Positions 1-64,000 of a stretch of 64,000 nt of DNA are shown in pieces; positions within the stretch are counted from its first letter, which is position 1; each line of letters opens with the position of its first letter. Both the position numbers and the translations under genes were made by a program. The notes under the pieces are model-generated. The model was not told the DNA's origin. It made no database searches and was given only the letters and a program-made list of their open reading frames with translations. Origin of the DNA: Bombella favorum. Lineage in GTDB: Bacteria > Pseudomonadota > Alphaproteobacteria > Acetobacterales > Acetobacteraceae. Location of the stretch: assembly GCF_014048475.1 (NCBI RefSeq), contig NZ_NWUS01000001.1:124001-188000 (forward strand), written 5' to 3'.

Positions 1-2356
1 ACTCCAGCTCTTCCAGGTCACGGGCAATATTGAGGAAATGTACCCGATCATCGGCATTGTCGCAGTCAGCTGCACGGTTCAGCCATGTGCCGGGGTCCAG
101 CTGATGAATGGTGGCTCGTAGAACATCCAGGTCTGAATGTTTCAGAGCCTGGGACGCAAAATCCATGAGCTGGCGGAAACGGGGAGAGCTGTGGCGCAGT
201 TGCTCGAACTGTTCCGTATGGCGGCGGGCGGCCCCGCCAAGGCCGTGCAGAACATTAGCCCACCAGCCTAGCTGCTGGAGAATGGCATTATTGGGAATGG
301 CACGGATCTGGCTCGGATGAGTGATGCGTGTCACCCGTGCTGTGTCGGACTGACGTGCAGAAGGGCGGGAGCCGGTTTTGTCCACCAATGCAGGGCCGAA
401 AGCACTAAGTAGGGCAGTATAGCCGGGGTCATCAACCAGATCCCCCATCTTCAGGGCGATGGTGGAGAAGAAATCCATAGCAAAATCGGGCTTGCTGAAG
501 AGCGGATCATTCAGTGCCTCTGCGGCAATGGGTTCTCCCTGCGCAGCAACGAATTCAGCCAGTGTTGCAATGGTAGAGGCGGCAAGGTTCTCTGTTCCGA
601 AGGAGAGATAGCCGTCCCCTCCCTGAAAAGCCGCTTCGACCCGGCTTGTAATCCCTGCTTTGCGCAGGGCCTGCCGTGTGTTAGCCGGGGAGAAATATTC
701 CAGACGCTCTTTTAGGCTGAAAGGATGGGCACCACGGCCAATGCTTTCGCCATGAGTGTCGAACATGGTCAAGGCGATATCGTCTAGCCCATGTTCTTTC
801 ATCAGTTCCAGCGTACGCAGGCGGAGGCGTTCGACCATGGGGCCAGCTGCTAGCTGCCCGACATAACGCCCGGAATCCGAATAACCGAACTGGAGGGAGA
901 GACGCCCGTTAGCCCGGAGATAGGCCCGCCAGTGTGGAGAGCGGAAGGCTTCCTCCAAAATTTCCGCACCGTTTTCCAGAGCACTCTCTGTCTCGAAAAG
1001 CGGGGAAATTTCAATCTGGTCATCACGGATGCCAAAGAGGCGGGCCAGCCATAGTGTGGCAAGCAGCGTATAGCCACTTTCCGTCTCGGCAATCAGGAAG
1101 CGGATGGGAGACCCAGAATCAACGTGCTTGAGGATCTGCGCCATGGTCATCATCAGGCGTGATGCGGCACTAGGTTCTACCAGCAGAGCGCCGAAGTCGA
1201 TGGCCAGGGGCTTTAGATCATCCATGGCGGCATCAATGTGCGAGAGTAGAGCCCGACGATGGAAAGGCAGGGTCGGGTCATCCGTCAGGCCGAGCCTTGT
1301 ACGGGCTACGTTATAAATCTGCGCCGCATTGAGACGGGTGTGGATGTGAGACAGCCCTAGCCCATGATTGAGGAAGCCCGTACGGATGACATCCAGCTGA
1401 CGGGCTGTTGTATCATCCAGGCCGGCGGCTTCTGCCTCGAAGAGGGGAAGTAGTTCTTTAGCGTTGAGGAGAGCCGTTTCCCGCAGGTCAATCAGGGTGT
1501 GGGAAAAACGGGCAATATCTTCCGGCTTCATGGTCTGGCCGGGGATGGAACGGGGGCAGGCCTCCCGCTGTTGCTGTGTGGCCTGCAGAGCAGAGATAAC
1601 CCGTTTGCCGAGGGCGGAATCTTTCAGGCCAATCCGCTCCAACCCTTCGAGCAGGCGTTCCAGCTGGGCGATCTTGAGGCCCAGACGGATGCGGATTGTA
1701 TCCCACCAGCCGATGTCATTACGGCCATCCGTATCAAAACCCACCCAGCTGGCCAGTCGGACAGGGGCCGGGGTCAGCTCTTTAGAATCAGGCCAGCGGC
1801 GATGTGCAGCCTGAAGGATTTCTGCTGAGAGTTTGTCCAGCGCATCACGCCCACGAGTGATAGCGGCAAGGGCTAGAGCCTGCTCTTCATCCAGTGTTGG
1901 CGGTGTAGCGCGGCGATGTGTCGGCAGGGAAGGTACTGGGCAGGCTGGGTCTTCTGCCCGGCGGGCGAGAAGCTCATAGACATCATTGGCCAGGGCAAAG
2001 GTCGGATGAGCCGTGAAGACGGCAGAAAAACCGGTTATGGAGAGGTCGTCTGGCGTCCGGGCCTGTGCGACCAGCTGTTCGGCTACTTTGCGTAGGCGGG
2101 GTTCTGGCGGGCAGATGGTGCCATCATGCTCCAGCCCAACATAACGACGCAGAGCATCGGCCCGGGTCATGAAATTGCGATCCCGTAACAGACGTACAGC
2201 CTGTCCGATTGTTTCCAGGCCTTTTTCTGCTCCCGTTTTTTCCGCAATAGAAATAATCAGGCTGGAAAGGTCATGTGGCGTGCGTTTCAGCACTGTAGCA
2301 CAGGATTCAATCAGTTCAGCAGGCGATGCGTCAGTCTGGGAGGCGCAATCAGGCAT
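1..2356 (-). CDS. ppc: Phosphoenolpyruvate carboxylase-like protein (C-terminus beyond window edge)
   Basis: The open frame runs leftward off the window edge, leaving 785 codons. PEPC adds bicarbonate to phosphoenolpyruvate to give oxaloacetate, a soluble anaplerotic step. The N-terminal motif TAHPT lies at residues 115-119, GYSDSGRYVG begins at 491 and FDTHGESIGRG at about 532-542. These correspond to the family's TAHPT, YSDSAKDAG and FHGRGG...GRG motifs, but the usual Lys of the second motif is Arg and the first Arg of the third is Glu, so activity is uncertain. The start at 2356 is one choice; an in-frame ATG at 2386 is equally possible because neither has a strong ribosome-binding site. 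The gene stands alone and is divergent from the DUF445 gene. Family assignment is fairly secure, catalytic role less so. Confidence 0.72.
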   Translation of the reverse strand, partial: MPDCASQTDASPAELIESCATVLKRTPHDLSSLIISIAEKTGAEKGLETIGQAVRLLRDRNFMTRADALRRYVGLEHDGTICPPEPRLRKVAEQLVAQARTPDDLSITGFSAVFTAHPTFALANDVYELLARRAEDPACPVPSLPTHRRATPPTLDEEQALALAAITRGRDALDKLSAEILQAAHRRWPDSKELTPAPVRLASWVGFDTDGRNDIGWWDTIRIRLGLKIAQLERLLEGLERIGLKDSALGKRVISALQATQQQREACPRSIPGQTMKPEDIARFSHTLIDLRETALLNAKELLPLFEAEAAGLDDTTARQLDVIRTGFLNHGLGLSHIHTRLNAAQIYNVARTRLGLTDDPTLPFHRRALLSHIDAAMDDLKPLAIDFGALLVEPSAASRLMMTMAQILKHVDSGSPIRFLIAETESGYTLLATLWLARLFGIRDDQIEISPLFETESALENGAEILEEAFRSPHWRAYLRANGRLSLQFGYSDSGRYVGQLAAGPMVERLRLRTLELMKEHGLDDIALTMFDTHGESIGRGAHPFSLKERLEYFSPANTRQALRKAGITSRVEAAFQGGDGYLSFGTENLAASTIATLAEFVAAQGEPIAAEALNDPLFSKPDFAMDFFSTIALKMGDLVDDPGYTALLSAFGPALVDKTGSRPSARQSDTARVTRITHPSQIRAIPNNAILQQLGWWANVLHGLGGAARRHTEQFEQLRHSSPRFRQLMDFASQALKHSDLDVLRATIHQLDPGTWLNRAADCDNADDRVHFLNIARDLEELE

Positions 2357-2430
2357 GGGGAACAGTCTCGCTTGTCTTGATCTCATATCAGCCGGGAAGA
2401 ACATAGCATCATTACCGGCACGGTCGTTCC

Positions 2431-2460
2431 TGTATAGGCTTAATTATGCTAATGAGCCAA
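2431..2460 (-). promoter_or_regulatory. Candidate promoter of the PEPC-like gene
   Basis: On the minus strand a -35 TTGGCT (2455-2460) and a -10 TATACA (2431-2436) are 18 bases apart. Transcription would start about 40 bases before the ATG at 2386. This is a consensus match by eye only. Confidence 0.4.
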
Positions 2461-2519
2461 GTGTTGTTAACTAAGTGATTCAGGTCTGTTCTGCTGGATT
2501 TCTTCCGCAGGATGGCCAT

Positions 2520-2539
2520 AGCGGGAGCTTCAGCCCGCT
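2520..2539 (+). other. Small hairpin ahead of the DUF445 gene
   Basis: AGCGGG (2520-2525) and CCCGCT (2534-2539) form a 6-bp stem with an 8-base loop, 37 bases before the DUF445 start. It would sit in the 5' leader of that gene. No T tract follows closely, so it does not look like a terminator. Confidence 0.35.
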
Positions 2540-2575
2540 TCTTACTTGTGTGTATGGTGAGGTCAGTCTATCGCT

Positions 2576-3832
2576 ATGTCCGTCCCGGTGCGGAAAAATA
2601 GGGTTTCTCTCTGGGCCGGCCTGTTGTTGGTGGGCACGTCTGTGCTTGCTGTCGTCAGCCGACTGAGTGTCTGGCAGAAACTGTTTGGCCCATCACTGTG
2701 GCTTGAAATGATCCAAGCTGGAAGTCAGGCCGGTGTAGTGGGGGGCATGGCCGATTGGTTTGCCGTTACGGCCCTGTTTCGGCATCCGCTGGGGTTACCC
2801 ATTCCGCATACGGCTATCCTACCACAGCGCAAAGCCCAGCTAGGAGAAGCACTTGGGCGTTTCATGGTGGAGCATTTTCTAACCGAAGAAGAAATGCTGC
2901 GCCTGCTGGAGCGGGTCGATGTGCCAGCCGTTCTAGCAAATTTCCTGAAGAAGGAAGAGATAGAACGGCGGGTTTTGGAGCATCTGCGAGGGCTGGCCCC
3001 GGCAGTGCTGGAGCGTGTCGGCGATGGGCGGGGTGGTTCTTTTCTGGTCACTCTCTTCCCGACCCTGATGAAAAGAGATGATGTAACGGCCCTCGTCATT
3101 CGTGGTCTTCGGGCTATGGTAAATGGGGAAATTCATCAGGAGGTTTTTTCCTTTTTCTTGGCACAATTCAAAGAATTGGTCAGCCAGAAGGAAGATGACA
3201 TGCACCGCTTTGTGGAGAAGCGGGTGCGAGAGCAGGGTGGGCGTTTGATCGGTTGGGCCATTGGTACGTCAGTAGCCACGCAGGTGTTGACAGCATTGAA
3301 GGCCGAGCTAAGCCGTGTGGACCCGATGGATTCCGAAATCAGGCACGGTTTTACACGCTGGGTGAGGAGGAAAATCCAGACCCTAGATGAAGACCCGCAG
3401 ACTGCTCATCAGCTTATGGATGGTATCACTGCCTTTTTCGCACACGATAGCGTGAAGGAGTGGGGCGGGGGCCTATGGCGGCGGCTCTGCCTGATGGTGG
3501 AGGAGGATAGCCAGAAGGACGATGGGCTGAGTATGCAGGCGCTGACAACAGCCTATCAGCAGTTGATCGATATGCTTTTGCAGCGGACAGAGTTAGCTAC
3601 TCAGTTAGATCAGGCACTGCGTCAGGCAGTTAGGCAGGCTCTACCACAGATGCAACATAATGTGGCGGGAATGATCGCCCGTGTTGTTGGGCGCTGGGAT
3701 GCAGAAAGTCTATCATCCCGGCTGGAGGCTGGTATTGGGAAGGACCTAGCTTATATCCGGGTTAATGGCACTGTGGTTGGTTTTGTGATAGGTGCTGTAC
3801 TGGAGGGCCTGCTTGCCTATTTTGTGCCGTGA
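2576..3832 (+). CDS. DUF445 family membrane protein (YjiN-like)
   Basis: This 418-residue protein matches the DUF445 family. It has an N-terminal hydrophobic segment (about residues 12-32), then the conserved stretch with GGMADWFAVTALFRHPLG and IPHTAILPQ, a long helical middle, and a second hydrophobic segment at the extreme C-terminus (VVGFVIGAVLEGLLAYF). The layout suggests an inner-membrane protein with a large soluble, coiled domain between two anchors. The biochemical function of the family is not known. It is a single-gene unit, divergent from the PEPC-like gene and followed by the suf regulator about 150 bases later. The start was chosen as the first ATG before the hydrophobic segment. 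Confidence 0.85.
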   Translation: MSVPVRKNRVSLWAGLLLVGTSVLAVVSRLSVWQKLFGPSLWLEMIQAGSQAGVVGGMADWFAVTALFRHPLGLPIPHTAILPQRKAQLGEALGRFMVEHFLTEEEMLRLLERVDVPAVLANFLKKEEIERRVLEHLRGLAPAVLERVGDGRGGSFLVTLFPTLMKRDDVTALVIRGLRAMVNGEIHQEVFSFFLAQFKELVSQKEDDMHRFVEKRVREQGGRLIGWAIGTSVATQVLTALKAELSRVDPMDSEIRHGFTRWVRRKIQTLDEDPQTAHQLMDGITAFFAHDSVKEWGGGLWRRLCLMVEEDSQKDDGLSMQALTTAYQQLIDMLLQRTELATQLDQALRQAVRQALPQMQHNVAGMIARVVGRWDAESLSSRLEAGIGKDLAYIRVNGTVVGFVIGAVLEGLLAYFVP

Positions 3833-3917
3833 GTGGTATTTTTAACATAAAATTAAAAAACCAGCCTGCTACGACCGTACATAAAGCTTGACCATCAGGA
3901 AAATATGGGTCACTTCC

Positions 3918-3946
3918 TTGAATGGGGACCTATTAGGTCTTAAATA
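3918..3946 (+). promoter_or_regulatory. Suf operon promoter with embedded palindromic operator candidate
   Basis: A -35 TTGAAT (3918-3923) and a weak -10 TAAATA (3941-3946) are 17 bases apart. The spacer holds a perfect 13-base palindrome, GACCTA-T-TAGGTC (3927-3939). A start site near 3953 would place the transcript just ahead of the GTG at 3981, which supports that start for the regulator. An Rrf2/IscR-type repressor binding here would block RNA polymerase directly. The promoter is inferred from consensus; the palindrome is plain in the sequence. Confidence 0.55.
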
Positions 3947-3980
3947 TAGAATCATTGATGTTGGCTGTAGGTTTTTCATT

Positions 3981-4475
3981 GTGCTGAGACTGTCCAAATT
4001 GGCTGATTATGCGACTGTTGTTCTTGTGCGTCTTGGCGTGCGTGGTGGCTTAGCCACGGCTGCGTCTCTAGCGCAGGAGACCGGCGTACCCGAGCCCACA
4101 GTTGCCAAACTGCTAAAAGGACTGGCCGCAGGTGGGTTGGTTGTCTCTTATCGTGGTGCACGTGGGGGATACCGACTGGCGGAAGAGTTGAAGGACATTT
4201 CCGTGGCGCGGGTCATCAGCGTGGTGGATGGGCCCATCTGTGTGACGGCCTGCTGTGATGGTAAGGAATGTGCCCACGGGGAGACCTGTGGGCTGTCCGG
4301 GCAGTGGGATATGGTGAATGGGGCGGTCCGGCAGGTGCTCGAGACCATTACTCTGGCCGATATGGCCAACCCAGAGCTGAAATTCGATCCGTCCTCTGCC
4401 GCACCGGCGGAAGCGACAATGCATAGGCCTGAGGAACAGGGAGGATGCCATGCCGGCTGTGTCGGAAACCCGTGA
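3981..4475 (+). CDS. Rrf2-family Fe-S regulator of the suf operon (IscR/SufR-like)
   Basis: This protein of 164 residues starts like other Rrf2 proteins ([14 protein letters not shown]), has a winged helix with the [12 protein letters not shown] recognition region, and carries cysteines at 91, 97 and 103 in a CX5CX5C pattern identical in spacing to the [2Fe-2S] ligands of IscR. It probably senses cluster supply and represses the suf operon. The frame extends upstream to 3888, but that extension crosses the probable promoter and does not resemble the family, so the GTG at 3981 is preferred. The 3' end overlaps sufB by 26 bases, implying one transcript. Confidence 0.88.
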
Positions 4476-5931
4476 AGCCGTCGAGAAACTGGCCAAGTCC
4501 AATTATGAATGGGGCTTTGAGACAAATGTGGAGATGGACCTCGCCCCGAAAGGGTTGAACGAGGACATTGTCCGGCTGATTTCCGCCCGCAAGAAAGAGC
4601 CGCAATGGATGCTGGAATGGCGGCTGAAGGCTTTCCGTGCGTGGCAGGAAATGAGCGAGCCGAATTGGGCGAAGATCAAGCATCCGCCGATTGATTATCA
4701 GGACGCTCATTATTTCGCTCAGCCCAAGAAAAAGGCTGGCCCCAAGAGCCTTGATGAAGTTGATCCCGAACTTCTAAAAACTTACGAGAAGCTCGGCATT
4801 CCCCTGCATGAGCAGGAGATGTTGGCCGGTGTGGAAGGGGCAGGGCAGAAGACACCTGTTGCCGTTGATGCGGTATTTGACAGCGTCTCCGTAGCGACGA
4901 CCTTCCGCAAGACGCTGGCCGAAGCGGGTGTGATTTTCTGCCCGATTTCTGAGGCTATTATCGAACATCCAGAACTGGTGAAGAAATATCTGGGTACGGT
5001 CGTACCAGTGGCGGACAATTTCTTCTCGGCTCTGAACTCGGCCGTCTTTACGGATGGTTCCTTTGTGTATGTGCCCAAAGGGGTGCGTTGCCCGATGGAG
5101 CTTTCCACTTACTTCCGTATTAACGCCCGTAATACGGGGCAGTTCGAGCGGACGCTGATCATTGCTGAAGATCAGGCCACCGTGTCCTATCTGGAAGGCT
5201 GCACAGCTCCCCAGCGTGATGAGAACCAGCTCCATGCTGCCGTTGTCGAGTTGGTGGCGATGGAAGATGCCTTCATCAAATATTCCACGGTGCAGAACTG
5301 GTATCCGGGTGATGAGAACGGTAAGGGCGGCATCTATAACTTTGTGACCAAGCGGGGCCTCTGCAAAGGTGACCGTGCCCGCATTTCATGGACACAGGTT
5401 GAAACCGGCTCCGCTATTACATGGAAGTATCCGTCCTGCATTCTGGCAGGGAAGGGCTCGGTTGGTGAGTTCTATTCTGTCGCCGTGACGAACGGGCATC
5501 AGCAGGCTGACACGGGCACAAAGATGATCCATCTTGCCCCGGATACACGCTCTACCATCGTGGCTAAGACCATTTCCGCTGGGAAGTCCGATAGTACCTA
5601 TCGGGGGCTTGTCCGTATGCAGCCCAAGGCCCGCAATGGGCGTAACTTCACACAATGTGACAGCCTGCTGATTGGTGACCAGTGCGGGGCCCATACGGTT
5701 CCTTATATCGAGAGCCGCAACATGAGCGCACGCATCGAGCATGAGGCGACAACATCCAAAATTTCCGAGGACCAGCTTTTCTATTGCCGGTCCCGTGGTT
5801 TTTCAGAAGAGGAAGCCGTTGGCCTGATCGTGAACGGTTTCTGCCGGGAGGTTCTCAAGGAGCTCCCGATGGAATTTGCTGTGGAAGCACAGAAGCTGCT
5901 TCAGATCAGTCTGGAAGGGAGCGTGGGTTAA
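4450..5931 (+). CDS. sufB: Fe-S cluster scaffold protein SufB
   Basis: SufB of 493 residues is the scaffold subunit of the cytosolic SufBCD complex, where sulfide and iron are assembled into a cluster with help from the SufC ATPase. Recognisable segments are [21 protein letters not shown], the beta-helix region with [18 protein letters not shown], and the C-terminal [18 protein letters not shown] typical of SufB/SufD. The length matches the family. The start has a good GGAGG (4440-4444) just upstream and lies inside the 3' end of the regulator gene. SufC follows after three bases, so translation is probably coupled. Confidence 0.97.
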
Positions 5932-5934
5932 GCT

Positions 5935-6705
5935 ATGAGTGATTTTCTGAAGATTGAAGGGCTGAAGGCCCAGATCGATGCTGACGGAACCCCCAAGGAA
6001 ATTCTGAAGGGTCTGGATCTGACAATCCCTAAGGGAGAGGTTCACGCCATTATGGGGCCGAATGGCTCCGGTAAGTCCACGCTGTCTTACGTTCTGGCAG
6101 GGCGTGAGGATTACGAGGTGACGGGCGGTTCCGCTCATTTCAAGGGGCAAGACCTGCTGGAGCTGGAGCCGGAAGAACGGGCTGCGCTGGGCGTGTTCCT
6201 TGCCTTCCAATCCCCTGTGGAACTGCCGGGCGTTAATAATGCCAACTTCCTGCGGACAGCCGTAAATGCTGTGCGTAAGGCTCGTGGTGAGGAAGAACTG
6301 GATGCCGTGTCCTTCCTCAAGCTAGCACGGGAGGAAACAAGCCGTCTTTCCATGTCTGGCGAAATGCTTAAGCGTGCCGTGAATGTCGGCTTCTCCGGTG
6401 GTGAGAAGAAGCGCAATGAAGTGCTTCAGATGCGTTTGCTCAAGCCTTCACTGGCCATTCTGGATGAGACGGATAGCGGGTTGGATATTGATGCCCTGCG
6501 TATTGTGGCTGATGGCGTCAACTCCCTGCGTGGGCCGGATTTCTCTTCTTTGGTGATCACCCACCATCAGCGTCTGCTGGATTATATCGTGCCGGATCGT
6601 GTGCATGTTATGGCGCACGGGCGCATCATCCATAGTGGCGGGCCGGAAGTGGCTAGCCTGCTGGAAAAACAGGGCTACAAACAGTTTCTTGAGGCAGCAG
6701 CGTGA
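5935..6705 (+). CDS. sufC: Fe-S assembly ATPase SufC
   Basis: This ABC-type ATPase of 256 residues energises the SufBCD scaffold; it is soluble and not a transporter. The Walker A motif GPNGSGKST is at residues 41-49. The signature FSGGEKKRNE and the Walker B region LAILDETDSGLDIDAL are the SufC versions of these motifs, and the switch histidine is in VITHHQR. The stop codon overlaps the GTG start of sufD by four bases. Confidence 0.97.
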   Translation: MSDFLKIEGLKAQIDADGTPKEILKGLDLTIPKGEVHAIMGPNGSGKSTLSYVLAGREDYEVTGGSAHFKGQDLLELEPEERAALGVFLAFQSPVELPGVNNANFLRTAVNAVRKARGEEELDAVSFLKLAREETSRLSMSGEMLKRAVNVGFSGGEKKRNEVLQMRLLKPSLAILDETDSGLDIDALRIVADGVNSLRGPDFSSLVITHHQRLLDYIVPDRVHVMAHGRIIHSGGPEVASLLEKQGYKQFLEAAA

Positions 6706-7901
6706 GTGAGAACAATGCAGCAGCCTGGCAGGCCCTAACGGGTCGTGCCGGGGAGCGTGCAGCCCTGCTGGGGACGGAAGGGCTGCCGACAAGGCGGGTA
6801 GAAGCATGGCATTATACGCCACTTCAGTCGCTGAACGGGGTCGCATGGCAGGCCGCTCCAGCCCTTGATGAAGCCGCTGTAAAGCAGCGTGTCGATGCGC
6901 TGAATTTGCCGGCTCATGATGGTTTGTTGGTCTTTGCCAATGGGCGGTTCTGCAAGAGCCTTTCCCATCTACCAGCCTGCATGGATGTGCAAGAATATGG
7001 CGATGGGGCTGCTGTGCCGGCGTTGCTGGCAGGGCGTTTCTCCGCTGGCTTGAATGCGGCTCTGCGGCAGCCGGGGGCACGGCTGCATGTTCCAGCCAAG
7101 ACGGATGCTGGCCTGATTGTCATGATCAGCCTGACAGAGGGAGAGGGTGTTTCTACTCATCTGCATCACAGCATCACATTGGAGGAAGATGCACGGCTGA
7201 GCTTGCTGGATATTCAGCTTGGCGAAGGCCAGTATCTGACCAACCCTCAGATGGATGTCCATTGTGCAGATAGGGCTCACTTCAGCCATATTACGCATCA
7301 GGCAGAAAGCCGTGAGGCGGCTCGACTAGGGATCATCAGTGCCCGCATTGGTGAGCGGAGCAATTACGATAGCTTCACGCTCAATCAAGGGGGGGGGGTG
7401 GCCCGTCAGGAAGTGGTTAGCCAGCTTTCTGGGCCGTTCAGTAACACGAACGTCAATGCTATTCAGCTTGTTGATGGCAACCGGCTGAATGATCTGTCTT
7501 CCATGATTCACCATGCGTCGCCAGACTGCACATCCCGTCAGACAGTGCGGACAGTTCTGTCCGAAAACGGGCAGGGTGTATTTCAGGGTAAGATTCTGGT
7601 GGATCAGATCGCCCAGAAGACTGATGGCTATCAGATGAATCAGGCTCTTCTTCTGTCTGAAAAGGCACAGATGAACAGCAAACCGGAGCTTGAGATTTAC
7701 GCTGATGACGTCAAGTGCAGCCACGGGGCGACCGTTGGTGCGCTGGATGAAGACCAGCTTTTCTATCTCCGCTCCCGTGGTGTGTTGGAAGAGCAGGCCC
7801 GTGATATGCTGGTTCAGGCCTTTCTGCTGGAAACGGTGGAACTGGTGGAGCATGAGAGCCTGCGTGACTATCTGCTGAAGGCGTTGCCCGGCCATGTTTG
7901 A
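6702..7901 (+). CDS. sufD: Fe-S assembly protein SufD
   Basis: SufD of 399 residues pairs with SufB in the SufBC2D complex and is needed for iron entry. The C-terminal half carries the family segments KCSHGATVGALDEDQLFYLRSRG and the preceding beta-helix. The N-terminal helical part is less conserved, as usual. Translation begins at a GTG that overlaps the sufC stop (GTGA), so coupling is likely. The reading frame runs through a ten-base guanine tract (7389-7398), coding GGG of residues NQGGGVARQ, a place prone to slippage or sequencing error. The 3' end overlaps sufS by eight bases. Confidence 0.95.
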   Translation: MSENNAAAWQALTGRAGERAALLGTEGLPTRRVEAWHYTPLQSLNGVAWQAAPALDEAAVKQRVDALNLPAHDGLLVFANGRFCKSLSHLPACMDVQEYGDGAAVPALLAGRFSAGLNAALRQPGARLHVPAKTDAGLIVMISLTEGEGVSTHLHHSITLEEDARLSLLDIQLGEGQYLTNPQMDVHCADRAHFSHITHQAESREAARLGIISARIGERSNYDSFTLNQGGGVARQEVVSQLSGPFSNTNVNAIQLVDGNRLNDLSSMIHHASPDCTSRQTVRTVLSENGQGVFQGKILVDQIAQKTDGYQMNQALLLSEKAQMNSKPELEIYADDVKCSHGATVGALDEDQLFYLRSRGVLEEQARDMLVQAFLLETVELVEHESLRDYLLKALPGHV

Positions 7902-9105
7902 TAATGTACGTGCTCGCTTCCCCATTCTTTCCGAAACGGCCCATGGTCGTCCGCTTGTCTTTTTGGACAGTGCGGCCTCTGCCCAGAAGCCGGAGTGCGT
8001 CATCGACGCCATGAGTGAAGCGGCACGGCATTGTTACGCCAATATTCATCGTGGCTTGTACGACATGAGCGACCGGACCACGCAGGCCTATGAAGCCGTG
8101 CGGGACGATGTGGCCCGGTTCCTCAATGCGGCGGATCGGCGGGAGATTGTCTTTACTAAAAACAGTACGGAAGGTTTCAATCTGTTGGCCTATTCGCTGG
8201 GCAGTCAGCTGAAACCCGGGCAGGCCGTGCTGATTTCTGCACTGGAGCACCACGCCAATATCGTGCCGTGGCTCATGTTGCGGGACCGTCTTGGCATCGA
8301 GCTGCGTGTTGCACCGATCAATGAGGCTGGCGATATCGACCTTGCCGCATATGAAGAGTTGCTGAGTGATGGCTGCGTTGCTCTGGTTTCGGTCACGCAT
8401 ATGTCCAATGTGCTGGGGACCATCACGCCGGTAACGAAGTTGGCAGAGCTTGCCCATCAGTATGGTGCGAAGATCATTGTTGATGGTTCTCAGTCTATCG
8501 TTCATCGCAAGGTGGATGTGCAGGCTCTGGGAGCGGATTTCTTCCTCTTCACCGGGCACAAACTCTATGGCCCAACAGGGGTTGGCATCCTGTGGGGAAA
8601 GCTGCCTCTGCTGGAAGATATGCCGCCTTTCCTTGGAGGGGGGGACATGATCCGCTCTGTCTCTTTCGAGAAGGCCACATGGGCCGATGCCCCGCATAAG
8701 TTCGAGGCCGGTACGCCTGCTATCTTGGAAGTACTGGGTCTAGGGGCTGCCATCCGTTTTGTGGAAAGCTTGGGGGCAGAGGCAATTGAAGCACATGAAC
8801 GTGACCTGATTGCTTATGCTCAGAAGGTTCTTGAAAAGACGGACGGGGTGCGCATCATGGGTAACCCGGTGGAGCGGGGAGGAGTTTTCTCGCTGCAGGT
8901 AGAGGGGGCTCATCCCCATGATCTGGCTGTATTGCTGGACCAACAGGGAATTGCCATCCGGGCGGGACAGCATTGTGCTGAACCGTTGATGCACGAGCTG
9001 GGAGTACAGGCCACTGCCCGGGCCAGTTTTGCCATTTATACGACACGTGACGAGATAGACGCTCTGGCCCATGGCATTGAGCGTGCGCGTGCCTTACTTG
9101 CGTGA
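7894..9105 (+). CDS. sufS: Cysteine desulfurase SufS
   Basis: This PLP enzyme of 403 residues takes sulfur from L-cysteine, giving alanine and a protein persulfide that feeds SufB. The PLP lysine is K223 in FTGHKLYGPTG, the catalytic cysteine is about C361 in AGQHCAEPLM, and EHHANIVPW is the typical group II desulfurase segment. No sufE or sufU partner lies in this operon, so a sulfur acceptor must be encoded elsewhere or the scaffold takes sulfur directly. The start ATG overlaps the end of sufD. Confidence 0.97.
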   Translation: MFDNVRARFPILSETAHGRPLVFLDSAASAQKPECVIDAMSEAARHCYANIHRGLYDMSDRTTQAYEAVRDDVARFLNAADRREIVFTKNSTEGFNLLAYSLGSQLKPGQAVLISALEHHANIVPWLMLRDRLGIELRVAPINEAGDIDLAAYEELLSDGCVALVSVTHMSNVLGTITPVTKLAELAHQYGAKIIVDGSQSIVHRKVDVQALGADFFLFTGHKLYGPTGVGILWGKLPLLEDMPPFLGGGDMIRSVSFEKATWADAPHKFEAGTPAILEVLGLGAAIRFVESLGAEAIEAHERDLIAYAQKVLEKTDGVRIMGNPVERGGVFSLQVEGAHPHDLAVLLDQQGIAIRAGQHCAEPLMHELGVQATARASFAIYTTRDEIDALAHGIERARALLA

Positions 9106-9112
9106 GGATGTC

Positions 9113-9559
9113 ATGACAGAAACAGACGACCTGAAGACCAGAGACGAAGCGGTTTCTCCCGCTGTGGACGAGACCATTCCCGATGGGCCGTCTGTTCCGA
9201 CAAAGGAGCAGGCTTACGAGGGAGAAGAAGAGCTTGTCCCTCCGCCTGTAGATGCCCCGCCGCAGCAGGATGAGGTCATCGCTGCTATTGAGACGGTTTT
9301 TGACCCGGAAATTCCGGTCAATGTCTACGAGTTGGGACTGATCTACGCTATCGACCTGCACGACGATGGGCGTGTGGATATCGAGATGTCCCTCACGGCT
9401 CCGAATTGCCCTAGTGCGCAGGAGTTACCCCAGATGGTGCGATATGCTGTGCTGTCTGTCCCAACCGTGCGGGAAGTGACCGTCAAGGTCGTGTGGGATC
9501 CACCGTGGGATATGAGCCGGATGAGTGATAATGCCCGTCTAGCTCTGAATATGTTCTGA
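9113..9559 (+). CDS. sufT: DUF59/MIP18-family Suf protein (SufT-like)
   Basis: The protein of 148 residues has an acidic, disordered N-terminus (about 1-50) and a MIP18/DUF59 domain with DPEIPVNVYELGLIY, LTAPNCPSA and the C-terminal VWDPPWDMSRMSDNAR. SufT proteins help in maturation of Fe-S proteins; the exact step is unresolved. An in-frame start upstream at 9071 lies inside sufS, but the ATG at 9113 has GAGG just ahead of it, so it is preferred. Position between sufS and sufA fits common alphaproteobacterial suf operons. Confidence 0.9.
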   Translation: MTETDDLKTRDEAVSPAVDETIPDGPSVPTKEQAYEGEEELVPPPVDAPPQQDEVIAAIETVFDPEIPVNVYELGLIYAIDLHDDGRVDIEMSLTAPNCPSAQELPQMVRYAVLSVPTVREVTVKVVWDPPWDMSRMSDNARLALNMF

Positions 9560-9599
9560 TCGAAGACGCTGGAAACTGAAAATCGGGAGGGTACACCCT

Positions 9600-9956
9600 A
9601 TGACAGACATTGCTCCAAAACGCAGTCTGCCACCTCTGATGACCATGACAGACCGTGCCGCTGCCCGCTTGAAAGCCCTGTATGAAGGGGCCGAGCAGGG
9701 CAAGTTCCTGCGTATCAGCGTTGGTAAGCGTGGTTGTTCTGGCATGTCTTATGAGATGAATTTCGTGCCGGAAATTCAGAAAGGTGATGAGCGGATCGAA
9801 GATCATGGCCTGACCCTACTGGTAGATAGCAAGGCAACACTTTTTCTGATCGGAACAGTGATGGATTATGAGGTGAAGGAGCTGGAATCTGGCTTTACTT
9901 TCACCAATCCCAACGAAAAAGGCCGTTGCGGCTGTGGGGAGAGCTTCCACGTCTGA
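9600..9956 (+). CDS. sufA: A-type Fe-S carrier protein (SufA/HesB family)
   Basis: This A-type carrier of 118 residues accepts clusters from SufBCD and passes them to target proteins. The three ligand cysteines are present: C46 in KRGCSGMSY and C110 and C112 in GRCGCGESF near the C-terminus. A strong GGAGGG lies before the ATG. It is the last gene of the operon and is followed within 30 bases by a rho-independent terminator. Confidence 0.95.
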   Translation: MTDIAPKRSLPPLMTMTDRAAARLKALYEGAEQGKFLRISVGKRGCSGMSYEMNFVPEIQKGDERIEDHGLTLLVDSKATLFLIGTVMDYEVKELESGFTFTNPNEKGRCGCGESFHV

Positions 9957-9982
9957 TTGTGGGATTGATCCGGAGATGATGA

Positions 9983-10015
9983 AGCGGAAGGGGGATTATC
10001 TCTTCCGCTTTTTTT
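9983..10015 (+). terminator. Rho-independent terminator of the suf operon
   Basis: AGCGGAAG (9983-9990) pairs with CTTCCGCT (10002-10009), followed by an uninterrupted T run to 10015. It overlaps the end of the convergent methyltransferase gene; the reverse strand lacks a T tract, so it should act only on the suf transcript. Confidence 0.88.
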
Positions 10016-11294
10016 CGGCCTTGCGGATACGCTTGAGGTCTCTGGAAAGAACCAGCACAGTTTCTACATCTGTAGACCAGAGGAATTGATCAATCACGGT
10101 CCATGCCAGAACGGCAAAACCGGCTTCTTTCATGGCGGGAAGTTCTTTCTCCAGAGCCGCAGGGTTACAGCTTACATAGATCATGTCCTGCACCTTGGAG
10201 CGCAGCAGTGAGGCGAGCTGTTTACCGCAACCAGCATAAGGTGGGTCCAAAACGACAACACGGGCCTGATTCAGTTCTGGTGGGAGAAGTGGCTGACGGT
10301 TGAGGTCTCGTTCAAAACCTTCGGCACGACTCCCATGCGTAGCGGTACGCAGGGCCTCAATAGCAGCTTTCTCGCCCTCATAGGCCAGCACGAATCCATG
10401 CTGTGCAAGTGGGAAGGTTAATGTCCCACAACCAGCATAAAGCTCGATGATGCGATCTTTCCGGTTCAGTGGAGGGAGACCGGCTAGAACGGCGTTTCGA
10501 ATAGCTTGCTCACCTTCTTGGGTGGCCTGTAGAAAACTGGCTGGCGGTGGAGAGACCTTCACACCACCAAAATGATGAAAGACCGGCCCAGACTGAGCCG
10601 CTGTTTCCATCACTTTACCGGGAGCTGGGCGCCATGTGATGCGTGGGATGTGGTGTTCCCGTGCAAAAGCGGCCAGTTTTTCCCTGTCAGAGCCGCTTAA
10701 AGGCGCTGATGTTTCCAGAGTTAGGTCAGGTCCGCTTTCCAGCAGATTGATGGCAAGGTTGCCACGGCTTGTCAGCGCACCGAGAGAGGATAGACATTGG
10801 CGGAGGGCCGGGAGGAGGGCTAGCAACTCCGGGTGGATAAGGGGACATTCGGTCATGTCCACCGGGTCACCACCCCGCTGATGCAACCCTAGAACCATCC
10901 CACCCGGGACACGCTGCAAAGCCACATCCAACCGCTGGCGGCTATGGGGTGGTGTCTGATACAGGGAGGGGTCTGGCAGATCAGTAAAGCCGCTCTTTAT
11001 GAGAGTGCGCTCGACTTGATCTTTCTTCCAGTCCAATAGGGTAGCTGGATCCATATGTTGGAGGGCACAGCCCCCGCAGCGATCAGCGAGAGAGCAGGGG
11101 GGTGTTACTCGTTCAGCAGCGGAACTTTCCCGCTCCAGAAGCTCTACCTGGCCATTATGAAAGCGCAGATGTAACCGCTCACCCGGCAATGTGCCGGGAA
11201 TGTACCAGACCTGCCCATTGTGGCGCACCATCCCATCCCCCGAGCGACCAAGCTGCTCGACAGTGGCATGAGCCTGCGTGGAACCTTCCATCAT
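9996..11294 (-). CDS. 23S rRNA uracil-C5 methyltransferase, RlmD/RumA family
   Basis: This 432-residue class I SAM enzyme belongs to the TrmA/RlmD family, which methylates C5 of uridines in rRNA or tRNA. It has an N-terminal TRAM-like RNA-binding domain (about 1-60), a [4Fe-4S] cysteine set (PPCSLADRCGGC plus a cysteine in MTECPL), the SAM-binding segment IIELYAGCGTLTFPLA, LDPPYAGCG, and the catalytic YVSCNP. The exact target nucleotide cannot be told from sequence. The start overlaps the end of the helicase gene by four bases, so the two form an operon. Its cluster would come from the neighbouring suf products. Confidence 0.9.
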   Translation of the reverse strand: MMEGSTQAHATVEQLGRSGDGMVRHNGQVWYIPGTLPGERLHLRFHNGQVELLERESSAAERVTPPCSLADRCGGCALQHMDPATLLDWKKDQVERTLIKSGFTDLPDPSLYQTPPHSRQRLDVALQRVPGGMVLGLHQRGGDPVDMTECPLIHPELLALLPALRQCLSSLGALTSRGNLAINLLESGPDLTLETSAPLSGSDREKLAAFAREHHIPRITWRPAPGKVMETAAQSGPVFHHFGGVKVSPPPASFLQATQEGEQAIRNAVLAGLPPLNRKDRIIELYAGCGTLTFPLAQHGFVLAYEGEKAAIEALRTATHGSRAEGFERDLNRQPLLPPELNQARVVVLDPPYAGCGKQLASLLRSKVQDMIYVSCNPAALEKELPAMKEAGFAVLAWTVIDQFLWSTDVETVLVLSRDLKRIRKAEKKRKR

Positions 11295-13618
11295 GATTCG
11301 GACGGATCACGAGGTTCCGGCAGGAAACTGACCTTCATGAAGGCTGGCACATTCTCGCCAAAGCCATCTTGAATACCGTTCTTTTCCGGTACAGGCGGCA
11401 GAAGCTCGGCCCGGCCAGAGCGCTGCTTATGGTCATGCTTACGGGCCTCGGGCAGAGGGTCACGTTCTGGCTGCTTCTTGCGGGCGGGACGTTTCTCTGC
11501 CTTAGCGTCAGCGGTTTTCTTATTCCCGTTATCCTGTGGCCGATCTTTGGTTTCCGTTTGGGCGGTAGTCGAAGGAGTGTCTTCCTCTCCCCGCCATTCA
11601 AGATGCCGGAACCCTTTGATCGTCAGCGGGTTAATTGTTTTGCCTGTTAGGGTCTCGACTGCCTCAAGCAGTTTCTGCTCATCCGGTGTGGCGAGACTGT
11701 AAGCTTTGCCTTCCTTACCGGCACGGCCTGTGCGACCGATGCGGTGGACATAATCTTCCGCATTAAAGGGAAGATCATAGTTGAAGACATGAGAAAGCCC
11801 GCCAATGTCGATGCCACGGGCCGCTACATCGGAGCAGACGAGAATCTGGATATCACCGGTGCGGAACCGTTCCAGCGTTTCAAAGCGCAGGTCCTGCGTC
11901 AGATCGCCATGCAGATGTCCGACTGAGAATTTCTGCCGTGTCAGATAGCGTTCCAGCATATCCACGTCACGCTTGCGATTACAGAAAATGATGGCGTTCC
12001 GTACGCCATCTTGCCGCAGGAGAGCGCAAAGAGCCTTGTTTTTGTCTTTCTTTTCTACAACCAGCAGACCTTCCGTGATGGTGCTGGTAACAGAAGACTG
12101 GCGGGCAACGGTGATTTCCTTTGGGCTGTTCAGGAAGTTATCACCCAGACGGCGAATTTCCGGTGCCATTGTAGCGGAGAAGAAAAGCGTTTGACGGCGT
12201 CTGGGCAACAGAGCCACGATGCGCTCAATATCGGGGATGAAGCCCATATCCAGCATACGGTCTGCTTCATCAATCACGAGCAGATCGGTCTGTGTCATCA
12301 ACAGTCCGCCCCGTTCGAACATATCAAGCAGGCGGCCCGGCGTAGCGATGAGGACATCAACACCACGGTTTAGCAATTCCCGCTGTTCATTCATCTTGCC
12401 ACCGCCGATTAGCAGGGCGTGGGTTAGACGGAGGTGAGCACCATACTGCTTGAAATTTTCCGCTACCTGAAGGGCAAGCTCACGGGTTGGTTCAAGAATA
12501 AGTGACCGGGGCATCCGGGCACGAGCACGAGACTTCGAAAGCTTTTCGAGCATAGGCAGAGTGAAGGAGGCTGTTTTACCAGTTCCCGTCTGCGCTACGC
12601 CCAGCACGTCATGCCCTGCCAGAATTTCTGGAACAGCCTGTGCCTGAATGGGCGTAGGGTGCGTGTAGCCCATTTCTGTAACAGCTTTGAGGATTGGCTC
12701 TGACAGACCAAGATCACTGAAACGGATACGTTCTTCCGTCTCACTGCTCTCGGGCTCGTCAGTGGCTGTTTCCTGCACGGGGCTTTCTACCGTTTCCGGT
12801 TCGGCCTTCTTTACGGTTTTACGGCGACGCCGTACTGGCTTAGCTGGAGCGGTTTTCTCTTCCTCAGCCTCAGCGGATGAGGGGGGCACTACTGTAGCTT
12901 CGGCCGGCTCTTCCGTTGTTTTTTTGCGGCGAGTCGCCGCACGACGTCGAGCAGGCTTTGGTGCCTCCACTGGGGATTCGAGGCTTTCTGCTTCATCGGC
13001 CTTGGGTGCAGCCTCTTCCGTCGCAACTTTTTTACGGCGTGTCCGTGTTGTCGCTGGTTTTGCCTTTGTTGCACTGTCCTCTGTGGCTTCCGTTTTGGCT
13101 GTCTGGGCCGTACGGGTGGACGTTGTGCGCTTGCGTTTGGGGGCGGTCTTTTTAGGCTCGGCAGCCGGCGTGGTGTCGTCCTTTACCGTCTCTTTTTCGG
13201 GTTCCGTGACGGTCTTTTTACGGCGTGTTCGTTTGACTGGTTTTTCTGCCGGGGTAGAGGCGTCCGTCTCCTCACGGGAGGTCGTTTCTTCTGGTGTAGA
13301 TTTTACGGTACGACGCCGTGTCGTGCGTTTGGGCTTTTCAGCAGTATCTGCGGCTTCGACATTGTCTGTCGTTTCGTCCGTTTTTACCTCTGCTGGAGTC
13401 GTAGTTTTTTTTCTGGTGCTAGCCGCAGTACTGCGGCGGCGTGTTGTTGTCTTGTGGGTGGCAGTGGCGGCGTCATCTTGCACAGTATCGTCCGCTGGCT
13501 GCTCCGTCCCGGTTTTTGTCCCGGTGCGGGGTGTCTTCGTGCGGGTGGAGGACGTTTTCCGCACGCGGCTGGTGCTGCTGCGGGTCTTGGACGGACCAGA
13601 GGATGGTTTACTGCTCAA
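11291..13618 (-). CDS. DEAD-box RNA helicase with long basic N-terminal tail
   Basis: This 775-residue protein has three parts. Residues 1 to about 300 are low-complexity sequence built from repeated KKT/RRR, PAE and TE blocks. A RhlE-type helicase core follows (FSDLGLSEPILKAV, AQTGTGKTAS, IDEADRMLD, FSATMAPEI, HRIGRTGRAG). The last 100 or so residues are again charged and disordered. It unwinds structured RNA, probably in ribosome assembly or RNA decay. The start is a TTG with GAGAG upstream and no nearby ATG; the first internal Met comes only at the core. The gene has a structured leader and is co-transcribed with the methyltransferase. Confidence 0.9.
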   Translation of the reverse strand: MSSKPSSGPSKTRSSTSRVRKTSSTRTKTPRTGTKTGTEQPADDTVQDDAATATHKTTTRRRSTAASTRKKTTTPAEVKTDETTDNVEAADTAEKPKRTTRRRTVKSTPEETTSREETDASTPAEKPVKRTRRKKTVTEPEKETVKDDTTPAAEPKKTAPKRKRTTSTRTAQTAKTEATEDSATKAKPATTRTRRKKVATEEAAPKADEAESLESPVEAPKPARRRAATRRKKTTEEPAEATVVPPSSAEAEEEKTAPAKPVRRRRKTVKKAEPETVESPVQETATDEPESSETEERIRFSDLGLSEPILKAVTEMGYTHPTPIQAQAVPEILAGHDVLGVAQTGTGKTASFTLPMLEKLSKSRARARMPRSLILEPTRELALQVAENFKQYGAHLRLTHALLIGGGKMNEQRELLNRGVDVLIATPGRLLDMFERGGLLMTQTDLLVIDEADRMLDMGFIPDIERIVALLPRRRQTLFFSATMAPEIRRLGDNFLNSPKEITVARQSSVTSTITEGLLVVEKKDKNKALCALLRQDGVRNAIIFCNRKRDVDMLERYLTRQKFSVGHLHGDLTQDLRFETLERFRTGDIQILVCSDVAARGIDIGGLSHVFNYDLPFNAEDYVHRIGRTGRAGKEGKAYSLATPDEQKLLEAVETLTGKTINPLTIKGFRHLEWRGEEDTPSTTAQTETKDRPQDNGNKKTADAKAEKRPARKKQPERDPLPEARKHDHKQRSGRAELLPPVPEKNGIQDGFGENVPAFMKVSFLPEPRDPSES

Positions 13619-13754
13619 ATGACTCTCGGAATATCTCGGTTACAGATCAGGCTGCCCGGTACCCTGTTGGGCAGACGGAAGCTGAACGGGGAGGAGGGGC
13701 TCCAACCTCCCCGGTTCGTTAATATCCGTTATCGTTAAATGCCATTTTTGGCAA
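13619..13754 (-). promoter_or_regulatory. Structured 5' leader of the helicase gene
   Basis: Three inverted repeats lie ahead of the TTG start: CTGCCC/GGGCAG (13652-13674), CGGGGAGG/CCTCCCCG (13687-13713) and TGCCA-4 bases-TGGCA (13740-13753). The first two would fold in the mRNA leader; the last lies where a promoter or operator would be expected. No convincing -10 was found. Autoregulation of a helicase through its own leader is conceivable but inferred. Confidence 0.4.
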
Positions 13755-13795
13755 GGTATATAGGCTGTCAGTTCATGGTGTAAGGAGGCGGGAAA

Positions 13796-14239
13796 TCAGG
13801 CTCCGCCACCAAGTGCCCCAGCGATGATGGCAATGATGCCAACCAGAGCCATGAGTGCTGCCCGCCGGTGTAGGGAGGTGAAGAGCTGTGGCTGCGGACG
13901 GATGGCACGGCGTGCAGCCCGCAGCGGGCCGAACAGCATGCTCAGGAAAATAACGATCATGACCACTCCACAAAGCGCCATGAGGTGGAACGGCCACGGC
14001 AGATAGGCTCCTGCGTGGATGATGAGGGCGATTCCGCTCAGAACAGCCACAGGCACCACGTGGCACAGTGCCCTGAGGAAGCGGCCATAGGTCTGGAGCA
14101 TAACCGTGCTGGCCTGTTGTGCTTCCAGCAGGCGGACAGTGCGGCGTGACTGGAGGCAGAAAATCGTCCCACCAACCCAGTAGGTGATGCAGAGGAGATG
14201 AAGGGCAAGGATGAGCCCCCAGAGAATGGAACTGGTCAT
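13796..14239 (-). CDS. Small four-helix membrane protein, possibly CopD-like
   Basis: The protein of 147 residues has about four hydrophobic segments (near LWGLILALHLLCITYWVGG, VVPVAVLSGIALII, LMALCGVVMIVIFLSML and ALMALVGIIAIIAGALG). The first segment, with a histidine and a tryptophan, resembles CopD/HemJ-type small membrane proteins, but the match is not strong enough for a function. An upstream in-frame GTG at 14275 would add 12 residues; neither start has a clear ribosome-binding site. It is divergent from the NAD(P)HX repair gene. Confidence 0.6.
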   Translation of the reverse strand: MTSSILWGLILALHLLCITYWVGGTIFCLQSRRTVRLLEAQQASTVMLQTYGRFLRALCHVVPVAVLSGIALIIHAGAYLPWPFHLMALCGVVMIVIFLSMLFGPLRAARRAIRPQPQLFTSLHRRAALMALVGIIAIIAGALGGGA

Positions 14240-14299
14240 AGTCAATCCATGAAGTGTAACTGAATGATCGGTCACATCTTATAGAGGGAAGATTTCGTT

Positions 14300-15772
14300 A
14301 TGTCCTGCTTTCCATCTCAGAGAGCATTATCACAGGTTCTTCTGACCCCCGAAGATACGAAGCGGATGGACTGTGTCATGGCCCCGATTCTGCCGCAGGT
14401 CATGGAGAGAGCGGGCATGATGGCAGCACGGGTTGTTTGCCAGCATATCCGGCCTTGCCGGGTTCTGGTGGCTTGTGGTCCGGGCAACAATGGAGGAGAT
14501 GGCTATGTGCTGGCGCGTTATCTGGCAGAGCGTGGCTGGCCTGTCTCTGTGGCTGTGTTGTACCCGCCAGGAGATGGCACTCTTGCTGAGACGATGGCGC
14601 AGCGTTGGCAGGGGCCGGTGGTGGCTTTCACAGCGGAAGAGGCCGGACGTGTTGATCTGGTTATTGATGCCGTTTTTGGAGCCGGGATGAACCGCCCCTT
14701 ACCGAAAGTGGTCGAGCAGTTTTTTGCAGCAGCACGACAGATCGTCGCTATTGATGTTCCATCGGGTCTAGATGGCGCTACGGGGGCTTGCAAGGGGCGG
14801 GTTGCTCCCTGTTTGATGACGGTTGCTCTGATACGTAAACGGCCGGGCCATCTGTTAGAGCCAGGCCGGTCCCTTTGTGGTGATGTGGTTTGTGTTGATC
14901 TGGCCATTCCTCCCGCTGTGATGGAGGGGCTGGCAGATTCGGCGCTGTGGGAAAATGGTCCGGCCTTGTGGACTCTGCCGGTGCAGCAGGTAGAGGACCA
15001 CAAATATAGACGAGGTGTTGTAAGCCTTTGTGGTGGTACGGCGATGCATGGTGCGGCCCTGTTTGCGTTTGAGGCAGCCCGCCATGTTGGTGCTGGGCTG
15101 GTGCGGCTAACGGTGCCTGATGAATCTGCCCTGTTGTATCGACTCGCATCACCAGCGGCCATTGTTGATACGCTCCCTCTAGAAGAGGCACTGAAAGACG
15201 AGCGACGGCATGTCTGGGTCTGTGGTCCGGGGTTGGGAAGAGAGGAGGTAGAACGGACATTACCACTCCTCCAGCGAGCTAATCGGAAGATCGTGGCAGA
15301 TGCAGGGGCGCTGACATGGGCTGCTGGACATCCCGAGTTGTTGCAGGGTGTGTCTGTCATAACGCCACATATGGGTGAGTTTTCCCGTCTTTTTGGACCA
15401 TGTGAAGAAAATCGTTTGGAAGCAGTCCAGCGGGCATCCAACCAGCTTGGGGCCGTGGTCGTGCTTAAGGGAGCCGATACGCTTATCGCTGCACCAGATG
15501 GCCGTGTGGCGGTCAACGTGCATGCTACACCCGCTCTTGCTGTTGCGGGGGCTGGGGATGTTCTGAGTGGACTTGTCGGTGCTTTTCTGGCGGCGGGATT
15601 GCCAGCATGGGAGGCTGCTGCCGCCGCAGTGTGGATTCACGGCGAGGCAGGGCGGCGTGCCGCTGTAAAGAAAGGGGGCTGGATCGTGCCAGAAGATCTT
15701 TTCGGAGAGCTGGGAGTGGCCCGTTCTGCGGCATCTTATGCGGAAGAAGAGAAATTATATTGGCAGAAATAA
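14300..15772 (+). CDS. nnr: Bifunctional NAD(P)H-hydrate epimerase / ADP-dependent dehydratase
   Basis: This fused metabolite-repair enzyme of 490 residues restores NAD(P)H from its hydrated forms. The N-terminal YjeF epimerase half (about 1-215) shows GPGNNGGDGYVLARYL and the SGLDGATG motif. The C-terminal ribokinase-like dehydratase half shows GPGLGR, ITPHMGEFSRL and the AVAGAGDVLSGLVGAFLA site. The full-length fusion matches E. coli Nnr. It is monocistronic, starting just after an AGAGGGAAG motif. A tRNA gene follows. Confidence 0.95.
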   Translation: MSCFPSQRALSQVLLTPEDTKRMDCVMAPILPQVMERAGMMAARVVCQHIRPCRVLVACGPGNNGGDGYVLARYLAERGWPVSVAVLYPPGDGTLAETMAQRWQGPVVAFTAEEAGRVDLVIDAVFGAGMNRPLPKVVEQFFAAARQIVAIDVPSGLDGATGACKGRVAPCLMTVALIRKRPGHLLEPGRSLCGDVVCVDLAIPPAVMEGLADSALWENGPALWTLPVQQVEDHKYRRGVVSLCGGTAMHGAALFAFEAARHVGAGLVRLTVPDESALLYRLASPAAIVDTLPLEEALKDERRHVWVCGPGLGREEVERTLPLLQRANRKIVADAGALTWAAGHPELLQGVSVITPHMGEFSRLFGPCEENRLEAVQRASNQLGAVVVLKGADTLIAAPDGRVAVNVHATPALAVAGAGDVLSGLVGAFLAAGLPAWEAAAAAVWIHGEAGRRAAVKKGGWIVPEDLFGELGVARSAASYAEEEKLYWQK

Positions 15773-15793
15773 CATATTTGCAAAGACAAGCCC

Positions 15794-15822
15794 TTGCCGA
15801 TGCCGATTTCATGCGCTAAATC
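15794..15822 (+). promoter_or_regulatory. Candidate promoter of tRNA-Leu(UAG)
   Basis: TTGCCG (15794-15799) and TAAATC (15817-15822) are 17 bases apart. The leader of about 65 bases holds a small hairpin, CAGACC/GGTCTG, before the tRNA. Consensus match only. Confidence 0.42.
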
Positions 15823-15894
15823 CGCAGACCAGTGAAGGGTCTGTGCCTACTTAGCTGAAGGGACAGATACTGGAGAGCAGGCCGTATGGATTAT

Positions 15895-15979
<85 letters not shown>

Positions 15980-16046
15980 AGGCAGTCTCCTCCTGAATAG
16001 AACGATGTTGATGATCCCCTTATCATAGAGAAGGAAGAGCGGTTTC

Positions 16047-17375
16047 ATGCAGGTTACGCCCACACTCACAGAGGGCCTGAAGCGGTCCTTTACCGTAGTT
16101 ATCCCCGCTGCTGACCTGCAGGGCCGCTGTGATGCCCGTCTAGCTGAGGTGGGTCGTGATGTGAAGCTGCCGGGATTCCGCCCGGGTAAGGTGCCGGCTT
16201 CTGTCGTTAAGCAGCGCTTCGGTGAATCTGTGCAGGCGGAAGTAACCGAGAAGCTTGTGCAGGAGAGTGTGAAGTCCCTGCTCGAAGAGCGTGACATCCG
16301 GCCGGCTATGCAGCCGAAAGTTGATCTGGTCTCCGCTGGTACGGACGGCAAGGATCTCGAGTTCACGCTGGAAATGGAAGTCCTGCCGGAAATTCCGACA
16401 CCGGATATGTCTGGTACGAAGCTGACTCGCTACACCGCCAAGGTGGCTGATGAGGTCATCGATAAGGCCCTTAACGAGGTTGCTGAGCGTAACCGCAAGT
16501 TTGAAACGATTGAAGAAGATCGTCCGGCTGGCAAGGGCGATGTCTTGAACGTGAACTTCGTTGGCAAAAAAGACGGTACGCCGTTTGATGGCGGCACGGC
16601 AGATGATGTCAATGTTGAGATCGGTGGTGCTGGTTTCATCCCCGGGTTTGCCGAGCAGATGGAAGGCATGAAGCCGGGTGAAGAGCGCACGATCACAGTG
16701 ACCTTCCCGGAGAACTATCAGGCCAAGGAACTGGCTGGCCAGGAAGTAACCTTCGACATCAAGGTCAATGCGCTTAAGAAGCCCGTTAACCCGGCTATTG
16801 ATGACGAATTCGCCAAGTCCCTGGGGCTGGAGAGCGTCGAGCAGATGCGTAAGCTGATCACCGAGCAGGCAGAATCAGAATACAGCCAGCTTTCCCGTAT
16901 GCGAATCAAGCGGGACCTGCTGGATGTTCTGGCCGAGAAGGTTGATTTCGAGGCTCCGCAGGGCATGGTTGATGCTGAGTTCGGCCAGATTTGGAGCCGC
17001 ATCGAGGCAGAGCGCAAGAATGGCGGCCTTGATGAGAAAGATGCTGCTAAGGATGAAGAAACTCTGCGTGCCGATTATCGCAAGATTGCCGAGCGCCGGG
17101 TGAAGCTGGGTCTGCTGCTGGCCGAGATTGGCCGCAAGCAGGACATCCAGATTTCTCAGGAAGAGCTGCTTTCCGCCATGCAGCAGGAAGCACGCCGTTA
17201 TCCTGGGCAGGAGCAGGCCGTATTCGAGTTCTTCACAAAGAACCCGCAGGCTATTGATAGCCTGCGTGGCCCGATCCTTGAGAACAAGGTTGTCGATTAT
17301 CTGATCGAGCTAGCTGAAGTGACAGATAAGGAAGTAACAGCCGAGGAACTGGCAGATATGCCAGATGCCGACTGA
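16047..17375 (+). CDS. tig: Trigger factor, ribosome-bound chaperone
   Basis: Trigger factor of 442 residues binds the ribosome exit tunnel and shields nascent chains. The N-terminal ribosome-binding domain has the signature GFRPGKVP, followed by the FKBP-like peptidyl-prolyl isomerase domain (GDVLNVNFVGKKDGTPF, FIPGFAEQMEGMKPGE) and the helical C-terminal arms. Length is normal. A possible -10 TATCAT at 16021-16026 has a poor -35. A good GAAGGAAGAG site precedes the ATG. Placement just ahead of clpP-clpX-lon is common to many bacteria and links folding with degradation. Confidence 0.97.
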   Translation: MQVTPTLTEGLKRSFTVVIPAADLQGRCDARLAEVGRDVKLPGFRPGKVPASVVKQRFGESVQAEVTEKLVQESVKSLLEERDIRPAMQPKVDLVSAGTDGKDLEFTLEMEVLPEIPTPDMSGTKLTRYTAKVADEVIDKALNEVAERNRKFETIEEDRPAGKGDVLNVNFVGKKDGTPFDGGTADDVNVEIGGAGFIPGFAEQMEGMKPGEERTITVTFPENYQAKELAGQEVTFDIKVNALKKPVNPAIDDEFAKSLGLESVEQMRKLITEQAESEYSQLSRMRIKRDLLDVLAEKVDFEAPQGMVDAEFGQIWSRIEAERKNGGLDEKDAAKDEETLRADYRKIAERRVKLGLLLAEIGRKQDIQISQEELLSAMQQEARRYPGQEQAVFEFFTKNPQAIDSLRGPILENKVVDYLIELAEVTDKEVTAEELADMPDAD

Positions 17376-17397
17376 TTGCCAAACCTGAAGGAAGAAG

Positions 17398-17425
17398 GGG
17401 GCAGCAGCCGCTGCCCCTTTTTTTT
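17398..17425 (+). terminator. Rho-independent terminator after trigger factor
   Basis: GGGGCAGC (17398-17405) pairs with GCTGCCCC (17410-17417) around a four-base loop, followed by eight T residues. It separates tig from clpP, so clpP needs its own promoter in the roughly 100 bases that follow; I could not pick out a convincing one there. Confidence 0.93.
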
Positions 17426-17525
17426 GCTCTTGGCAGGAAAATTCCTCTGACATAAGTCCACTCCACACAGAGACAGGGGCTGGGGGTGTGTGCTAGGCTA
17501 GGGGGAGTTGTAAAGGAAAATACCT

Positions 17526-18167
17526 ATGGGCATTGAAGATCGTAATCCTCTGGACGTGTTCAATAATACTCTTGTTCCAATGGTGGTGGAGCAGACCTCA
17601 AGGGGTGAGCGCTCTTTCGATATCTATTCCCGGCTTCTGCAGGAGCGTATCATTTTCCTGACAGGCCCGGTTTATGATCAGGTCTCTTCGTTGATTTGTG
17701 CGCAGCTGCTCTACCTTGAGAGTGTTAGCCCGACCAAGGAAATTTCTTTTTACATCAACAGCCCGGGTGGCGTTGTGTCAGCTGGTTTGGCTATGTACGA
17801 CACCATGCAGTATATCCGCTCGCCGGTTAGTACGGTTTGTATTGGTCAGGCAGCTTCCATGGGGTCACTGCTGTTGGCTGCCGGTGAGGCCGGACGGCGT
17901 TTTTGTTTGCCAAATGCCCGTGTAATGGTTCATCAGCCTTCTGGTGGGGCGCAGGGGCAGGCTTCGGATATTGAGATTCAGGCCCGTGAAATCCTTCAGA
18001 TCCGCCGCCGCCTGAACGAGATCTACCGTGAGCATACAGGGCGTGCTCTGGAAGAAATTGAAGAAGCGCTGGAGCGCGACCGTTATCTCTCCGCTACGGA
18101 AGCCAAGGAATTCGGGCTGGTCGATGAGGTTGTGACACGACACCCGGCGGAGAAGAAGAGGGCCTGA
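17526..18167 (+). CDS. clpP: ATP-dependent Clp protease proteolytic subunit
   Basis: ClpP of 213 residues forms the barrel-shaped serine protease that works with ClpX or ClpA. The catalytic triad is S111 ([14 protein letters not shown]), H136 (VMVHQPSGG) and D185 (ERDRYLSA). The processing loop and the EREGRQ-type axial region look ordinary. ClpX follows after 68 bases. Confidence 0.97.
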
Positions 18168-18203
18168 TCTGATTATTCACAGGGTATTCAGGGGTCTGAA
18201 CAT

Positions 18204-18222
18204 ACCCGTTTCCCATACGGGT
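18204..18222 (+). other. Hairpin between clpP and clpX
   Basis: ACCCGT (18204-18209) pairs with ACGGGT (18217-18222) around a seven-base loop, then TTTG and the clpX ribosome-binding site. It may be a weak terminator or processing site that sets the clpP:clpX ratio. Confidence 0.4.
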
Positions 18223-18235
18223 TTGAGGAGCTGTA

Positions 18236-19498
18236 ATGAGCGGAAAAGATAGCGATTCCAAGAATACGCTTTATTGTTCATTCTGTGGAAAGTCCCAGCA
18301 TGAGGTGAAAAAGCTCATCGCCGGACCGACCGTGTTCATCTGTAATGAATGTGTCGAGCTATGCACGGATATCATTCGTGAGGAGCGGAGTGCAGGCCCC
18401 GTAACCAGTGGTGAAGGGGTCCCGACCCCACGTGAGATCTGCCAGATCCTTAATGATTATGTCATCGGCCAGAGCGAAGCCAAGAAGGTGCTCTCGGTGG
18501 CCGTGCATAACCATTATAAGCGGCTGGAGCAGGCCGAGAAGGCCGGGGATGTCGAAATCGGTAAGGCCAATATCATGCTGATCGGCCCGACCGGTACAGG
18601 GAAGACCCTTCTGGCCCAGACGCTTGCCCGTATTCTTGATGTGCCCTTTACTATGGCAGATGCCACAACGCTGACAGAAGCCGGGTATGTGGGTGAGGAT
18701 GTTGAGAATATCATTCTCAAGCTGCTTCAGGCCTGTGATTATAATGTCGAACGTGCCCAGCGTGGCATCGTCTATATTGATGAGATCGACAAGATTTCTC
18801 GTAAGGCAGAGAATCCGTCTATCACTCGTGATGTATCGGGTGAGGGGGTGCAGCAGGCTCTGCTGAAGCTGATGGAGGGGACTGTGGCGTCCGTTCCTCC
18901 GCAGGGTGGGCGCAAGCATCCGCAGCAGGAGTTTGTTCAGGTTGATACAACCAACATGCTCTTCATCTGTGGTGGTGCGTTTGCTGGGCTGGATAAGGTT
19001 ATCAGTGCCCGGGGCAAGGGAAGCGGGATTGGTTTTGGGGCTGATGTGCGCTCCGAAGATGATCGCAAGCTGGGAGATATTCTTAAGGATATCGAGCCGG
19101 AAGACCTCATGAAATATGGTTTGATTCCAGAGTTCATCGGTCGTTTGCCCGTCATTGCGACACTGAATGATCTTGATGAAGCCGCCCTGGTCCAGATTCT
19201 GACAGAGCCGAAAAATGCTCTAATCAAGCAGTATCAGCGTCTCTTCCAGATGGAAGGGGTCGAGCTAGAGTTTGAGGAAAACGCCATCAAGGGGATCGCT
19301 GCCCGTGCCATTGAGCGCCAGACAGGCGCCCGTGGTCTGCGTTCCATCATGGAGAAAATCCTGATGGAAACAATGTTCGACCTTCCCGGCAGAAAGAATG
19401 TTGAGAAGGTCGTTGTCAATCGTGATGTCGCAGAAGGCAAGGCTGAACCGGTATATGTCTACGGTCAGCAGGATGATGAAAAGAAAATGGCAGACTGA
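18236..19498 (+). CDS. clpX: Clp protease ATP-binding subunit ClpX
   Basis: ClpX of 420 residues is the AAA+ unfoldase that feeds tagged and native substrates to ClpP. It has the N-terminal zinc-binding domain (CSFC...CNEC), Walker A GPTGTGKT, Walker [11 protein letters not shown], and the RERHHE-region sensor and IGF-loop features expected for the family. The start has GAGGAG upstream. The last codons and stop lie within an 11-bp inverted repeat. Confidence 0.97.
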
Positions 19499-19534
19499 CA
19501 GAAAAAGTACTGGCAGAGTCATGTTTCTGTCAGT
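19494..19534 (+). terminator. Inverted repeat over the clpX stop, possible terminator
   Basis: ACTGACAGAAA (19494-19504) and TTTCTGTCAGT (19524-19534) are exact complements, 11 bp, around a 19-base loop. The left arm contains the clpX stop codon. There is no clean T run after it, so termination or mRNA 3'-end protection are both possible. Confidence 0.5.
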
Positions 19535-19547
19535 GCTTTGCTATGGC

Positions 19548-19577
19548 GGGGTATTGCCCCTTATGCCTTGATACCCC
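19548..19577 (+). other. Second hairpin between clpX and lon
   Basis: GGGGTAT (19548-19554) pairs with ATACCCC (19571-19577). It sits between the clpX inverted repeat and the lon promoter candidate. Role unknown; it could reinforce termination upstream of lon. Confidence 0.4.
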
Positions 19578-19592
19578 ACATAGAGACATTAA

Positions 19593-19618
19593 TTGAAAGA
19601 ACCCTCGCCGTGCCATTT
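19593..19618 (+). promoter_or_regulatory. Candidate heat-shock (sigma-32) promoter of lon
   Basis: TTGAAA (19593-19598), a 12-base spacer and TGCCATTT (19611-19618) resemble the sigma-32 consensus CTTGAAA...CCCCATNT. The start site would lie near 19624, about 40 bases before the lon ATG. Heat-shock control of lon is well known in other bacteria; use here is inference. Confidence 0.5.
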
Positions 19619-19665
19619 TTATAGGGCGGCGTGGGTTTGGTCGTCCGCTATGGAGATCCTGAAGC

Positions 19666-22269
19666 ATGAGTGACGAAAAGAAACCAAAAACAAGTCGCCG
19701 CAAGACTGCCGATACGAAGACTTCCGGCGGCGGAAATGCGGGGCGTACGCGGCGTACGACTTCCAATGCTGTTAAAGACGAGGCAAGCAAGGCTACGACA
19801 CCACGTAGAAAGGTAGCAGCCAGTAAGGCGCAGCCGGAAAAGGCCGCTACTGAAAAAAAGGTGGCTCGTAAAAAAGAGCAGCGGCCCGTCCTGCCTGTGC
19901 TGCCCTTGCGGAATATTGTTGTCTTTCCTCATATGATCGTCCCGCTTTTCGTGGGGCGTGAAAAGTCGATCCATGCTCTGGACCAGATGCCTGAGGATGG
20001 CCGCGAGATCATCCTTGTTTCTCAGAAGGATGTCGGCAAGGACGAGCCGACCGTTGATGATGTCTTCCGTGTTGGGACGGTTGCCAGCGTTCTTCAGCTG
20101 CTGAAACTGCCTGATGGCACTGTGAAAGTGCTGGTGGAAGGGATGCGTCGTGTCCGTCTGGTCGGGTTGAAGGAGCAGGACGGGTATTTCCAGAGCTCTG
20201 TGGAGGACCTTCCCGATGAGCTGGGCGCTCGGGAGGGTGAGCGTGAGGCATTGGCCCGCTCTGCTGTAAAACGCTTTGAGGATTATGCCCGACTAAACAA
20301 GAAAGTCGCCCCAGAGGTGCTGGCCTCCGTCAGCCATCTGGAAGATCCTTCCCGTCTGGCAGATACGATTGCCAGCCATCTTAATTTGCGGATCCCGGAG
20401 CGGCAGGAACTGTTGGAGACGCTCTCTGTTGAGGAGCGGCTGGAGCGCATCTTTGCTGGTATGGAGGCGGAAATTGACGTGCTTCAGGTAGAGAAGCGCA
20501 TCCGCAGCCGTGTGAAAAAGCAGATGGAGAAAACCCAGCGGGAATATTATCTCAATGAGCAGATGAAGGCCATTCAGAAAGAGCTGGGCGAGGGGGAAGA
20601 TGGTCGTGATGAGCTCGGCGAGATCGAAGAAAAGATCGAGACGCAGGGCCTGAGCCAGGAGGCTAAGGAAAAAGCTCGTGGTGAGCTGAAAAAGCTTCGG
20701 AACATGAGCCCGATGTCTGCCGAGGGTACAGTAGTCCGCAGTTATCTGGATTGGCTGGTCGCCCTGCCGTGGAAGAAGCAGTCCAGATTGATCAAGTCGC
20801 TCCAGAAAGCCGAGGATGTTCTGGAGGCCGATCATTACGGGCTGGAGAAGATCAAGGAGCGCATTCTGGAATATTTGGCTGTCCAGAGTCGCGCCAAGAA
20901 GCTGAAGGGCCCGATTCTCTGCTTGGTTGGCCCTCCGGGTGTTGGTAAGACCTCTTTGGCACGGTCCATCGCTAGAGCGACGGGGCGGAAATATGTCCGT
21001 ATGTCCCTTGGTGGTATGCGTGATGAATCCGAGATACGTGGTCATCGGCGGACCTATATCGGGGCCATGCCTGGCAAGATTATTCAGGGCGTTAAGAAAG
21101 CGGGGGTGAATAATCCACTCTTCCTGCTGGATGAGGTGGACAAGCTCGGCTCTGACTGGCGTGGTGATCCGTCTTCGGCTCTGCTGGAGGTGCTAGACCC
21201 AGAGCAGAACAACACGTTTGGGGATCATTACCTCGAAGTTGAGTATGATCTTTCGAACATCATGTTTATTGCTACGGCTAACTCCCTTGATATGCCGCAG
21301 CCGCTGCTGGACCGTATGGAGATTATCCGTCTGTCTGGCTATACGGAGCAGGAAAAGCTGGAAATTGCCAAAAGGCACCTTCTCGCCAAGCAGGCAAAGG
21401 AGCATAACCTGCGCCCTGATGAGTGGCATGTAACAGATGAGGCGCTGCTGGCCCTTATCCGCTCTTACACACGGGAAGCAGGGGTGCGTAGCCTGGAGCG
21501 GATGATCGCCCGTCTAGCCCGCAAGGCCGTGCGTGAGATCCTGTCTGGCACGGTGAAAAAGATTGAGGTTACGCCAGACACGTTGGAGACCTACGCCGGT
21601 GTGCCTCGTTACCGTCATAGCGAGGCAGACCAGGAGGATCAGATTGGTATCGTGACCGGTCTGGCATGGACACAGGTTGGTGGTGAGATATTGACCATCG
21701 AGAGCCTGACCATGCCGGGTAAGGGGACGATCCGCCATACTGGTAAACTCGGTGACGTGATGAAGGAGAGTGTTTCTGCGGCCTTTTCCTACGTGAAGTC
21801 CCGCGCTGAGACATTCGGGATTGATCCTGCCGTGCTGGAGAAGACGGATGTTCATGTGCATCTGCCGGAAGGTGCGGTGCCCAAGGATGGTCCTTCTGCT
21901 GGTTCAGCACTGACGACATCGCTTGTCAGCGTGCTAACACGTATCCCGGTTCGGCATGATGTCGCCATGACGGGGGAGGTAACCCTGCGTGGCCGTGTGC
22001 TGGAGATTGGCGGGCTGAAAGAGAAGCTACTGGCAGCTCTTCGGGCCGGGATCAAAACGGTTCTGATCCCGGAGGCGAACGTTAAAGACCTTGCCGAGAT
22101 CCCGGAGAATGTGAAGGAAGGCCTACAGATCATCCCTGTGCAGCACATGGATGAGGTGCTGAATGTTGCTCTGACAGAACCGCCCAAAGCTCTGGCAGCA
22201 GGGCCGGTAGCGGGCAGAAGCGGCAAGAAAGTGAACGGGGAAGGAATTTCTCGCTCAATTCGGCACTAA
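19666..22269 (+). CDS. lon: Lon protease with basic N-terminal extension
   Basis: Lon of 867 residues is the ATP-dependent serine protease that removes damaged and regulatory proteins. The first 72 or so residues are an added low-complexity tail rich in Lys, Arg, Thr and Ala, not found in E. coli Lon (784 residues). The LON substrate-binding domain then begins ([16 protein letters not shown]), followed by the coiled region, AAA+ Walker [10 protein letters not shown], Walker [11 protein letters not shown], and the protease domain with [10 protein letters not shown] carrying the catalytic Ser. The first ATG has GGAGATCC upstream. The tail resembles that of the helicase encoded at 11291-13618. 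Confidence 0.96.
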
Positions 22270-22295
22270 GTGGGGGTATTCTTGCCCTCCGGCTG

Positions 22296-22323
22296 TTGAC
22301 GCGGACGAAAACCGCTTCATAGT
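22296..22323 (+). promoter_or_regulatory. Candidate promoter of the HU gene
   Basis: TTGACG (22296-22301) and CATAGT (22318-22323) are 16 bases apart, just after lon. Transcription would start near 22330 and give a leader of about 70 bases with a stable hairpin. Confidence 0.5.
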
Positions 22324-22351
22324 GCAGATGTAAATTGCAATATGTGATTCT

Positions 22352-22368
22352 GGCCCCTTTCCGGGGCC
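22352..22368 (+). other. Leader hairpin ahead of the HU gene
   Basis: GGCCCC (22352-22357) and GGGGCC (22363-22368) form a GC-only 6-bp stem with a five-base loop, 29 bases before the HU start. No T tract follows. It may stabilise the abundant HU mRNA. Confidence 0.42.
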
Positions 22369-22397
22369 GTCTCACCCAACCATTGGAAAGGCTTACC

Positions 22398-22685
22398 ATG
22401 GAGAAACCTCTGAACAAGCAGGAACTCATTGCTTCTGTTGCCGAGGCTGCAGATCTTCCCAAGGCGAAGGCTGGTGATGTCGTGGATGCCGTGTTCGGCA
22501 CCATTGAGAAGACCCTTGCTAAGGGGCAGGAAGTTCGCCTGGTAGGTTTTGGCAGCTTCGTGACAGCCACCCGCAAGGCTGCTAAAGGCCGCAATCCTCG
22601 CACTGGCGAAGAGATTGATATTCCGGCTTCCACGTCCGTGCGCTTTAAGCCGGGCAAGGGCCTGAAGGATGCCGTCAGCAAGTAA
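22398..22685 (+). CDS. hupB: DNA-binding protein HU
   Basis: This histone-like protein of 95 residues bends and compacts DNA as a dimer. MEKPLNKQELIASVA is the typical N-terminus; FGSFVTATRKAAKGRNPRTGEEI contains the beta-arm with the conserved RNP segment. The open frame reaches back to 22335, but the ATG at 22398 follows GGAAAGG and matches the family. The position right after lon is the usual one for hupB. Confidence 0.95.
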   Translation: MEKPLNKQELIASVAEAADLPKAKAGDVVDAVFGTIEKTLAKGQEVRLVGFGSFVTATRKAAKGRNPRTGEEIDIPASTSVRFKPGKGLKDAVSK

Positions 22686-22699
22686 GGCTGGCATCGTAG

Positions 22700-22745
22700 C
22701 AACGGGGAAGATAATTTTTTGAAAAAAAATGATAATTCCCTGTTG
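22700..22745 (+). other. Long AT-centred inverted repeat after the HU gene
   Basis: CAACGGGGAA (22700-22709) pairs with TTCCCTGTTG (22736-22745), one G-T pair included. The inner part, with T6 and A8 runs, can extend the stem. The right arm ends where the tRNA-Val promoter begins. It may terminate hupB transcription without a trailing T tract, or bind a protein. Confidence 0.5.
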
Positions 22746-22771
22746 CGCTTCGAGGTGCTTTTGCATATAAC
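22743..22771 (+). promoter_or_regulatory. Promoter of tRNA-Val
   Basis: TTGCGC (22743-22748) and TATAAC (22766-22771) are exactly 17 bases apart, and the tRNA begins seven bases later. A GC-rich stretch follows the -10, as in stringently controlled stable-RNA promoters. Confidence 0.7.
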
Positions 22772-22778
22772 TCGGGGC

Positions 22779-22853
22779 GGGCAATTAGCTCAGCGGTAGA
22801 GCGTCTCGTTTACACCGAGAGGGTCGGCGGTTCGATCCCGTCATTGCCCACCA
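22779..22853 (+). tRNA. tRNA-Val, anticodon UAC
   Basis: The acceptor stem GGGCAAT pairs with ATTGCCC. The anticodon arm TCTCG-TTTACAC-CGAGA gives anticodon TAC, the T arm carries GTTCGAT, and CCA is encoded at 22851-22853. It reads GUA and related valine codons. Confidence 0.97.
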
Positions 22854-22872
22854 CCCTATATTCAAGTTTTTT

Positions 22873-23622
22873 ATGACCTGGCGTTTCGAACAATATGAAA
22901 CGCTGGCATCCACTTCCGGCCTTTGTCGGGAACGGGCTGAAGCCGGCGAAAAAGATAGGCTGGCTATAATAGCAGAGCGACAGAGTGCTGCCCGCGGGAG
23001 CCGAGGGCGTCATTGGGATAGTGGTGAAGGAAATCTAGCTTTTTCCTTCCTTTTTCATTTTTCTGAAAATCAGAATCTGCGTGGTGTTCTGCCATATTTG
23101 GTAGGGCTGGCCCTTTATGATGGGCTGGTTGCTACCGCGGCTCTGCCCGAGAAGAATCCTTCCATATTAAAACTGAAATGGCCGAATGACCTGTTGCTTT
23201 CTGGCCGTAAGATGGCCGGTATTCTCATTGAGACCGGTTCTTTGACGAATGAAGGGGAAGGGCCCACCAGCTGGGCGGTGATCGGCATGGGGGCCAATTT
23301 GCGTATGGCTCCGCATGTTGAGGGGCGAGAGCTGGCAGCACTCGCTGAATATTGCCAGCCACCGGAAGCACCAGCCTGTGCCAGAGCCATAGTGCAGGCT
23401 TTTGATAGCTGGATGGAACGCTGGCAGCATGAGGGGCCTAGCGTGATATGGGATGGCTGGATGCAGCGTGCCCACCCTCTGGGTACTCGACTGATCCTTC
23501 GAAGGCATGGTAGGGAAGAGACAGGACGATTTGCCGGGCTTGATGCGCAGGGACATCTTTTGCTTGCACTGGACGGTGGTACTGTAACCTCGGTTGTGAC
23601 GGGTGATGTGATCTGTGAGTAA
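22873..23622 (+). CDS. birA: Biotin--[acetyl-CoA-carboxylase] ligase, single-domain
   Basis: This enzyme of 249 residues activates biotin as the adenylate and transfers it to the carrier lysine of acetyl-CoA carboxylase. It lacks the N-terminal DNA-binding domain of E. coli BirA, so it is not a repressor. The biotin/ATP loop appears as ARGSRGRHW and the catalytic segment as [19 protein letters not shown]. It begins 20 bases after tRNA-Val and leads the birA-coaX-rnj-proS-lolCD-dnaE run. Confidence 0.93.
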
Positions 23623-23632
23623 GGGAGGAGAT

Positions 23633-24430
23633 GTGCTGCTCGTCATTGATGCTGGCAATACGAATGTGGTTTTTGCCATTCATGATGGCGGGGCATGGGT
23701 AGGCCGTTGGCGTATCTCGACAGATGACCGTAGAACGGCAGATGAATACGCTGTTTGGATGCTCAGCCTGATGGAGCGTGTAGGACTGAGCCCGGATTGT
23801 ATAACGCAGGCCATTATTGGGACGGTAGTTCCGGCTGCGTTGTATGATCTGCGGCGCTTATGCCGCTGCTGGCTGCATGTGGAGCCCCTCGTGGCTAATG
23901 ATGAGCTGGACTGGCACATGGATGTGCTGGTGGATACCCCGGCGGAGTTGGGAGCGGACCGCCTTTTGAATGGTCTTGCTGCCCGCCAGCTTTATGGTGG
24001 CGGCCCGTTGGTGGTTGTGGATTTTGGAACGGCGACAACGTTCGATGTTGTCGATGCTCAGGGCCGTTATTGCGGTGGAGCGATTGCCCCGGGGGTTAAT
24101 CTCTCGATGGATGCACTGCACCAGGCGGCGGCACGGCTGCCCCGTGTCAGTGTCGGGCGGCCTGTGGAAGCAATAGGCCGCAGCACAAGTGTTGCGATGC
24201 GATCAGGCCTTTTCTGGGGCTATGTGGGTTTGGTCGAAGGAATTGTTCACCGCATTGCGGGTGAAATGCAGGAGAGCCCTAAAGTTGTGGCGACGGGCGG
24301 CCTGGCCCCGCTCTTCTCTGAGGGGACGACGTTATTTGATGAAGTGGCCCCTGACCTAACGCTGGAAGGACTACGTCTTCTAGCTGAGCAGAATAGGGAT
24401 CGTTTCATTACCGATTTTTCCGGGCAATAG
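23633..24430 (+). CDS. coaX: Type III pantothenate kinase
   Basis: CoaX phosphorylates pantothenate, the first step to coenzyme A. Motifs are [10 protein letters not shown] at the N-terminus (phosphate loop), [25 protein letters not shown] and GGAIAPG. A GTG at 23615 is in frame, but the GTG at 23633 is preceded by GGGAGGAG (23623-23630) and keeps the usual short N-terminus, so I prefer it. The gene is translationally linked to birA. Confidence 0.93.
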
Positions 24431-24484
24431 GCCCATACCGCCTTCGGGCACCCTGATAACGTTTGAACAGGATATGATGCGTTT

Positions 24485-26143
24485 ATGACAGAACAAAAAA
24501 GTGATTTTGCCTTCCTTCCACTTGGAGGGACGGGCGAAATCGGCATGAATTTCAATCTCTATCGTCTACGTGAGGATGGAGAAGAACATTGGTTGGCTAT
24601 TGATTGCGGTATCGGTTTCTCCGGTAATGATACACCGGAAGCTGATGTGCTGCTGTCTGACCCGACATTCATTGCCGAGCGGCGGGAGAGTTTGCACGGG
24701 CTGGTCATTACCCATGCTCATGAGGACCATGTGGGGGCTGTAGCCCATCTTTGGCGGCAGCTTCGTTGTCCGGTCTATGCCACGCCATTCACGGCGGCTG
24801 TGCTGCGGCGTAAGCTTAGCGAGGCAAACCTCCAGAACCAGGTCGTCATCCATATCATTATGCCGGGTTCCCGCTTTGATGTGGGGCCGTTTGATCTCCA
24901 GTTCGTTCCGGTGACCCATTCCATTGTGGAGGCCCAGTCCGTGGCCATCCGCACTCCTCATGGTATTATTATCCATACGGGTGACTGGAAGCTGGACCCG
25001 ACACCACTGGTGGGCCCAGTAACGGATGAGGATGCGTTCCGTGCGCTGGGTGATGAGGGCGTTCTGGCGATGGTGGGTGACAGCACCAATGTCATGAAAG
25101 AAGGGCGTTCCCAGTCGGAGGCTGATGTCCGTGTCGGCTTGACGGAAATGATTGCAAAGCTGGAAGGGCGTGTCGCCGTAACATGCTTTGCCAGTAACGT
25201 TGCCCGTGTGGAGAGCATCGCTAAGGCTGGTTTGGCCTCTGGTCGTGAGATCATGGTGGTTGGGCGTTCTTTGCGTAATCTGGAAGCCGCAGCGCGTGAA
25301 TGTGGTTATTTCTCCGACCTCCCTCCCTTCCTGACGGAATATGACATCAAGGATGTTCCGGATGAGAATCTGCTGATGATCATTACAGGCAGTCAGGGTG
25401 AGGCACGTTCTGCCCTGTCTCGCATTGCCTGCGATACTCATTCTACGATTTCGCTGGGTGAGGGGGATACGGTCATTTACAGTTCCCGCGTCATTCCGGG
25501 GAACGAGCAGGCCGTCATGACCGTGCAGGATAACTTGACCCGCCGTGGCGTAACTGTCCTGACGGATAAAGATGGCATGGTGCATACATCCGGCCATGCA
25601 ACTGGTGGTGATATTCGTCACCTCTACAGTTTGGTCCGTCCCCGTTACAGTATTCCTACACATGGGGAATGGCGCCATCTGACGGCGCATGGGGCACTAG
25701 CCCGTGAGTGTGGCGCAGAGGCCGTGCTGCTGGAAGATGGTGATATCCTCAATCTGGGGCCGGGACCGGTCGAGGTGATCGATACAGCACCAACGGGCCT
25801 GCTGGCTCTGGATGGTGATCGCCTCCTGCCTATGACGGGTGGGGTATTGGCTGCCCGTCGCCGGATGCTCTTTAATGGTATGGTGCTGGCCAGCTTTGCG
25901 GTGGATGATGAAGGTTACGTCATCGGGGAGCCTCGCATCAGTGCGCCGGGCCTATTGGAGCGGGATGATCCCGAAAGCACGCGCATCCGTGAAGAATTTG
26001 CGTATGCCATTGATGAGATTCCCGATGAATTCCGGCAGGACGATCAGGCGTTCCGTGATGCAGCACGTACGGCTCTGCGTCGGGCTCTAGGCCGGAAGTT
26101 GCGGAAGCGTCCGCTGGTTGATGTCCACCTCCTGCGCGTCTGA
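24485..26143 (+). CDS. rnj: Ribonuclease J
   Basis: This metallo-beta-lactamase/beta-CASP nuclease of 552 residues has endonuclease and 5'-exonuclease activity in mRNA decay and rRNA maturation. The zinc site is [10 protein letters not shown]; beta-CASP features include [10 protein letters not shown] and the late [19 protein letters not shown]. Length is normal for alphaproteobacterial RNase J. It lies 54 bases after coaX in the same run. Confidence 0.94.
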
Positions 26144-26154
26144 GGAAAAAGAAC

Positions 26155-27471
26155 ATGCGGTTAAGTCAGGCTTTCCAGCCCACTCTGAAAGAAGTCCCGG
26201 CGGAGGCGCAGATCGCTTCTCATCGGTTGATGTTGCGGGCTGGTCTTGTGCGGCAGTCTTCATCGGGCATTTATACATGGCTGCCCGCAGGGCTGCGTGT
26301 CCTGCGGAACATTGCTAACATTGTACGGCAGGAGCAGGACCGGATTGGCGGGCAGGAAATCCTGATGCCAACCGTTCAGTCGGCCGAGCTGTGGCGGCGT
26401 TCTGGCCGTTACGATGCCTATGGTCCGGAGATGCTGCGCATCACGGATAGGCAGGATCGTGAGATGCTCTATGGTCCGACTAATGAGGAAATGGTGACGG
26501 ATCTTTTCGGCGGTACGGTGAAGTCTTACCGTGAATTACCGAAGATGCTTTATCATATTCAGTGGAAATTCCGGGATGAGATCCGCCCTCGTTTCGGTGT
26601 GATGCGTGGCCGTGAATTCTACATGAAGGACGGTTATAGCTTCGATCTCTCTTATGATGATGCAGTGCGGAGCTATTACCGCATCATGCTGTCCTATCTG
26701 AAGATTTTCCGTCGTCTGGGTGTACAGGCCGTACCGATGGCAGCCGATACGGGGCCGATTGGTGGTGAGCTAAGCCACGAATTTCTCGTTCTTGCCCCGA
26801 CAGGGGAGAGCGAGGTCTTTTATGATGCTGGCTGGGATGACATCGACTGGGACAGCATCGGTCTCGACCCGCAGAAGGAGGAGGACCTCCAGAAGCTGCG
26901 TGAGATCGTAAAGACGACATATTCTGCTACGGATGAAAAACACGATCTTTCCACATGGGAGAGCGTGCCGGAAGATCGCCGCCGTGGTGGTCGGGGCATC
27001 GAGGTAGGCCATATCTTCTATTTCGGTACGAAATATACCGAATCCATGGGCGTGGAAGTGAGTGGTGCCGATGGTGCGCCCCTGCATCCGCATATGGGGT
27101 CTTATGGCATTGGTGTGTCCCGTCTGGTTGGGGCCATCATTGAGGCTTCGCACGATGACGCTGGCATTATCTGGCCGGAAGAAGTGGCTCCTTATCGTGC
27201 TGCTCTGCTCAATCTCCGTCCCGGTGATGAGCTGTGTGACCAGCTTTGCGAAAGCATTTATAGCCGTGACCCAGAAGGGCTGCTCTATGATGACCGCTCC
27301 GACCGTGCTGGTGTGAAGTTTAATGATGCCGACCTGATGGGCCATCCGTGGCAGATCATTGTCGGTCCCCGTGGGGCTAAGGCGGGCATGGTGGAGCTGA
27401 AGCATCGTGCCACCGGTGAGCGGAGTGAGCTGCCGCTGGATGAGGCTCTGGTGAAGCTGGGGCTTGCCTGA
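26155..27471 (+). CDS. proS: Prolyl-tRNA synthetase, short alphaproteobacterial form
   Basis: The enzyme of 438 residues charges tRNA-Pro. Class II motifs are visible in the catalytic core ([43 protein letters not shown]) with an anticodon-binding domain at the C-terminus. It lacks the roughly 180-residue editing insertion of E. coli ProRS (572 residues), as is typical of this group, so alanine mischarging must be handled by a free-standing factor if at all. It starts 12 bases after rnj. Confidence 0.96.
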
Positions 27472-27473
27472 TC

Positions 27474-28721
27474 ATGTTCGGGCGATTTGAGCGGACAGTT
27501 GCCCTACGCTATCTGCGTGCCCGCAAGGGAGAACGCTTTGCATCCGTCATTGCGCTTTTCTCCCTTGTCGGTATTGCCCTGGGGGTAGCGACGCTCATCA
27601 TCGTTATGGCTGTGATGAACGGTTTCAAGGCTGACCTGATGGGGCGGATTCTTGGCCTGCATGGGGATCTGAATGTCTATGCCTATGGGCAGGTCATCCG
27701 GGAGTATAAGGATGATGCGGCGTTGATCCGTAAGGTGCCCGGTGTGACGCAGGTTTTGCCCATGACGCAGGGCACAGTCCTTGCAGAAGCGGGGCGTTAT
27801 TCCACAGGTGCTATGCTGGAAGGGCTAGCACAGGATGACTTGCGGAACTGGAAAGCCCTCAGTGATGGAATCATGGAAGGCAGTTTGGATGACTTCCAGG
27901 GTGATTCTGCCGTTGCCGTGGGGGTCACGCTGGCCGAACGGGCCGGGTTGCATGTTGGCTCGCCACTGACCATTCTTTCGCCCAATGGTCAGGCCACGCC
28001 ATTCGGTACGATGCCACGGGTGCGGAAACTGCATGTGGCCCTGATCTTTGATGCCAACTGGAATGATTATAACAGTAACATCATTCTTATGCCGCTGGCG
28101 GCCTCCCAAAAATTCCTCATGATGGGAGATGGGGTCTCGTTGATGCAGGTTAGCACGTCCGACCCGCTGCATGTTAGACTGACCAGCCATCAGATTACGG
28201 ACGTTTTGAACGATCCTCGCCTTCAGGTGCTGGACTGGACACAGAGCGCTAACGGTTTTCTGGATGCCGTGACAGTGGAACAAAATGTAATGTTCCTCAT
28301 CCTCACGCTCATCATTCTTGTGGCGGCCTTTAACGTGATTTCCTCGCTCATCATGATGGTCAAGGACAAGACACGGGACATTGCTGTGCTGCGAACCTTC
28401 GGGGCCAGTCGGGGCAGTGTAATGCGGATTTTCTTAATGTGCGGGGCGTCTGTTGGTGTGGTGGGAACGGTCGTGGGAACGGGGCTGGGCATTTGCTTTG
28501 CCCTGAATATCGAGCGGATCCGGCACGTGCTTGAGTCCCTAACGGGTACGGACCTGTTTAATCCGGAGGTTTATTTTCTCGCCCGTCTTCCGGCCCGCCT
28601 AGTGTGGTCGCAGGTTGTGGAAGTCGCCGTGCTGTCGTTGGTTCTGTCGCTGTTGGCTACGCTGTACCCCTCATGGCGTGCGGCAAAGACCGACCCGGTG
28701 GAGGCGCTGCGGCATGAGTGA
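27474..28721 (+). CDS. lolC: Lipoprotein-releasing ABC transporter permease (LolC/E family)
   Basis: This inner-membrane permease of 415 residues extracts lipoproteins from the inner membrane and hands them to LolA. It has an N-terminal transmembrane segment (about 24-48, [24 protein letters not shown]), a large periplasmic domain and three C-terminal segments. Only one LolC/E-type permease is encoded here, so it probably acts as a homodimer with LolD. It overlaps lolD by eight bases. Confidence 0.94.
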
Positions 28722-29412
28722 GACAAAACAGACCACGGTTTTAACGCTTGAAGCACTGGGGCGGTCCTTTCATTCTGGTGATGAAGAGCTGCATATCCTA
28801 CGGGGGGCCAATTTCGCCCTAAAGAGCGGTGAGTTGGTTGCGCTTGTAGCACCAAGCGGAACGGGTAAATCTACTTTGCTCCATCTGGCTGGCCTGCTGG
28901 AGCGTCCTGACAGGGGCGAGGTCTTCATTAAAGGGCAGCCTACGTCCAAACTGGGCGAGGCGGGGCGGACAGCTCTGCGGCGGGATGAAATCGGTTTTGT
29001 GTACCAGTTTCATCATTTGTTGCGGGAATTTACGGCCGTGGAAAATGTCATGCTGCCTCAGCTTGCAGCAGGCGTAAAGCCAGCCGAGGCTCGGAAGCGT
29101 GCGGAAGATCTGTTGGGCCGTTTTGGTTTGTCTCATCGGCTGGCGGCCTTGCCGGGGCGTATGTCTGGCGGGGAGCAGCAGCGGACGGCGATTGCCCGTG
29201 CGCTGGCCAATCGGCCTAGCCTGCTTCTGGCTGATGAGCCGACGGGCAATCTGGATACAAAGACGGCCGATCTCGTTTTCACTGAGCTGATGCGTGTTGT
29301 GCGGGAAGAAGGCGTAGCCGCTTTGATCGCTACCCATAATGAGGCTCTGGCCGCAGCGATGGATCGTACTGTCACGCTTTATGAAGGGCGAATCATTCCT
29401 TTTCAGGGATGA
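28714..29412 (+). CDS. lolD: Lipoprotein-releasing ABC transporter ATPase LolD
   Basis: LolD of 232 residues powers lipoprotein release by the permease encoded just upstream. Walker A is APSGTGKST, the signature [15 protein letters not shown], and Walker [13 protein letters not shown]; the LolD-type segment [20 protein letters not shown] is clear. The frame opens at 28615, but the ATG at 28714 gives the normal N-terminus ([15 protein letters not shown]) and overlaps the lolC stop. Confidence 0.95.
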
Positions 29413-29459
29413 GGTGTTTTCTATTCCGAACTGGAGTGGGAGCATGGTAAATATAGGCT

Positions 29460-32400
29460 ATGTCCTATGCCAGCTTTGTCCATCTTCGTAATCATTCCGC
29501 GTACTCCCTTAGTCAGGGAGCGATCCGTGTCTCCGAGCTTGTAGAGCTGGCGAAAAAGAATGCCATGCCTGCCGTGGCTCTGACGGATAGTGGCAACATG
29601 TTTGGTGGGTTGGAGTTCTCCCAGAGTAGCCGCAAGGCCGGTGTGCAACCTATCATTGGGTGCCAGCTGGCTTTGCCATCCGCTTCGGGCAGGCCCGGTG
29701 TTCCAGCGGAGCCGCTGGTCGTTCTGGCCCGAACAGAAGAAGGGTTGGAGAATCTCCAATATCTTTCCACACAGGGCTTTTTGAACGGGGATTCAGCTGA
29801 CCCGTCCATGCCGCTTGATGTGCTGTGTAGCCGTGCCGGTGGGTTATTCCTGCTGACAGGCGGCAACCGGGGGCCGATCAACCGGCTTTTGCTGGGGGAA
29901 CAGAAGGCCGCTGCAAAGCAGATGCTTGAGCGTTTCAAGGAAGCGTTTGAGGGGTATGTGGCGGTTGAGATCAATCGGTTGGATGAAGCCGGGGAGGAGA
30001 TCACTGAACCGCAGCTAATTGCTCTGGCGGATGAGTTGGACCTGCCCCTTGTGGCAACCAATGAATGTTTTTTCCCCAAGCCGGAACTTCATGAAGCACA
30101 TGATGCGTTGCTCTGCATCGCGCAGGGGCGCACTATGGCGGAGGAAGACCGCTGGCGTGTTTCCTCTCAGGCATGGTTCAAGACGCCGGAGGAAATGCGG
30201 GAGCTATTCCACGACCTGCCAGAAGCTTGCGACAATACATTGGTAATTGCCCGCCACTGTGCTGTGGCAGTGAATACCCGCAAGCCACTGTTGCCGGTCT
30301 GCCCAAAGGTTCGTGAGGGGAGTACGGAAGAAGAAACCTTGCGAGCCATGGCATGGGAAGGGCTGGAGAAGCGGCTGGCCGTTATGAAGGATGGTGAATC
30401 CCATCGGGCAGAGTATGAGGAACGGCTAGAAACCGAACTAAAAATCATCGCGGATATGGGCTTCCCCGGTTACTTCCTCATCGTGGCGGACTTTATTCAG
30501 TGGGCCAAGGCGCATGATATTCCTGTAGGGCCGGGGCGTGGGTCTGGTGCGGGGTCGCTGGTGGCTTATGCGCTGACCATTACGGATATTGACCCTATCC
30601 CGTTCGGGCTGCTGTTTGAGCGGTTCCTGAATCCCGAACGTGTTTCTATGCCGGACTTTGATATTGATTTCTGTCAGGACCGGCGGGATGAGGTCATCCG
30701 CTACGTGCGGAATGAATATGGCCATGAACGTGTGGCGCAGATCATCACTTTTGGGAAGCTCCAAGCCAAGGCAGCCGTGCGAGATGTGGGGCGTGTGTTG
30801 GGTCTGCCCTACGGTATGGTCAATCGTGTTGCGGAACTGATTCCGAACAATCCGGCTAAGCCGACTCCTCTGGCGCAGGCCATTGAGGAAGAACCCCGCT
30901 TGCAGGAAATGCGGGACACGGATGAGATGATTCGTCGCCTGCTGGAGATCGCCCTCCAGCTGGAAGGGCTGTACCGTCATGCTTCGACCCATGCAGCCGG
31001 TGTGGTGATCGGTGATCGTGATCTTGTGGAGCTTGTGCCGCTCTATCGCGATCCACGAAGTGAGATGCTGGTTACCCAGTATAACATGAAGTTCGTGGAG
31101 CAAGCCGGGCTTGTTAAGTTCGACTTCCTGGGGCTGACGACCCTGACTATCCTCAAGCGGGGTGTCGATTTCCTGAAGCAGTTGGGTGAGGAGGTAGACC
31201 TCTCCCATATTCCGCTGGATGACAAAAAAACCTTCGAGATGATGGCCCGTGGGGACACGGCGGGCGTGTTCCAGTTCGAAGGGGCGGGCATGAGGGACAT
31301 GCTCAAGCAAATGGCGGCCAGCCGTTTGGAAGACCTGATTGCCGGGGTGTCGCTCTACCGGCCCGGCCCGATGGAAAATATTCCCGAATATTGCCGCCGT
31401 AAACACGGGGCACCGTGGGAACCGCCGCATGAGGAGATCCGCCCAATCCTGGAAGAGACCTACGGCATTATGGTCTATCAGGAACAGGTGATGCAGATTG
31501 CCCAGAAGATGGCCGGTTACAGTCTTGGCGGTGCTGACCTGCTGCGGCGTGCTATGGGTAAGAAGATTGCTTCGGAGATGGAAAAGCAACGAGCCATCTT
31601 CTGCGAAGGGGCTACAAAGCGGGGCATTACGGCGGAGAAAGCCGAAGAGGTGTTCGACCTCATGGCCAAATTCGCTAATTATGGGTTTAATAAATCCCAT
31701 GCAGCTGCCTATGCCTTTGTCTCGTACCAGACAGCATGGATGAAGGCGAACCATCCGGTGGCGTTTCTTGCAGGCTGTATGTCTCTAGCACGGGAAAAGA
31801 CGGAAAAGCTGGCGGCTCTCTGTCAGGAAGCAAGGCGGATGGGGATTCCCGTCCTGCCGGTGGACATTAATAAATCGCAGGCCGATTTTTCTATTGAGAA
31901 AATGGAAGATGGGCAGCTGGGCATCCGTTACGCTCTGGCCGCCGTCAAGCGGGTTGGGTTTGTCGCAATGGAAGGTTTGGTGCGGGACCGAGGAGAGAAG
32001 CCATTTTGTGACCTGACCGATTTTGCAGAACGGTGCGATTCCCGGCACATCAACAAGATACAGATGGAGAGTCTGGCTAAGGCAGGAGCTTTCGAGAGTC
32101 TGGAGCCGGACCGTCACACGGTTTTTGCTAGTGCGGAAATCATTCTGCGCCGGGCGCAGTCCCGTGCACAGGAGAAGGAAGTAGGACAAGCGGGGCTTTT
32201 TGGCGGTGGCGTAGATAGCAGCTTGCGGGAAGTTCTGCGGTTGAAGAAGGTCCGTCCATGGCCAGATTTTGAGCGGCTCTCCCACGAGGCTAGTGTGATC
32301 GGCTTCCATATGAGTGCCCATCCGCTGGATGCCTATAAGCAGGTGCTGCGCCGCTTGGGGATTACGCCAGCCCTCCAACTGGAGAGTAAAGCGCATGAGG

Positions 32401-32888
32401 GCGTGATGCGTGTTTCTATTGCCGGGTGTGTGGTGGATAAAAAGGAGCGCCCCACCAAAACAGGAAAGAAGATGGCGTGGGTTACGCTGACGGATGCCAC
32501 CGGCGGCTGTGAGGTCACGCTATTTTCCGAAACATTGCAGAGCTGTCGGGATTTGCTCGTGGCGGGTCAGGCTGTACTTGTGCAGGCGGAATTGAAACTG
32601 GATGGAGACGCCCTGCGCATCACGGCGAATAGCGTGCAGGACTTGGAAACAGCTGCCGCCAATGAGCAAGGGGAATTACGCATCTGGATTGATAATGAGG
32701 TCGCTTTGTCCCCCCTTCATGACATGCTGAATGATGTCCGAGGCGGGCAAGGGCGTGTTGTACTCTTGCCGACAGTTGAGGAAACACAGGCTATTGAGAT
32801 CAGATTGCCAGGTTTTTACCGTGTTACGCCCCGTCTGGCTGAGCAGATGCACACGTTGGAGGGAATCAAAAAGTTGGAGCAGGTTTGA
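29460..32888 (+). CDS. dnaE: DNA polymerase III alpha subunit
   Basis: The replicative polymerase subunit of 1142 residues. The N-terminal PHP domain begins with FVHLRNHSAYSLSQGA; the polymerase core contains GPGRGSGAGSLVAYAL and the acidic motif PDFDIDFCQDRRDEVI; the helix-hairpin-helix and OB domains fill the C-terminus. Length agrees with DnaE1. It ends the birA-to-dnaE run and is followed by a strong terminator. Confidence 0.97.
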   Translation: MSYASFVHLRNHSAYSLSQGAIRVSELVELAKKNAMPAVALTDSGNMFGGLEFSQSSRKAGVQPIIGCQLALPSASGRPGVPAEPLVVLARTEEGLENLQYLSTQGFLNGDSADPSMPLDVLCSRAGGLFLLTGGNRGPINRLLLGEQKAAAKQMLERFKEAFEGYVAVEINRLDEAGEEITEPQLIALADELDLPLVATNECFFPKPELHEAHDALLCIAQGRTMAEEDRWRVSSQAWFKTPEEMRELFHDLPEACDNTLVIARHCAVAVNTRKPLLPVCPKVREGSTEEETLRAMAWEGLEKRLAVMKDGESHRAEYEERLETELKIIADMGFPGYFLIVADFIQWAKAHDIPVGPGRGSGAGSLVAYALTITDIDPIPFGLLFERFLNPERVSMPDFDIDFCQDRRDEVIRYVRNEYGHERVAQIITFGKLQAKAAVRDVGRVLGLPYGMVNRVAELIPNNPAKPTPLAQAIEEEPRLQEMRDTDEMIRRLLEIALQLEGLYRHASTHAAGVVIGDRDLVELVPLYRDPRSEMLVTQYNMKFVEQAGLVKFDFLGLTTLTILKRGVDFLKQLGEEVDLSHIPLDDKKTFEMMARGDTAGVFQFEGAGMRDMLKQMAASRLEDLIAGVSLYRPGPMENIPEYCRRKHGAPWEPPHEEIRPILEETYGIMVYQEQVMQIAQKMAGYSLGGADLLRRAMGKKIASEMEKQRAIFCEGATKRGITAEKAEEVFDLMAKFANYGFNKSHAAAYAFVSYQTAWMKANHPVAFLAGCMSLAREKTEKLAALCQEARRMGIPVLPVDINKSQADFSIEKMEDGQLGIRYALAAVKRVGFVAMEGLVRDRGEKPFCDLTDFAERCDSRHINKIQMESLAKAGAFESLEPDRHTVFASAEIILRRAQSRAQEKEVGQAGLFGGGVDSSLREVLRLKKVRPWPDFERLSHEASVIGFHMSAHPLDAYKQVLRRLGITPALQLESKAHEGVMRVSIAGCVVDKKERPTKTGKKMAWVTLTDATGGCEVTLFSETLQSCRDLLVAGQAVLVQAELKLDGDALRITANSVQDLETAAANEQGELRIWIDNEVALSPLHDMLNDVRGGQGRVVLLPTVEETQAIEIRLPGFYRVTPRLAEQMHTLEGIKKLEQV

Positions 32889-32893
32889 AAGAG

Positions 32894-32923
32894 AAAAGTC
32901 CCGCCAAAGGAGCGGGACTTTTT
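32894..32923. terminator. Terminator between dnaE and the convergent gene
   Basis: AAAAGTCCCGC (32894-32904) pairs with GCGGGACTTTT (32912-32922). A runs on one side and T runs on the other let it work in both directions, ending dnaE and the minus-strand gene that stops at 32934. Confidence 0.9.
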
Positions 32924-32933
32924 GCATTAGGCA

Positions 32934-33830
32934 TTAGAAGGCGATGGGGATACTAATACCATTGACCGTGATGGTCCCTTTATTCACGTTAATGTGCCAA
33001 CCTACATGATGGTCTGGCTCGTTCTTGCTAAAAATGCGGGCAATAGTTAAGGCTGCCTGGATCTTGGCCGGTGCTAGCTGGTGGACTTGAGAAATCATCT
33101 TGCCAATTCGACCAATGGAGAGGTGGATATTGGCTTGGAGGTTCTTGGTACCCTCGCCAGCAACAACGGTTCCCGACCCCTTTATATCACTACCATTGAT
33201 AGCGGTCTGAAGGTTGTTAATGGTCAGATGATAAGGCGGTTTTGCGGCGGGTACGAAGCTGACATCGCCAGAGAGGGCGGGAGGAAGCAGGATCGCACCA
33301 GCTGAATGAAGGCCCTCTGCAGCGAATACGACATGAATGGTTGGCGTGGTGCTGAGAACATTGACATGCGCTGAGCTGGCCGTGGAGACCCGGTCTGGAC
33401 GGGTCATGGTGATGCCGGTCCAGTGTAGTTCTGGCAGGGTATTCTTTACTTCTTCTATTTCTGGCAAAGGCTGGGTGGAGCAAACATCTGTCATGCCCCG
33501 GTGATAGGCTGTCAGTGCGGCATAAGCGACCGCCGCATTGAGGCGGGTTAGGGCAGCTGCATCCATTTTCTGCTTGTGGTCCGCCGCTGTAGTAGAGGTG
33601 ACCGAGATGCGGTGCTGGGTGCCCGTTAGCTCCGCTTTCATCCCTTTGATCGTGACACCATGCCCAGTTTTGATGACCTGCCCAGGTGAGTAGGTGAAAC
33701 ATTCTGCCGAAAGATGCGGCAATGTATCAGCCGAGGCGGCAGGCAGGGTAGCCAGACTGCCTAGTGCCAACAGGGAGAAACCAGCCTTACTGGCCAGTAT
33801 ACGGAGAAAACGGGCAGGATGATGTAGCAT
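32934..33830 (-). CDS. Secreted protein of unknown function
   Basis: I do not recognise this protein of 298 residues. It has a typical signal peptide (basic start, hydrophobic ALGSLATLPA core, ASA cleavage area), two cysteines that could pair, and a beta-rich body with alternating hydrophobic residues. The C-terminal half reads like repeated beta strands (HINVNKGTITVNGI). An ATG at 33869 is in frame, but the one at 33830 follows GAGG and places the signal peptide at the N-terminus. It lies 55 bases after cobT on the same strand and may share its transcript. A periplasmic role is inferred only from the signal. Confidence 0.7.
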   Translation of the reverse strand: MLHHPARFLRILASKAGFSLLALGSLATLPAASADTLPHLSAECFTYSPGQVIKTGHGVTIKGMKAELTGTQHRISVTSTTAADHKQKMDAAALTRLNAAVAYAALTAYHRGMTDVCSTQPLPEIEEVKNTLPELHWTGITMTRPDRVSTASSAHVNVLSTTPTIHVVFAAEGLHSAGAILLPPALSGDVSFVPAAKPPYHLTINNLQTAINGSDIKGSGTVVAGEGTKNLQANIHLSIGRIGKMISQVHQLAPAKIQAALTIARIFSKNEPDHHVGWHINVNKGTITVNGISIPIAF

Positions 33831-33884
33831 AATGCCTCGGAGAGTGGCGGAGTCTGAAAGGTCTGGCAATGGGGGAGGGGAAAA

Positions 33885-35708
33885 TTATCCCCTCCGCCCT
33901 TTTCGGGTAGTAGGTGGTGCAAATAAGGCGGTGAGCTGGGCAACCATAGTGTCGCCAAGGTCTTCGGCGGAGCTGATGGTCACGCTGTTGGCGTAATAGC
34001 GTGTGACATCATGCCCGATACCGATGGCTAGCAGTTCCCCAGCATGATCATTTTCCAGTTGGTGGATGACACGATGGAGGTGCAAGTCCAGATATTCAGG
34101 CCCATTGGCGGAGGAGGTGCTGTCATCCACTGGCGCCCCATCGGAAATGACCATCAGAATACGACGATGTTCCGGGCGGTGTTTCAGGCGTTTCCATGCC
34201 CAGAGCAGGGCTTCACCGTCGATGTTTTCTTTCAGTAGCCCTTCCCGCAGCATCAGCCCGATATTGCGCCGTGCTCGTCTCCATGGCGTATCTGCCGATT
34301 TATAGATGATATGGCGGATGTCATTCAGGCGGCCCGGTTCTGGTGGTCTGCCTGCTTGCGTCCATTTCACCCGGCTCTCGCCACCTTTCCATGTCCGGGT
34401 AGTAAAGCCCAGAACCTCGACCTTGATGCCGCAACGCTCCAATGTGCGGGCCAGAATGTCCCCACAAATGGCGGCGGTCGTAATCGGACGTCCCCTCATG
34501 GAGCCCGAGTTATCGATGAGCAGCGTAACGGTCGTATCACGGAAATTGGTATCGCCCTCCTGCTTGTAGGAGAGGGGCAAGGAGGGATTGCTGATGATAC
34601 GGGGCAGGCGGGCGGCGTCAAGAATCCCGTCTTCCTGATCAAAGTGCCAATGCCGCTGTTGCTGGGCTAGAAGTTTACGTTGCAAGCGGTGGGCCAGACG
34701 AGAGACAAAGCCCTGCGTTTGTTGCAGTTGCTCATCCAGTTTGTCCCGGAGGAGGTCTAGTTCGGTAGGGTCGCAGAGATCATGCGCGTGGACCTCTTCG
34801 TCAAATTCCTGCGTATAGGCGTGATAGCCTCCCAGACCCCTTACGGGACATTCTCTTTCTTCTTCAGGCTGGGCAGATGGGCCAGCGGGCTGTTCGTACC
34901 CGTTTTCGCCTTCCGTCAGGATTGCTTCCATTTCATCGGAAGATGAACCATCCGGACTGGCAGAGTCGTCTGAATCATCACTCAGGGCTGCCTGAGTATC
35001 GTCCGTGCTGCCGTCGTCTTCTTCCTGTCCTTGTGGGTCAGGTGCGGAAGACTCACCTTCCGTGTTGTCATCCTGGCTCTGCCCACGGGATTTTGAAGGG
35101 TCAGGCTCCTCCGTTCCTTCGTCACTCTCCTTTGTGGTGAGGGCCTTCACGAAACGCTGGGATGCCTGATTGAAGAGTGTCTGGTCATTCTGTACGTCAG
35201 CCAGCCTAGCCAGAGCTTCACGGGCTTTGGGGCTGAGAGACTGACGCCATTGCTCCAACGCAGGGCCGGTTATGCTCTCGGGCAGTTTCCGGCCGGAGAG
35301 GGTTTCCCGTGTCAGAAGCTCCAATGCGAGGGGAGCGGGCATATCATCCCGTTCGATCATTTTCGCACTGTTGAGGGCATGGAGACGCCGCCCCAGATAA
35401 TCCTCCAGATTGGCCTGAACCCCGGCCATATGGCGGGCACCATAAACCTCGCAGCGGGCCTGTTCCATGTTGTCAGTGATGGTCTGGGTCTGAGCATCGG
35501 GAATGGTGATGCGCTTCTTCGGGTCATGGTGGCGTTGGTGCAGAGCCACGGCATCCGTGGCACCCCGGATGTAAGTTTTATCCTCAGGGGTCAGAGCCGC
35601 ACGCTCCAGAGAGGCCAGAGCGGGCGTCATAGGGACATCCTGATGACCACTCAGGGCGCGCTGCGTGGCAAATATTGCCTTGCGGAAGAGTTCGTGCGGA
35701 TCAGACAT
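33885..35708 (-). CDS. cobT: Cobaltochelatase subunit CobT
   Basis: This protein of 607 residues matches CobT, which with CobS forms the ATPase chaperone of aerobic cobaltochelatase CobN. The N-terminal domain is followed by a long acidic low-complexity region (about 195-290, rich in Asp, Glu, Ser) and a C-terminal von Willebrand A domain with the metal site [11 protein letters not shown] and SDGAPVDD. CobS is five bases upstream. No CobN or other cobalamin gene lies in the window, so its partner here is unknown. Confidence 0.93.
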
Positions 35709-35713
35709 GAGAC

Positions 35714-36682
35714 TTAACCCAAGGGTGAGGCGTTGAAGCAGCGCTGATAATATTCAGCTACGATGCTGCGTTCGGCTTCGTCACATTTATTGAGGAAGCT
35801 CAGACGGAAAGCGAAAGGCACATCCTTGAAGATGCTGATATTCTCAGCCCACGAGAGAACCGTCCGGGGGGAGATAACGGTGGAAATATCCCCGTTCATA
35901 AAGCCAGCACGGCTAAGGTCTGCCAGCTCCACCATCTGACCGATGAGGGTTTCCTCCAGAGCATCGCCCATCTTGGCCTTGATGATGCGGATTTCCTGTT
36001 CCTTGGGCAGATAGTTCAGGGAGGTGACAATGTTCCAGCGATCCATCTGGCCTTGATTGATCTGCTGTGTGCCATGATACAGCCCGGTCGTATCGCCCAG
36101 CCCAACCGTATTGGCTGTGGCGAAGAGGCGGAAAGAGGGATGTGGCTGGATGACACGGTTCTGGTCCAGCAGCGTTAAGGCACCATCAGTTTCCAGAACA
36201 CGCTGGATGACGAACATAACATCGGGACGTCCTGCATCATATTCATCAAAGATCAGGCTGCATGGATTCTGAAGGCACCATGGCAGTAACCCTTCACGGA
36301 ATTCTGTAACCTGTTTGCCGTCTTCCAGCGTGATGGCATCCTTGCCGATGAGGTCGATACGGGAGATGTGGCTGTCCAGATTGATGCGGACGCAGGGCCA
36401 GTTCAGCCGTGCGGCGATCTGGTCGATGTGGGAGGACTTCCCGGTACCGTGAAAACCTTGAACCAGCACGCGGCGGTTGTGCATGAATCCGGCGAGGATG
36501 GCACGGGTTGTGTCCCGGTCGAACTGATAGGCTGGGTCGATGTCAGGGACATGGTCAGTCTTCTGCGACCAGACAGGCACTTCAAGGTCCAGATCAAGCC
36601 CGAACAGCTCCCGGGCGGATTTCAGACTATCAGGTGTCTGGGGCAGTGTCTCGGAGAGGGACTGTGATGAAGGAAGAGCCAT
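35714..36682 (-). CDS. cobS: Cobaltochelatase AAA+ subunit CobS
   Basis: CobS of 322 residues is a MoxR-like AAA+ ATPase that works with CobT. Walker A is GFHGTGKSS, Walker [13 protein letters not shown], with sensor-1 FRLFATANT. The N-terminal segment ([17 protein letters not shown]) is typical for CobS. The start region can fold into a hairpin that holds the ribosome-binding site. It follows the J-domain gene by 124 bases. Confidence 0.95.
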
Positions 36683-36699
36683 GACATGATTCCTGTCAT
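36681..36699 (-). promoter_or_regulatory. cobS: Hairpin enclosing the cobS ribosome-binding site
   Basis: In the minus-strand transcript ATGACA and TGTCAT form a 6-bp stem with AGGA in the loop, and the last two paired bases are the first two of the cobS start codon. This would limit initiation unless opened. Pairing is seen; regulation is inferred. Confidence 0.4.
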
Positions 36700-36806
36700 T
36701 AGTAAGGTGGTATGGACAATCAGAGAACTGTCTGTCCTATTAAGGACCGGGTAGGTACGATTACACAATCACCCGGTCATGAAAAGAGGAAGTAGGGGCA
36801 GGGCAG

Positions 36807-37418
36807 CTATCCGACATCGGCAGTCTCCTGCTCCACATTATGGGTGAGATGGTCCCGTAATGACGCATAAGCCGTACCAATGACCTTGAAGCGTTCTTCA
36901 GCCCGGGGATCATCCTGATTGGCGTCTGGATGATAACGGCGGGCGAGGACACGATAGCGGGTTTTGACAATCTCAAGTGTAGTTGGCCATTCGAGATCAA
37001 GCTGCGCCAGCGGCTCACGCAGGGCAGCGGGGGCATGCTGTCTCGTTTCGGCCCCGCGAGAGGGGCGGGCTTTGTACCCTCTAAGGATATCTAGCGGGTC
37101 ATGCAGATCATCCTGTGGGAAGGAAGCGCGCGCAGAATCGTGGCCCGGGGTTCCCATTTTCCATGAAGGACGCTGCCATGAGGTATCCTCCCGTAGGTGG
37201 CGTTCAATCTGCCCCGGTGTCATGCCCCGGTAGTAGTCCCAGTTGGCGTTGTACTGGCGGACATGTTCTAAGCAGAACCAGTAATAGCTGCGCAGATTAT
37301 CCCGCCCACGGGGGGCACGGTAGCCTGCTGGCCTGTCACAATCCGGATGGTCGCAGCATTGCTGGGGAGCGTCCGGGTCCGGTGCAAAGGCTTTATGTCT
37401 GGGTGGTTTGCATTGCAT
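36807..37418 (-). CDS. J-domain (DnaJ-like) protein
   Basis: The protein of 203 residues has a C-terminal J domain (about 135-195) with the HPD motif in ARRYHPDANQDD, so it should stimulate an Hsp70 ATPase. The N-terminal part has clustered cysteines (QQCCDHPDCDRPAGYRAP, and a later Cys-His) that may bind a metal, followed by the YYWFCLEHVRQYNANWDYY segment seen in alphaproteobacterial relatives. It heads the J-protein-cobS-cobT group and is divergent from bolA, a conserved arrangement in this class. Confidence 0.88.
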   Translation of the reverse strand: MQCKPPRHKAFAPDPDAPQQCCDHPDCDRPAGYRAPRGRDNLRSYYWFCLEHVRQYNANWDYYRGMTPGQIERHLREDTSWQRPSWKMGTPGHDSARASFPQDDLHDPLDILRGYKARPSRGAETRQHAPAALREPLAQLDLEWPTTLEIVKTRYRVLARRYHPDANQDDPRAEERFKVIGTAYASLRDHLTHNVEQETADVG

Positions 37419-37447
37419 AATGGACGATATGGGGGGAGGTCTGGCAT

Positions 37448-37480
37448 GGATGCAAGCATCCTTTCTCTCAGGGGAGAAAG
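37448..37480. promoter_or_regulatory. Palindrome and hairpin in the J-protein/bolA divergent region
   Basis: GGATGC-AA-GCATCC (37448-37461) is a 14-base palindrome suited to a dimeric regulator, and CTTTCTC/GAGAAAG (37461-37480) forms a 7-bp hairpin directly after it. They lie between the divergent starts, so the site could act on both genes. Function is inferred. Confidence 0.42.
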
Positions 37481-37543
37481 ATTCCTGTTATGAATATGAC
37501 AGACGGAGCCTGTAACTCTGTAAACAAGCGTGGAAGAGAACCA

Positions 37544-37843
37544 ATGAAAAGAGGCGACCGCATGAAGGCGGTGCTAGAGGATGCTCTGCATCCCTCCGTG
37601 CTGGAAATTCGGGATGATAGTGCCCGCCACCGTCACCATGCTGCTATGCAGACTCAGGCCCAGCAGAGCCGAGGACCAGCGCAGGTAGGCGAGACACATT
37701 ATCACTTGCATGTCGTTAGTAGTCGGTTTGACGGTATGAAAACTCTGGCCCGGCATAGGCTTGTGCATGAGCTTCTAGCTGAAGAATTCAAGACAGGACT
37801 TCACGCCCTTTCTCTATCTCTGAAAGGGGAGAACCAGCCATGA
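37544..37843 (+). CDS. BolA family protein
   Basis: A small BolA-type protein of 99 residues. The family signature HLHVVSSRFDGMKTLARHR, with the invariant C-terminal His, is present. Such proteins bind monothiol glutaredoxins and [2Fe-2S] clusters or act as regulators. A start at 37490 is possible; the ATG at 37544 has GGAAGAG five bases upstream and gives the usual length. The stop overlaps the following LolA-family gene by four bases. Confidence 0.9.
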   Translation: MKRGDRMKAVLEDALHPSVLEIRDDSARHRHHAAMQTQAQQSRGPAQVGETHYHLHVVSSRFDGMKTLARHRLVHELLAEEFKTGLHALSLSLKGENQP

Positions 37844-38472
37844 AGCGGCGTATGATTGCCAGAAGCCTGCTGCTCTGGGTGGGTGTGGTGGCTGGTCCGC
37901 TGGGTGCTGTGGGTCTGACAGGATGTGCCACATCCGGCTATGATCATCTTGTCACAAATGACCAGCACGACATCCACCGAGTGGAAAATTATCTCAACGG
38001 GTTGACCTCGTTGCAGGCATCATTTGTGCAGACTGGCCCAGCCCAGCAGGGTGATGGACATTTCACCTATGCGCCCGGCCGCTTCGAGATGGTATATGAA
38101 GTGCCCCATGCCATGCGGGCCGTGGCCCGGGATGGTCATTTTGTTCTGCGTAATGCTGATAATGGTGCTGTGACGCACTTATCTCTCAAGAGAAATCCGC
38201 TGGGCTTGTTGCTCCGTCGTCCGGTCAGTTTCGATGGGGATGTTCAGGTTACCAACGTATCCCGTGGTGCTGAATCGCTTCAAATCTCCGTAGCGGAGGC
38301 CAACAATCCCTCTCAAGGGTTGCTGACCCTCCAATTTGCAGATGTGCGTGGTAAGCTGACACTCGTAGGCATACAGGGTGTTGATGCCCGGAATCATCAT
38401 TTTGGCCTTTCCCTGTTTGATGTGCAGGAGAATCAGCCCGTTTCTGAAGATAGCTTTATCCTGCCGGAATAG
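37840..38472 (+). CDS. lolA: LolA-family lipoprotein carrier with lipobox
   Basis: The protein of 210 residues matches the LolA family: [15 protein letters not shown], the [11 protein letters not shown] strand, [10 protein letters not shown] and the C-terminal [17 protein letters not shown]. LolA normally is a soluble periplasmic shuttle for lipoproteins. Here the signal sequence ends in LTGC at about residues 26-29, a regular lipobox with Ala after the Cys, predicting a lipid-anchored, outer-membrane form. That layout is the one expected for LolB. It overlaps bolA (ATGA). Confidence 0.85.
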
Positions 38473-39148
38473 CGGCAGGCAGAGCTGGCGAGCCGAACAG
38501 GCTTGCCCAGTTTTTTAGAAGGGCAGCGTCGGCATCTTGCATGCGTAGGGACGGGTTGAAGCGTTGTAGGCTGGTCACGCCATAGTCACGAATGCCGCAA
38601 GGAATGATTCCTTCAAAGTCACTAAGTGATGGTGAGACGTTTAGCGAGATGCCGTGCCAGCTGACCCAGCGTGTGACGCGGATTCCGAGAGCGGCGATTT
38701 TGGCTTCTTGCCCAGTTTGAGAATCAAAGCACCAGACACCAATGCGCCCTTCCCGTGTGAAAGCGTCAATATTCATGTCTTGAAGGCTCATAATAAGCCA
38801 GCGTTCCAGAGTTTGGACGAATGCCCTGATATCCCGAGGGGGGAGAGGGCCATGCTGGCGTGTTAAGTCCAGCATGATATAGGCGAGACGCTGGCCTGGG
38901 CCGTGATAAGTCCATTGCCCTCCACGTCCGGCCTCAAAGGTTGGATAATTATGAGGGTTGATGAGGTCTTCAGCCTTGGCCGAGGTGCCGGCCGTATAAA
39001 GGGGCGGGTGTTCTGTCAGCCAGATACGCTGGGGGGCTTGTTGTCGATGTATGGCCTCGACTTGCTGGCGCATGAAAGTGAGAGCTTCCGGGTAGGGGCA
39101 GAGTTTTTTATCTACCTGCCAGATAATTTCTTTATAAAACTGTGTCAT
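38456..39148 (-). CDS. lipB: Lipoyl(octanoyl) transferase LipB
   Basis: LipB of 230 residues moves octanoyl groups from acyl carrier protein to lipoyl domains of 2-oxoacid dehydrogenases and the glycine cleavage system. [30 protein letters not shown] (catalytic Lys) and [14 protein letters not shown] (catalytic Cys) are all present. The next in-frame ATG upstream is 39154; 39148 has a better spacing to GAGAGGG. Its end overlaps the convergent LolA-family gene by 17 bases. Confidence 0.94.
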
Positions 39149-39153
39149 GACCA

Positions 39154-39182
39154 TTGCCCTCTCTGTTTTGATGGGCTATAGG
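39154..39182 (+). promoter_or_regulatory. Candidate promoter of tRNA-Leu(GAG)
   Basis: TTGCCC (39154-39159) and TATAGG (39177-39182) are 17 bases apart, about 57 bases before the tRNA. It overlaps the lipB ribosome-binding region on the other strand. Confidence 0.52.
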
Positions 39183-39238
39183 CCATTTCACCGAAGCGGT
39201 CACGCCTCAGATGAGGAAATAGGGCCGCTGACCACGGG

Positions 39239-39324
39239 GCGGCCGTGGCGGAATGGTAGACGCGCAAGCTTGAGGTGCTTGTGGGGGAAACCCCGTGGAA
39301 GTTCGAGTCTTCTCGGCCGCACCA
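39239..39324 (+). tRNA. tRNA-Leu, anticodon GAG
   Basis: Acceptor stem GCGGCCG pairs with CGGCCGC. The anticodon arm CAAGC-TTGAGGT-GCTTG gives anticodon GAG, with a long class II variable arm, T loop GTTCGAG and encoded CCA (39322-39324). It reads CUC and CUU. Confidence 0.97.
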
Positions 39325-39356
39325 TACTCTCCCTAGAGTGCAGAGAGATGGTTAGT

Positions 39357-39454
39357 TAACATGGTTGAAACTCCATGTTACGTCATTTTCATAAAAAACT
39401 GATTGTTGGTATCGGGATAGCCTCTGTATCCGAGATGTACTTTGGGGTACATCT
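39357..39454. other. Inverted repeats between tRNA-Leu and galU
   Basis: TAACATGG/CCATGTTA (39357-39364, 39373-39380) and AGATGTAC/GTACATCT (39433-39440, 39447-39454) are perfect 8-bp inverted repeats. The first may end the tRNA transcript, though its following T run is short; the second lies in the presumed galU leader or promoter. I see no other feature in these 200 bases. Confidence 0.4.
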
Positions 39455-39527
39455 TGCCCTGCGGCCTGCATTCCCTAAGAGGGAGCCGTAGTGCGTTGGT
39501 ATATCTTGAATTGAAGAGAGAGCTCAG

Positions 39528-40397
39528 ATGATCAAGCCATTGAAAAAAGCTGTTTTGCCAGTCGCAGGCCTGGGGACCCGTTTCCTCCCAGCGACAAAGG
39601 CTATGCCGAAGGAAATGCTGCCTGTCGTGGACAAGCCCCTGATCCAGTATGCCATTGATGAGGCTCGTGCTGCTGGTATCGAGGAGTTCTGTCTGGTTAC
39701 GGCTCGCGGCAAGGACAATCTGATTGATTATTTTGATATTGCCTATGAGCTGGAAAGCACATTGCGGGAACGTCAAAAGACATCTGCTATCGAGGCTCTG
39801 TCAAGCAGCAGCGTAGAGGCAGGGTCTCTTGTGGCGGTTCGTCAGCAGGTGCCGCTCGGCTTAGGTCATGCTATTTGGTGCGCCCGCAACTTTATTGGGA
39901 GCGACCCTTTTGCCATCCTCCTGCCAGATGACATCGTGAAGGGCGGACGTAGCTGTGTTGCTCAGCTGGCTGACGTTTACCATCAGACAGGCGGTAACGT
40001 TGTAGCAGTTGATGAGGTGCCCAAAGAGTGGACAGACCGTTACGGCGTGCTGAAAATCGGTGAAGATGATGGCCGTAGGGTCGAGGTTACAGGCCTTGTC
40101 GAGAAGCCAGACCCGGCCGTGGCACCCTCCAATCTGGCCATTATCGGCCGTTACGTTCTAACGGCTGATGTCCTCAAGCCTCTGTCTGCCCTGAAGAAGG
40201 GTGTCGGCGGTGAGGTCCAGCTGACGGATGCTATGGCCGAGATGATCGGCAAGGTGCCGTTCTATGGTCTGCGCTATGAGGGTACGCGCTTTGACTGTGG
40301 CAGCAAGCTGGGCTTCCTTGAGGCACAGATAGCTATGGCTCTGGAGCGTGATGATCTGGCCGGTGATGTCCGTGCCTTCCTGAAGAAATATCTTTGA
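39528..40397 (+). CDS. galU: UTP--glucose-1-phosphate uridylyltransferase
   Basis: This enzyme of 289 residues makes UDP-glucose for exopolysaccharide, lipopolysaccharide and glycolipids. The nucleotide-binding start VAGLGTRFLPATKAMPKEM, the LPDDIVKG site and FDCGSKLGFLEA are typical of GalU. The phosphohexomutase that supplies glucose 1-phosphate follows after 16 bases, so the pair is an operon for nucleotide-sugar supply. Confidence 0.96.
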   Translation: MIKPLKKAVLPVAGLGTRFLPATKAMPKEMLPVVDKPLIQYAIDEARAAGIEEFCLVTARGKDNLIDYFDIAYELESTLRERQKTSAIEALSSSSVEAGSLVAVRQQVPLGLGHAIWCARNFIGSDPFAILLPDDIVKGGRSCVAQLADVYHQTGGNVVAVDEVPKEWTDRYGVLKIGEDDGRRVEVTGLVEKPDPAVAPSNLAIIGRYVLTADVLKPLSALKKGVGGEVQLTDAMAEMIGKVPFYGLRYEGTRFDCGSKLGFLEAQIAMALERDDLAGDVRAFLKKYL

Positions 40398-40413
40398 GAG
40401 AGGATGTAAGGTC

Positions 40414-41823
40414 ATGACCGGATTCAAGCATCATTTTGAGCCTACCAGCCTGCGCGAATATGACATCCGTGGCATTGTGGGCAAAACGTTGCATCCTGAA
40501 GACGCCTATGCGTTGGGGCGTGTTTTTGCGAGCATGGTCCGCCGTGACGGGGGAAGTGTGGTGACGGTCGGTTATGATGGCCGCCTTTCTTCACCGGAAC
40601 TGGAAAAGGCTCTTGTTCAGGGGGCTGTCGATTCCGGCGTGACAGTGCGCCGTGTCGGGCGTGGGCCGACTCCCATGCTCTATTATGCAGCTGTCACGGG
40701 GAAATCCGACGGTGCCATTATGGTGACCGGCAGCCACAATCCGCCCGATCATAATGGCTTTAAGATGATGCTGAAGGGCAAGCCGTTTTTTGGTGAGCAG
40801 ATTCGTGAGGTTGGCCGTCTGGCGGCTGCAGGCGATGTTGTTCCCAAGGCAGAGGGAAAGGTCGAGACGATCGATCCTTCCGAGGCTTATATCGAGCGTC
40901 TGCTTCAGGACTATGACGGTGAAAAGCCGCTTAAGGTCGTATGGGATAATGGCAACTCCGCTGCCGGTGACGTGCTGGCACGTCTGGTGAAGAAGCTGCC
41001 GGGTGAGCATACGGTACTGTATCCCGAGATTGACGGGACATTCCCGAATCATCACCCAGACCCGACCGTCGAGGGTAATCTGCAAGACCTGATCAAGACA
41101 GTTCGGGAGAAGAAAGCCGATATTGGCGTGGCCTTTGATGGCGATGCAGATCGTGTCGGCGTGGTAGATGGCAAGGGTGAAATTCTCTGGGGTGACCAGA
41201 TTCTGGTTCTGCTTGCTCGTGATGTGCTGAAAAGGCATCCGGGTGCCACTATTATTGCGGATGTTAAAGCTAGTCAGGTTCTGTTCGATGAGGTGGGCAA
41301 GGCTGGCGGTAAGCCGCTGATGTGGCGGACAGGACATTCCCTCATCAAGAGCAAGATGGCAGAAACATCTTCCCCTCTGGCAGGTGAGATGTCCGGGCAT
41401 ATCTTCTTTGCCGATAAATGGTACGGTTTTGATGATGCTCTGTACGGGGCGATCCGAATTCTTGGTATCGTAGCTCGTCTGCCCGGCACGCTGGCCGCTA
41501 TGCGTGAGGCCCTGCCGCAGATGGTCAATACACCCGAGCTGCGTTTCCCCTGTGAGGATACACGCAAGTTCGATGTCATCAAGGAAGTCGCAGAACGTCT
41601 GAAAAAGGAAGGGGCTGATGTTTCTTCTGTGGATGGCGTTCGTGTGAATACGGCTGATGGTTGGTGGTTGCTCCGTGCCTCCAATACGCAGGCAGTGCTC
41701 GTTGGGCGTATTGAGGCGCAGTCTCACGAGGGACTGGCCCGCCTGAAAAAGGCTTTTGTTAGCCAGTTGGAGGCTTCCGGGCTTCAAGCACCTGACTTTG
41801 ATGCTGCAGCCGCTGGGCACTAA
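40414..41823 (+). CDS. Phosphomannomutase/phosphoglucomutase (AlgC type)
   Basis: The enzyme of 469 residues interconverts hexose 6- and 1-phosphates. The N-terminal EYDIRGIVGKTL, the phosphoserine loop TGSHNPPDHNG, the metal loop DGDADRVGVVD, the sugar loop GEMSGHIFF and the phosphate-binding RASNTQ segment are all visible. AlgC-type enzymes accept both mannose and glucose phosphates; pairing with galU favours glucose 1-phosphate production. Confidence 0.93.
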   Translation: MTGFKHHFEPTSLREYDIRGIVGKTLHPEDAYALGRVFASMVRRDGGSVVTVGYDGRLSSPELEKALVQGAVDSGVTVRRVGRGPTPMLYYAAVTGKSDGAIMVTGSHNPPDHNGFKMMLKGKPFFGEQIREVGRLAAAGDVVPKAEGKVETIDPSEAYIERLLQDYDGEKPLKVVWDNGNSAAGDVLARLVKKLPGEHTVLYPEIDGTFPNHHPDPTVEGNLQDLIKTVREKKADIGVAFDGDADRVGVVDGKGEILWGDQILVLLARDVLKRHPGATIIADVKASQVLFDEVGKAGGKPLMWRTGHSLIKSKMAETSSPLAGEMSGHIFFADKWYGFDDALYGAIRILGIVARLPGTLAAMREALPQMVNTPELRFPCEDTRKFDVIKEVAERLKKEGADVSSVDGVRVNTADGWWLLRASNTQAVLVGRIEAQSHEGLARLKKAFVSQLEASGLQAPDFDAAAAGH

Positions 41824-41900
41824 TTACGGGGCACCCGGGCCATGTGCGTTCATAGCTGGAGGAGTGTATACCCGGTTAGGAATGGCTGGTGTTCTGAAAG

Positions 41901-42653
41901 ATGGACTGGCTTAATAGAGGTAAACAGCTTGGGCGGAATGTGCTGAACTGGCTCATTCCGCCCAGTTGCGTTTCGTGTGGTGCAGAGATAGCCGCTAATG
42001 GTGGCTTTCTGTGTGGGAGCTGTTTTGCAGGGCTCCGTTTTGTTCATGCTCCTTTTTGCGATGTTTGCGCTGTACCCATCACGCAGGAAGAAATGGCCGA
42101 ACGTGGGGCACTTTGTACGGAGTGCGAGATGCGCCCACCGGCATGGCATAGGGGGCGGGCAGCTTTTTTGTATGAAGGACAGGCACGCACTCTTCTCATG
42201 GGGTTGAAATATGGAGGGCGGACTGAACGTGCCGCCGCTTTGGCCTCTTTTATGGCGCAGGCAGGTGAGGATCTGCTGACGTCTGAGGCGGTGGTATTGG
42301 TGCCTGTCCCTGTGCATCGTGGGCGTTTGTGGCAGAGGGGCTACAATCAGGCAGCATTGATAGCGAACCATCTGGCCCGGAGCAGGGGGCTTACCTGCTA
42401 TCCGACCGCTTTGCATCGCCGGTTCAAGACGGTTGCCCTCGCAGGGCGTTCCCGACATGGTCGGTACCAGCAGATGGCTGGTGCTATTACAGTGCGGTCC
42501 CGTTACCGGAAGCTGCTACGTGGTCGCTCCATCGTGCTGGTTGATGATATTTTGACAACCGGGGCTACGGCTGAAGCCTGTGCAAAAGCATTACTTGAGC
42601 ATGAATGTGTTTCGGTAGATATTCTTGTAACAGCTCGGGTGACATTGACGTGA
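41901..42653 (+). CDS. ComF family phosphoribosyltransferase-like protein
   Basis: This protein of 250 residues has an N-terminal zinc-finger region (PPSCVSCG...CGSC, then CDVC and CTEC) and a C-terminal PRTase fold with the PRPP motif IVLVDDILTTGATAEAC. ComF proteins take part in DNA uptake in some bacteria, but in most their role is unknown. It precedes grxC by 33 bases and may share a transcript. No other competence gene is in the window. Confidence 0.9.
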   Translation: MDWLNRGKQLGRNVLNWLIPPSCVSCGAEIAANGGFLCGSCFAGLRFVHAPFCDVCAVPITQEEMAERGALCTECEMRPPAWHRGRAAFLYEGQARTLLMGLKYGGRTERAAALASFMAQAGEDLLTSEAVVLVPVPVHRGRLWQRGYNQAALIANHLARSRGLTCYPTALHRRFKTVALAGRSRHGRYQQMAGAITVRSRYRKLLRGRSIVLVDDILTTGATAEACAKALLEHECVSVDILVTARVTLT

Positions 42654-42686
42654 CATCCGGCCTTCTGGATCAGAAAGGACTGTTAT

Positions 42687-42947
42687 ATGTCGAAAGTCGA
42701 AATCTACACGCAGCCGGGGTGCCCGTATTGCATCCGGGCTATCAGCCTGCTTCAGGCCAAGAACGTACCTTTTGAGGAAATCCATGCCCCTCGTGGCTCT
42801 GCAGAGCGGGAGACAGCACGGGAGCGTTCAGGCGGGGGGACGACGGTGCCTCAGATTTTCATTGATGGGAAATCCATAGGAGGGTGCAGTGAGCTTATGC
42901 AGCTGGAGCAGGATGGGCAGCTTGATGCGCTTCTCGGGCATCGTTAA
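42687..42947 (+). CDS. grxC: Glutaredoxin 3
   Basis: A dithiol glutaredoxin of 86 residues with active site CPYC (C12, C15), TVPQIFIDGKSIGG for the cis-proline and glutathione groove. It reduces disulfides with glutathione in the cytosol. Its 3' end overlaps the start of the DUF2147 gene. Confidence 0.95.
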   Translation: MSKVEIYTQPGCPYCIRAISLLQAKNVPFEEIHAPRGSAERETARERSGGGTTVPQIFIDGKSIGGCSELMQLEQDGQLDALLGHR

Positions 42948-43407
42948 GAAGAGGCTCGCAATATCCCTTTTTGTCCTTGTCGGTGCTGTTATGGCAGCCC
43001 CACAGGGGCAAGCCCGCACACCATCCACTCTTGAAGGGACGTGGCTGGTGGCGGAAAAGGATGGGATTTTCAACATCGCTCCTTGCCCATCGGATGGGGA
43101 TCGTCTCTGTGGTTGGCTGGTCGGTATGGACTATACGGAAGCTGAACCAGAGAAAGATGTCTGGGGGCGTTCGGAATGTGGGCTGGAGATCATCAGTGAC
43201 ATGCAACGCCACAAGAGCGGGCAGTGGCATGGCACGATTCTGGACCCGAGGACTGGCCGAACGTATCAGGCCATCATGTGGTCCGGGAAGGGGGGTACCC
43301 TGAAGTTGCGGGGGTATGTTGGCTTCAGCTTATTTGGTGAGACGCAGACGTGGAGCCGTATCGCAAATCCGGTAATCGGTAAGCAGTGCCGCATGAAGGT
43401 AAAGTGA
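42925..43407 (+). CDS. DUF2147 family secreted protein
   Basis: The protein of 160 residues has a clear signal peptide (MRFSGIVKKRLAISLFVLVG... with AQA-like cleavage near QGQA) and a lipocalin-like DUF2147 body (LEGTWLVAEKDGIFNIAPC, ILDPRTGRTYQAIMW, LRGYVGFSLFGETQTW). The function of this family is unknown. Starts at 42889 and 42913 are also in frame; 42925 gives the best signal peptide. It overlaps grxC by 23 bases and probably shares its mRNA. Confidence 0.82.
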   Translation: MRFSGIVKKRLAISLFVLVGAVMAAPQGQARTPSTLEGTWLVAEKDGIFNIAPCPSDGDRLCGWLVGMDYTEAEPEKDVWGRSECGLEIISDMQRHKSGQWHGTILDPRTGRTYQAIMWSGKGGTLKLRGYVGFSLFGETQTWSRIANPVIGKQCRMKVK

Positions 43408-43447
43408 TTGGCTTCCATGTCATTTTGCCTCCAGACTGCGAATAACT

Positions 43448-43497
43448 CTTATGGGGGACGGTGTTTTTTGGTAGCGTCACTCCGTTCTTCCCATAAG
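43448..43497 (+). other. Large inverted repeat ahead of the lactonase gene
   Basis: CTTATGGG (43448-43455) pairs with CCCATAAG (43490-43497), and the stem continues inward (GG-A-CGG with CCGT) past a two-base bulge. The loop contains T6. It ends 11 bases before the AGGAGG of the lactonase gene, so it may control its translation, or terminate the DUF2147 transcript. Confidence 0.48.
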
Positions 43498-43525
43498 GGT
43501 GAAGTTGAAGGAGGATAACTACACT

Positions 43526-44767
43526 ATGTCACAGAATCTTTCCCGGCGTCAGTTTGCTCTGGGGCTTGCCGGACTGGGGGCTGCTACGGCCCTGTCGCCT
43601 TTGCGAGCAGCTCGGGCTCAGAAAGGACCGCTACCCCGTATTCTGTGCTTTGTTGGTGGCTATACGGAACATGCCCCTCCAGGCGGCGCAGGCAACGGCA
43701 AGGGGATTTCTGTTTTTGAGATGGATCGTGATACCGGCTTTTTGACACCGGTCGCCACGTTTATGGACATTCCCAGCCCGTCTTTCATTACGCTGAGCCG
43801 TAACCGGAAGTTCCTCTACGCTCTCAGCGAGATTGATGATTTTGATAAGACCGGAAGTGGTTCTGTGACGGCGTTCTCCGTTGATACACGCAACGGAACA
43901 CTGGCTAAGATTAATAGTGTTAGCTCCGGTGGGGCCGTGCCGGCTCACCTTAGCGTCCATCCATCCGGGAAGTATCTGCTGGTCGCTAACTATGTGGGCG
44001 GCAGCGTAGCTGTTCTGCCTATTCATGCCGATGGCTCTTTGGGTAAGGCAACAGATGTTGTCCGTAATAGCGGCCCGAAACGGCCGGAGCGTGCTGCGGA
44101 TAATCCTGAAGGCAATTTCGCTGTTTCCGATCATTCCGGTGCTCATCCGCACATGGTTGCGACCGATCCGAGCGGTAAGTTCGTTCTGGTGGATGATGCC
44201 GGGCTGGACCGTGTCTATGTCTGGACGCTAGATCTGGCCACAGGGAAGCTGATTCCGGCCAAAACACCATTCTATGAGATGGAGCCAGGTTCTGCGCCGC
44301 GTCATTTCGTGTTCGATCATTCAGGCCGTGTACTGTACAACCTCTGCGAACAGAATTCTAAGGTTGTGGTGTCCAAGTTTGACCCGCAGACAGGCGCCAT
44401 CACGCAGATTCAGTCTGTTAGCACTGTGACGTCCCATTTCCGGGGCTCCACACTGGCTGCTGAGATCCTGCTCGCTGAGAGCGGGCGGTTTGTGTATGTT
44501 TCCAACCGTCTGGGCGATTCTCTAGCCGTATTCTCTGTCGGTATGGATGGCACGCTGACGCTGGAAGATGAGGTTTGGATGCATGCCGACTACGGTCGTG
44601 CCATGATGTTCGACCCGAGCGGGACATTCCTGTTCTGTGCGAACCAGCGGTCTGATTCTGTCACAGCTTTCCGTGTGGACCGTGAGACAGGCAAGCCGGT
44701 CTTCACCAATCACTTTACCGCTGTTGGTAGCCCGACAACCTTCGCCTTTATGGTGGCTGATTCCTGA
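43526..44767 (+). CDS. Tat-exported lactonase, 6-phosphogluconolactonase (YbhE) type beta-propeller
   Basis: The protein of 413 residues starts with a twin-arginine signal (SRRQFALGLAGLGAA) and continues as a seven-bladed propeller of the Pgl/YbhE lactonase family (FVGGYTEHA, DPSGKFVLVDDAGLDRVYVW, GSAPRHFVFDHSGR, FVYVSNRLGDSLAVF, DYGRAMMFDPSGTFLFCANQRSDS). Export in folded form to the periplasm points to a sugar lactone made there by membrane dehydrogenases, not to the cytosolic pentose phosphate pathway. The frame opens at a GTG at 43499, but the ATG at 43526 follows AGGAGG and begins the signal. Confidence 0.88.
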   Translation: MSQNLSRRQFALGLAGLGAATALSPLRAARAQKGPLPRILCFVGGYTEHAPPGGAGNGKGISVFEMDRDTGFLTPVATFMDIPSPSFITLSRNRKFLYALSEIDDFDKTGSGSVTAFSVDTRNGTLAKINSVSSGGAVPAHLSVHPSGKYLLVANYVGGSVAVLPIHADGSLGKATDVVRNSGPKRPERAADNPEGNFAVSDHSGAHPHMVATDPSGKFVLVDDAGLDRVYVWTLDLATGKLIPAKTPFYEMEPGSAPRHFVFDHSGRVLYNLCEQNSKVVVSKFDPQTGAITQIQSVSTVTSHFRGSTLAAEILLAESGRFVYVSNRLGDSLAVFSVGMDGTLTLEDEVWMHADYGRAMMFDPSGTFLFCANQRSDSVTAFRVDRETGKPVFTNHFTAVGSPTTFAFMVADS

Positions 44768-44795
44768 TCAGTTTCAGAGGGTGATAGAGCAGAGG

Positions 44796-44826
44796 AAAGG
44801 CGCCCGTTTGTGGCGCCTTTCTTTTT
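44796..44826 (+). terminator. Terminator after the lactonase gene
   Basis: AAAGGCGCC (44796-44804) pairs with GGCGCCTTT (44812-44820), followed by CTTTTT. The convergent ubiG gene stops just beyond it, so it may serve both directions. Confidence 0.88.
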
Positions 44827-44828
44827 GG

Positions 44829-45593
44829 TCAGTCCTTCTGAAAGAGGGCAATGTAATTAATGCTGGTATCGTGGCTTTCCCGCCAGTGTGGCGGGCGGTA
44901 GGAGAGACCCTTCAGGTCCAGCAGCCGGAGCCCCACGTGTCGAGCCATGCTGTCCAGCTCTTCCGGGCGGATAAATTTTCTCCAGTCATGGGTGCCAACA
45001 GGGAGGAGGCGCAGCACATATTCCGCCCCTAGCTTGGCCATTAGAAAGGAACGCAGACTACGGTCCATAGTGGAGACGGCAACATAGCCGCCTTTTTTGG
45101 TCAGCCCGGCCAGCAGGGAAAGAAAGACCTGAGGGTCTCTTACATGCTCGATGATTTCTAGTGCCGAGACCACATCAAATTGACGCCCCTCATCAAGAAG
45201 GATTTCCGCATTACTACATAGATAATACAATGGAGCTGCCTGAGGAGGGAGGGGGTGGAGGCTCTTATGTGCCTTGGCAGCCTGTATGCCCTCTTCACTG
45301 GCATCAACGCCCAGGGTGTCAAACCCTAAGGAGGCAAAGCGTTCACTTGCCAGTCCAGCCCCACAACCGATGTCTAGCAGGGTGGGCGGTGCGGGCTGCT
45401 GGAACAGTGACGTGGGAAGATGTTTGACAATCCAAGAGGTTCGCAGGGGGTTCATGGCATGGAGTGGTGCCATGGGACCTTTAGGATTCCACCAGTCTTT
45501 CGCAAGCGCACTGAACTGATTGATTTCATCATCGATAACAGACGATGTCTCTTTGTGTGGTTCGCTGGATAGTGAAGGTGATGAAACAGGCAT
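44829..45593 (-). CDS. ubiG: Ubiquinone biosynthesis O-methyltransferase
   Basis: UbiG of 254 residues does both O-methylations of ubiquinone synthesis, on the inner face of the membrane. The signature FSALAKDWWNPKGPMAPLHAMNPLR and the SAM site LDIGCGAGLASERFA are typical. An ATG at 45617 is in frame; 45593 is chosen because GGGAGGAG precedes it. It is divergent from lysC. Ubiquinone is the electron acceptor for the periplasmic dehydrogenases of acetic acid bacteria. Confidence 0.94.
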   Translation of the reverse strand: MPVSSPSLSSEPHKETSSVIDDEINQFSALAKDWWNPKGPMAPLHAMNPLRTSWIVKHLPTSLFQQPAPPTLLDIGCGAGLASERFASLGFDTLGVDASEEGIQAAKAHKSLHPLPPQAAPLYYLCSNAEILLDEGRQFDVVSALEIIEHVRDPQVFLSLLAGLTKKGGYVAVSTMDRSLRSFLMAKLGAEYVLRLLPVGTHDWRKFIRPEELDSMARHVGLRLLDLKGLSYRPPHWRESHDTSINYIALFQKD

Positions 45594-45719
45594 TCTGACG
45601 CTCCTCCCGGCTTTCATGGTGCTTTTCTGCCATGTTGTGGCTAGACGTGAAAGAGCAGGAGAGCTATGTGAAACGGATATTTATGTAATGATAGCCTTAT
45701 TCTTGGAGCTTTCTGCCCG

Positions 45720-47030
45720 ATGTCCATACACGACTGTTCGGATGATGCAGCACGATCTGCTGATAGTGCTTTCTCAGGTCGGTCGGCCCCCCGTACGGTC
45801 GTGATGAAGTTTGGCGGGACGTCCGTCAAAGACCTAGAACGTATTCGTATTGTAGCGGAGAAGGTCCGGAAGGAAAGAGCTAAAGGCCAGCGTGTGGCGG
45901 TGGTTGTTTCCGCTATGTCGGGCGTGACCAACCAGATGGTAGATTATTGCCGCACGTTGAATGCGCAGGCAGACCCGGCGGAATATGATGCGGTGGTGGC
46001 TTCGGGTGAGCAGGTGACAAGTGGTTTGCTTGCTATTGCTCTGGGGGCGTTAGGCGTACCGGCCCGTTCATTTCAGGGGTGGCAGATTCCTCTGCTGACT
46101 GATGAGATGCATGGTTGTGCTGCTATCGAGGATGTAGATGGAACGGCCCTGCGCCAGTGTATGGATCAGGGTATCGTGCCTGTGATTGCAGGCTTTCAAG
46201 GCGTGGATGCCAAAGGGCGCATTGCCACGTTGGGGCGGGGAGGCTCCGATACGTCTGCTGTAGCATTGGCTGCCGCTATCAAGGCTGATCAGTGTGATAT
46301 TTATACGGACGTAGATGGTATTTATACGACTGACCCGCGTATCGTGAAGCAGGCTCGCCGTCTTGAGCAGATTACTTATGAAGAAATGCTGGAGCTGGCC
46401 TCTGTCGGTGCCAAGGTTCTTCAGACCCGCAGCGTGGGACTAGCCATGCGGGAAAAGGTGCATGTGCGTGTTCTGTCCTCTTTCGTAGAGACGGATGAGA
46501 ACAGCGGAACCATTGTAGTGGATGAGGACGAAAGCGTGGAAAAGAAGCTGGTGACCGGTATTGCGTATTCCATGGATGATGCGAAGATTACCATCCGGCA
46601 GGTGCCTGATGAGCCGGGCATTGCAGCAAGAATATTCGAACCCCTCTCCGCTGCAGGACTGAATGTGGATATGATCGTGCAGAGCATTGGTGCAGATCGT
46701 AGCACGAACATGACCTTCACCGTTAGCAAGGGAGATGAAGGCCGGGCTTGCCAGATTCTGGAAGAAATGCGCCCCGAGATTGGTTATGGCGACCTGAACA
46801 CTTCCAAGAATGTTGCAAAGATCAGCGTGGTCGGTGTGGGTATGCGCTCTAACACGGGTGTGGCGACTACTATGTTCCGGACATTGGCAGAAAAAGGGAT
46901 CAACCTTCAGGTAATTTCTACAAGCGAAATTAAGATTTCCGTTCTGATTGACGCAGAATATATGGAGCTGGCCATGCGGGCGCTGCATACGGCCTATGGG
47001 CTGGATGCGGCCGAAGGAGCAGGGGCATGA
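45720..47030 (+). CDS. lysC: Aspartate kinase
   Basis: This kinase of 436 residues phosphorylates aspartate at the head of the lysine, threonine and methionine pathways. KFGGTSV begins the kinase domain, with GRGGSDTSAVALAAA and DVDGIYTTDPR following, and two ACT domains at the C-terminus for feedback control. About 28 residues precede the usual start; the ATG at 45804 is an alternative, and neither has a strong ribosome-binding site. It overlaps the next gene by four bases. Confidence 0.94.
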   Translation: MSIHDCSDDAARSADSAFSGRSAPRTVVMKFGGTSVKDLERIRIVAEKVRKERAKGQRVAVVVSAMSGVTNQMVDYCRTLNAQADPAEYDAVVASGEQVTSGLLAIALGALGVPARSFQGWQIPLLTDEMHGCAAIEDVDGTALRQCMDQGIVPVIAGFQGVDAKGRIATLGRGGSDTSAVALAAAIKADQCDIYTDVDGIYTTDPRIVKQARRLEQITYEEMLELASVGAKVLQTRSVGLAMREKVHVRVLSSFVETDENSGTIVVDEDESVEKKLVTGIAYSMDDAKITIRQVPDEPGIAARIFEPLSAAGLNVDMIVQSIGADRSTNMTFTVSKGDEGRACQILEEMRPEIGYGDLNTSKNVAKISVVGVGMRSNTGVATTMFRTLAEKGINLQVISTSEIKISVLIDAEYMELAMRALHTAYGLDAAEGAGA

Positions 47031-48076
47031 GCGGGACAATGAACGCACGCGAAACGCTGGATCAGCTTTGGAAACCGGGGTGTGACTTTCTGGGCAGCCG
47101 CTATGCTCTCCTTGGCGGTGCCATGTCATGGGTGAGTGAGCGCAATCTGGTTTCAGCCATTTCTAATGCGGGTGGTTTCGGAGTGATCGCCTGTGGGGCG
47201 ATGGAGCCGGAACGGCTTGAGGAAGAGATTGTTGCTACTCAGGCACTGACGGATAAGCCCTTTGGTGTGAATCTCATTACCATGCATCCGAAGCTGGATG
47301 CGCTCGTGGATGTTTGCCTTGCACATAAAGTGACGCATGTCGTGCTGGCAGGTGGCGTGCCGACTGGTGCCACCATCCGCCGGGTGCGTGATGGTGGGGC
47401 AAGGGTCATGGGGTTTGCGCCTGCGCTGGCTCTAGGTAAACGGCTCGTGAAGCTGGGGATCGAAGCTCTTGTTATCGAAGGCTCCGAAGCTGGCGGGCAT
47501 GTCGGGCCAGTATCTTTGAATGTTCTGGCGCAGGAAATTCTTCCCAATATCACAGAGGTTCCCGTTTTCGTAGCCGGTGGTCTTGGTCGTGGTGATGCGG
47601 TCCTGTCTTATCTTGAGCAGGGCGCTGCTGGCGGGCAGTTTGGAACGGTCTTTGCTGCCTCCAAGGAAAGCATTGCCCACGAACGCTTTAAGGAGGCCTT
47701 CCGCCGGGGCAATGCTCGTGATGCTGTGATGTCCGTACAGCTGGATGAGCGTTTTCCGGTTATCCCGGTGCGTGGCCTTTCCAATGCTGCGACACGCCAT
47801 TTCATGACCCATCAGGCTGATGTGATCGAGCGTTTCCGTAAGGGAGAGATCGAGCGGGAAGCGGCTCAGCTGGAGATTGAGCATTTCTGGGCTGGGGCCC
47901 TGCGGCGTGCCGTTATTGAAGGAGACGTGGAAAACGGCTCCATGATGGCCGGTCAGTCTGTCGGGATGGTTAAGGAAATCAGGCCGGTAGCGGATATCAT
48001 CAATACTCTGGTGGATCAGGCCGTGGAAGCTCTTCAGAAGCGTGAGCGGCGTATCCATGCGGAGCCTGCACAGTAA
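47027..48076 (+). CDS. Nitronate monooxygenase-like FMN protein
   Basis: The protein of 349 residues is a TIM-barrel FMN enzyme of the 2-nitropropane dioxygenase/nitronate monooxygenase family. Family segments are LLGGAMSWVSERNLVSAISNAGGFGVI, VLAGGVPTG, EGSEAGGHVGPVS and FVAGGLGRGDAV with GAAGGQFGTVF. Related proteins include enoyl-ACP reductase FabK, so the true substrate is uncertain. It overlaps lysC (ATGA), which suggests translation coupling with no obvious metabolic link. Confidence 0.85.
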   Translation: MSGTMNARETLDQLWKPGCDFLGSRYALLGGAMSWVSERNLVSAISNAGGFGVIACGAMEPERLEEEIVATQALTDKPFGVNLITMHPKLDALVDVCLAHKVTHVVLAGGVPTGATIRRVRDGGARVMGFAPALALGKRLVKLGIEALVIEGSEAGGHVGPVSLNVLAQEILPNITEVPVFVAGGLGRGDAVLSYLEQGAAGGQFGTVFAASKESIAHERFKEAFRRGNARDAVMSVQLDERFPVIPVRGLSNAATRHFMTHQADVIERFRKGEIEREAAQLEIEHFWAGALRRAVIEGDVENGSMMAGQSVGMVKEIRPVADIINTLVDQAVEALQKRERRIHAEPAQ

Positions 48077-48127
48077 CGCTACCTTCGGATTGAAGGTCTG
48101 GTTATATGAGGAAGAGGGGGTGACGTG

Positions 48128-49294
48128 ATGGACGATAAAATGAGGCAGGATATGGCCGGCCAGTCATCTGCCACTCTTGGGGGGCGCTTGATGGCCCGGC
48201 GTAAGGAGCTGGGCTGGAAGTTGGAGGATGTTGAGGCTTATCTGAAGGTAAGGCTTGCAACGCTTCAAGCTATCGAGAGCGGCCGCTATTCCGACTTGCC
48301 AGATGCAGTCTATGCTCTTGGATTTATCAAGAGCTATGCTTGCCTGCTGGGGATGGAGAGTGAGGAGCTCATACAGCAGGCGAAGCGGGAGCTCTCTGCT
48401 CTTACGCCAAAGCGCCAGACCGTTCATCTGACTCTCCCCGGCCCGCAGGAAGGACGTTCAGCAGGGCTTTGGGTCCTGCTGGGTATTGGGCTGGTTGTTA
48501 TCGCTGGGGGCTATGCAGGATGGTATCATTTCTCCTCCCACGGGCAGCTTGCTTCGTCCATAATGCCATCTCATCTGGCCGATAATGCTGAGGTTCCGCA
48601 CGCTGCGGTCGCACCAGCTGCCCCTCCGCAGGCCGCTCAAGCTCCAGCTAGTCAGCCCGTAATGGCTCAGTCTGGGGCAGCATCCGCACCTGTTGGGGCG
48701 CAGGAAGCGGCGACTAAACCGGATGATGGGGCGAAAGATACGCCTGATCTGCCGCCAGCGCCGGAAGTCGTTTCTCCATCGGCAACCGCAGTGCCTTCTA
48801 CCGTTGATGCTGCAGGAAATGACATTTCCCATACTGGGGGTGATCATCCGGCTGATGTTCCTGCGGGGGCTTCCGTTCCTTCTGTGCAGTCTGTACCGGA
48901 GGCTCCTAAGGTCCCGGCTCAACCATCTGTGCCAACACAAGCAACTTCAACTCCGAATCAGGATGCAGGCGATCGGGTCGAGCTTCTGGTTCGTGAAGAT
49001 AGCTGGGTGCAGATTATTGATGCTTCTGGGAAGTCTTTGCTGGCCCGGGTGCTGAAGAAGGGAGAGAGCTGGCAGGGCAATGCTGGGGAGACGTATCATG
49101 TTACCAGCGGTAATGCCGGGGGTGTTGTTTTTCAGGCGGGGAATGTTGTAAGCGCTCCCCTAGGGCTGCGTGGCAGGGTTGTCCGCAATCTGACGGTCGA
49201 TGCGGCATCTGTGGAGCAGGGCCATTATGGCTACGGTTCTCTTGCCACTGGAGTGACCGCAGCACCGGAAGCAGCGGATGAACGCAGCCAGTAA
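48128..49294 (+). CDS. RodZ-like protein (HTH, one membrane span, DUF4115)
   Basis: This protein of 388 residues has a cytoplasmic helix-turn-helix domain (about 20-85), one transmembrane segment (about 116-138), a long Pro/Ala/Val/Ser-rich linker and a C-terminal periplasmic DUF4115 domain (about 292-360, VELLVREDSWVQIIDASGK). That is the RodZ arrangement, where the HTH binds MreB and helps keep cell shape. A GTG directly ahead at 48125 could also be used. It precedes ispG, a frequent neighbour of rodZ. Confidence 0.85.
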   Translation: MDDKMRQDMAGQSSATLGGRLMARRKELGWKLEDVEAYLKVRLATLQAIESGRYSDLPDAVYALGFIKSYACLLGMESEELIQQAKRELSALTPKRQTVHLTLPGPQEGRSAGLWVLLGIGLVVIAGGYAGWYHFSSHGQLASSIMPSHLADNAEVPHAAVAPAAPPQAAQAPASQPVMAQSGAASAPVGAQEAATKPDDGAKDTPDLPPAPEVVSPSATAVPSTVDAAGNDISHTGGDHPADVPAGASVPSVQSVPEAPKVPAQPSVPTQATSTPNQDAGDRVELLVREDSWVQIIDASGKSLLARVLKKGESWQGNAGETYHVTSGNAGGVVFQAGNVVSAPLGLRGRVVRNLTVDAASVEQGHYGYGSLATGVTAAPEAADERSQ

Positions 49295-49300
49295 AATCCT

Positions 49301-49354
49301 GTGACCGTTCATGTATGCGGTCACGTCAATCATGGGTCAGTCCAGTCAGGACCC
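49301..49354 (+). other. Two hairpins in the rodZ-ispG gap
   Basis: GTGACCG/CGGTCAC (49301-49307, 49318-49324) and GGGTC/GACCC (49334-49338, 49350-49354) are successive stems. The second ends directly before the ispG ribosome-binding site GGAGAGG (49355-49361). They support the start at 49368 and may tune its translation. Confidence 0.45.
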
Positions 49355-49367
49355 GGAGAGGTTATTG

Positions 49368-50489
49368 ATGAGCAGTTTACGTCCCTATCAGCATATTGAA
49401 CGCCGTAAATCACGGAAGATCTATGTTGGTAATGTTGCCGTTGGTGGTGATGCGCCGGTTTCGGTGCAGACCATGACCAACACGCTAACAACGGATATTG
49501 AAGGAACGATTGCTCAGATCCGCAAAGCTGAAATGGCTGGCGTGGATATCGTCCGTGTATCCTGTCCTGATGAGGGAAGTACCAAAGCCCTGAAAACCAT
49601 CGTAGAGGAAGTTAATGCGCCGATCGTGGCGGATATTCACTTCCACTACAAACGGGCTATCGAGGCGGCTGCGGCTGGTGCAGCTTGCCTGCGTATTAAT
49701 CCGGGCAATATCGGTAGTGCCGACCGTGTGCGCGAAGTCGTCAAGGCTGCTCGTGACCACGGTTGTTCCATCCGTATTGGTGTGAATGCTGGCTCGTTAG
49801 AGCGTCACCTGCTGGAGAAGTACGGTGAGCCGAAGCCAGAAGCCCTGGTGGAAAGCGCACTGGAACACGCAAAGATTCTTGAGGATCACGACTTCCATGA
49901 ATTCAAGATCAGCGTGAAGGCTTCCGATGTCTTCATGGCGGTGGAAGCTTACAAACAGTTAGCTGCTTGCTGTGACCACCCGCTGCATATCGGTATTACT
50001 GAAGCAGGTTCTAAGCGTGCAGGAACGGTGAAGTCCGCACTTGGTCTTGGTAATCTTCTTTGGGCTGGTGTGGGTGATACGATGCGTGTTTCCCTTTCTG
50101 CCCCCCCAGAAGAAGAGGTGCTGGTGGGATGGGATATTCTCAAGTCCCTCGGCCTGCGTCACCGTGGTGTGAAGATCATCTCCTGCCCATCCTGTGCCCG
50201 TCAGGGCTTCAATGTGGTGGATACAGTCCAGACGTTGGAGGACCGTCTCCAGCATATCAAAACGCCGCTGACGCTTTCTATCATTGGGTGTGTGGTCAAT
50301 GGTCCGGGTGAAGCCCTGATGACCGATATTGGCGTGACAGGTGGCGGCTCTGGTCGGCACATGGTTTATGCAGCCGGTAAGCAGGATCACACTATGCCTG
50401 CTGAGAACATGATTGAACATATCGTGGAACTGGTAGAAGCTCGTGTGGCTGCCATTGAGGCAGGAACCGCCGAGAAGGCAGCGCACTAA
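49368..50489 (+). CDS. ispG: 4-hydroxy-3-methylbut-2-en-1-yl diphosphate synthase
   Basis: IspG of 373 residues is a [4Fe-4S] enzyme that carries out the next-to-last step of the methylerythritol phosphate pathway, giving precursors of ubiquinone, hopanoids and undecaprenyl phosphate. Cluster ligands lie in [13 protein letters not shown] and [23 protein letters not shown] is the family start. An ATG at 49311 would add 19 residues, but 49368 follows GGAGAGG with correct spacing and gives the normal length. It shares one base with hisS (TAATG). Confidence 0.95.
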
Positions 50490-51739
50490 TGGCACGCTTT
50501 CAGCCGCCACGGGGAACAAAAGACCTTCTGGGTGAAGATATGCGCCGCCACCAGAAGGTCACGGGGATGGGAAAAACGATTTTCCATCGCTATGGTTTCA
50601 GCCAGTGGGCAACGCCTATCTTTGAGGATACACACGTTTTCGCCCGCTCTCTGGGGGAAAGTTCAGACGTTGTCTCAAAGGAGATGTATAGCTTTGAAGA
50701 TCGTGGTGGGGAGAGCCTGACCCTTCGTCCAGAAGGGACGGCGGGTGTGGCTCGTGCGCTGGTCTCTAACTCCCTGACGCAGGCCCTTCCACAGAAGATT
50801 TTCTATACCGGTCCGATGTTCCGGTATGAGCGGCCACAGAAAGGGCGTTTCCGTCAGTTTCATCAGATTGGTGCGGAGCTGATCGGTGCGGAAAGCCCCT
50901 TCCGTGATGCTGAGATTATCGCCATGGCCCGGGATTTTCTTGTGGCGCTTGGTTTGGGGGATGATCTGCGGCTTGAGCTGAACACGCTGGGCGATAAGGC
51001 GAGCCGTATGGCATGGCGTGAGGCTCTGGTGGCCTATTTCCGTCAACATGAGGACCGTCTCTCTGAAGACAGCCGCTCACGGCTTGAGATCAATCCCTTG
51101 CGGATTCTGGATAGCAAGGCAGAGCAGGACAGGGCTCTGCTGGCTGATGCACCAGCTTTTGATGATTACCTCAATGACGAATCCCGTACTTTCTGGGGTG
51201 AGCTGAAAGCCGCTCTGGAGGCGTTTGGGGTTGCATTTGTAGAAAATCCTCGGATCGTTCGTGGGCTGGATTATTACAGTCACACCGTGTTCGAATTTGT
51301 TACGGATAAGCTGGGGGCACAGGGCACGGTGCTGGCTGGTGGCCGGTATGAGGGGCTTGTTGAAGAAATGGGCGGCCCTGCCGTGCCTTGTATCGGTTGG
51401 GCAGCGGGTGTTGAGCGGCTTGCCGCTCTGATTGAGGCTCCAGTGGCTGACGTCAGCGATGTGGCTATTCTGCCTATGGGAGATGCGGCCCTGCTTAAGG
51501 CGGCGTCTATTTCTCGCTCTCTGCGGGATAGTGGCCTGTCCGTTTCGATCGAGACACGAGGAAACATGAAGAAACGCATGGACCGCATTGTACAGTCTGG
51601 TGCGTCTCATGCTCTTTTCCTTGGGGATGATGATCTGGCACGGGATGTTGTGCAGCTGCGTCATCTGGCCTCACGGGAGCAGGAAGAGGTACCCGTGGCG
51701 GATATCGTTTCTGTGCTGGAGCGTGCCCGGGCCTCATGA
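50489..51739 (+). CDS. hisS: Histidyl-tRNA synthetase
   Basis: This class II synthetase of 416 residues charges tRNA-His. Motif 1 lies near PRGTKDLLG...[12 protein letters not shown], motif 2 is [18 protein letters not shown], and the histidine-specific segment [13 protein letters not shown] and [15 protein letters not shown] are clear. A C-terminal anticodon-binding domain completes it. It overlaps ispG by one base and prfA by four, forming a tight operon. Confidence 0.96.
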
Positions 51740-52809
51740 GTGCGGCTATGGAGCATAAGCTGGAACAGATCATTGCCCGCTTTGAGGAAATGCAGGCAAT
51801 GATGGCCTCTGGGGAGGCGAGCGGGGAGGAGTTCGTTCGTCTTTCCCGGGACTATGCCGCTATGGAGAAACCCGTGGAGGCCATCCGGGCATGGCAGGCG
51901 GCACAGAAGCGCCAGAAAGAAGCACAGGCCTTAATGCAGGACCCGGAAATGCGGGAGCTGGCCCGGATGGAGCTGGAAGAGGTCGAAGCGGACATGCCAG
52001 CCCTAGAGCAGAGCATGCAGCTGGCACTTCTACCACGGGATGACGCTGATGAACGTAGTGCCATTCTGGAGGTTCGCCCCGCTGCTGGTGGAGATGAAGC
52101 AGCTCTTTTCGCTGCGGAACTCTTTGAAGCCTACCGTCGTTTTGCCGAGGCCAATGGCTGGCGTTTTGAGGTCATGTCTCTGACGGAAAGTGATCTGTCC
52201 GGCATCCGGGAGGGGATGGCTACCATCACCGGGCGAGGTGTGTTTGCTCGCTTCAAATATGAGTCCGGTGTGCATCGTGTCCAGCGTGTCCCCGCTACGG
52301 AAAATCAGGGACGGATTCATACTTCCACAGTAACGGTGGCTGTGCTGCCAGAAGCTGAAGAGGTTGATGTGCAGGTGAATGAAGAAGACCTGCGGATTGA
52401 TGTCTTCCGGGCCTCCGGTGCGGGGGGGCAGCATGTGAATAAGACGGAGAGTGCTGTCCGTATTACACATCTGCCAACGGGTGTTGTGGTGGCTATGCAG
52501 GAAGAAAAGAGCCAGCATCGCAATAAGGCAAAGGCTATGCAGATTCTGCGTGCTCGACTTTATGAGGCAGAGCGCCAGAAGGCACACGATAATCGGGCAG
52601 CGGACAGAAAGTCGCAGGTTGGCACGGGCGACCGTTCCGAGCGGATACGGACTTATAATTTCCCTCAGGGCCGGGTGACCGATCACCGCATTAATCTGAC
52701 GCTCTATAAGATTGATCAGGTCATGGGGGGGGAGTTTGACGAGATTGTTAATGCCCTGACCCATCATGAGCAGATGGCCTTATTGGCGGAGGAAATCGGC
52801 AGCCCTTGA
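51736..52809 (+). CDS. prfA: Peptide chain release factor 1
   Basis: RF1 of 357 residues reads UAA and UAG and releases the peptide. The GGQ motif is in [15 protein letters not shown] and the stop-reading loop near [36 protein letters not shown]8 run (52725-52732) lies in the coding sequence near the C-terminus. Its methylase gene prmC would normally follow at once, but here a gene on the opposite strand intervenes. Confidence 0.96.
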
Positions 52810-52829
52810 TGGATGGTCCATCCTGCTGA

Positions 52830-53318
52830 TTAGCTGGTGGAGGATACGCAGCGGGATGAAGCACCATTGCGATGGTCGGCGGCCGATAGGTCAGTTTCAT
52901 CCATTAGGAAGAAATCCTTGAAGTTCTCGCTGCCAACAGCTTCAAAATAATGACCGTCTGGATTGTGTAGAACACCTTCTCCGCTGACATTCCGGGTTTC
53001 GGCATGGCCATCATGCATGACCGTTACAGTGCCGCAGAGTGTGTAAGGAATATCGACACGGCCCAATGGTAGGGGGATTGTGGCTGTGTCATCAGCATGG
53101 GCCAGATCAAGACGGAATGTTGCCGCCAGATGGCCATTGAGATAGAGGCGAGTGGATTCTGATACTTCATCAGGGGCCCGGCCATCATGAACGGTAAAGC
53201 TCCCTCCGGTTGGTCCATCCGGCATGGGGTTGATGGTTTCACTTTTCGCAGCGGGAATCAGCAGGACGCTGAGGCCGAGAGGAAAGAGCAGAGAACGCAG
53301 GAAACGGGATGGTATCAT
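52830..53318 (-). CDS. Secreted protein of unknown function between prfA and prmC
   Basis: I do not recognise this protein of 162 residues. It has a signal peptide (FLRSLLFPLGLSVLLIPAAKS), then a beta-rich domain with an Asp/Gly pattern (SFTVHDGRAPDEV, TRLYLNGHLAATFRLDLAH), two cysteines likely to pair (LCGTV and SRCVS) and a polar end. It is convergent with prfA and divergent from prmC, so it breaks the usual hisS-prfA-prmC run. Its composition does not look foreign by eye. Periplasmic location is inferred. Confidence 0.75.
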   Translation of the reverse strand: MIPSRFLRSLLFPLGLSVLLIPAAKSETINPMPDGPTGGSFTVHDGRAPDEVSESTRLYLNGHLAATFRLDLAHADDTATIPLPLGRVDIPYTLCGTVTVMHDGHAETRNVSGEGVLHNPDGHYFEAVGSENFKDFFLMDETDLSAADHRNGASSRCVSSTS

Positions 53319-53365
53319 GTCTGGTCTTCCTGGAATGAGAAAGCGGTCGATCAGGGATAGCGTCT

Positions 53366-54229
53366 ATGCGTAAAATAAATCTTTTGGAACAGGCGAGGGA
53401 GAGACTTTTTCAGGCTGGGATAGAAGAGGCAGCGTCAGAGGCTCGTTTGTTGCTGTGCTGGGCCTGTGGCTGGACCCGGATGGAACTGATGCAGCGGGAC
53501 GAGATTCCGGACGATGCAGCAGAAAAATTTCAAGCTGCTATCCAACGGCGTAGCCAGCGGGAGCCAGTTGCCTTCATCATCGGGGAGCAGGGATTCTGGA
53601 CGCTGGACCTGTATGTCTCGCCGGAAACTCTCATTCCCCGTGGGGATAGTGAGACCTTGCTGGAGGCTCTGCTAGACCATCGGCGGGACCGGCAGGCTGT
53701 CCGATCTGTCTTAGACCTCGGTACTGGAACAGGATGTCTTCTGCTGGCCGCATTGAGCGAGTATCCGCAGGCCTGGGGGCTGGGGGTGGATATTGCACCA
53801 GCGGCCGCCGCTCTAGCGCAACAGAATGCACGCCGTAACGGCCTGTCGGACCGGGCGGATTTTATAGCAGGGGATTGGGATGCTGCGGTGAGGGGGCGGT
53901 TTGATGTTGTTCTATCTAACCCGCCGTACATTGAACATGCGGAGATGGCCCGGCTGATGCCGGATGTAGCAGTGTACGAACCGCATCGGGCGCTTGATGG
54001 TGGGGATGATGGGTTAACGGCTTATAGGATCTTATGTAAAAGTTTACCACGTCTGCTTGCAGAAGACGGTTGTGCCGTATTGGAGCTGGGAATAGGGCAG
54101 GCACAGGCCGTCACTGCGTTGGCGGCAGAGGAAGGCCTTACGGTGCTGGAATGTAGGAAGGATTTGGGCGGTGTAGAACGTGCCCTTGTTCTTGCCTTTT
54201 CTAAGGAAAGCAGTTGGCTTATGGGCTGA
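53366..54229 (+). CDS. prmC: Release factor glutamine methyltransferase
   Basis: PrmC of 287 residues methylates the glutamine of the GGQ motif in RF1 and RF2. It has an N-terminal helical domain, VLDLGTGTGCLLLAAL for SAM, and the NPPY tetrad (VVLSNPPYIEH) that binds glutamine. Length is normal. It starts 47 bases from the divergent unknown gene, so it needs its own promoter. Confidence 0.95.
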   Translation: MRKINLLEQARERLFQAGIEEAASEARLLLCWACGWTRMELMQRDEIPDDAAEKFQAAIQRRSQREPVAFIIGEQGFWTLDLYVSPETLIPRGDSETLLEALLDHRRDRQAVRSVLDLGTGTGCLLLAALSEYPQAWGLGVDIAPAAAALAQQNARRNGLSDRADFIAGDWDAAVRGRFDVVLSNPPYIEHAEMARLMPDVAVYEPHRALDGGDDGLTAYRILCKSLPRLLAEDGCAVLELGIGQAQAVTALAAEEGLTVLECRKDLGGVERALVLAFSKESSWLMG

Positions 54230-54405
54230 TGCCTGATAGATTGTTATAGGAAAATACAGGGGATGGACAGCATTACAGTGATGGCTGTCAGTCAAACGGT
54301 AAAGTGTCGTTTCCTCTGAGAGTGATGTTTCTTCGGACAATATGGGAAGAAGCGGCAGATTGGCTGCTAATAGCGCCATTGTGACAAGATTGCGGGTTTG
54401 AAAAT

Positions 54406-54861
54406 ATGAAGCGAATGAGGAACCGTCATCATCGTTCAGGCGGCGGTGGAGGAGCATCCCGTGGCAATAATGGTCAGATTCCGCTGAACCGGAATCATGT
54501 TTTTGAGAGCAACGGGCCTGATCTGCGCATTCGTGGTACTGCCCAGCAGCTGTTTGAGAAATATCTCCAGCTTGGTCGTGATGCGACAGGCACCGGTGAC
54601 CGTGTGCAGGCAGAGGCTTATTTTCAGCATGCTGAACATTATTTCCGTGTGCTCAATGCCATGAATCAGGCCGCTCAAGCTGCTCAGCAGGAGCGTGCTG
54701 AACGGCAGCGTAATTATGAGCAGGCACGGCAGGAACGCCGGGAACGGCAGGAGCAGGACGATGAGGAGGCTCCAGCTCCCGCAAGTGAACGTCGTCCGCC
54801 GGAACGTCGTCGGCGTGCTGAGAAGCGCGAAGAAGAGGTAGATCAGGACGACGAGGATTAA
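54406..54861 (+). CDS. DUF4167 domain protein
   Basis: The protein of 151 residues begins with a basic, glycine-rich segment (RNRHHRSGGGGGASRGNNG), then the conserved DUF4167 core (NHVFESNGPDLRIRGTAQQLFEKYLQLGRDA, ending at AEHYFRVLNAMNQAAQ), then a highly charged Arg/Glu tail. It probably binds nucleic acid, but its function is unknown. Placement after prmC is conserved in alphaproteobacteria. About 175 bases precede it, holding a small GACAGC/GCTGTC hairpin. Confidence 0.92.
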   Translation: MKRMRNRHHRSGGGGGASRGNNGQIPLNRNHVFESNGPDLRIRGTAQQLFEKYLQLGRDATGTGDRVQAEAYFQHAEHYFRVLNAMNQAAQAAQQERAERQRNYEQARQERRERQEQDDEEAPAPASERRPPERRRRAEKREEEVDQDDED

Positions 54862-54890
54862 GGTCCTTCTCACGAGTAGGCTATATGGGA

Positions 54891-54922
54891 AGCAGGTCGA
54901 TCTATGTCGGCCTGCTTTTTTT
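54891..54922 (+). terminator. Terminator after the DUF4167 gene
   Basis: AGCAGGTCGA (54891-54900) pairs with TCGGCCTGCT (54907-54916) with one G-T pair, followed by a T7 run. It closes the prmC/DUF4167 region. Confidence 0.88.
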
Positions 54923-55036
54923 ACATCCGTTTCACAGCATTGAGGAACAGCGGAGGTATGATTTGCCGTACTGCTCAAGCCGCACCTGATACGATGCTCT
55001 ATCTTATGAAGATTTTCCGGGAAAGGGGAGGAAAGA

Positions 55037-55111
55037 TGGTAGCGGCGGACGGATTTGAACCGCCGACCAAGGGATTATGATTCCCCTGCTCTACCACTGA
55101 GCTACGCCGCC
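55037..55111 (-). tRNA. tRNA-Met (elongator), anticodon CAU
   Basis: On the minus strand, acceptor GGCGGCG pairs with CGCCGCT (first pair G-U), the anticodon arm GGGGA-ATCATAA-TCCCT gives CAT, the T loop is GTTCAAA and CCA is encoded at 55037-55039. The sequence resembles alphaproteobacterial elongator tRNA-Met; tRNA-Ile(CAU) is less likely. Confidence 0.95.
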
Positions 55112-55151
55112 ATCATGTCCTCTAGAAGGCGTTTGCCTTCCGATGAGGGTG

Positions 55152-55180
55152 CTTTTATGGCAGATGAGGGCAGAAGTCAA
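55152..55180 (-). promoter_or_regulatory. Candidate promoter of tRNA-Met
   Basis: On the minus strand TTGACT (55175-55180) and TAAAAG (55152-55157) are 17 bases apart. The leader then holds a GAAGGC/GCCTTC hairpin (55125-55140) before the tRNA. Confidence 0.55.
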
Positions 55181-55294
55181 CAGGGGTGGGGAAATATCAT
55201 TATGTTTTTTTGTTGTTTTCTATTCACTTCCTGCGGCAGGGCTGTCATTTTCCGCTGATGGCGTGTTGAACCTTCAGTCAGAGGCCGTTTTCTT

Positions 55295-56500
55295 TTGTCC
55301 CAACATTTCACAAATATTCTCTTTGCATTCAGCAATGCGCTTTCCTGGCTACCACCTGCGTTGGTGTCAGTTTTGATGCTCGTTATCGTCGGCCTGACAG
55401 CGTTCTATGCGGGGCATGGGGCAAGTGCATTGATTCTACGTATCCCCGGCACACGCAGCGGGGCTATGATTCGCAATACCGTCAGCGCACTACGGCGGCC
55501 TATGCAGATTATGGTCACATTGCTGACCTTATTGGCAGCACTGCCAGCTGCAACGGGTTTCTCGTATGAGGAGGAGCAGAACCTCCGGCTATTTTTCTTC
55601 TTTTTGCTGATTCTTGTTTTTGGCTTTTCGCTCATCAGCATGTTTCGTCTGCTGTCAGAGGCTTACCTGAATCGTTTAGCACGGCTTGATTATGCCGATG
55701 ATATCATGGCTCGTGCTCATCAGACGCAGATCAAGGTTCTCCGGCGGCTGGGTGAAATCTTGATCGGCCTTATCACCGTTGCCTCGGCCTTGATGTTGTT
55801 TCCATCGGTCAAGCAATACGGTGTCTCGCTCTTTGCCTCTGCGGGAGCGGCTTCGTTGATTGTTGGTTTGTCAGCCCGTGGGTTGCTTACGAATCTGATT
55901 GCCGGTGTGCAGATTGCTATCACTCAGCCCATCCGTATGGAGGATTTGGTCGTCATCAATGGGGATTGGTGTTGGGTGGAAGAGATTACGGCGACTTATG
56001 TCGTGCTGCGTGTCTGGGACTGGCGGCGGCATATCGTGCCCATTTCTTATTTTCTGGAAAACCGGTTCGAAAACTGGACACATAACTCTGCTGCCATAAC
56101 AGGCGTTGTGTTTTTGTGGCTCGATTATGATGCCCCGATGGATGAAATCCGGGACATGCTGCGGGAGATTGTACGGAATTGCCCGCTTTGGGATGGTAAG
56201 GTGTTCGATGCTCAGGTGTCGGATTGTACTGATCAGGCCATGTCTGTGCGTGTCATTGCGAGTGCCCGCAACGCTATGCAGAGCTGGGACCTGCGTTGTG
56301 ACATTCGAGAGAAGGCCATAGCTTGCATTCGGGAGAAATTCCCTCAGGCTTTACCGCGGCGGCGTGTGGCTTTTGTTTCACCAGAGACAGGTGCACGGTT
56401 GGATATAACCGACCCCGATACGTTGCTCTCGCCACCGGTTCATCGTCCTCCGCCGGGTAGTTATATGGGCCCAGGGAGTGGTCGCGAGGGCAAGGGATGA
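55295..56500 (+). CDS. Mechanosensitive ion channel, MscS family
   Basis: This inner-membrane channel of 401 residues should open under membrane tension to release solutes. Several hydrophobic segments span about residues 20-185; the pore helix has the Gly/Ala pattern ASAGAASLIVGLSARGLLTNLIAG, followed by the beta domain (QPIRMEDLVVINGDWCWVEEITATYVVLRVWDWRRHIVPI). The start is a TTG with GAGG upstream; the next in-frame Met falls inside the first helix. It is a single-gene unit with a strong terminator. Confidence 0.88.
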   Translation: MSQHFTNILFAFSNALSWLPPALVSVLMLVIVGLTAFYAGHGASALILRIPGTRSGAMIRNTVSALRRPMQIMVTLLTLLAALPAATGFSYEEEQNLRLFFFFLLILVFGFSLISMFRLLSEAYLNRLARLDYADDIMARAHQTQIKVLRRLGEILIGLITVASALMLFPSVKQYGVSLFASAGAASLIVGLSARGLLTNLIAGVQIAITQPIRMEDLVVINGDWCWVEEITATYVVLRVWDWRRHIVPISYFLENRFENWTHNSAAITGVVFLWLDYDAPMDEIRDMLREIVRNCPLWDGKVFDAQVSDCTDQAMSVRVIASARNAMQSWDLRCDIREKAIACIREKFPQALPRRRVAFVSPETGARLDITDPDTLLSPPVHRPPPGSYMGPGSGREGKG

Positions 56501-56530
56501 TCGGTAATTACCGTCTTTAGACGAGGAATG

Positions 56531-56574
56531 GCCCGTCAGTTCTGGTCTAGCCAGAGCTGACGGGCTTATTTTTT
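56531..56574 (+). terminator. Terminator after the MscS gene
   Basis: GCCCGTCAG (56531-56539) pairs with CTGACGGGC (56557-56565), with an inner CTGG/CCAG extension, then TTATTTTTT. The convergent permease gene stops within the T run. Confidence 0.9.
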
Positions 56575-58120
56575 ACGGCTTTGTCGAGGCTGATGGATTG
56601 GCCATACGAGAGTTGTGATAGCCGTAGAAGCGGTAGGTTAATGCCCCGATTAGGAAGTAGGTCACCAGGAGGATGACAGGCACCGGATTGCCACCCAGTA
56701 GGGCGTGAATCATGTTGAAGATCAGAGGTAGGATCATAATCAGGCAGAAAATGATCCCTAGGACAGGCGTAACGCCAATCCAGAAGCCGCGGATGCGGAT
56801 TCCGCCTAGCGGTACACTAAAGGGGCGCCGAGTGTCAGCAGCGTAATTCCGCTGCCAGATGACGGTAAAGCAGACCATGGCAAAGGCTAGAGCGGTGCCC
56901 AGTGAGACGAGATCACTGATGATATCGATGGGGAGGGTAGCCGTCATCAGGGCAATGATGGCCCCCATGATGAACGTGCCTCGGGCAGGCGTGCGATAGC
57001 GTTTGTGGATTCTGCTGAAGACGGCGGGGATGAGACCATCCCGTCCGGTGGTCAGAAGGATACGGGACTGCCCGTACATGAGGCCGAGCAGAACAGAGGA
57101 TAGACCTATGGTGGCTCCTCCATTTACGAGTAGAGCTAGCCACGGTTTACCCATGGCTTCTGTAGCAACGGCGAGTGGATCAGCTACGTTTAGTTTGGTG
57201 TAAGGAACAATCCCCAGCAGAACAGCCGCTACAGCCACATAGATCAATGTGCAAATGAGCAGGCTGCCAATAATGCCGATTGGGATGTCACGGGTTGGGT
57301 TGCGTGCCTCCGAGGATGCTGTGGAGACGGCTTCAAACCCGCCATAGGCAAAGAAAATGATGGATGCTGCCCGGAAGATACCCGCCACCCCAAAGTGGAA
57401 ATGCTCCTGAGCTGGTGGGATGAAAGGATGCCAGTTTGCCGGTGTGATGTAGCTAACGCCAATGATAAGAAACAGGAAAAGAACACCAATCTTCAAGGCC
57501 ACTACGAGCGAGTTGAAACGTGCCGATTCTTCTACACCACGGGCTAGAAGGGCCGTAACGAGCAGAACAGAAATGAAGCCGATCAGATCAAGCCGGAAAC
57601 CCGCCGTCAAAGCCGTTCCTTCGGAGCCGGGGACAGGCTGGAGACTGGTCTGGGTTAGCCAAATGGGTAGATGTATGTTGAAGATACCCAGCAGGGAATT
57701 CATGTAACCTGAAAGGCCAGCCGCCACGGCGGTGCAGGAAATGCCGTATTCCAGTAGCATCAGCCAGCTAACATGCCAGGCAGCCCGTTCCCCCATGGAG
57801 ATATAGGCGTAAGAGTAGGAAGAGCCTGAAACCGGGAAGGTGGAGGCCAGCTCCCCATAACAGAAGGCTGTGAAAAGACATGCTGCCGCTGCAATCAGAA
57901 ACGCGAGTAGTACGGCAGGGCCAGCATATTCGGCAGCGGCTGTTCCGGTCATAACATAGACCCCCGCACCGACGGTCGTCCCAACCCCCATGAGTAGTAG
58001 TTGTGTGGCTGTTAAACTTCTTTTGAGCGTGACGGAGTCATTCTCTGCCGTGATCTGATGCATGGTCTTGCGCCGTGGGTCACGACGCCGTCTGGTAGAG
58101 GAGGAGGGATGTTTGCTCAT
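56573..58120 (-). CDS. APC family amino acid permease (copy 1)
   Basis: This inner-membrane permease of 515 residues has twelve or more hydrophobic segments. It matches the cationic amino acid transporter branch of the APC superfamily: LLLMGVGTTVGAGVYVMTG, CYGELASTFPVSGSSYSYAY and FFAYGGFEAVSTASSEARNPTRDIP. The exact substrate is not clear. A basic N-terminal tail (RRRRDPRRK) precedes the first helix. By eye it is closely related to the next gene over the whole length, so the two arose by tandem duplication. Confidence 0.9.
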   Translation of the reverse strand: MSKHPSSSTRRRRDPRRKTMHQITAENDSVTLKRSLTATQLLLMGVGTTVGAGVYVMTGTAAAEYAGPAVLLAFLIAAAACLFTAFCYGELASTFPVSGSSYSYAYISMGERAAWHVSWLMLLEYGISCTAVAAGLSGYMNSLLGIFNIHLPIWLTQTSLQPVPGSEGTALTAGFRLDLIGFISVLLVTALLARGVEESARFNSLVVALKIGVLFLFLIIGVSYITPANWHPFIPPAQEHFHFGVAGIFRAASIIFFAYGGFEAVSTASSEARNPTRDIPIGIIGSLLICTLIYVAVAAVLLGIVPYTKLNVADPLAVATEAMGKPWLALLVNGGATIGLSSVLLGLMYGQSRILLTTGRDGLIPAVFSRIHKRYRTPARGTFIMGAIIALMTATLPIDIISDLVSLGTALAFAMVCFTVIWQRNYAADTRRPFSVPLGGIRIRGFWIGVTPVLGIIFCLIMILPLIFNMIHALLGGNPVPVILLVTYFLIGALTYRFYGYHNSRMANPSASTKP

Positions 58121-58209
58121 AAAGGTGGTGGATCGTCCAGAAAATGGAAACAGTCAGTGAGATGGAAGGCGTTGTAGCGTATGGCCTGAAAAAAAACAGC
58201 TACGGCTTA

Positions 58210-59712
58210 TTAGGAGGGTGGGTGCTTCATGGTGGAATTATGCCGCCCATAGAACAGGTAGGTTGCAAAACCTAACCCTGTGTAGAGGACAAAAAACACG
58301 AGTGGGATGATATTCCCGTGCAGTGTGACGTGCAGCATGTTGAGCCCTAATGGCACCAGCATGCAAAGGCAGAAGAAAATCCCGAGCATGGGTGTAACTC
58401 CTAGCCAGACACCCCGGATGCGAATACCGCCGAGCGGAACCTGAAAAGGGCGAGGGGCGTTAGGTGCCTTGTTGCGTTGCCATATGACGGTGAAGCAGAC
58501 AATGGCAAAGGCCAGCGTGGTTCCGATGCAGAGCAGGTCTCCTAGCAGGGCAATTGGCATGGTCGCACTCATCAGCCCCATGATGAAGCCAAGAATCAAC
58601 GTGGCCAGCCAGGGGGTTCTGAAATGTGGATGCACAACACTAAAGACGCGGGGCAGGAGGCCATCATGGCTGATGGCATGGACCATACGGGAAATGGCAT
58701 AAAGGAGGCCGATCAGTACGGAGAAGAGCCCGACCGTTGCACCAGCATTGATGAGAAAGGCAAGCCAAGGTTTATGGATCAGCCCTGTAGCAACGGCTAG
58801 CGGATCGGCTACATCCAACATCTGATAAGGGGCGATACCCAGCAGGATAGCTGCCACGATGACATAAACTAACGTACAGATGACGAGACTACCGATGATG
58901 CCGATAGGCACATCCCTGGTTGGGTTGCGGGCTTCTGCCGCAGCGGTGGATACGGTCTCAAACCCACCATAAGCGAAGAAGATGATTGAGGCTGCCCGGA
59001 AAATCCCTGCCACCCCAAAATGGAAATTCCCCTGCGAAGGCGGGATGAAAGGGTGCCAATTGGCAGGATGGAGATAGAACACGCCAACGCCGACAAACAG
59101 TGCCAGAACACCAATTTTGATGCTGACAAAGGCTGTATTGAATCGGGCTGCTGCCTCTATACCACGGGTGAGAACCAAACTGATGAAGAGCATGACTGCC
59201 AGACCAATCAGATTGATGCTTGGGTGGAAGGTCAGCAGCCCGCTGCTGGAGTGCGGTATGGATTGAAAAGTGGTCTGTGTGATCACATCTGGCAGGTAGA
59301 TGCCGCATCCCTTGAGTAGGGAGGTCAGATAACCCGAGAACCCCGCTGCTACGGCGGTCCCAGCAATGCCGTATTCTAGCAGGAGAAGCCAGCCGATTAC
59401 CCATGCCATTTTTTCTCCCATGGAGAGATAAGCATAAGCATAAGCCGACCCGGAAACCGGGAAGGTGGAGGCTAGTTCACCGTAGCAGAATGCCGTGAAC
59501 AGACAGGACGCTGCCGCAATCAGGAAGGAGAGAAGAACGGAAGGGCCTGCATATTCTGCAGCTGCTGTCCCTGTGATAACATAGACCCCTGCTCCGATGG
59601 CCGTTCCCACACCCATGAGCAGTAGTTGCGTAGCGCCGAGACTGCGTTTGAAATTGTGTTGCTCTCCCGCAGATTGAATCTGGGAGAGAGTTTTACGACG
59701 TGCCTTGTTCAT
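58210..59712 (-). CDS. APC family amino acid permease (copy 2)
   Basis: The permease of 500 residues is a paralogue of the one just downstream, with LLLMGVGTAIGAGVYVITG, CYGELASTFPVSGSAYAYAY and FFAYGGFETVSTAAAEARNPTRDVP. Differences concentrate in external loops and the ends, which may mean a different substrate range. The 89 bases between the two genes hold no clear terminator, so co-transcription is possible. GGAAAC precedes the ATG. Confidence 0.9.
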   Translation of the reverse strand: MNKARRKTLSQIQSAGEQHNFKRSLGATQLLLMGVGTAIGAGVYVITGTAAAEYAGPSVLLSFLIAAASCLFTAFCYGELASTFPVSGSAYAYAYLSMGEKMAWVIGWLLLLEYGIAGTAVAAGFSGYLTSLLKGCGIYLPDVITQTTFQSIPHSSSGLLTFHPSINLIGLAVMLFISLVLTRGIEAAARFNTAFVSIKIGVLALFVGVGVFYLHPANWHPFIPPSQGNFHFGVAGIFRAASIIFFAYGGFETVSTAAAEARNPTRDVPIGIIGSLVICTLVYVIVAAILLGIAPYQMLDVADPLAVATGLIHKPWLAFLINAGATVGLFSVLIGLLYAISRMVHAISHDGLLPRVFSVVHPHFRTPWLATLILGFIMGLMSATMPIALLGDLLCIGTTLAFAIVCFTVIWQRNKAPNAPRPFQVPLGGIRIRGVWLGVTPMLGIFFCLCMLVPLGLNMLHVTLHGNIIPLVFFVLYTGLGFATYLFYGRHNSTMKHPPS

Positions 59713-59843
59713 GGTGTTTCCAGCTGGGGCATAGGGATCACGAGTCCTGCATAACGGGCCTGAAATGGTATGATACCGGAATGTTTTCTTTCATGACGGT
59801 TCAGGGGGGATTTGTAAATTATTTGGATAGGAGTTTTCTGCCT

Positions 59844-60704
59844 TTAGAGATGGAAATGAAGAAGGCAGGCACTGCCGATACCCGCTAGAAGGCAGTAAAT
59901 GCCAAAGCCCGTCAGAGTATTTTTGTTATCATCATGGAAGAAACGTAGCAGGAGGCGGGAACAGATAAGGGCGGTAATTCCAGCTACGATGGCCCCAAGA
60001 AGGGACTGGCTAATCATGGTGTTAGAAAGGTGGACGTGCCGGAGCTGCCACGCTTCTTTTACCGTAGCAGCCAGAATGATGGGCTGGGCCATGAGCAGGG
60101 AGAAACGTGTGGCTGTTAGGTGATCCAGCCCCCGCATCAGACCGCCATTGATGGTAGCACCGGAGCGTGAAAGCCCGGGAAGCAGGGCCAGACATTGCCA
60201 GAGACCTATGATGAAGGCGTCTTTCCAGCTGAGTTCTTGCGTCGGGTAGGCTGTATGTTGCTCGTAACGAAGGGACCGACGACGCATGATTTCAGTCAGG
60301 ATCAGGAGCAGCCCGTTGAGCGTTAAAAAGCCTGCCACCATGAAGGGGTTGGCAAAGACATGTCGTAGATGATGCTCGAACAGCCCCCCCATAATGACAG
60401 CCGGTATGGTGGCGATAACAAGCAGACTGCACAGGTAGAGTGCCTTGTTATGTGCTTTGGCTGTTCTACGGGGAGAGAAAAGACCTAGAAGAATAGCGGA
60501 CCAGTCCGACCAGAAGACATTGGCCAGAGCAACCAGCGTTCCCACATGTAACATGGTGAGAAAGGGGAGGAAGGTTGGGCTGTGTTCATCCAGTGACCAA
60601 TGTAGCAGCCCGGGAAGAAGAACGGCATGACCAAGACTGCTGACAGGGAAAGGTTCCGTAATGCCTTGAACAACGGCAAGAATAATGGCCTGTAAATATG
60701 TCAT
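59844..60704 (-). CDS. uppP: Undecaprenyl-diphosphatase
   Basis: UppP (BacA) of 286 residues is a polytopic membrane enzyme that hydrolyses undecaprenyl diphosphate, recycling the lipid carrier of peptidoglycan and polysaccharide synthesis. The first motif reads QGITEPFPVSSLGH (family: E...P.SSSGH) and the second LPGLSRSGATI. Both catalytic features are present with minor changes. It is divergent from the MlaD gene. Confidence 0.95.
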   Translation of the reverse strand: MTYLQAIILAVVQGITEPFPVSSLGHAVLLPGLLHWSLDEHSPTFLPFLTMLHVGTLVALANVFWSDWSAILLGLFSPRRTAKAHNKALYLCSLLVIATIPAVIMGGLFEHHLRHVFANPFMVAGFLTLNGLLLILTEIMRRRSLRYEQHTAYPTQELSWKDAFIIGLWQCLALLPGLSRSGATINGGLMRGLDHLTATRFSLLMAQPIILAATVKEAWQLRHVHLSNTMISQSLLGAIVAGITALICSRLLLRFFHDDNKNTLTGFGIYCLLAGIGSACLLHFHL

Positions 60705-60869
60705 GCGGAACCACGGTCTGTCTTAGGGTGAAGGAACTGGCGGAAAAGGGCGGGCTGGTGCTGGTGAGAAAAGCTTGTATATGATAGCAGCAACATTCTG
60801 TTGTTTTTCATGAAATCAGCGTTTCCGATCGGCAGATTAGCAGAGAAGGGCGTGAATTTCGAGGTGTCT

Positions 60870-61328
60870 ATGTGGGCGATCCTTAAAGGACGTGGCGGAG
60901 CATTTATTGCCAGTAGCTGTGTTCTTCTAGCCGCTGGTGGGTTTGTTGCCTATGGGCTAGGCTTGCTAGAAGGGCCGGACCGGCACATGACGGGCTACCA
61001 TGCTATCTTCAGTTCTGCGAATGGTCTGAATGACGGAGCCGATGTTGACCTCGGAGGCGTGACAGTGGGGCGTGTGCGCTCCATCACGCTGAATCCTGAA
61101 ACTGCCGTTGTAGATGTTCTGTTTGCCGTGCAGGATGACCTAAAACTGCCAGAGGATACAGCTGTTGCCATTGCCGCCCCGACCATTGGCGGGGATAACG
61201 CCCTTCAGTTGCTTCCGGGCAAGGCGAAGCGGGTGCTGACAGCTGGGGCAACTATTTTGGATGCGCATCCTTTGCTGTCGCTAGAGCAGCAGATCAGCAA
61301 CTATATTTTCGGTGCAGGCAAGCTGTAA
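60870..61328 (+). CDS. mlaD: MlaD-like MCE domain protein
   Basis: This protein of 152 residues has one N-terminal membrane anchor (ASSCVLLAAGGFVAYGLGL) and an MCE domain (YHAIFSSANGLNDGADVDLGGVTVGRV, with DNALQLLPG) and ends in the SLEQQISNYIFG segment typical of MlaD. MlaD is the periplasmic ring of the phospholipid transporter MlaFEDB. The frame opens at a TTG at 60801; the ATG at 60870 follows CGAGG and gives a normal anchor. The other mla genes are not adjacent. Confidence 0.85.
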   Translation: MWAILKGRGGAFIASSCVLLAAGGFVAYGLGLLEGPDRHMTGYHAIFSSANGLNDGADVDLGGVTVGRVRSITLNPETAVVDVLFAVQDDLKLPEDTAVAIAAPTIGGDNALQLLPGKAKRVLTAGATILDAHPLLSLEQQISNYIFGAGKL

Positions 61329-61345
61329 CGAGGTCTATCCCGCCG

Positions 61346-61385
61346 GGTGGTGATCCCAGCGGGATGGTGGTGATCCCAGCGGGAT
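61346..61385. repeat. Two tandem 20-base repeats with internal hairpins
   Basis: GGTGGTGATCCCAGCGGGAT occurs twice in direct succession. Each copy contains ATCCC-AGC-GGGAT, a 5-bp stem. A similar stem, TATCCCGCCGGGT, lies just before. The cluster sits between the convergent MlaD and ATP-grasp genes and may terminate either. Confidence 0.8.
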
Positions 61386-61392
61386 GTGTTGA

Positions 61393-62457
61393 TTAGTCGT
61401 TGGTTGGGTAGGAGGCTAGCAGGCGTCGCTGCTTGAGCCACGAGCGGAGCATTCCGAGGATGCCTGAGCTTTTCCAGCCTTCTTTCTTTTTGGCGGCCCC
61501 AATAAGGAATGTCTGCCGATAATGGTAGAACTGGGCCCGATAGGCCTCGAGCAGTGTGGTACGCCGGTCCCAGATATGGATGGCTTCCGAGCCGACACCA
61601 TTAATCTCGATGATCTGGAAATCTTCCCCACGTTTTAAAGCTTCTGGCGAGGCCATCTTGAGGTCGATCCGCCCAAAATGGAAGTCGGGAATATCCAGCA
61701 TGATGGCGTTGATACGTTCTGTCAGGGTTGGGGTGATATCAGGTCGACCGTCCCGGAAGATGGACCCCTTGCAGTGATTCCCTGCAAAGACCAGAGATAA
61801 TGTCTCTCCAGCAGGGAGAATCTCATTCTCACGCCCCTTGATACGGGGCAGGTAAAGCTGTGGTACCTGACGCATACGGGGGTCGGCCATAACAAGTTCC
61901 TTTAATGTGGAACGGCCATTGCCAGTCAGGACAGGGGCTTCCTTGTAAGTCAGGGAGGTAATGTGGCCTGATTTTTCATCAGGATGGCGGATATAGAAAA
62001 TACCAGCTTCCATCGGATAGGTGATGAGCTGCTGTACCATCAGGGCAATACCTGCTGGAAAGAGGGGTAGCACATCATGGAGCATGTCCAGCGATGAGAT
62101 CAGCCTGACGCCCGTACCGTTGCAGCCAATATCAGGCTTGAGCACGAACGGGAAATCAAGGTTCAGCTCTTTCATGGCTGTTTGCACGTCCTGAACGGCA
62201 TCAGCACCATTATGAATGATCCGGTATGGGGCAATGGCCTTTTGGGCTGTTGGTCCGGCCATATCAAGAATGGAGCTTTTGCTCTCCCCACAGAGGCCGC
62301 CCGTTTCAATACGGGGATTGGCAGCTGTGGAGATGCTGAGGTCACCATGACGCAACCCCATCAGAATCCAGTAGATGACGATGGGGGTATAGAAAATGCT
62401 GTCGGGCCAGAACTCAAAGAGGGACAGCGTTTTATGAGGGGCTGAAGGTGCCGTCAT
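61393..62457 (-). CDS. ATP-grasp ligase-like protein (D-Ala-D-Ala ligase related)
   Basis: The protein of 354 residues has an ATP-grasp core: FPFVLKPDIGCNGTGVRLI (nucleotide loop), FHFGRIDLKM and FQIIEINGVGSEA (metal ligands). The N-terminal part carries a hydrophobic stretch with GLRHGDLSISTAANPRIETGGLCGESK, not found in true Ddl enzymes. It should join a carboxylate to an amine or similar group using ATP, but the substrates are not known. It starts three bases after the end of the DedA gene, so the two act from one transcript. Confidence 0.8.
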   Translation of the reverse strand: MTAPSAPHKTLSLFEFWPDSIFYTPIVIYWILMGLRHGDLSISTAANPRIETGGLCGESKSSILDMAGPTAQKAIAPYRIIHNGADAVQDVQTAMKELNLDFPFVLKPDIGCNGTGVRLISSLDMLHDVLPLFPAGIALMVQQLITYPMEAGIFYIRHPDEKSGHITSLTYKEAPVLTGNGRSTLKELVMADPRMRQVPQLYLPRIKGRENEILPAGETLSLVFAGNHCKGSIFRDGRPDITPTLTERINAIMLDIPDFHFGRIDLKMASPEALKRGEDFQIIEINGVGSEAIHIWDRRTTLLEAYRAQFYHYRQTFLIGAAKKKEGWKSSGILGMLRSWLKQRRLLASYPTND

Positions 62458-62460
62458 GAA

Positions 62461-63006
62461 TTACGTATTCCTGCGTTGTAGATGGCTGATGAAGCGGCCC
62501 ATTAGGAAAATACACAGGATGAAGCCGATGATCCCTGCCCAGCGCCAGCCGCCCTGATGTGCTAAAAGCCACCCGCCAATATGCAGGGCGAGCAAAAAGA
62601 GCAGGCTCGTCCAGACTAAGGTTGCCCCAATGGCTGTTAGGGCAAATGCCAGAAAGGGAGCACGAAAGAAACCGCAGGCCGTATAGAGTGGTAGTCGGCT
62701 CCCCGGAACAAAGCGGGAAATAGCAACAACCCCTATGATGTTTCGGGAGAACCATCGTTGAGCCTGTTCCTCGCTGGGAAGGGTGAGGAAACGACGCAGA
62801 AACGTCCATCGGCTGCCCGCAAGCCCTAGGGCATAGAGGCCCATATCACCCAGAGCGACCCCAGCATAAAGGCTACCAAGCGCCAGAGGGATGGAAAGCT
62901 GGTTCCCTTTGGCTGCGATCGCTGCCAGAACGGTTGCAACATCTTCGAGGATAAATGTACCAAGGATGACAGTGAAGGCTTTCAGCCAAGCAGGCTGAGA
63001 CGCCAT
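62461..63006 (-). CDS. DedA family membrane protein
   Basis: The protein of 181 residues matches DedA/SNARE-associated (VTT) proteins: FILEDVATVLAAIAAKG near the N-terminus, the FSRNIIGVVAISRFVPGSRLPLYTACGF region with conserved Arg and Gly, and several hydrophobic segments. DedA proteins move undecaprenyl phosphate or phospholipids across the inner membrane. The frame continues upstream to 63174, but that part crosses the next gene's start and is not DedA-like, so 63006 is used; no clear ribosome-binding site is seen. Confidence 0.88.
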   Translation of the reverse strand: MASQPAWLKAFTVILGTFILEDVATVLAAIAAKGNQLSIPLALGSLYAGVALGDMGLYALGLAGSRWTFLRRFLTLPSEEQAQRWFSRNIIGVVAISRFVPGSRLPLYTACGFFRAPFLAFALTAIGATLVWTSLLFLLALHIGGWLLAHQGGWRWAGIIGFILCIFLMGRFISHLQRRNT

Positions 63007-63142
63007 AATAGCACTTATACGGATCACAAATAATACGGTCCTGGCTGTGGTTGGGTGGGAATGTGCCACGAAATGGTCCTGTCTGCAATCGGCGACACCG
63101 GATATACAGGGCGCTCCTTGTTGAGATGGAGGGAGATCGGTC

Positions 63143-64000
63143 ATGACGGAAAATGGAATGATGAAGAGACGCAATTTTCTGGTCGCCGCCGCTAGTGGCT
63201 TGGCGATGACCGGCTTGCCTAGGCCTGCTTGGGCGGCCGGCCGTGCCGTGGCCGGGCGGTCCTCCGCTAGCTATGCGATGTTTTTGAGCGGTCTGCGGCA
63301 GCAGGCACTGACAGCGGGTGTGCCGTCATCCATCGTGGAGCAGTCTTTGGCTCTGGCGCAGGCCCCCAATCAGGATGTCTTGCGGCTGGACCGGCATCAG
63401 CCGGAATTCACTCTTACATGGGCGCAGTACCGGGCTCGTGTCATCTCTTCCGCTCGGGAGGGCAAGGGGCAGCAGGCCTATCAGCGGGTGAGGGGCACAC
63501 TCTCACCTCTGGGGGTACGGTTTGGGTGTGATGATAATGCCATCATGGGCATATGGGGGTTGGAGTCCGGTTTTGGGGAACATCAGGGCCGGTTCAACGT
63601 CATAGAGGCATTGGCGACTTTGGCCTTTGATGGCCGTCGGGCTGCTTTTTTCCGCAGCGAGTTGATCAAAGCCATGCAGATTCTGGCACAAGGGGCTATT
63701 AGTCCGGCTAATATGTTGGGCAGTTACGCTGGGGCCATGGGGCAGCCCCAATTCATGCCGAGTGCCTATCTGCGTTTTGCTGCAGATGGTGACGGCGATG
63801 GTAAATGTAATATCTGGAGCTCCGAAGCGGACGTTTTTGCTTCCATTGCTAATTATCTCGGGCGGTCAGGCTGGCAGCGTGGGGAGCCATGGGGTGAGGA
63901 AGTGGCGGTCCCGCTAGGCAATAATGGTAAATTTACCTCTATTGCGGCGACGAGCTCCAAACATGCCCCGGTTCATCCTGTCAGCACGTGGCAGGCTTTG
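63143..64000 (+). CDS. Lytic murein transglycosylase, MltB family (partial)
   Basis: The frame runs off the right edge after about 285 codons. It has a twin-arginine-like signal (KRRNFLVAAASGLAM, cleavage near AWA), then the MltB-type fold: IWGLESGFGEHQGRFNVIEALATLA with the catalytic Glu, and the SYAGAMGQPQFMPSAYLRFAADGDGDGK region. The enzyme cleaves glycan strands of peptidoglycan to 1,6-anhydro ends in the periplasm. GGAGGGAGA precedes the ATG. It is divergent from the DedA gene. Confidence 0.9.
   Translation, partial: MTENGMMKRRNFLVAAASGLAMTGLPRPAWAAGRAVAGRSSASYAMFLSGLRQQALTAGVPSSIVEQSLALAQAPNQDVLRLDRHQPEFTLTWAQYRARVISSAREGKGQQAYQRVRGTLSPLGVRFGCDDNAIMGIWGLESGFGEHQGRFNVIEALATLAFDGRRAAFFRSELIKAMQILAQGAISPANMLGSYAGAMGQPQFMPSAYLRFAADGDGDGKCNIWSSEADVFASIANYLGRSGWQRGEPWGEEVAVPLGNNGKFTSIAATSSKHAPVHPVSTWQAL

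Follow-up and report, generated by a model that had tools for sequence, protein, structure and literature searches.

Analysis of the window, the whole 64,000-nucleotide stretch of Bombella favorum DNA studied here, indicated that a LolA-family gene with a predicted lipobox lies between a bolA-like gene and a convergent lipB gene, and that a LolC/E-type permease and a LolD ATPase are encoded in the same window (Table 1). We refer to the LolA-family protein as lip, for lipidated copy, a label coined in this analysis. The stop of the bolA-like gene overlaps the start of lip (ATGA), and the two genes are likely carried on one transcript, while the 3' ends of lipB and lip overlap by 17 bases. On the loci compared, lipB appears to be a conserved neighbour of lip; a functional link between the two is not claimed. 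The match of lip to Pfam LolA (PF03548) reaches 36.5 bits over a curated cut-off of 23.6, and its score with the LolA equivalog TIGR00547, 25.9 bits, fails the cut-off of 112. The LolD ORF adjoins the permease and, with 245.6 bits, lies below the NCBIfam LolD cut-off of 307.75. These findings bear out the original prediction in two respects, namely a LolA-family ORF whose LTGC is followed by Ala at +2, and the presence of LolC and LolD in the same window. The window also contains a SUF iron-sulphur operon (3888–9105: regulator, SufB, SufC, SufD and SufS); the ABC ATPase at 5935–6705 is SufC and not LolD. Further neighbours of lip, recognised by eye alone, are presumably CobS, CobT, GalU and PMM.

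Table 1. Features of the lip locus and Lol genes of the window
Feature	Position	Strand	Basis
lip, lipobox-bearing LolA-family protein, 210 aa, ATG start	37840–38472	+	ORF, Pfam LolA, model
Predicted lipoprotein signal peptide with lipobox LTGC	37840–37926	+	Residues 1–29, sequence reading
LolA domain, lip residues 54–206	37999–38457	+	Pfam range
bolA-like gene	37490–37843	+	Pfam BolA, 86 bits
lipB, lipoyl(octanoyl) transferase, convergent to lip	38456–39154	-	NCBIfam LipB
LolC/E-type permease (LolC)	27474–28721	+	TIGR02212, 447 bits, cut-off 362
LolD ATPase ORF, true start unsettled	28615–29412	+	LolD best NCBIfam hit

Analysis of the lip N-terminus revealed a charged start followed by a hydrophobic stretch and the LTGC motif, with Cys29 and Ala at +2 (LTGC codons at 37915–37926, Cys29 codon TGT at 37924–37926). 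Lipobox and signal peptide calls were made by eye and with a loose pattern, which matches 66 of the 67 lip sequences (rows) read across the family, the remaining row reading LNAC. The residue after the Cys in the 66 matching rows is Ala in 50, Gln in 10, His in 2, Met in 2, Gly in 1 and Leu in 1. Among the lip loci of named genomes, 47 of 48 match and all 47 carry Ala at +2; in the remaining one, L345, the frame leaves no upstream sequence to judge. The loose pattern is also present, at scattered positions, in 12 of 74 distinct soluble LolA rows, that of the window's own genome among them, so the evidence for the lipobox is the conservation of one column and not the pattern. In this column the Cys, far from missing in relatives, is invariant in all 49 aligned lip rows, the window's own row included, which rules out a chance lipobox; the pattern alone would be insufficient. 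Of four divergent lip rows read later, L277, L287 and L293 carry a regular lipobox and L289 an irregular one, GRC. Judged by eye and by pattern, lip lacks the soluble-type signal peptide without lipobox of a LolA carrier, and it has the acylatable N-terminal Cys of LolB in the form of a conserved predicted lipobox. Lgt and LspA are both encoded in the window's genome. One lip copy (L143, G268) departs in its C-terminal part from the reading frame of close relatives, which may reflect a pseudogene or a sequencing error.

The genome, with 1.97 Mb in 7 contigs and a completeness of 100, has Bombella intestini as its closest named relative (97% identity in lip). A second, soluble LolA, whose existence elsewhere in the genome the original prediction had left to be checked, is encoded at C1:212433–212891 (92 bits), about 50 kb from lip. 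Its signal peptide reads RQAVA/GVSL and is of the soluble-protein type; a VVAC stretch lies very near the start, too early for a lipobox as judged by eye. LolB (PF03550) was not found in this genome in a profile search at E values up to 10, with control matches obtained in E. coli and Thermotoga (above the cut-off in one of them), and PF03550 was not among the Pfam hits of the lip protein. Besides the LolC/E permease of the window, no strong FtsX-domain match was found in the genome; one further match, elsewhere, lies below the cut-off.

Lip and the soluble LolA were each modelled with AlphaFold at a mean pLDDT of 90.1. The lip model is best matched by the LolA structure 9c89 (Z 18.0, RMSD 3.0, 166 residues aligned) and compares with LolB 1iwm at Z 9.8 (RMSD 3.8, 152 aligned), while the soluble LolA model compares with LolA 8veh at Z 20.5 (RMSD 2.1, 174 aligned) and with LolB 1iwm at Z 10.6 (RMSD 3.7, 154 aligned). 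Because both models resemble LolA more than LolB, the fold does not separate carrier from receptor. LprG (3mha), a lipid-binding lipoprotein of the LolA fold, is among the Foldseek matches of lip (E 4.7e-6); LolA structures rank far above it, and RseB/MucB are among the lower fold matches. Profile comparison found E. coli LolA with a probability of 77 for lip and 94 for the soluble protein, and it did not find LolB with either. In terms of family, lip is a LolA protein in the broad sense and lies outside the LolB family.

To place lip among its relatives, 142 rows were read, from which 2 identical to another row over the last 120 residues, 16 near-duplicate lip rows and L143 were dropped, and the remaining 123 family rows were combined with 8 rows from other families into a 131-row tree. 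Rooted on the other-family rows, this tree places lip as one clade (SH-aLRT 96) inside the LolA of the family, and the lip clade is supported at 99/98 in a bootstrap tree of 58 of the 131 rows. The tree and column counts do not include L277, L287, L289, L293 and the 48 named loci; a divergent soluble row, L152, is in the tree and outside the 73 soluble rows counted. A topology that keeps lip outside the soluble LolAs of the family was rejected, being 22 log units worse (p-AU 0.025). This provides moderate evidence for the placement, given that the first tree had been seen before the test was made and that the lip branches are long. These trees suggest that lip is an old LolA paralogue with a single origin by duplication inside the Acetobacteraceae. 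Horizontal gain of LolB was ruled out, lip being nested in the family's own LolA and having no LolB match. Comparison within Bombella gave dN/dS values of about 0.05–0.11 for lip in five of six pairs, the sixth being saturated, and of 0.06 and 0.08 for soluble LolA in two pairs, with two further pairs saturated. These ratios indicate that lip is under purifying selection.

Both lip and soluble LolA are present in all 10 genomes of the same genus. Across 249 Acetobacteraceae genomes, the lip profile gave two matches in every genome sampled from genera that have the bolA-lip-lipB arrangement, and among the genera of the basal rows a single match in one of three g65 genomes and three of four g115 genomes. 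We read lip in 66 genomes of the family, as 67 rows with two in G105, and a soluble LolA beside it in 47 of the 66; a second match was counted in 18 of the other 19, the exception being G105. In this genome, a 290-contig assembly, both copies (L149 and L150) are lipidated-type LolA proteins, with no soluble one among the matches found. Named holders among close relatives are Bombella, Parasaccharibacter, Saccharibacter, Gluconobacter, Neokomagataea, Brytella, Asaia, Swaminathania and Tanticharoenia. The 52 non-basal lip loci fetched with flanks have lipB within 600 bases in 49 and bolA in 41, some of the missing neighbours being explained by contig ends, and the four basal lip rows (g65, g96) have neither gene adjacent. 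Two g46 loci (L287 and L293, in G055 and G141) combine very divergent lip and soluble LolA proteins in genomes of 1.9–2.1 Mb; despite the divergence, the lipobox Cys and the place between bolA and lipB are retained, both genes being present.

Outside the family, the lip profile matches 239 of 289 alphaproteobacterial genomes. Among the matches listed, a lip-level score (at least 187 bits) occurs in 4 of the 289, all Acetobacteraceae, and no other-family match exceeds 147 bits. In the best 26 other-family loci no lipobox was recognised by eye, and the soluble profile outscores the lip profile on them. In 50 of the 289 genomes no match was obtained at the threshold used, and lip there may be diverged or lost. 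A general alphaproteobacterial lipidated LolA was not seen in this sample, and the sampled genomes suggest that lip is a solution of this family and not of the class. A phylum sample of 150 genomes gave 56 LolB matches, none of them labelled as belonging to the same class; 74 genomes with no match were counted without names. Most of the weak second LolA-family hits in other Acetobacteraceae (L233–L246) score with neither the lip nor the soluble profile, and one genome of another alphaproteobacterial family (L027, G030) has tandem LolA genes, both without a lipobox by eye.

Comparison of lip with soluble LolA, with numbering checked on E. coli K-12 LolA and LolB, revealed changes at positions of known function in the carrier. 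The equivalents of E. coli LolA R43, W49, F140 and S150 in the window protein are Ala78, Met84, Ile178 and Phe188, so that the lid arginine of LolA is not present. At the R43 position, Arg is found in 72 of 73 soluble rows, 7 of 8 other-family rows and 7 of 49 lip rows, of which 4 are basal; one further lip row has Lys. The F140 position is Trp in all soluble (73/73) and other-family (8/8) rows and Leu, Ile, Val or Met in 48 of 49 lip rows, with Phe in the last. Thr occupies the S150 position in 70/73 soluble and 8/8 other-family rows, while Thr or Ser does so in 14/49 lip rows. At the W49 position, Phe is found in 72/73 soluble and 4/8 other-family rows, and no lip row (0/49) is aromatic. The C-terminal tail Phe is missing in 14/49 lip rows and in none of the soluble (0/73) or other-family (0/8) rows; it is kept in 35 of the 49 lip rows and in the window protein, where a 22-residue tail with Phe206 remains. 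In an alignment of distant proteins, the position of LolB Leu68, the exposed Leu of the loop joining strands 3 and 4, corresponds to His90 and is not conserved as Leu in lip. A loop conserved in alphaproteobacterial soluble LolA is changed in lip and kept by the soluble LolA of lip genomes, which could mean that soluble LolA retains an insertase role.

Work on E. coli LolA gives these positions a functional meaning (PMC9457489). R43 is reported to hold the lid closed, and the R43L mutant takes up lipoproteins and is unable to hand them to LolB. A significant effect is reported for F140A and a small one for W49A, and the acyl carbonyl is bound by S150 and Y152. LolA binds the LolC Pad with a C-terminal extension, which LolB does not possess (PMC9457489). 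R43L impairs a carrier, and loss of this residue is expected only for a receptor, the LolB counterpart being without the arginine. One-way transfer has been explained by LolB having smaller aliphatic residues where LolA has aromatics (PMC4623201); contrary to this explanation, aromatics are expected to contact lipid in the Xanthomonas LolB, which is also described as being without the loop Leu (PMC10368991). An Arg on the b2–b3 loop and a C-terminal segment have been listed as LolA-like traits and an acylatable Cys as LolB-like (PMC13103446).

With the LolA carrier (E. coli LolA, PF03548), lip shares the homologous domain, a LolA-like predicted fold and its nesting in the tree; it differs in its lipobox, in the loss from most rows of the R43, F140 and S150 equivalents and in failing the equivalog model. 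With the LolB of Gamma- and Betaproteobacteria (E. coli; PF03550), it shares the common LolA-type fold, an acylatable N-terminal Cys and, in most rows, the absence of the lid arginine, but has no PF03550 match or profile similarity, a separate origin, no Leu aligned at the loop position and a fold nearer LolA. LolA-fold lipoproteins outside the classical LolB are already described as LolB-like solutions in Bacteroidota, namely F. johnsoniae LolB1 and LolB2 and P. gingivalis LolB-PG (PMC11885536, PMC13103446). LolB-PG is reported likewise to mix LolA-like and LolB-like traits (PMC13103446). These proteins belong to another phylum and, compared here by description and not by tree, have an exposed hydrophobic loop residue; LolB-PG retains the inward arginine that lip has mostly lost. 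Another alphaproteobacterial way without LolB is reported for Caulobacter vibrioides, in which one LolA protein does both jobs (PMC11784454), whereas lip genomes have two paralogues, one with a lipobox.

Taken together, we lean towards lip being an outer-membrane lipoprotein, a LolA duplicate that arose within the Acetobacteraceae and works like LolB. Receipt of lipoproteins from soluble LolA at the outer membrane would be the most economical reading, based on the observed paralogy, single origin, conserved lipobox and co-presence of soluble LolA, on LolB going undetected in the window's genome and on the loss of carrier residues in lip alone. In such a pathway, Lgt and LspA would lipidate lip and the Lol pathway would place it in the outer membrane. 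LolC/E-LolD would load lipoproteins onto soluble LolA, which would dock on the anchored lip. The acyl chains would then move into the cavity of lip, in which other residues stand in place of the lid arginine and key aromatics of the carrier; lip would act as acceptor and insertase. We consider it an even call whether the acetic acid bacteria thereby re-invented LolB, with an Acetobacteraceae LolA duplicate gaining a lipid anchor and shedding carrier features stepwise, and the pathway becoming a two-protein relay independent of the gamma/beta LolB. The F140 aromatic would have gone first and the R43 latch next, with the tail following in some lineages. Several points weigh against a LolB-like role: the predicted fold is LolA-like, the LolB-loop Leu is not conserved and most lip rows keep the tail Phe; W49A is mild in E. 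coli LolA, the four basal lip rows keep R43 and G105 has no soluble copy seen. In addition, the soluble LolA keeps the loop that is changed in lip and may itself be bifunctional, by analogy with the report on Caulobacter (PMC11784454).

The original prediction had proposed lip as a LolB substitute or as a combined carrier and receptor. The first proposal fits the undetected LolB, the soluble LolA, the invariant Cys and the lost carrier residues; the second is taken up below. Among the other explanations, an unlikely one that still deserves weight is that lip serves another lipid, or a small lipoprotein subset, as a chaperone anchored in the outer membrane, with soluble LolA alone completing general delivery. 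Specialised LolA/LolB copies, including for flexirubin, are proposed in Flavobacterium (PMC11885536), and the P. gingivalis LolB-like protein is reported to bind its LolA, with a deletion that spares growth and fimbriae (PMC13103446). The strongly changed cavity-side columns of lip and the LprG match are consistent with such a chaperone, but LolA structures outrank LprG by far, and lipid-synthesis genes were not seen adjacent to lip, whose neighbours are bolA, lipB and others.

Less probable still is a reading in which soluble LolA does both jobs, as in Caulobacter, and lip serves at the outer membrane in accessory docking or quality control, or as an RseB-like sensor, and not as the insertase. 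In E. coli, the Caulobacter LolA is reported to stand in for LolA as well as for LolB (PMC11784454), the soluble LolA of lip genomes retains the alphaproteobacterial loop that is changed in lip, and RseB/MucB appear among the fold matches. Against this reading stand the purifying selection on lip and the matching of lip in all sampled genomes of the bolA-lip-lipB genera, small ones too, as fits a core role. That lip is carrier and receptor in one is highly improbable and is disfavoured because soluble LolA was read beside lip in 47 of the 66 lip genomes; the retained LolA fold, the short C-terminal tail of the window protein and G105 with its two lipidated copies would suit it, but the equivalents of the carrier-required R43, F140 and S150 are gone from most lip rows. 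We give equally little credence to an unused lipobox, cleaved without lipidation, or to a decaying lip gene, for although the out-of-frame end of L143, some long lip branches and the GRC box of L289 point that way, the Cys is invariant over many genera, dN/dS is well below 1 and Lgt and LspA are present.

Alphaproteobacteria are described as having no LolB (PMC4623201, PMC10787603), and the origin of LolB is placed after the split from this class (PMC11784454). Receipt of lipoproteins by lip would bear on the question of how bacteria without LolB complete lipoprotein delivery and, if true, would mean that LolA has divided into a carrier and a receptor a second time, independently. As an independent analogue of LolB, lip would reveal the changes by which a receptor arises from a carrier, and the basal rows that keep R43 may be surviving intermediates. 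The titles and abstract openings of the open-licence literature gave no mention of a LolA-family lipoprotein in acetic acid bacteria. The occurrence of lip in Gluconobacter makes it open to genetic testing there.

The soluble LolA also varies among these genomes. Its tail has a median length of 25 residues in the lip-bearing clade, 33 in other Acetobacteraceae and 32 in other families, and the shorter tail is possibly a co-change with lip or a matter of shared ancestry. One soluble-type LolA of a lip genome (L062, G011) contains LALGC/AT in its signal peptide, ahead of an AQ/DAA-like site, and could be lipidated itself.
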